DNA of 10,350 bases from contig JAMPXL010000012.1 in NCBI GenBank assembly GCA_023701165.1, positions 1 through 10,350 of the forward strand, read 5' to 3'. Below the pieces are notes generated by a model. That model did not search any database. It was not told the DNA's origin and saw nothing but the letters and a program-made list of their open reading frames with translations. The first letter of the stretch is position 1. Each line of letters begins with the position of its first letter. Positions 1 to 10,350 of this stretch are shown here, piece by piece. A program made the position numbers and the translations under genes. The stretch is from Geothrix sp. Lineage in GTDB: Bacteria; Acidobacteriota; Holophagae; Holophagales; Holophagaceae.

Positions 1-104
1 GGACCCACCAGGCCCACCTTCTCGCCGGGGTTGAGCTGGAAGTCCGCCTCGATGAACAGGACCTGCTTGCCGTACTGCTTGCTGACGTTGGAAAACGAGA
101 TCAT
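1..104 (-). CDS. ABC-F family ATPase, N-terminal fragment (runs off the left edge)
   Basis: The reverse strand from the ATG at 104 gives 34 codons before the window ends: MISFSNVSKQYGKQVLF..., continuing through NPGEKVGLVG. This is the first beta-strand and aromatic A-loop (Tyr11) region of an ABC nucleotide-binding domain, stopping inside the Walker A loop. An NBD beginning at residue 1 with 'ISFSNVSKxYGxQVLF' and the 'LNPGEKVGLVG' run-up is typical of ABC-F proteins (EttA/YbiT/Uup type). These are soluble tandem-ATPase factors that act on ribosomes, not transporters. The assignment rests on the N-terminus only, so the ABC-F subclass cannot be given and an ordinary importer ATPase is not fully excluded. 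The upstream Shine-Dalgarno is weak (GGATTC). The gene follows the MscS gene by 164 bases on the same strand and may share its transcript. Confidence 0.72.
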   Translation of the reverse strand, partial: MISFSNVSKQYGKQVLFIEADFQLNPGEKVGLVG

Positions 105-268
105 GGGAATCCGATGCGCAGAATGGGTCGCCCGGCAGGCCTGGGCGGCGGAGAATCCAGAGACAGGGGATCGAGGTCGCGGGTGGCAGGATCCTCAAGC
201 CTACGGCGCATCCAGGGTACCACAGGGGCCCCGCCGTCCAGGCATCCCCGCCCGGCGCCTGCGCCCGA
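105..268. other. Intergenic gap between MscS-type gene and ABC-F gene
   Basis: This is a 164-base spacer between two minus-strand genes. I see no convincing small gene, no hairpin followed by a T-run, and no clear -35/-10 pair. A short GC inverted repeat (GGCGC-AG-GCGCC, about 255-266) lies just after the MscS stop without a U-tract. An internal promoter for the ABC-F gene is possible but not visible. Confidence 0.4.
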
Positions 269-2119
269 TCAGGCCGGAGATTCGGTTCGCGGGCCGTGCA
301 TCAGCTCCACCACGGCCTGGTTCAGGCGCAGCCGGGTCTCGTGGCGCTCGAAGGCCCGGGTGATGTAGCGGGCGCGGATCTCGACGCCGTTCAGGGTGGG
401 CACCACGTTCAGCCCCGGGGTGGTGGAGAAGGCCTGCACCCGGTAGCGCGCCGTGGCCCGCTGCCACTCCTGCTCGGCCAGCTTGCCGTTGGCCTCGGTC
501 TGCCGTTCCACCAGCTTCTGGACGCCATCGATGATGGGATAGGGATCCTGCCCCAGGGGGATCAGCACCCGCAGCTCGTCCCACATCCACTTCCCTGTGG
601 TGGAGAAGTTGAAGAAGTGGCCCTCGATGGCGAAATTGTTCACGAAGGCCACGCGGCGCCCCGTGGGGTGGCCCGCATCGCTCCAGCTGCCGGTTTCCAT
701 GACCACCGTGCGCAGGAGCCCGATCTCCACCACCTCGCCGCCCACGCCGCGGATCTCCACCCAGTCGCCCACGCGGATGCCGTTCCGGCCCATGAGGATG
801 AACCATCCGAAGAAGGCCACGATGAAGTCCTTGAGGGCCACGGTCAGGCCCGCGCCCGCCAGGCCGATGATGGTCGTGGTCTGGGCCGGCGCGCCGAAGC
901 TGGCGAAGATGATGGCCAGCGCGCACAGAACCTGCACGGCCAGCTTCACCACGGTCCTCAGCGTGCCCGCGCCCTTCTTGTCTCCGGCCGAGGCCCGGTG
1001 GAAGAGGCGGTCGATGAGCCGGCCTGCGAGGTGGGCGCCCAGGACCAGACCCAGGATCCACAGCAGGCGCGTGAGCAGCCCGTGGAGGGCCAGGTTCCCG
1101 TGGCCCTCCGCCAGGGCCATCCAGGTGCCGTAGACCACGGCCAGCTCCTGCTGATCCTGGATCCGGCGGCCCATGTCCGAAAGCCGCTGCTGCACGTCAC
1201 CGTACTGCCGGAGGTAGGACACCGCAGCCTGGGCCTGGTCCCGGCCTGGCCCCCCGTCCCGCGCGGCGGAATCCTTCACCAGGTTGGACGCCCAGTACTT
1301 CGCGGCCTCGCGGTCCTCCTTCTCCTGCTTCGCCCTCGCCTCGATGGTTTCGCGCCGCTTGGCGAGGGTCTGCACCTTGGCCAGGGCCTCCTGGCGGGCC
1401 CGGTCCAGGCGACGGAACTTGGTGCGCTGGGCGTTCCACTCCATCACGCGGGCCACCAGACTCCCCGCCTGGAACACGGTCACCGGCCGGGCCGCGGCCT
1501 TGGCCTGGGAGGACTCCCGGTCCGCGGCCTCGTGGGCCTCCTTCAGGCGCCGGATGCGGGCCTGGGGATCGCCGCCCGCCCGGGACAGGTCCTCGGAGGC
1601 CGCCTCCAGCTCGTCCTGATCCAGCTGCAGCTGGGCCCTGGCCACATCCAGCTGGTCCTCCAGGACATTCTTCTGGGATTCCCGGGCCGCGGCCAGCTGC
1701 TTCGAAAGGTGGGCCATCAGCTGCTGGCCAGCTTCCACCGCCGCCTGGGCCTTGGCTTTGAGCTCGGCGAGGTTCTTCAGCTCGGGAGTATCGGGGATCT
1801 GCGCGCTGGCTGCCCGCCGGAGGGCGTCCGTGAAGGCCAGGTCCACCTCGTGGTTGGCCAGCCGTTCCGCCTGCTGCGCCAGCTGCTGCTCTTCCAGCGT
1901 GGTGGCCAGGGGCACCAGGCTCCGGGCGGTCAGCAGCGGGGTCTGGTCCACCAGGCGCTCCCTGGCCGGCGCGGACCGGCGCAGGCCGCGAGCCTTGGCC
2001 GGGGGCCCTCCTTGGGCCTGGGCGGCGGGCACCGGCTCCCGGGTCCACCACCACCCGGCCGTCGTCACGGCCAGCAGCAGCAGCAGGACCGCTGCAGGGA
2101 TCCAGGGGCGGAACTTCAT
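269..2119 (-). CDS. MscS-family mechanosensitive channel with long coiled-coil N-terminal region
   Basis: A 616-residue membrane protein, predicted to release solutes on hypo-osmotic shock. The start is the ATG at 2119 (MKFRPWIPAAVLLLLLAV). The frame is open upstream only to a TTG, and this ATG puts an uncleaved or cleavable hydrophobic signal at residues 7-25. Residues about 70-330 are charged and Ala/Gln/Glu/Arg-rich, with coiled-coil character (for example 125-205 and 230-275). Membrane segments follow at about 345-370 and 388-408. The MscS pore helix and its entry are at about 419-443 (GLAGAGLTVALKDFIVAFFG). The beta-domain signature RVGDWVEIRG...GEVVEIGLLRT is at 449-471, followed by the alpha/beta C-terminal domain to 610. 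This is about twice the length of E. coli MscS, closer to MscK/YbdG-type architectures. A strong terminator ends 34 bases upstream, so how it is transcribed is unclear. Confidence 0.9.
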   Translation of the reverse strand: MKFRPWIPAAVLLLLLAVTTAGWWWTREPVPAAQAQGGPPAKARGLRRSAPARERLVDQTPLLTARSLVPLATTLEEQQLAQQAERLANHEVDLAFTDALRRAASAQIPDTPELKNLAELKAKAQAAVEAGQQLMAHLSKQLAAARESQKNVLEDQLDVARAQLQLDQDELEAASEDLSRAGGDPQARIRRLKEAHEAADRESSQAKAAARPVTVFQAGSLVARVMEWNAQRTKFRRLDRARQEALAKVQTLAKRRETIEARAKQEKEDREAAKYWASNLVKDSAARDGGPGRDQAQAAVSYLRQYGDVQQRLSDMGRRIQDQQELAVVYGTWMALAEGHGNLALHGLLTRLLWILGLVLGAHLAGRLIDRLFHRASAGDKKGAGTLRTVVKLAVQVLCALAIIFASFGAPAQTTTIIGLAGAGLTVALKDFIVAFFGWFILMGRNGIRVGDWVEIRGVGGEVVEIGLLRTVVMETGSWSDAGHPTGRRVAFVNNFAIEGHFFNFSTTGKWMWDELRVLIPLGQDPYPIIDGVQKLVERQTEANGKLAEQEWQRATARYRVQAFSTTPGLNVVPTLNGVEIRARYITRAFERHETRLRLNQAVVELMHGPRTESPA

Positions 2120-2153
2120 GCCGTCCAGACAACCATGAATGGGGCCGGAACGC

Positions 2154-2182
2154 AAAAACCCCGGAGGCCAGGCTCCGGGGTT
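2154..2182 (-). terminator. Rho-independent terminator after the Cys-rich protein gene
   Basis: A perfect 10-bp stem (AACCCCGGAG at 2157-2166 with CTCCGGGGTT at 2173-2182) closes a 6-base loop. Read on the minus strand it runs into TTTTT (2158-2154). It lies 22 bases after the stop of the small gene at 2205 and only 34 bases before the MscS start at 2119. Confidence 0.9.
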
Positions 2183-2204
2183 CGAAGTCGCGCCCCTGGG
2201 GGGC

Positions 2205-2393
2205 TCAGCCCTTCTTGGGGGCGGTGTCCTTCTTCTTGCCGCAGTCGGGGCACTCCTTGCACGAAGCGGCCTTGTTCTTTTCGCAGCAGGCCATGCCGCA
2301 GGAGGACTTCTTCGGTTCGGCCTTCTTCTCCTCGGCGGCGAAAGCCACCAGAGCGAAGGAACTCACCAGGGCCAGCGCCAGGAACTTCTTCAT
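2205..2393 (-). CDS. Small secreted cysteine-rich protein
   Basis: A 62-residue protein of unrecognised family. The start ATG at 2393 follows a strong GGAGGG (2398-2403) with a 4-base gap, which rules out the in-frame GTG at 2426. Residues 1-19 (MKKFLALALVSSFALVAFA) form a classic signal peptide with an AFA-A type cleavage site. The mature chain of about 43 residues is Lys-rich with six cysteines in the order C-x3-CC-x7-C-x2-C-x2-C (residues 32, 36, 37, 45, 48, 51). There is no lipobox, so a periplasmic or secreted form is expected. The cysteine pattern and the Met at 34 suggest metal or thiol chemistry, but this is inference only. The gene sits 84 bases after the proline dehydrogenase stop and has its own terminator, so it is probably a monocistronic unit or the tail of a proline dehydrogenase transcript. 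Confidence 0.82.
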   Translation of the reverse strand: MKKFLALALVSSFALVAFAAEEKKAEPKKSSCGMACCEKNKAASCKECPDCGKKKDTAPKKG

Positions 2394-2397
2394 GGAA

Positions 2398-2403
2398 CCC
2401 TCC
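2398..2403 (-). promoter_or_regulatory. Ribosome binding site of the Cys-rich protein gene
   Basis: GGAGGG on the minus strand, 4 bases before the ATG at 2393. It decides the start in favour of the signal-peptide-bearing form over the upstream GTG. Confidence 0.75.
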
Positions 2404-2432
2404 GGATTGGTGGGACACGGTCCCACGGAAGC

Positions 2433-2460
2433 ACCATACCCCTGGGAGATGCCTTTCCAA
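2433..2460 (-). promoter_or_regulatory. Possible sigma70-like promoter for the Cys-rich protein gene
   Basis: On the minus strand, TTGGAA (2460-2455) and TATGGT (2438-2433) are separated by 16 bases, between the proline dehydrogenase stop and the small gene. The predicted leader carries a perfect 6-bp inverted repeat, TGGGAC/GTCCCA (2411-2416 and 2420-2425). Both hexamers are imperfect, so this is only a candidate. Confidence 0.25.
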
Positions 2461-2477
2461 ACACCTAAATTTTCCGC

Positions 2478-3374
2478 CTACTTTCCGAACAGGTTCTTGA
2501 GCACCATGCCCGCCATGGCCGGATTGGCTCCGAGGCGGCGCTTCAGGTAGTGGACCGCGTACTTCCACTCTTCGGCGAAAGGCACGTAGAGGCGGATGAT
2601 CTGGCCGCGCTTGACGATCTCCTGCTGGATCTCGGTGCGGGGGACGCCCAGAAGCATCTGGAACTCGTAGGCGTCCTTCGCCACGCCGTGCTTGTCGAGA
2701 TGCGCGATGCAGCGGCGGATCAGGGGCTCGTCGTGGGTGGCGATCTCGGGGTAGTGGCCGTGGTCGAGCAGGAGCTGGACGTACTCGAACAGCTTGTCCT
2801 TCATGTCGGCCTTGTCCTGCAGCGCCACGTCGGCGGGCTCCTTGTAGATGCCGATGCAGATGCGGACCTTGCAGGGCTTGGTGTGCAGGGCCTTGATGTC
2901 CTCACCCGTGCGGAAGAGGCGGCTCTGGAGCACGATGCCGAAGTTGTCGAACTCGTTCCGGATGGCCTTGAACATGCGAAGGGTGACGTCCGTGAAGTTC
3001 CGGTCCTCCATGTCCAGGGTGATGTGCATCCCGTGCGCGGCGGCGGCGGTCACGATGCGGCGCATGTTGTCCTGGCAGTACGCTTCGCTCTCGTTGATGC
3101 CCAGCGAGGTGGGCTTGATGCTGATGCTGGCGTAGGGCCGGCCCTTCAGGGCCTCGACCATGCGGAGGTAGACCTGGACCGTGGCTTCCACGTCCTCCCG
3201 GCGGAAGACTTCCTCCGCCAGCAGGTCCACCGTGGAATGGATCCCCAGCCTGGTGTGGAGCTCGTCGGCCTTGGCCACCCCGCTGGCGACGCCCTTGCCC
3301 GCCACGTACGGCGCCGCGAAGGTCCGGACCAGGCTGCCCGGCATGAGATCAAGAATGATGCGTTTCAGATCCAC
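2478..3374 (-). CDS. Proline dehydrogenase (monofunctional)
   Basis: A 298-residue FAD-dependent (beta/alpha)8-barrel enzyme expected to oxidise L-proline to delta1-pyrroline-5-carboxylate, passing electrons to the quinone pool at the membrane. Family signatures seen are SIKPTSLG (84-91), TLDMED (119-124), RICIGIYKEP (171-180, equivalent to the R-x-x-GAY-x-E region), ATHDE (212-216, usually ATHN), EFQMLLGV (237-244), and a C-terminal RLYVPFAEEW...YLKRRLGANP (261-285), whose paired Arg residues bind the substrate carboxylate. Length matches the short PutB/FadM-type enzymes (about 300 residues) and not bifunctional PutA. The start is GTG at 3374, set by GGGAGG six bases upstream; the frame stays open further upstream but lacks family sequence there. 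No P5C dehydrogenase partner lies next to it. Confidence 0.93.
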   Translation of the reverse strand: MDLKRIILDLMPGSLVRTFAAPYVAGKGVASGVAKADELHTRLGIHSTVDLLAEEVFRREDVEATVQVYLRMVEALKGRPYASISIKPTSLGINESEAYCQDNMRRIVTAAAAHGMHITLDMEDRNFTDVTLRMFKAIRNEFDNFGIVLQSRLFRTGEDIKALHTKPCKVRICIGIYKEPADVALQDKADMKDKLFEYVQLLLDHGHYPEIATHDEPLIRRCIAHLDKHGVAKDAYEFQMLLGVPRTEIQQEIVKRGQIIRLYVPFAEEWKYAVHYLKRRLGANPAMAGMVLKNLFGK

Positions 3375-3380
3375 GGTATT

Positions 3381-3386
3381 CCTCCC
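3381..3386 (-). promoter_or_regulatory. Ribosome binding site selecting the GTG start of proline dehydrogenase
   Basis: GGGAGG on the minus strand, 6 bases before GTG at 3374. No ATG downstream gives as complete an N-terminus, and upstream in-frame codons lack a Shine-Dalgarno and barrel sequence. Confidence 0.7.
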
Positions 3387-3436
3387 GTCATTCCTGCGTT
3401 TCCCGGCCCACCGGCGACAGTCGGCGCGGCCTTTCA

Positions 3437-3458
3437 AATATAACGGGGGCCATGCCCC
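3437..3458 (-). promoter_or_regulatory. Candidate -10 and adjoining palindrome upstream of proline dehydrogenase
   Basis: TATATT (3442-3437, minus strand) is an isolated AT-rich hexamer in very GC-rich DNA, about 63 bases before the GTG start. No good -35 lies 16-18 bases upstream. Instead that position is filled by a GGGGC-CAT-GCCCC inverted repeat (3446-3458) and a short GGCGGT-type tandem repeat (about 3459-3476). This could be an activator- or repressor-dependent promoter, but that is inference. Confidence 0.35.
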
Positions 3459-3501
3459 GGCGGTGGCGGTGGCGGGCAGATGTGACGGGGGAGACAACAT
3501 C

Positions 3502-3532
3502 AAAAAGCCCGCAGACTTTGGATCTGCGGGCT
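3502..3532 (-). terminator. Rho-independent terminator after tRNA-Lys
   Basis: A perfect 10-bp stem (AGCCCGCAGA at 3506-3515 with TCTGCGGGCT at 3523-3532) closes a 7-base loop. Read on the minus strand it is followed by TTTTT (3506-3502). It begins 6 bases beyond the CCA end of the tRNA and separates the M50-trpS-tRNA unit from the proline dehydrogenase gene. Confidence 0.92.
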
Positions 3533-3538
3533 CCGTGG

Positions 3539-3615
3539 TGGTGGTCCCTCCCGGACTCGAACCGGGGACCCTCTGATTAAGAGTCAGATGCTCTAACCAG
3601 CTGAGCTAAGGGACC
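3539..3615 (-). tRNA. tRNA-Lys (anticodon CTT), CCA encoded
   Basis: The minus strand folds as a complete cloverleaf of 77 bases. The acceptor stem is GGTCCCT/AGGGACC, followed by a D arm GCTCAGCTGGTTAGAGC. The anticodon arm TCTGA-CTCTTAA-TCAGA has CTT at the anticodon positions, reading AAG. A 5-base variable loop is followed by a T arm CCCGG-TTCGAGT-CCGGG, discriminator A and an encoded CCA (3541-3539). It follows trpS by 62 bases on the same strand and ends in a strong terminator, so it may come from both its own promoter and trpS read-through. Confidence 0.97.
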
Positions 3616-3628
3616 ACGAGCAAAAGAA

Positions 3629-3656
3629 AGTCTACCAGGGCTCCCCAGGAACGCAA
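3629..3656 (-). promoter_or_regulatory. Possible promoter for tRNA-Lys
   Basis: TTGCGT (3656-3651) and TAGACT (3634-3629) on the minus strand are 16 bases apart and end 13 bases before the mature tRNA 5' end, a normal spacing for a tRNA leader. Both match the sigma70 consensus only in part. Confidence 0.4.
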
Positions 3657-3677
3657 GAGCCGGTTCTGCGCCTGTTC

Positions 3678-4670
3678 CTAGAGGGTGGGCATCTTCATGG
3701 CATCCCGCACATCGGCCATGGTTTCCGCCGCCACGGCCCGGGCCCGGGCGCTGCCGTCCCGGAGCACGGCCTCGATGGCCTGGGGCTGGGCCAGATGGGT
3801 TTCGATCTTCTCCCGGACGGGCTCGATGCGCCGGATCATGGCCTCGGCCACCCGCTTTTTGCAGTCGAAGCAGCCGATGCCCGCCCGGCGGCACTCGGTG
3901 TTCACCAGCTCCACCGTGGCGTCATCGCTGAAGAGCTTGTGGAACTCGAACACCGGGCAGATATCCGGGTTGCCGGGATCCGTCTTGCGGAGGCGGGCCG
4001 GATCCGAGGCCATCTGGCGGGTGCACTTCTCCAGGATCTCGGCGTTGCTGTCCCGCAGGTAGATGCAGTTGCCGTAGCTCTTGGACATCTTCCGGCCGTC
4101 AAGGCCAGGCACCTTGGGCGTCTTCGTGAGCACGGCCTCGGGCTCGGGGAAGACCTCCCGCTGATAGAGGAAGTTGAAGCGGCGCACCACCTCGCGGGCC
4201 AGCTCCAGGTGGAAGAGCTGGTCCTCGCCCACGGGCACCCTGGCGGCCTTGTAGATGATGATGTCGGCGGTCTGGAGCAGGGGATAGCCCAGAAAGCCGT
4301 AGCTGCCGAGATCCGCCACCGCGTTCTGGAGCTTCTCCTTGTAGGTGGGCACCCGCTCTAGCCAGGAGAGGGGCGTCACCATGGACAGCAGCAGGTGCAG
4401 CTCGGCGTGCTCCTTCACCAGGCTCTGCACGAAGAGCGTGGCCTTCTGGGGATCCAGCCCCGCCGCCAGGTAGGTGGCGGTGAGCTCCAGCGTGGCGGGC
4501 CAGACTTCGGCCACGGACTCGTACTTCGAGGTCAGGGCATGCCAGTCCGCGATCATGTAGAAGGCTTCGCCCTGGCCCTGCAGCCGCGTGAAGTTGTCCA
4601 GGGCCCCCACCAGGTGGCCGATGTGCTGGGAGCCCGAAGGCTGGATGCCGGAGAGGATGCGGGGCTGCAT
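3678..4670 (-). CDS. trpS: Tryptophanyl-tRNA synthetase, probable [4Fe-4S]-cluster type
   Basis: A 330-residue class I synthetase that charges tRNA-Trp in the cytoplasm. The Rossmann fold carries the HIGH motif in PSGSQHIGHL (11-20) and the KMSKS loop in GRKMSKSYGN (192-201). The tryptophan pocket region GEDQLFHLELAREVVRRFN is at 148-166. Four cysteines occur as C238-x21-C260-x6-C267-x2-C270. This nearly matches the C-x22-C-x6-C-x2-C ligand set I recall for the Thermotoga maritima TrpRS, which binds a [4Fe-4S] cluster near the anticodon-binding region. The ATG at 4670 starts three bases after the TGA of the M50 protease gene, with GGAG nine bases upstream inside that gene, so translation is probably coupled. 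Length is normal for the family. Confidence 0.97.
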   Translation of the reverse strand: MQPRILSGIQPSGSQHIGHLVGALDNFTRLQGQGEAFYMIADWHALTSKYESVAEVWPATLELTATYLAAGLDPQKATLFVQSLVKEHAELHLLLSMVTPLSWLERVPTYKEKLQNAVADLGSYGFLGYPLLQTADIIIYKAARVPVGEDQLFHLELAREVVRRFNFLYQREVFPEPEAVLTKTPKVPGLDGRKMSKSYGNCIYLRDSNAEILEKCTRQMASDPARLRKTDPGNPDICPVFEFHKLFSDDATVELVNTECRRAGIGCFDCKKRVAEAMIRRIEPVREKIETHLAQPQAIEAVLRDGSARARAVAAETMADVRDAMKMPTL

Positions 4671-4673
4671 GGA

Positions 4674-5423
4674 TCAAACTCCGAGGAAGAACTGGGCGAT
4701 GAACTTGATGCCCTCAATGATGAATTTGAAGACCGGGCTGAGCACGATCCCGAGCACCCCGGTGAGGGCAAGCACGATGAGGGCGCCGCCCATCCAGGGC
4801 TGGATGCGGTCGAACTTCGGGAGCCACCGCCAGGGCAGCATGCCCCGCAGGATGCCTGCCCCGTCCAGGGGGCCCATGGGCAGGAGGTTGAAGAGCGCCA
4901 GCCCGATGTTGATGATGACCAGCCGGCCGGTGAGGGCCAGGGCCAGGGTCATGCCTGGGCCCAATTCCAGGGCCTGAAGGCTTTCCACCTTCCAGGACAG
5001 CAGCGAATAGAGGAACAGGTTGAGCTCATGGGGCTTCGGCACGGCCACCATCTTGACGAGGATCATCAGCACCGCGGTGAACAGGACCGCCAGCGCCAGG
5101 TTCGAAGCGGGCCCCGCGGCCGACACGATGGCCAGTCCGCCCCGCTGGGTGAAGCGGCGGGTGAGGTGCCGGGGATCCACGGGCACGGGCTTGGCCCAGC
5201 CGATGAAAGGGAAACCCGTGGCCATGCCCAGGAGGGGAAACACGAAGGTGCCCAGGGGATCCATGTGGGCCAGGGGATTCAGCGTCATCCGCCCCAGCCG
5301 CGCCGCCGTGTCGTCCTCCAGCCAGTAGGCGGCCGAGGCGTGGCTGGCCTCGTGGACGCTGAGGCTGAAGAGCAGGGCCACATAGCTGACGAGGATGGTG
5401 GGGATGGAGATGCTGTCGAACAC
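4674..5423 (-). CDS. Site-2-protease-like M50 membrane metalloprotease
   Basis: A 249-residue polytopic membrane protein of the short M50 (rhomboid-unrelated, S2P-like) family, predicted to cleave substrates within the membrane. The zinc site is HEASH (24-28, HExxH) in the first hydrophobic segment, with the third ligand Asp187 in NLLPMGPLDGAGIL (179-192). Further hydrophobic segments lie at about 58-75, 96-125, 160-182 and 212-246. There is no PDZ domain, unlike RseP. The start is chosen as GTG at 5423 (MFDSISIPTILVSY), preceded by GGAG with a 5-base gap. The frame is open to a TTG at 5495, but the intervening 24 residues are Pro-rich and unlike the family. It overlaps nothing, and trpS follows three bases after its stop. 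Confidence 0.88.
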   Translation of the reverse strand: MFDSISIPTILVSYVALLFSLSVHEASHASAAYWLEDDTAARLGRMTLNPLAHMDPLGTFVFPLLGMATGFPFIGWAKPVPVDPRHLTRRFTQRGGLAIVSAAGPASNLALAVLFTAVLMILVKMVAVPKPHELNLFLYSLLSWKVESLQALELGPGMTLALALTGRLVIINIGLALFNLLPMGPLDGAGILRGMLPWRWLPKFDRIQPWMGGALIVLALTGVLGIVLSPVFKFIIEGIKFIAQFFLGV

Positions 5424-5572
5424 CCGGACTCCGGCAATCCTCCAGTCTAGCGGGTGGGCCTCCGGGGTGGAGGCTGGGGATCCGGGGGTGCCCAACCTAA
5501 GGCCCTGCGGGGCCCGTCCGATGAAGGGGGAAGCCCTGCTGCGTCCAGCGGATGGGTCCTCCAGGAGCCTGC
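5424..5572. promoter_or_regulatory. Divergent promoter region between M50 protease and ALDH-like gene
   Basis: A 149-base region between divergent starts. It contains two small inverted repeats: GCCTCC/GGAGGC (5458-5463 and 5469-5474) and GGCCC/GGGCC (5501-5505 and 5510-5514). TAGACT on the minus strand (about 5450-5445) could be a -10 for the protease gene, but no matching -35 is seen. No promoter for the plus-strand gene is recognisable. The ribosome binding sites of both genes lie at its ends. Confidence 0.35.
5563..5567 (+). promoter_or_regulatory. Ribosome binding site of the ALDH-like gene
   Basis: AGGAG, 5 bases before the ATG at 5573. The in-frame ATG at 5552 has no Shine-Dalgarno and would put this AGGAG inside the coding region, so 5573 is preferred. 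Confidence 0.7.
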
Positions 5573-7129
5573 ATGTACCTCAAGCCCAATGCACCCACCG
5601 CCGCGGCCGCGGGGAAGACCGTCATCGGCTTCAACGTCATCAACGGCAAGGAGATCGAGGGCGATCTGGGCATGATCGAATCCCGCTCCGCCGCGGACCG
5701 GCGCGACCTGGTGGGCATGTTCCCCGACAGCGGCGAAAAGGACGTGGCCCGGGCGGCCAAGGCCGCGGATGACGCGTTCAGGGCCTGGTCCGCCACCCCG
5801 GCCCCGGCGCGGGGCGCCGTGATCCAGCGGACCGGCGACATCCTGGCGGCCCATCAGGCCGCGTTCGCCCGGATCATCACCCGGGAGACGGGCAAGACCC
5901 CCAGGGAAGCCCTGGACGAGGTCCAGGAGGCCATCGATACCTGCCGGTTCTCCGCCACCGAGGGACGCCGTCCCCAGGGCTGGACCATGTCCTCCGCCCG
6001 GCCCGGGCAGGGCCTCACGGTCCACCGGCGTCCCGCAGGAGTCTGCGGCGTCCTCACCACCGGCACCTCCCCCCTGGCCGTGCCGGTCCGGAAGCTCATT
6101 CCCGCCCTCCTTTCGGGCAACACCGTGGTGTGGAAGCCCAGCGACGACGCCCCCACCATCGCCTACCTGCTCATGCAGGCCCTCATGGATGCCGGCCTGC
6201 CGCCGGGCGTGGCGAACACCGTGAACGGCCGCGGCCGGGCCGGGTCCGGCAAGCACCACATCGCGGGCATCGGCAAGGGCCTCTACCAGGCCTTCAGCTT
6301 CACGGGCTCCGCGGCCCTGGGCCGGAGCATCGGCGAGCTGTGCGGCCACCATTTCATCGTCTCCGGCCTGGAGCTGGGCGGACGGAATCCCATGGTGATC
6401 CTGCCCGATGCGGATCTGGACCGGGCCGCCCGGGACGCCGTGCGGGCCGCCTTCGGCCACGGAGGGCAGCGCGGCGCCAGCCTCGCCAACCTCATCCTGC
6501 ACAAGGCCTGCGCCGCCGAGTTCAAGCGCCGCTTCCTGGAGGCCGTGGCGGCCCTCGACATGGGCAATCCCATGACCGATCCCGAGGTGGCCTACGGCCC
6601 CATGATCAACGCCCGCCTGGCAGAGGGCTTCAAGGCCCACTGGGAGCTGGGCCGCCAGGACGGCGCCACGCTGCTCTGCGGCGGCGAGGCCTGGACGGAC
6701 GGCAACCGCACGGAGCGGGTGCTGGGGCCCATCGGCCACGGCCACTACATGCAGCCCTGCGTCTGGGATGGCGTGGCCCCCTCCATGGAGCTCTTCCACA
6801 AGCAGGTCCTCGGCCCCACGGTGAACCTCATCCCGGTGGCCGACGTCGACGAGGCGCTGGCCTGCGTCCACGCCGCGCCCTGCGGCCTCTCCGCCAGCCT
6901 CTACACCGAGGACCGCCGCTGCATCGAACGCTTCCGGCGCGAAGCCCGGGCCGAGGTGCTGAACCTCAACACGGGCGGCACCGGCCTCCGCGAGAACGGC
7001 CCCTGGGACCTGGACTGGCACACCCGCTGGCAGACCGTGCATGAGACCGCCCCTGGTCCCATCCAGGATGCTCCCGTCCATGCCGCCAAGGGCAAGCCCC
7101 GGCCCCTGACCGATTGGACCGGCCTCTGA
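5573..7129 (+). CDS. Aldehyde dehydrogenase superfamily protein lacking catalytic residues (likely pseudoenzyme)
   Basis: A 518-residue ALDH-fold protein. The fold is clear: N-terminal NGKEI/ESRSAADRRDLVGMFPDSG (24-54), the NAD-binding segment ALLSGNTVVWKPS (178-190), FSFTGS (241-246), LELGGRNP (266-273, general-base Glu267 kept) and a family-like tail. The chemistry is not. The GQRC motif reads GQRGAS, so the nucleophilic Cys is Gly301. The P-[WF]-N-F-P oxyanion Asn is Thr165 (TTGTSPLAVP). The ExFGP cofactor motif reads KQVLGP, so Glu is Gln411. The PFGGxKxSG segment before the C-terminus is missing (about residues 466-480). The frame is open throughout with normal base bias, so it is not an obvious decaying pseudogene. 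A pyrroline-5-carboxylate dehydrogenase role is unsupported. It is divergent from the M50 gene and convergent with the ABC exporter. Confidence 0.85.
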   Translation: MYLKPNAPTAAAAGKTVIGFNVINGKEIEGDLGMIESRSAADRRDLVGMFPDSGEKDVARAAKAADDAFRAWSATPAPARGAVIQRTGDILAAHQAAFARIITRETGKTPREALDEVQEAIDTCRFSATEGRRPQGWTMSSARPGQGLTVHRRPAGVCGVLTTGTSPLAVPVRKLIPALLSGNTVVWKPSDDAPTIAYLLMQALMDAGLPPGVANTVNGRGRAGSGKHHIAGIGKGLYQAFSFTGSAALGRSIGELCGHHFIVSGLELGGRNPMVILPDADLDRAARDAVRAAFGHGGQRGASLANLILHKACAAEFKRRFLEAVAALDMGNPMTDPEVAYGPMINARLAEGFKAHWELGRQDGATLLCGGEAWTDGNRTERVLGPIGHGHYMQPCVWDGVAPSMELFHKQVLGPTVNLIPVADVDEALACVHAAPCGLSASLYTEDRRCIERFRREARAEVLNLNTGGTGLRENGPWDLDWHTRWQTVHETAPGPIQDAPVHAAKGKPRPLTDWTGL

Positions 7130-7138
7130 TCCGGGCTC

Positions 7139-7173
7139 AGAGTGCCTAACAAGACCCCCACGGGGCCGCGCGA
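7139..7173 (+). repeat. Left terminal inverted repeat arm
   Basis: Begins AGAGTGCCTAACAAGACCCC and continues to GGGGCCGCGCGA. It pairs with 7575-7609, differing at four positions. Confidence 0.85.
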
Positions 7174-7211
7174 GGGTCGCCGGGCGAGCGAGGCGAGGAA
7201 CGCGAGTCGAA

Positions 7212-7379
7212 GCGTAGCGGGTACTACGCGCGACGGAGGCTCCGGCTCTGCGAGCCGAAGGCGAGCAGGAGCGGCGCACAGCGCCGCGATAGCTGGAGGT
7301 GACGCGGCATCGCCCTCCGCCTGATGGGCCCTGCCCCGCAGGGCCCTCCCGCTCGCAAGCTCGCGGAGGCGGAGCCTCC
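7212..7379. repeat. Left cluster of short GC hairpins
   Basis: Consecutive perfect stems: GCGTAG/CTACGC (7212-7229, 6-base loop), CGGCTC/GAGCCG (7243-7257, loop TGC), GCGGCGC/GCGCCGC (7271-7287, loop ACA), GGGCCCTGC/GCAGGGCCC (7326-7346, loop CCC) and GGAGGC/GCCTCC (7365-7379, loop GGA). None is followed by a T-run on either strand, so they are not ordinary terminators. Confidence 0.6.
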
Positions 7380-7400
7380 CCGCCGCCCCTCGCCCGGAGG

Positions 7401-7416
7401 GAGAAAGCCAGGTGGG
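7401..7416 (+). repeat. Left half of nested perfect 16-bp inverted repeat
   Basis: GAGAAAGCCAGGTGGG, exactly complementary to 7563-7578 and 146 bases away from it. It would close a subdomain holding four of the small hairpins. The distal partner overlaps the right terminal arm by four bases. Confidence 0.8.
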
Positions 7417-7444
7417 CGCCCCGCGGCGTCAGGGCCCCTGGCTC

Positions 7445-7545
7445 GGACCTGCGGTCCTCGGGGCTCCGCCCCCGCCATCGGCTACGCCGATGCGGCCCTA
7501 TCCGCTTCGCGAATGGTGAACGATGTCCCGCATCGCCCTGCGGGC
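7445..7545. repeat. Right cluster of short GC hairpins
   Basis: Stems GGACC/GGTCC (7445-7457, loop TGC), GGGGC/GCCCC (7460-7472, loop TCC), CATCGGC/GCCGATG (7476-7492, loop TAC) and GCCC/GGGC (7535-7545, loop TGC). The last can alternatively form CCCGCA/TGCGGG (7527-7544). All lie inside the subdomain closed by the perfect 16-bp repeat. Confidence 0.6.
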
Positions 7546-7562
7546 CCTTCCTTGCGGTGCAT

Positions 7563-7578
7563 CCCACCTGGCTTTCTC
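7563..7578 (+). repeat. Right half of nested perfect 16-bp inverted repeat
   Basis: CCCACCTGGCTTTCTC, the exact reverse complement of 7401-7416. Confidence 0.8.
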
Positions 7579-7609
7579 GCGGCCTCGTCGGGGTTTTGTT
7601 AGGCACTCT
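7575..7609 (-). repeat. Right terminal inverted repeat arm
   Basis: Read on the minus strand it begins AGAGTGCCTAACAAAACCCC and continues to GAGGCCGCGAGA. It is the inverted counterpart of 7139-7173. Confidence 0.85.
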
Positions 7610-7626
7610 AGGCCCTTCCCACCCAC

Positions 7627-9414
7627 TCAGGCCGCCTCGCCCTCCGCGAACTGCAGCCGCACCAGCTTGGCGTAGACGCCGTCCTGGGCGATGAGGCCGT
7701 CGTGGGTGCCCCGCTCGACGATGGCGCCCTGGTCCAGGACCCAGATCTCATCGGCATCGCGGATGGTGGAGAGCCGGTGGGCGATGGTGAAGGTGGTGAG
7801 GCGGTGGCTCACGCGCTCGATGACCGTCTGGATCTTGGCTTCGGTTTCGGAGTCGATGTTGGCGGTGGCCTCGTCCAGCAGCAGCACGGCGGGCTCCAGG
7901 TAGAGCATGCGGGCGAAGGCCAGCAGCTGCCGCTCGCCGGCGCTCAGCTTCTGGCCGCGCTCGCCCACCTGCGTGTCCAGGCCCTGGGGCAGGCGGCCCA
8001 CCAGGTCCTTCAGCTGGCTCTGCTCCAGCACGGAGGCCAGGCGGGCCTCGTCCAGCGGGCGGTCCAGCACGATGTTGTCCCGCAGGGTGCCGGAAAAGAC
8101 GAAGACATCCTGGAGCACCAGGCCGAAGAGGTCCCGCAGGCCGCGCAGCTTCAGGTCGCGCACATCCACGCCGTCCACGGTGATGCGGCCCTCGTGCACA
8201 TCGTAGAACCGCATGAGCAGGTTGATGAGGGTGCTCTTGCCGGCCCCGGTGTGGCCCACCACCGCGATGCGCTGGCCCTTGGGGATGGTGCCGCTGAGCC
8301 CGCGCACGACCTGGCGGCCGCCGGCCTCGTAGGCGAAGGTGGCCTCCTCGAAGCGGATCTCGCGGGCGAAGACGGCGGCCCTGGCATCCGGCGCCTCGGG
8401 GATCTCCTCCCGGTTGTCCAGGAGGCGGAAGATGCGCTCGCTGGAGGCCAGGGCGGTCTGCATCACGTTGTAGCGCTCGGCCAGCTCCCGGATGGGCCGG
8501 AAGAACCGGCTGGACTGCTGGATGAAGGCCAGCAGCAGGCCCCAGGTGATGGCGCCCGCCTTGAGCTTGAAGCCCGCGTAGAAGATGAGCGCCGCCAGGG
8601 TGCCGGAGGTGATGAACTCCACCACGGGGAAGAACACGGCGTAGGCGAAGATGGTGCGGAGGAAGGCCTGGAAGTAGTCCTCGTTGAGGCCGCGGAAGTG
8701 CCCGCGGCTCCGCGCCTCCTGGGCGTTCACCTGCACCAGGCCCATGCCCGAGATCTGCTCCTGGAGGAAGGCGTTGATGGCGGCGTAGCGCCGCTGGGTC
8801 TCGCGGAAGGCCTCGCCCGCCCGGCGGCGGAAGAATTCGGTGGCGACCAGGAGGAAGGGCAGGATCACCAGGGCCACGGTGGCCATGCCCGGGTGGGTCC
8901 AGAACATCCAGGCCACGATGGCCAGCAGGGAGAGGGCATCCCCCACGATGGCCACGAAGCCCGAGGCGAACATTTCGTTGAGGTTCTGCACGTCGCTGGT
9001 GACGCGGGTCATGAGGCGGCCCACGGGGTTGCGGTGGAAGAAGTCCGTGCTGCGGCCCATGAGGTGCGCGAAGAGCTGCACCCGCAGGTCGACCATGGCC
9101 CTCTGGCCCACCCGGGCCAGCAGGAAGTAGCGCGCGAAGCTGACCAGGAAGCCGGCCACCAGCACACCGAAGAAGCCCGCCACCATGGGCGCCGCGCCCG
9201 CCAGGCTGCCCTGGTCCATGAAGCGGTTGATGAGGCGCAGGGTGAGCTCCGAGGGCAGCACCTCCAGCAGGGCCCCGAGGGCCATCAGCACCAGCAGGAC
9301 CAGGAGCGACGCCCACTGGGGACGCAGGTAGCCCGCCAGCCGCCAGAGCAGCGTATGGCGCATGGGCTGCTGGTCCACCCGGTCGGATTGGAAGAAGGCT
9401 CCCTGTTCGGACAT
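7627..9414 (-). CDS. ABC exporter half-transporter (TMD-NBD fusion, multidrug/lipid type)
   Basis: A 595-residue inner-membrane protein with an N-terminal six-helix exporter domain (about 25-325; hydrophobic stretches near 35-55, 76-99, 150-172, 176-192, 255-285 and 287-300) and a C-terminal ATPase domain (about 350-590). The ATPase has Walker A GHTGAGKST (387-395), a Q-loop at LVLQD (432-436), signature LSAGE (490-494, a variant of LSGGQ), Walker B VLLLDE (510-515) with catalytic Glu515, and switch His546 in IAHRLST. The layout resembles the MdlB/YheH/MsbA group that export drugs or lipids; the substrate cannot be read from sequence. The start is ATG at 9414 with GGGAG nine bases upstream; the longer upstream frame is not family-like. 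No partner half-transporter is adjacent, so a homodimer or a distant partner is likely. Confidence 0.95.
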   Translation of the reverse strand: MSEQGAFFQSDRVDQQPMRHTLLWRLAGYLRPQWASLLVLLVLMALGALLEVLPSELTLRLINRFMDQGSLAGAAPMVAGFFGVLVAGFLVSFARYFLLARVGQRAMVDLRVQLFAHLMGRSTDFFHRNPVGRLMTRVTSDVQNLNEMFASGFVAIVGDALSLLAIVAWMFWTHPGMATVALVILPFLLVATEFFRRRAGEAFRETQRRYAAINAFLQEQISGMGLVQVNAQEARSRGHFRGLNEDYFQAFLRTIFAYAVFFPVVEFITSGTLAALIFYAGFKLKAGAITWGLLLAFIQQSSRFFRPIRELAERYNVMQTALASSERIFRLLDNREEIPEAPDARAAVFAREIRFEEATFAYEAGGRQVVRGLSGTIPKGQRIAVVGHTGAGKSTLINLLMRFYDVHEGRITVDGVDVRDLKLRGLRDLFGLVLQDVFVFSGTLRDNIVLDRPLDEARLASVLEQSQLKDLVGRLPQGLDTQVGERGQKLSAGERQLLAFARMLYLEPAVLLLDEATANIDSETEAKIQTVIERVSHRLTTFTIAHRLSTIRDADEIWVLDQGAIVERGTHDGLIAQDGVYAKLVRLQFAEGEAA

Positions 9415-9505
9415 GGGCCCATTCTCCCACAGGCGCCCGGGTTCCAGCGGGAACCGGGACGGATCCCCCCCGCGCCGTTTAAAGTAGGAGATCCCCGGAG
9501 ACGAC
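9415..9505. promoter_or_regulatory. Divergent intergenic region between ABC exporter and secreted peptidase
   Basis: 91 bases separate the two starts. It contains an imperfect palindrome, CCCGGGTTCC-AGC-GGGAACCGGG (9436-9458), which could be a shared operator. It also has an AT-rich TTTAAA (9478-9483) that could serve as a -10 for the plus-strand gene, without a good -35. Ribosome binding sites lie at 9424-9428 (minus) and 9497-9500 (plus). Confidence 0.35.
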
Positions 9506-10350
9506 ATGGGCCCCTGGATCCCCGCTTTCCTCGCCACCGCCCTCCTGGCGCAGGCGCCGCCGTCCGGTGCCGAAGCCCGGCTGCGCCGGGATGTGGAATT
9601 CCTGGCCTCTCCGGCCCTCAAGGGCCGGGGCAACGGATACCCGGAGCTGGACCAGGCCGCCCGGCGCCTGGTCCGGCAGTGGAAGGCCCTCGGCCTGAAG
9701 GCGCAGGTCCAGCGCTTCCCGTTCATCGCGAAGGTGGTGCGGGAGGAGCAGGCCGCGACCCTCTCCCACGGCGAGGATGGGCGCGCCCTCGCCTGGGGCC
9801 GCGACATCGAGGCGCTCGGCCTCAGCGGAGATGCGGATTTGCGGCAGAAGCCCCTCGCCTTCCTGGGGTACGGCGTCCGCATCCCCGGAGGCTACGACGA
9901 TTTCGCGGGCGTGGACGTGAAGGGACGGGTGGCCGTCATCGCCCGCACCCTGCCGGACATGGATGCCTTCGCCCACCTGCCCCGGGGCGAGCGGAGCCTG
10001 CTGGCCCGCCTCAAGCGCCTGGAGGCCGCGAAGGCCGCCGCGGTTCTCGTGCTGGAGGACGGCCCCGTCCGCCCCCTGCAGCGGGAGGAGGGCCCCGTGA
10101 AGCTGGACATCCCGGTGCTGAGCGTGTCCGCGGAGGCCCTCGGCACGGCCTGCGGCGACCTCCGGGCCAAGCTCAAGGCCATCAAGGACACCGGCAGGCC
10201 CGCCAGCCAGGATTTCATCTACGCGCCCTGGACCACGCTCACGCTGAAGCTGAAGCTCCGCCGCGAAGAGGCCCAGGTGCCCAACGTGGTGGCCGTGATT
10301 CCGGGCCGCGATCCGAAGCTCCGGAAGGAATTCATCGTCCTGGGCGCGCA
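9506..10350 (+). CDS. Secreted M28-family aminopeptidase with PA domain, N-terminal part (runs off the right edge)
   Basis: The first 281 residues of a protein starting at ATG 9506, with GGAG five bases upstream. Residues 1-16 (MGPWIPAFLATALLAQ) form a short signal peptide. Residues 25-60 (RRDVEFLASPALKGRGNG...QWKALGL) match the N-terminal helix region of M28 peptidases, where 'LASPxLxGRGxG' is a common opening. A protease-associated (PA) insert follows at about 110-225, with FLGYGVRIPGGYDDFAGVDV (127-146) and a VAVIARTLPD strand. The frame ends in NVVAVIPGRDPKLRKEFIVL-GA, the strand leading directly to the M28 zinc-binding HxD motif, which would begin just beyond the window. The zinc ligands are therefore not seen. 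It probably cleaves N-terminal residues from peptides outside the cytoplasm. Confidence 0.85.
   Translation, partial: MGPWIPAFLATALLAQAPPSGAEARLRRDVEFLASPALKGRGNGYPELDQAARRLVRQWKALGLKAQVQRFPFIAKVVREEQAATLSHGEDGRALAWGRDIEALGLSGDADLRQKPLAFLGYGVRIPGGYDDFAGVDVKGRVAVIARTLPDMDAFAHLPRGERSLLARLKRLEAAKAAAVLVLEDGPVRPLQREEGPVKLDIPVLSVSAEALGTACGDLRAKLKAIKDTGRPASQDFIYAPWTTLTLKLKLRREEAQVPNVVAVIPGRDPKLRKEFIVLGA

Follow-up and report, generated by a model that had tools for sequence, protein, structure and literature searches.

Related elements

In the accessible text of a review of bacterial MITEs (PMC10969869), these elements are gene-less sequences of 50-500 bp with terminal inverted repeats, a related transposase and many hairpins, and the element reported here resembles them in each of these respects. 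The same text portrays MITEs as decayed transposons, whereas the present core is common to about eleven end types, which match at least two insertion sequence (IS) families, and occurs in other families of the phylum. Streptococcal BOX elements, as far as the excerpts of PMC3049150 describe them, are likewise modular, vary in length at one site and are commoner between convergent genes. In S. suis, two pairs of BOX ends, boxA/C and boxE/F, are found around one and the same boxB module (PMC3049150); this is the closest precedent for different ends on a single interior, the likeness being one of design only. In that description boxB can be repeated and interacts little with the rest of the element, whereas the present core is fixed and two-armed; the present element further differs from BOX by its end types (about eleven), by TNA or CTAG duplications with matching ISs and by its presence in several families of the phylum. 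The Tn3-derived TIMEs (262 bp) are also non-autonomous, with transposon ends and a stable predicted fold; their ends are of the Tn3 type, and the available sections of PMC4133298 make no mention of a core shared among other ends.

A literature search, with subscription papers mostly outside its reach, returned no description of such an end-exchanging two-armed element. Tourist-like MITEs of the PIF/Harbinger group are palindromic and have a TNA-type target duplication, as here, but are eukaryotic. MITEs are usually regarded as broken copies of one transposon, whereas here the interior appears to outlast its ends. The evidence given below is very probably best explained by a MITE-type element in which one core module is carried on about eleven kinds of ends, with insertions accumulating at stop codons and, probably, a structure alike on both strands. 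This offers a testable case either of a non-coding DNA structure forming its own selfish lineage that switches transposases, or of a gene-end structure kept by the host.

The element in the window

The window is the whole stretch of Geothrix sp. DNA that was analysed (10,350 nucleotides, contig JAMPXL010000012.1). Its element and flanking genes comprise the following features:

7140..7608, no strand: whole element, 469 bp; ends set by comparison with 68 paired copies, the window copy included
7140..7158, plus strand: left terminal inverted repeat of type T1, 19 bp
7590..7608, minus strand: right terminal inverted repeat of type T1, 19 bp
7137..7139, no strand: left target trinucleotide TCA (TNA class), without a repeat at the right side of the window copy
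7609..7611, no strand: right flank TAG, not a duplicate of the left TCA
7170..7393, plus strand: arm A, one of the core's two long, imperfectly paired hairpins (seen when the window copy is folded; alignment A1 has a homologous arm)
7235..7379, no strand: extra hairpin module in arm A, an inverted repeat missing in the 270-bp form (borders by eye against 270-bp copies)
7393..7401, no strand: linker joining the two arms, seen again across end types
7401..7578, plus strand: arm B, second long imperfect hairpin (inverted repeat, fold, alignment A1)
7437..7517, no strand: additional arm-B hairpin module of about 80-90 bp, missing in the 270-bp form (borders by eye)
7518..7538, plus strand: arm-B tip hairpin, a strongly recurring part of the core, conserved when 30 cores from across the phylum are aligned
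5552..7129, plus strand: flanking gene of the aldehyde dehydrogenase (ALDH) family (PF00171)
7627..9414, minus strand: flanking ABC transporter gene, membrane plus ATPase domains (PF00664, PF00005)

The original prediction, made from the sequence of this stretch, had described a 471-bp element with inverted 35-bp ends (31 of 35 identical, the first 14 identical) and a non-coding, unusually structured interior, lying between convergent genes. A direct count gave the same figures for the ends, and the element lies between the stop codons of the ALDH gene (ending at 7129) and of the ABC transporter gene (7627, minus strand). The folding energy of the element had a z-score of -10.4, with 0 of 100 shuffles as good, in agreement with the structured interior. 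A defined element was thus recovered, with a proper length of 469 bp (7140-7608), since comparison with other copies assigned the outermost A (7139) and T (7609) to the target. In the window copy, the inverted arms 7133-7173 and 7575-7615 span 41 nt and are 85% complementary. A coding-score gene caller placed no gene on the 469 bp, and mechanical ORFs do cross them.

Copies in the genome, the genus and the phylum

The genome of the window (58% complete, 361 contigs) contained 26 matching places, one of them a second full copy with 94% identity. DNA searches of 60 genomes detected copies in 37 of 37 genomes of the same genus and in 0 of 23 others, and a pattern scan of GTDB contigs recovered 69 stretches titled Geothrix, Holophagaceae or Acidobacteria. 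Window positions 7429-7560 had matches in 12 of 13 genomes, many of them on the arm-B tip hairpin and some on other parts of that range. BLAST of one T1 copy against plasmids and phages gave no match, nor did a scan of viral contigs with one exact core pattern. The element is short, lacks a transposase gene and has terminal inverted repeats common to dispersed copies with differing flanks, as expected of a MITE. Copies with the same ends and different flanks, proposed in the original prediction as a sign of mobility, were found dispersed across the genus.

Genome searches with a covariance model of the core (R1) covered this phylum. The core was detected in 41 of 47 genomes of the genus, with up to 49 matches. 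In a survey of 297 genomes drawn from the phylum (seven candidates scored per genome), 51 matched, 30 of them outside the genus; seven of these 30 had E-values of 5e-21 or less and the other 23 ranged from 1e-12 to 6e-4. Two of the seven strong genomes belong to other genera within the family (one genome per genus), four to a second family (f5, with 6 of 9 genomes matching, 4 strongly) and one to a third (f31); R1 had no match in three further genomes of the family to which the window belongs. Antisense R1 hits at true sites reached 53-60 bits, which indicates that part of the score reflects a mere two-armed palindrome; weak hits were thus not counted as members, and the 23 weaker genomes may contain something else. 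Among 20 distant sites fetched, 19 were examined and 11 had TNA or CTAG duplications, some only as the second-ranked border and all under a border choice that favoured duplications; lengths were 265-278 bp. The two-armed fold was present in all six distant sites that were folded.

Target sites and empty sites

The base frequencies at the borders of 68 T1 copies paired end to end gave the target consensus C-TNA-element-TNA-G. An exact 3-bp duplication was present in 29 of these 68 copies (28 of TNA form and one CTA). Once the copies containing N (T1 copies of 117, 198 and 466 bp) had been left out of the size and duplication counts, it was present in 28 of 65, leaving 37 of 65 without an exact one. 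T1 elements consisting of ends only (47-61 bp) had an exact duplication in 10 of 10 cases versus 18 of 55 longer ones (Fisher p 7e-5). Since such ends-only elements bear perfect duplications, insertion probably does not require the core; loss of the core in place from recent copies is an alternative. The ten ends-only hairpins (L058, L071, L078, L085, L096, L102, L113, L117, L118, L120) have by eye the look of bidirectional terminators.

Empty orthologous sites, a second sign of mobility named in the original prediction, were identified at two sites with gap-free counterparts: one is filled at locus L037 and empty at L043 and L116, the other is filled at L043 and L047 and empty at L037. These alignments were gap-free over 593-597 bp with 92-94% identity. 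The filled copies in both comparisons have unequal triplets (TGA/TAA and TAA/TAT), and removing one triplet restores the alignment; L047 keeps a remnant of the element at the site filled in L037. Three more filled/empty comparisons (L104, L064, L035) align only with gaps and are weaker proof. Dispersed copies, different flanks and empty sites together agree with the original reading of a non-autonomous mobile element tolerated between convergent genes, and from these sequence comparisons the view that the element is mobile and MITE-like is well supported.

The window copy itself, with TCA at the left and TAG at the right, has no target duplication. This had been taken in the original prediction as an argument against a MITE of the standard DDE-transposase type, an argument not supported in a family with TNA duplications and the ends of an IS5-family IS. 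At the nearest relative found for the window site (G010), the ALDH gene is 95% identical and has an NN gap and a different neighbour gene; the genes beside ALDH also differ in relatives generally. The unmatched TCA and TAG may stem from recombination between copies or from misassembly. The gene beside the ALDH gene in G010 resembles the flank of another copy of the window's own genome (L003, 690-957; compare window 7129-7627).

One core and about eleven end types

The interior also matched at places without T1 ends, where other inverted repeats form the ends. In total, a two-armed core of about 230 bp was found inside about eleven end types, some of them related. Besides T1, these are GAGGTCGTAAC.. 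(T2), GAGCTCATAAC.. (T3), GGCTGCTGAC.. (T4), GGAGCTGGAACGGAATAA (T5), GGGTCTGTTTTCAAAGTGG (T6), ..AAATTCC (T7), GAGCCTGTCCAAGTA (T8), GAGTGGGTCTTAGAATTC (T9), GAGGGTGTCTGCAAATTC (T10) and GAGGGAGTAGCCGAATGATA (T11). T1-T4 have a common inner end sequence and T6 and T7 likewise have end sequence in common, so that by eye about six or seven types are clearly different. With the script-based border choice, which favoured duplications, seven types included one or more copies with an exact duplication (TNA for T1, T2, T3 and T5; CTAG for T6, T7 and T8); T4, T9, T10 and T11 were each represented by one fetched copy, without an exact duplication. The basic form of 263-271 bp was present in ten end types, among 32 aligned elements that had been selected for that size; longer forms (with module insertions) and shorter forms also exist.

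Both ends of one copy are mostly of the same type. A tree of 54 cores showed 13 changes of end label versus a mean of 36 after shuffling (12 labels, all distant cores being pooled as one), i.e. cores mostly keep their ends. Cores 95% identical were nevertheless found with different, related ends (T1/T2, T1/T3 and T1/T4). The pattern is one of end exchange over a constant core. As to its mechanism, one end may have been replaced and the other copied from the new one while the palindrome was folded; recombination between copies would be another way of changing ends.

Integron attC sites have the core-site motif RYYYAAC/GTTRRRY, and the GCCTAAC/GTTAGGC of T1 fits it; by eye, the motif is not found in the T5, T6, T8 and T10 ends on the same core.

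Candidate partner insertion sequences

A transposase with matching ends, a further mark of a MITE, was found for T1 in another genome (locus L166, G028:C138). This IS (1423-2291, 869 bp) has DUF4096 and DDE_Tnp_1 frames and TTA on both flanks, and the T1 consensus matches its two ends at 16 and 17 of 20 positions. Its second frame was assigned to the IS5 family by NCBIfam (148 bits versus a cut-off of 110), the first being just under it (104). The ISs corresponding to T6 (L164 and others) are of the IS5 family and those corresponding to T8 (L193 and L206) of the IS1182 family, in each case with both ends matching and CTAG. For T10, one IS end matches at 19 of 20 positions (L169), the other being cut off by the contig; DUF4096 was above the Pfam cut-off and the IS5 model of NCBIfam under its own, and the core had no match in the genome bearing this IS. 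For T7, a degenerate IS was found, with one matching end and a DUF4096 frame with stops (L176). IS ends matched foreign end types at 6-14 of 20 positions, with the exception of the T6 IS and the related T7 type (16).

The single-contig genome G020 is a natural source of T6 transposase. Ten DUF4096 transposase hits were recorded in it (L164, L175 and L177-L184), seven of these loci having both T6-like ends about 860 bp apart. The domains PF13340 and PF01609 were not found in the copy-rich genomes G026, G018, G001, G007 and G006, nor in the 58% complete genome of the window. PF13359 was considered as a partner family and discarded, since it occurred in 3 of 47 genomes with hits overlapping those of PF01609.

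Under the preferred explanation, the element would consist of a core without genes between two short transposon ends and would be moved in trans by the DDE transposases of ISs with matching ends. The core is a conserved module found with about eleven kinds of ends, of which some match IS5-family ISs and one an IS1182-family IS. From the end matches, transposases of these two families may thus move the element in trans. Mobilisation of a REP-like repeat through a Y1 tyrosine transposase (RAYT/TIRYT) was considered on account of motifs resembling GTAG and CGTC in the arms (by eye) and of TIRYT genes reported in Acidobacteria (PMC3733652, partial text). Y1_Tnp was not found in the copy-rich genomes G033, G019, G063 and G032, R1 gave no hit in 10 fetched Y1 loci, and both ends and duplications are of the DDE-IS type, which makes a REP-like origin extremely improbable.

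Structure of the core

Alignment A1 comprised 24 cores picked from the fetched ones and representing 10 end types. It contains 58 pairs, 38 of them with changes on both sides, and 96.2% of cells pair; covariation was 0.414, whereas shuffles gave 0.135 (sd 0.009) and slid controls no more than 0.081. The covariation analysis advocated in the original prediction as a test for RNA therefore revealed strong compensatory pairing, and it did so with no clear strand bias. Among pairs predicted on both strands, G-T and A-C mispairs numbered 11 and 15 (29 T1 copies plus two others), and 30 and 23 in a wider set (p 0.41). One-strand folds, which admit G-T by construction, gave 44 and 24 in the wider set (p 0.02), and the union of folds in the T1 set, where G-T is favoured in the same way, gave 62 and 41 (p 0.05). 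Relative to the upstream gene in tandem pairs, the core had the same orientation in 22 cases and the opposite one in 21.

A structured RNA gene captured by transposon ends and acting as RNA from one strand could account for the compensatory pairing, for the conserved internal loops and tips, for extra hairpin modules such as those of large RNAs, and for the excess of G-T in one-strand folds, were this not biased by construction. The balance of G-T and A-C in both-strand pairs and the random orientation weaken this alternative, also put forward in the original prediction; there was in addition no Rfam match in window 7000-7800 (E up to 1) or in 8 other loci (E up to 0.5), and no promoter-like site in window 6900-7900. 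A one-strand RNA is consequently considered quite improbable. With no clear bias of strand or orientation, the constraint seems to bear on a structure alike on both strands, and the core probably works as a hairpin or cruciform in DNA, or as a transcript hairpin from either side.

The pairing could also have arisen without any function, the arms being paired only through self-copying of folded palindromes (template-switch correction). In favour of such copying, A1 contains numerous direct GC-to-CG swaps but few intermediates that are G-T or unpaired, and end types mostly agree within a copy. Template copying keeps no unpaired motifs, however, and across 30 cores of the phylum unpaired columns were nearly as conserved (0.74) as paired ones (0.79). 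Because unpaired motifs are kept, functionless self-copying fits less well than a two-strand hairpin function, and is held to be rather unlikely.

The extra hairpin modules sit at fixed places and also differ at one site (406 versus 270 bp at L043/L047), a pair which shows that arm-tip modules come and go; at another site, lengths were 269, 312, 270 and 80 bp (L066/L072/L060/L112). Homology between arm A and inverted arm B was weak (z -1.5 to 4.1, at least 2 in 19 of 24 cores against a crude shuffle), and no claim is made of it.

Position relative to genes

The target triplet coincided exactly with the stop codon of a neighbouring gene in 39 of 96 TNA-type sites, versus 32 of 213 intergenic CTNAG sites (binomial p 1e-9). 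Each site was counted once, controls were 8-kb loci with equal gene-call settings, and the home-made gene caller was looked over on the window; stricter settings in the control gave the same result. For T1 elements within the 8-kb control loci the excess was smaller (12 of 39). Since TNA and CTAG hold stop triplets, insertions probably gather on stop codons because the protein is left intact there. The accumulation is established as to position; its cause would be either insertion preference or survival.

The 3' ends of flanking genes were at most 10 bp from the element in 86 of 104 cases. Among 100 sites of known gene orientation (19 others being of unknown orientation), 32 lay between convergent genes versus 50 of 309 control pairs (Fisher p 0.0009). 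These figures could reflect elements that the host has recruited as two-way transcription barriers or terminators at gene ends and keeps for its own benefit, as could the hairpins with a T-rich side both ways made by T1 ends (by eye); a block to read-through in both directions had been suggested in the original prediction. Against such a role, 48 of the sites have tandem and 20 have divergent neighbouring genes, no such T-run is visible by eye in the ends of T5, T6 and T8, a simple scan for a GC hairpin followed by a T-run gave 0 terminators in window 6900-7900, and the positions are equally explained by survival of harmless insertions. A host-kept barrier thus appears unlikely, if conceivable.

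Within the MITE-type explanation, the chances are about even that what is truly inherited is the core, as an ancient Acidobacteriota module that would persist by end exchange, be mobilised by any IS5- or IS1182-family transposase at hand, and settle on stop codons harmlessly or as a two-way barrier.

Associated repeats and assembly joins

In draft genomes, N joins were seen inside elements at three loci and beside the ALDH gene at a fourth, L126 (L035, L064, L074, L126), and the repeat may break and mis-join draft Geothrix assemblies. The extra module of arm B (window 7436-7503) matches neighbouring pairs at G001:C3:521427-521585 and G001:C6:146420-146652, and may be a hairpin repeat in its own right. 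A different GC-rich hairpin repeat, with arms GGGCGCC..GGCGCCCGC, lies near some matches (L055 1415-1648, L266 379-615 and L283 231-442).
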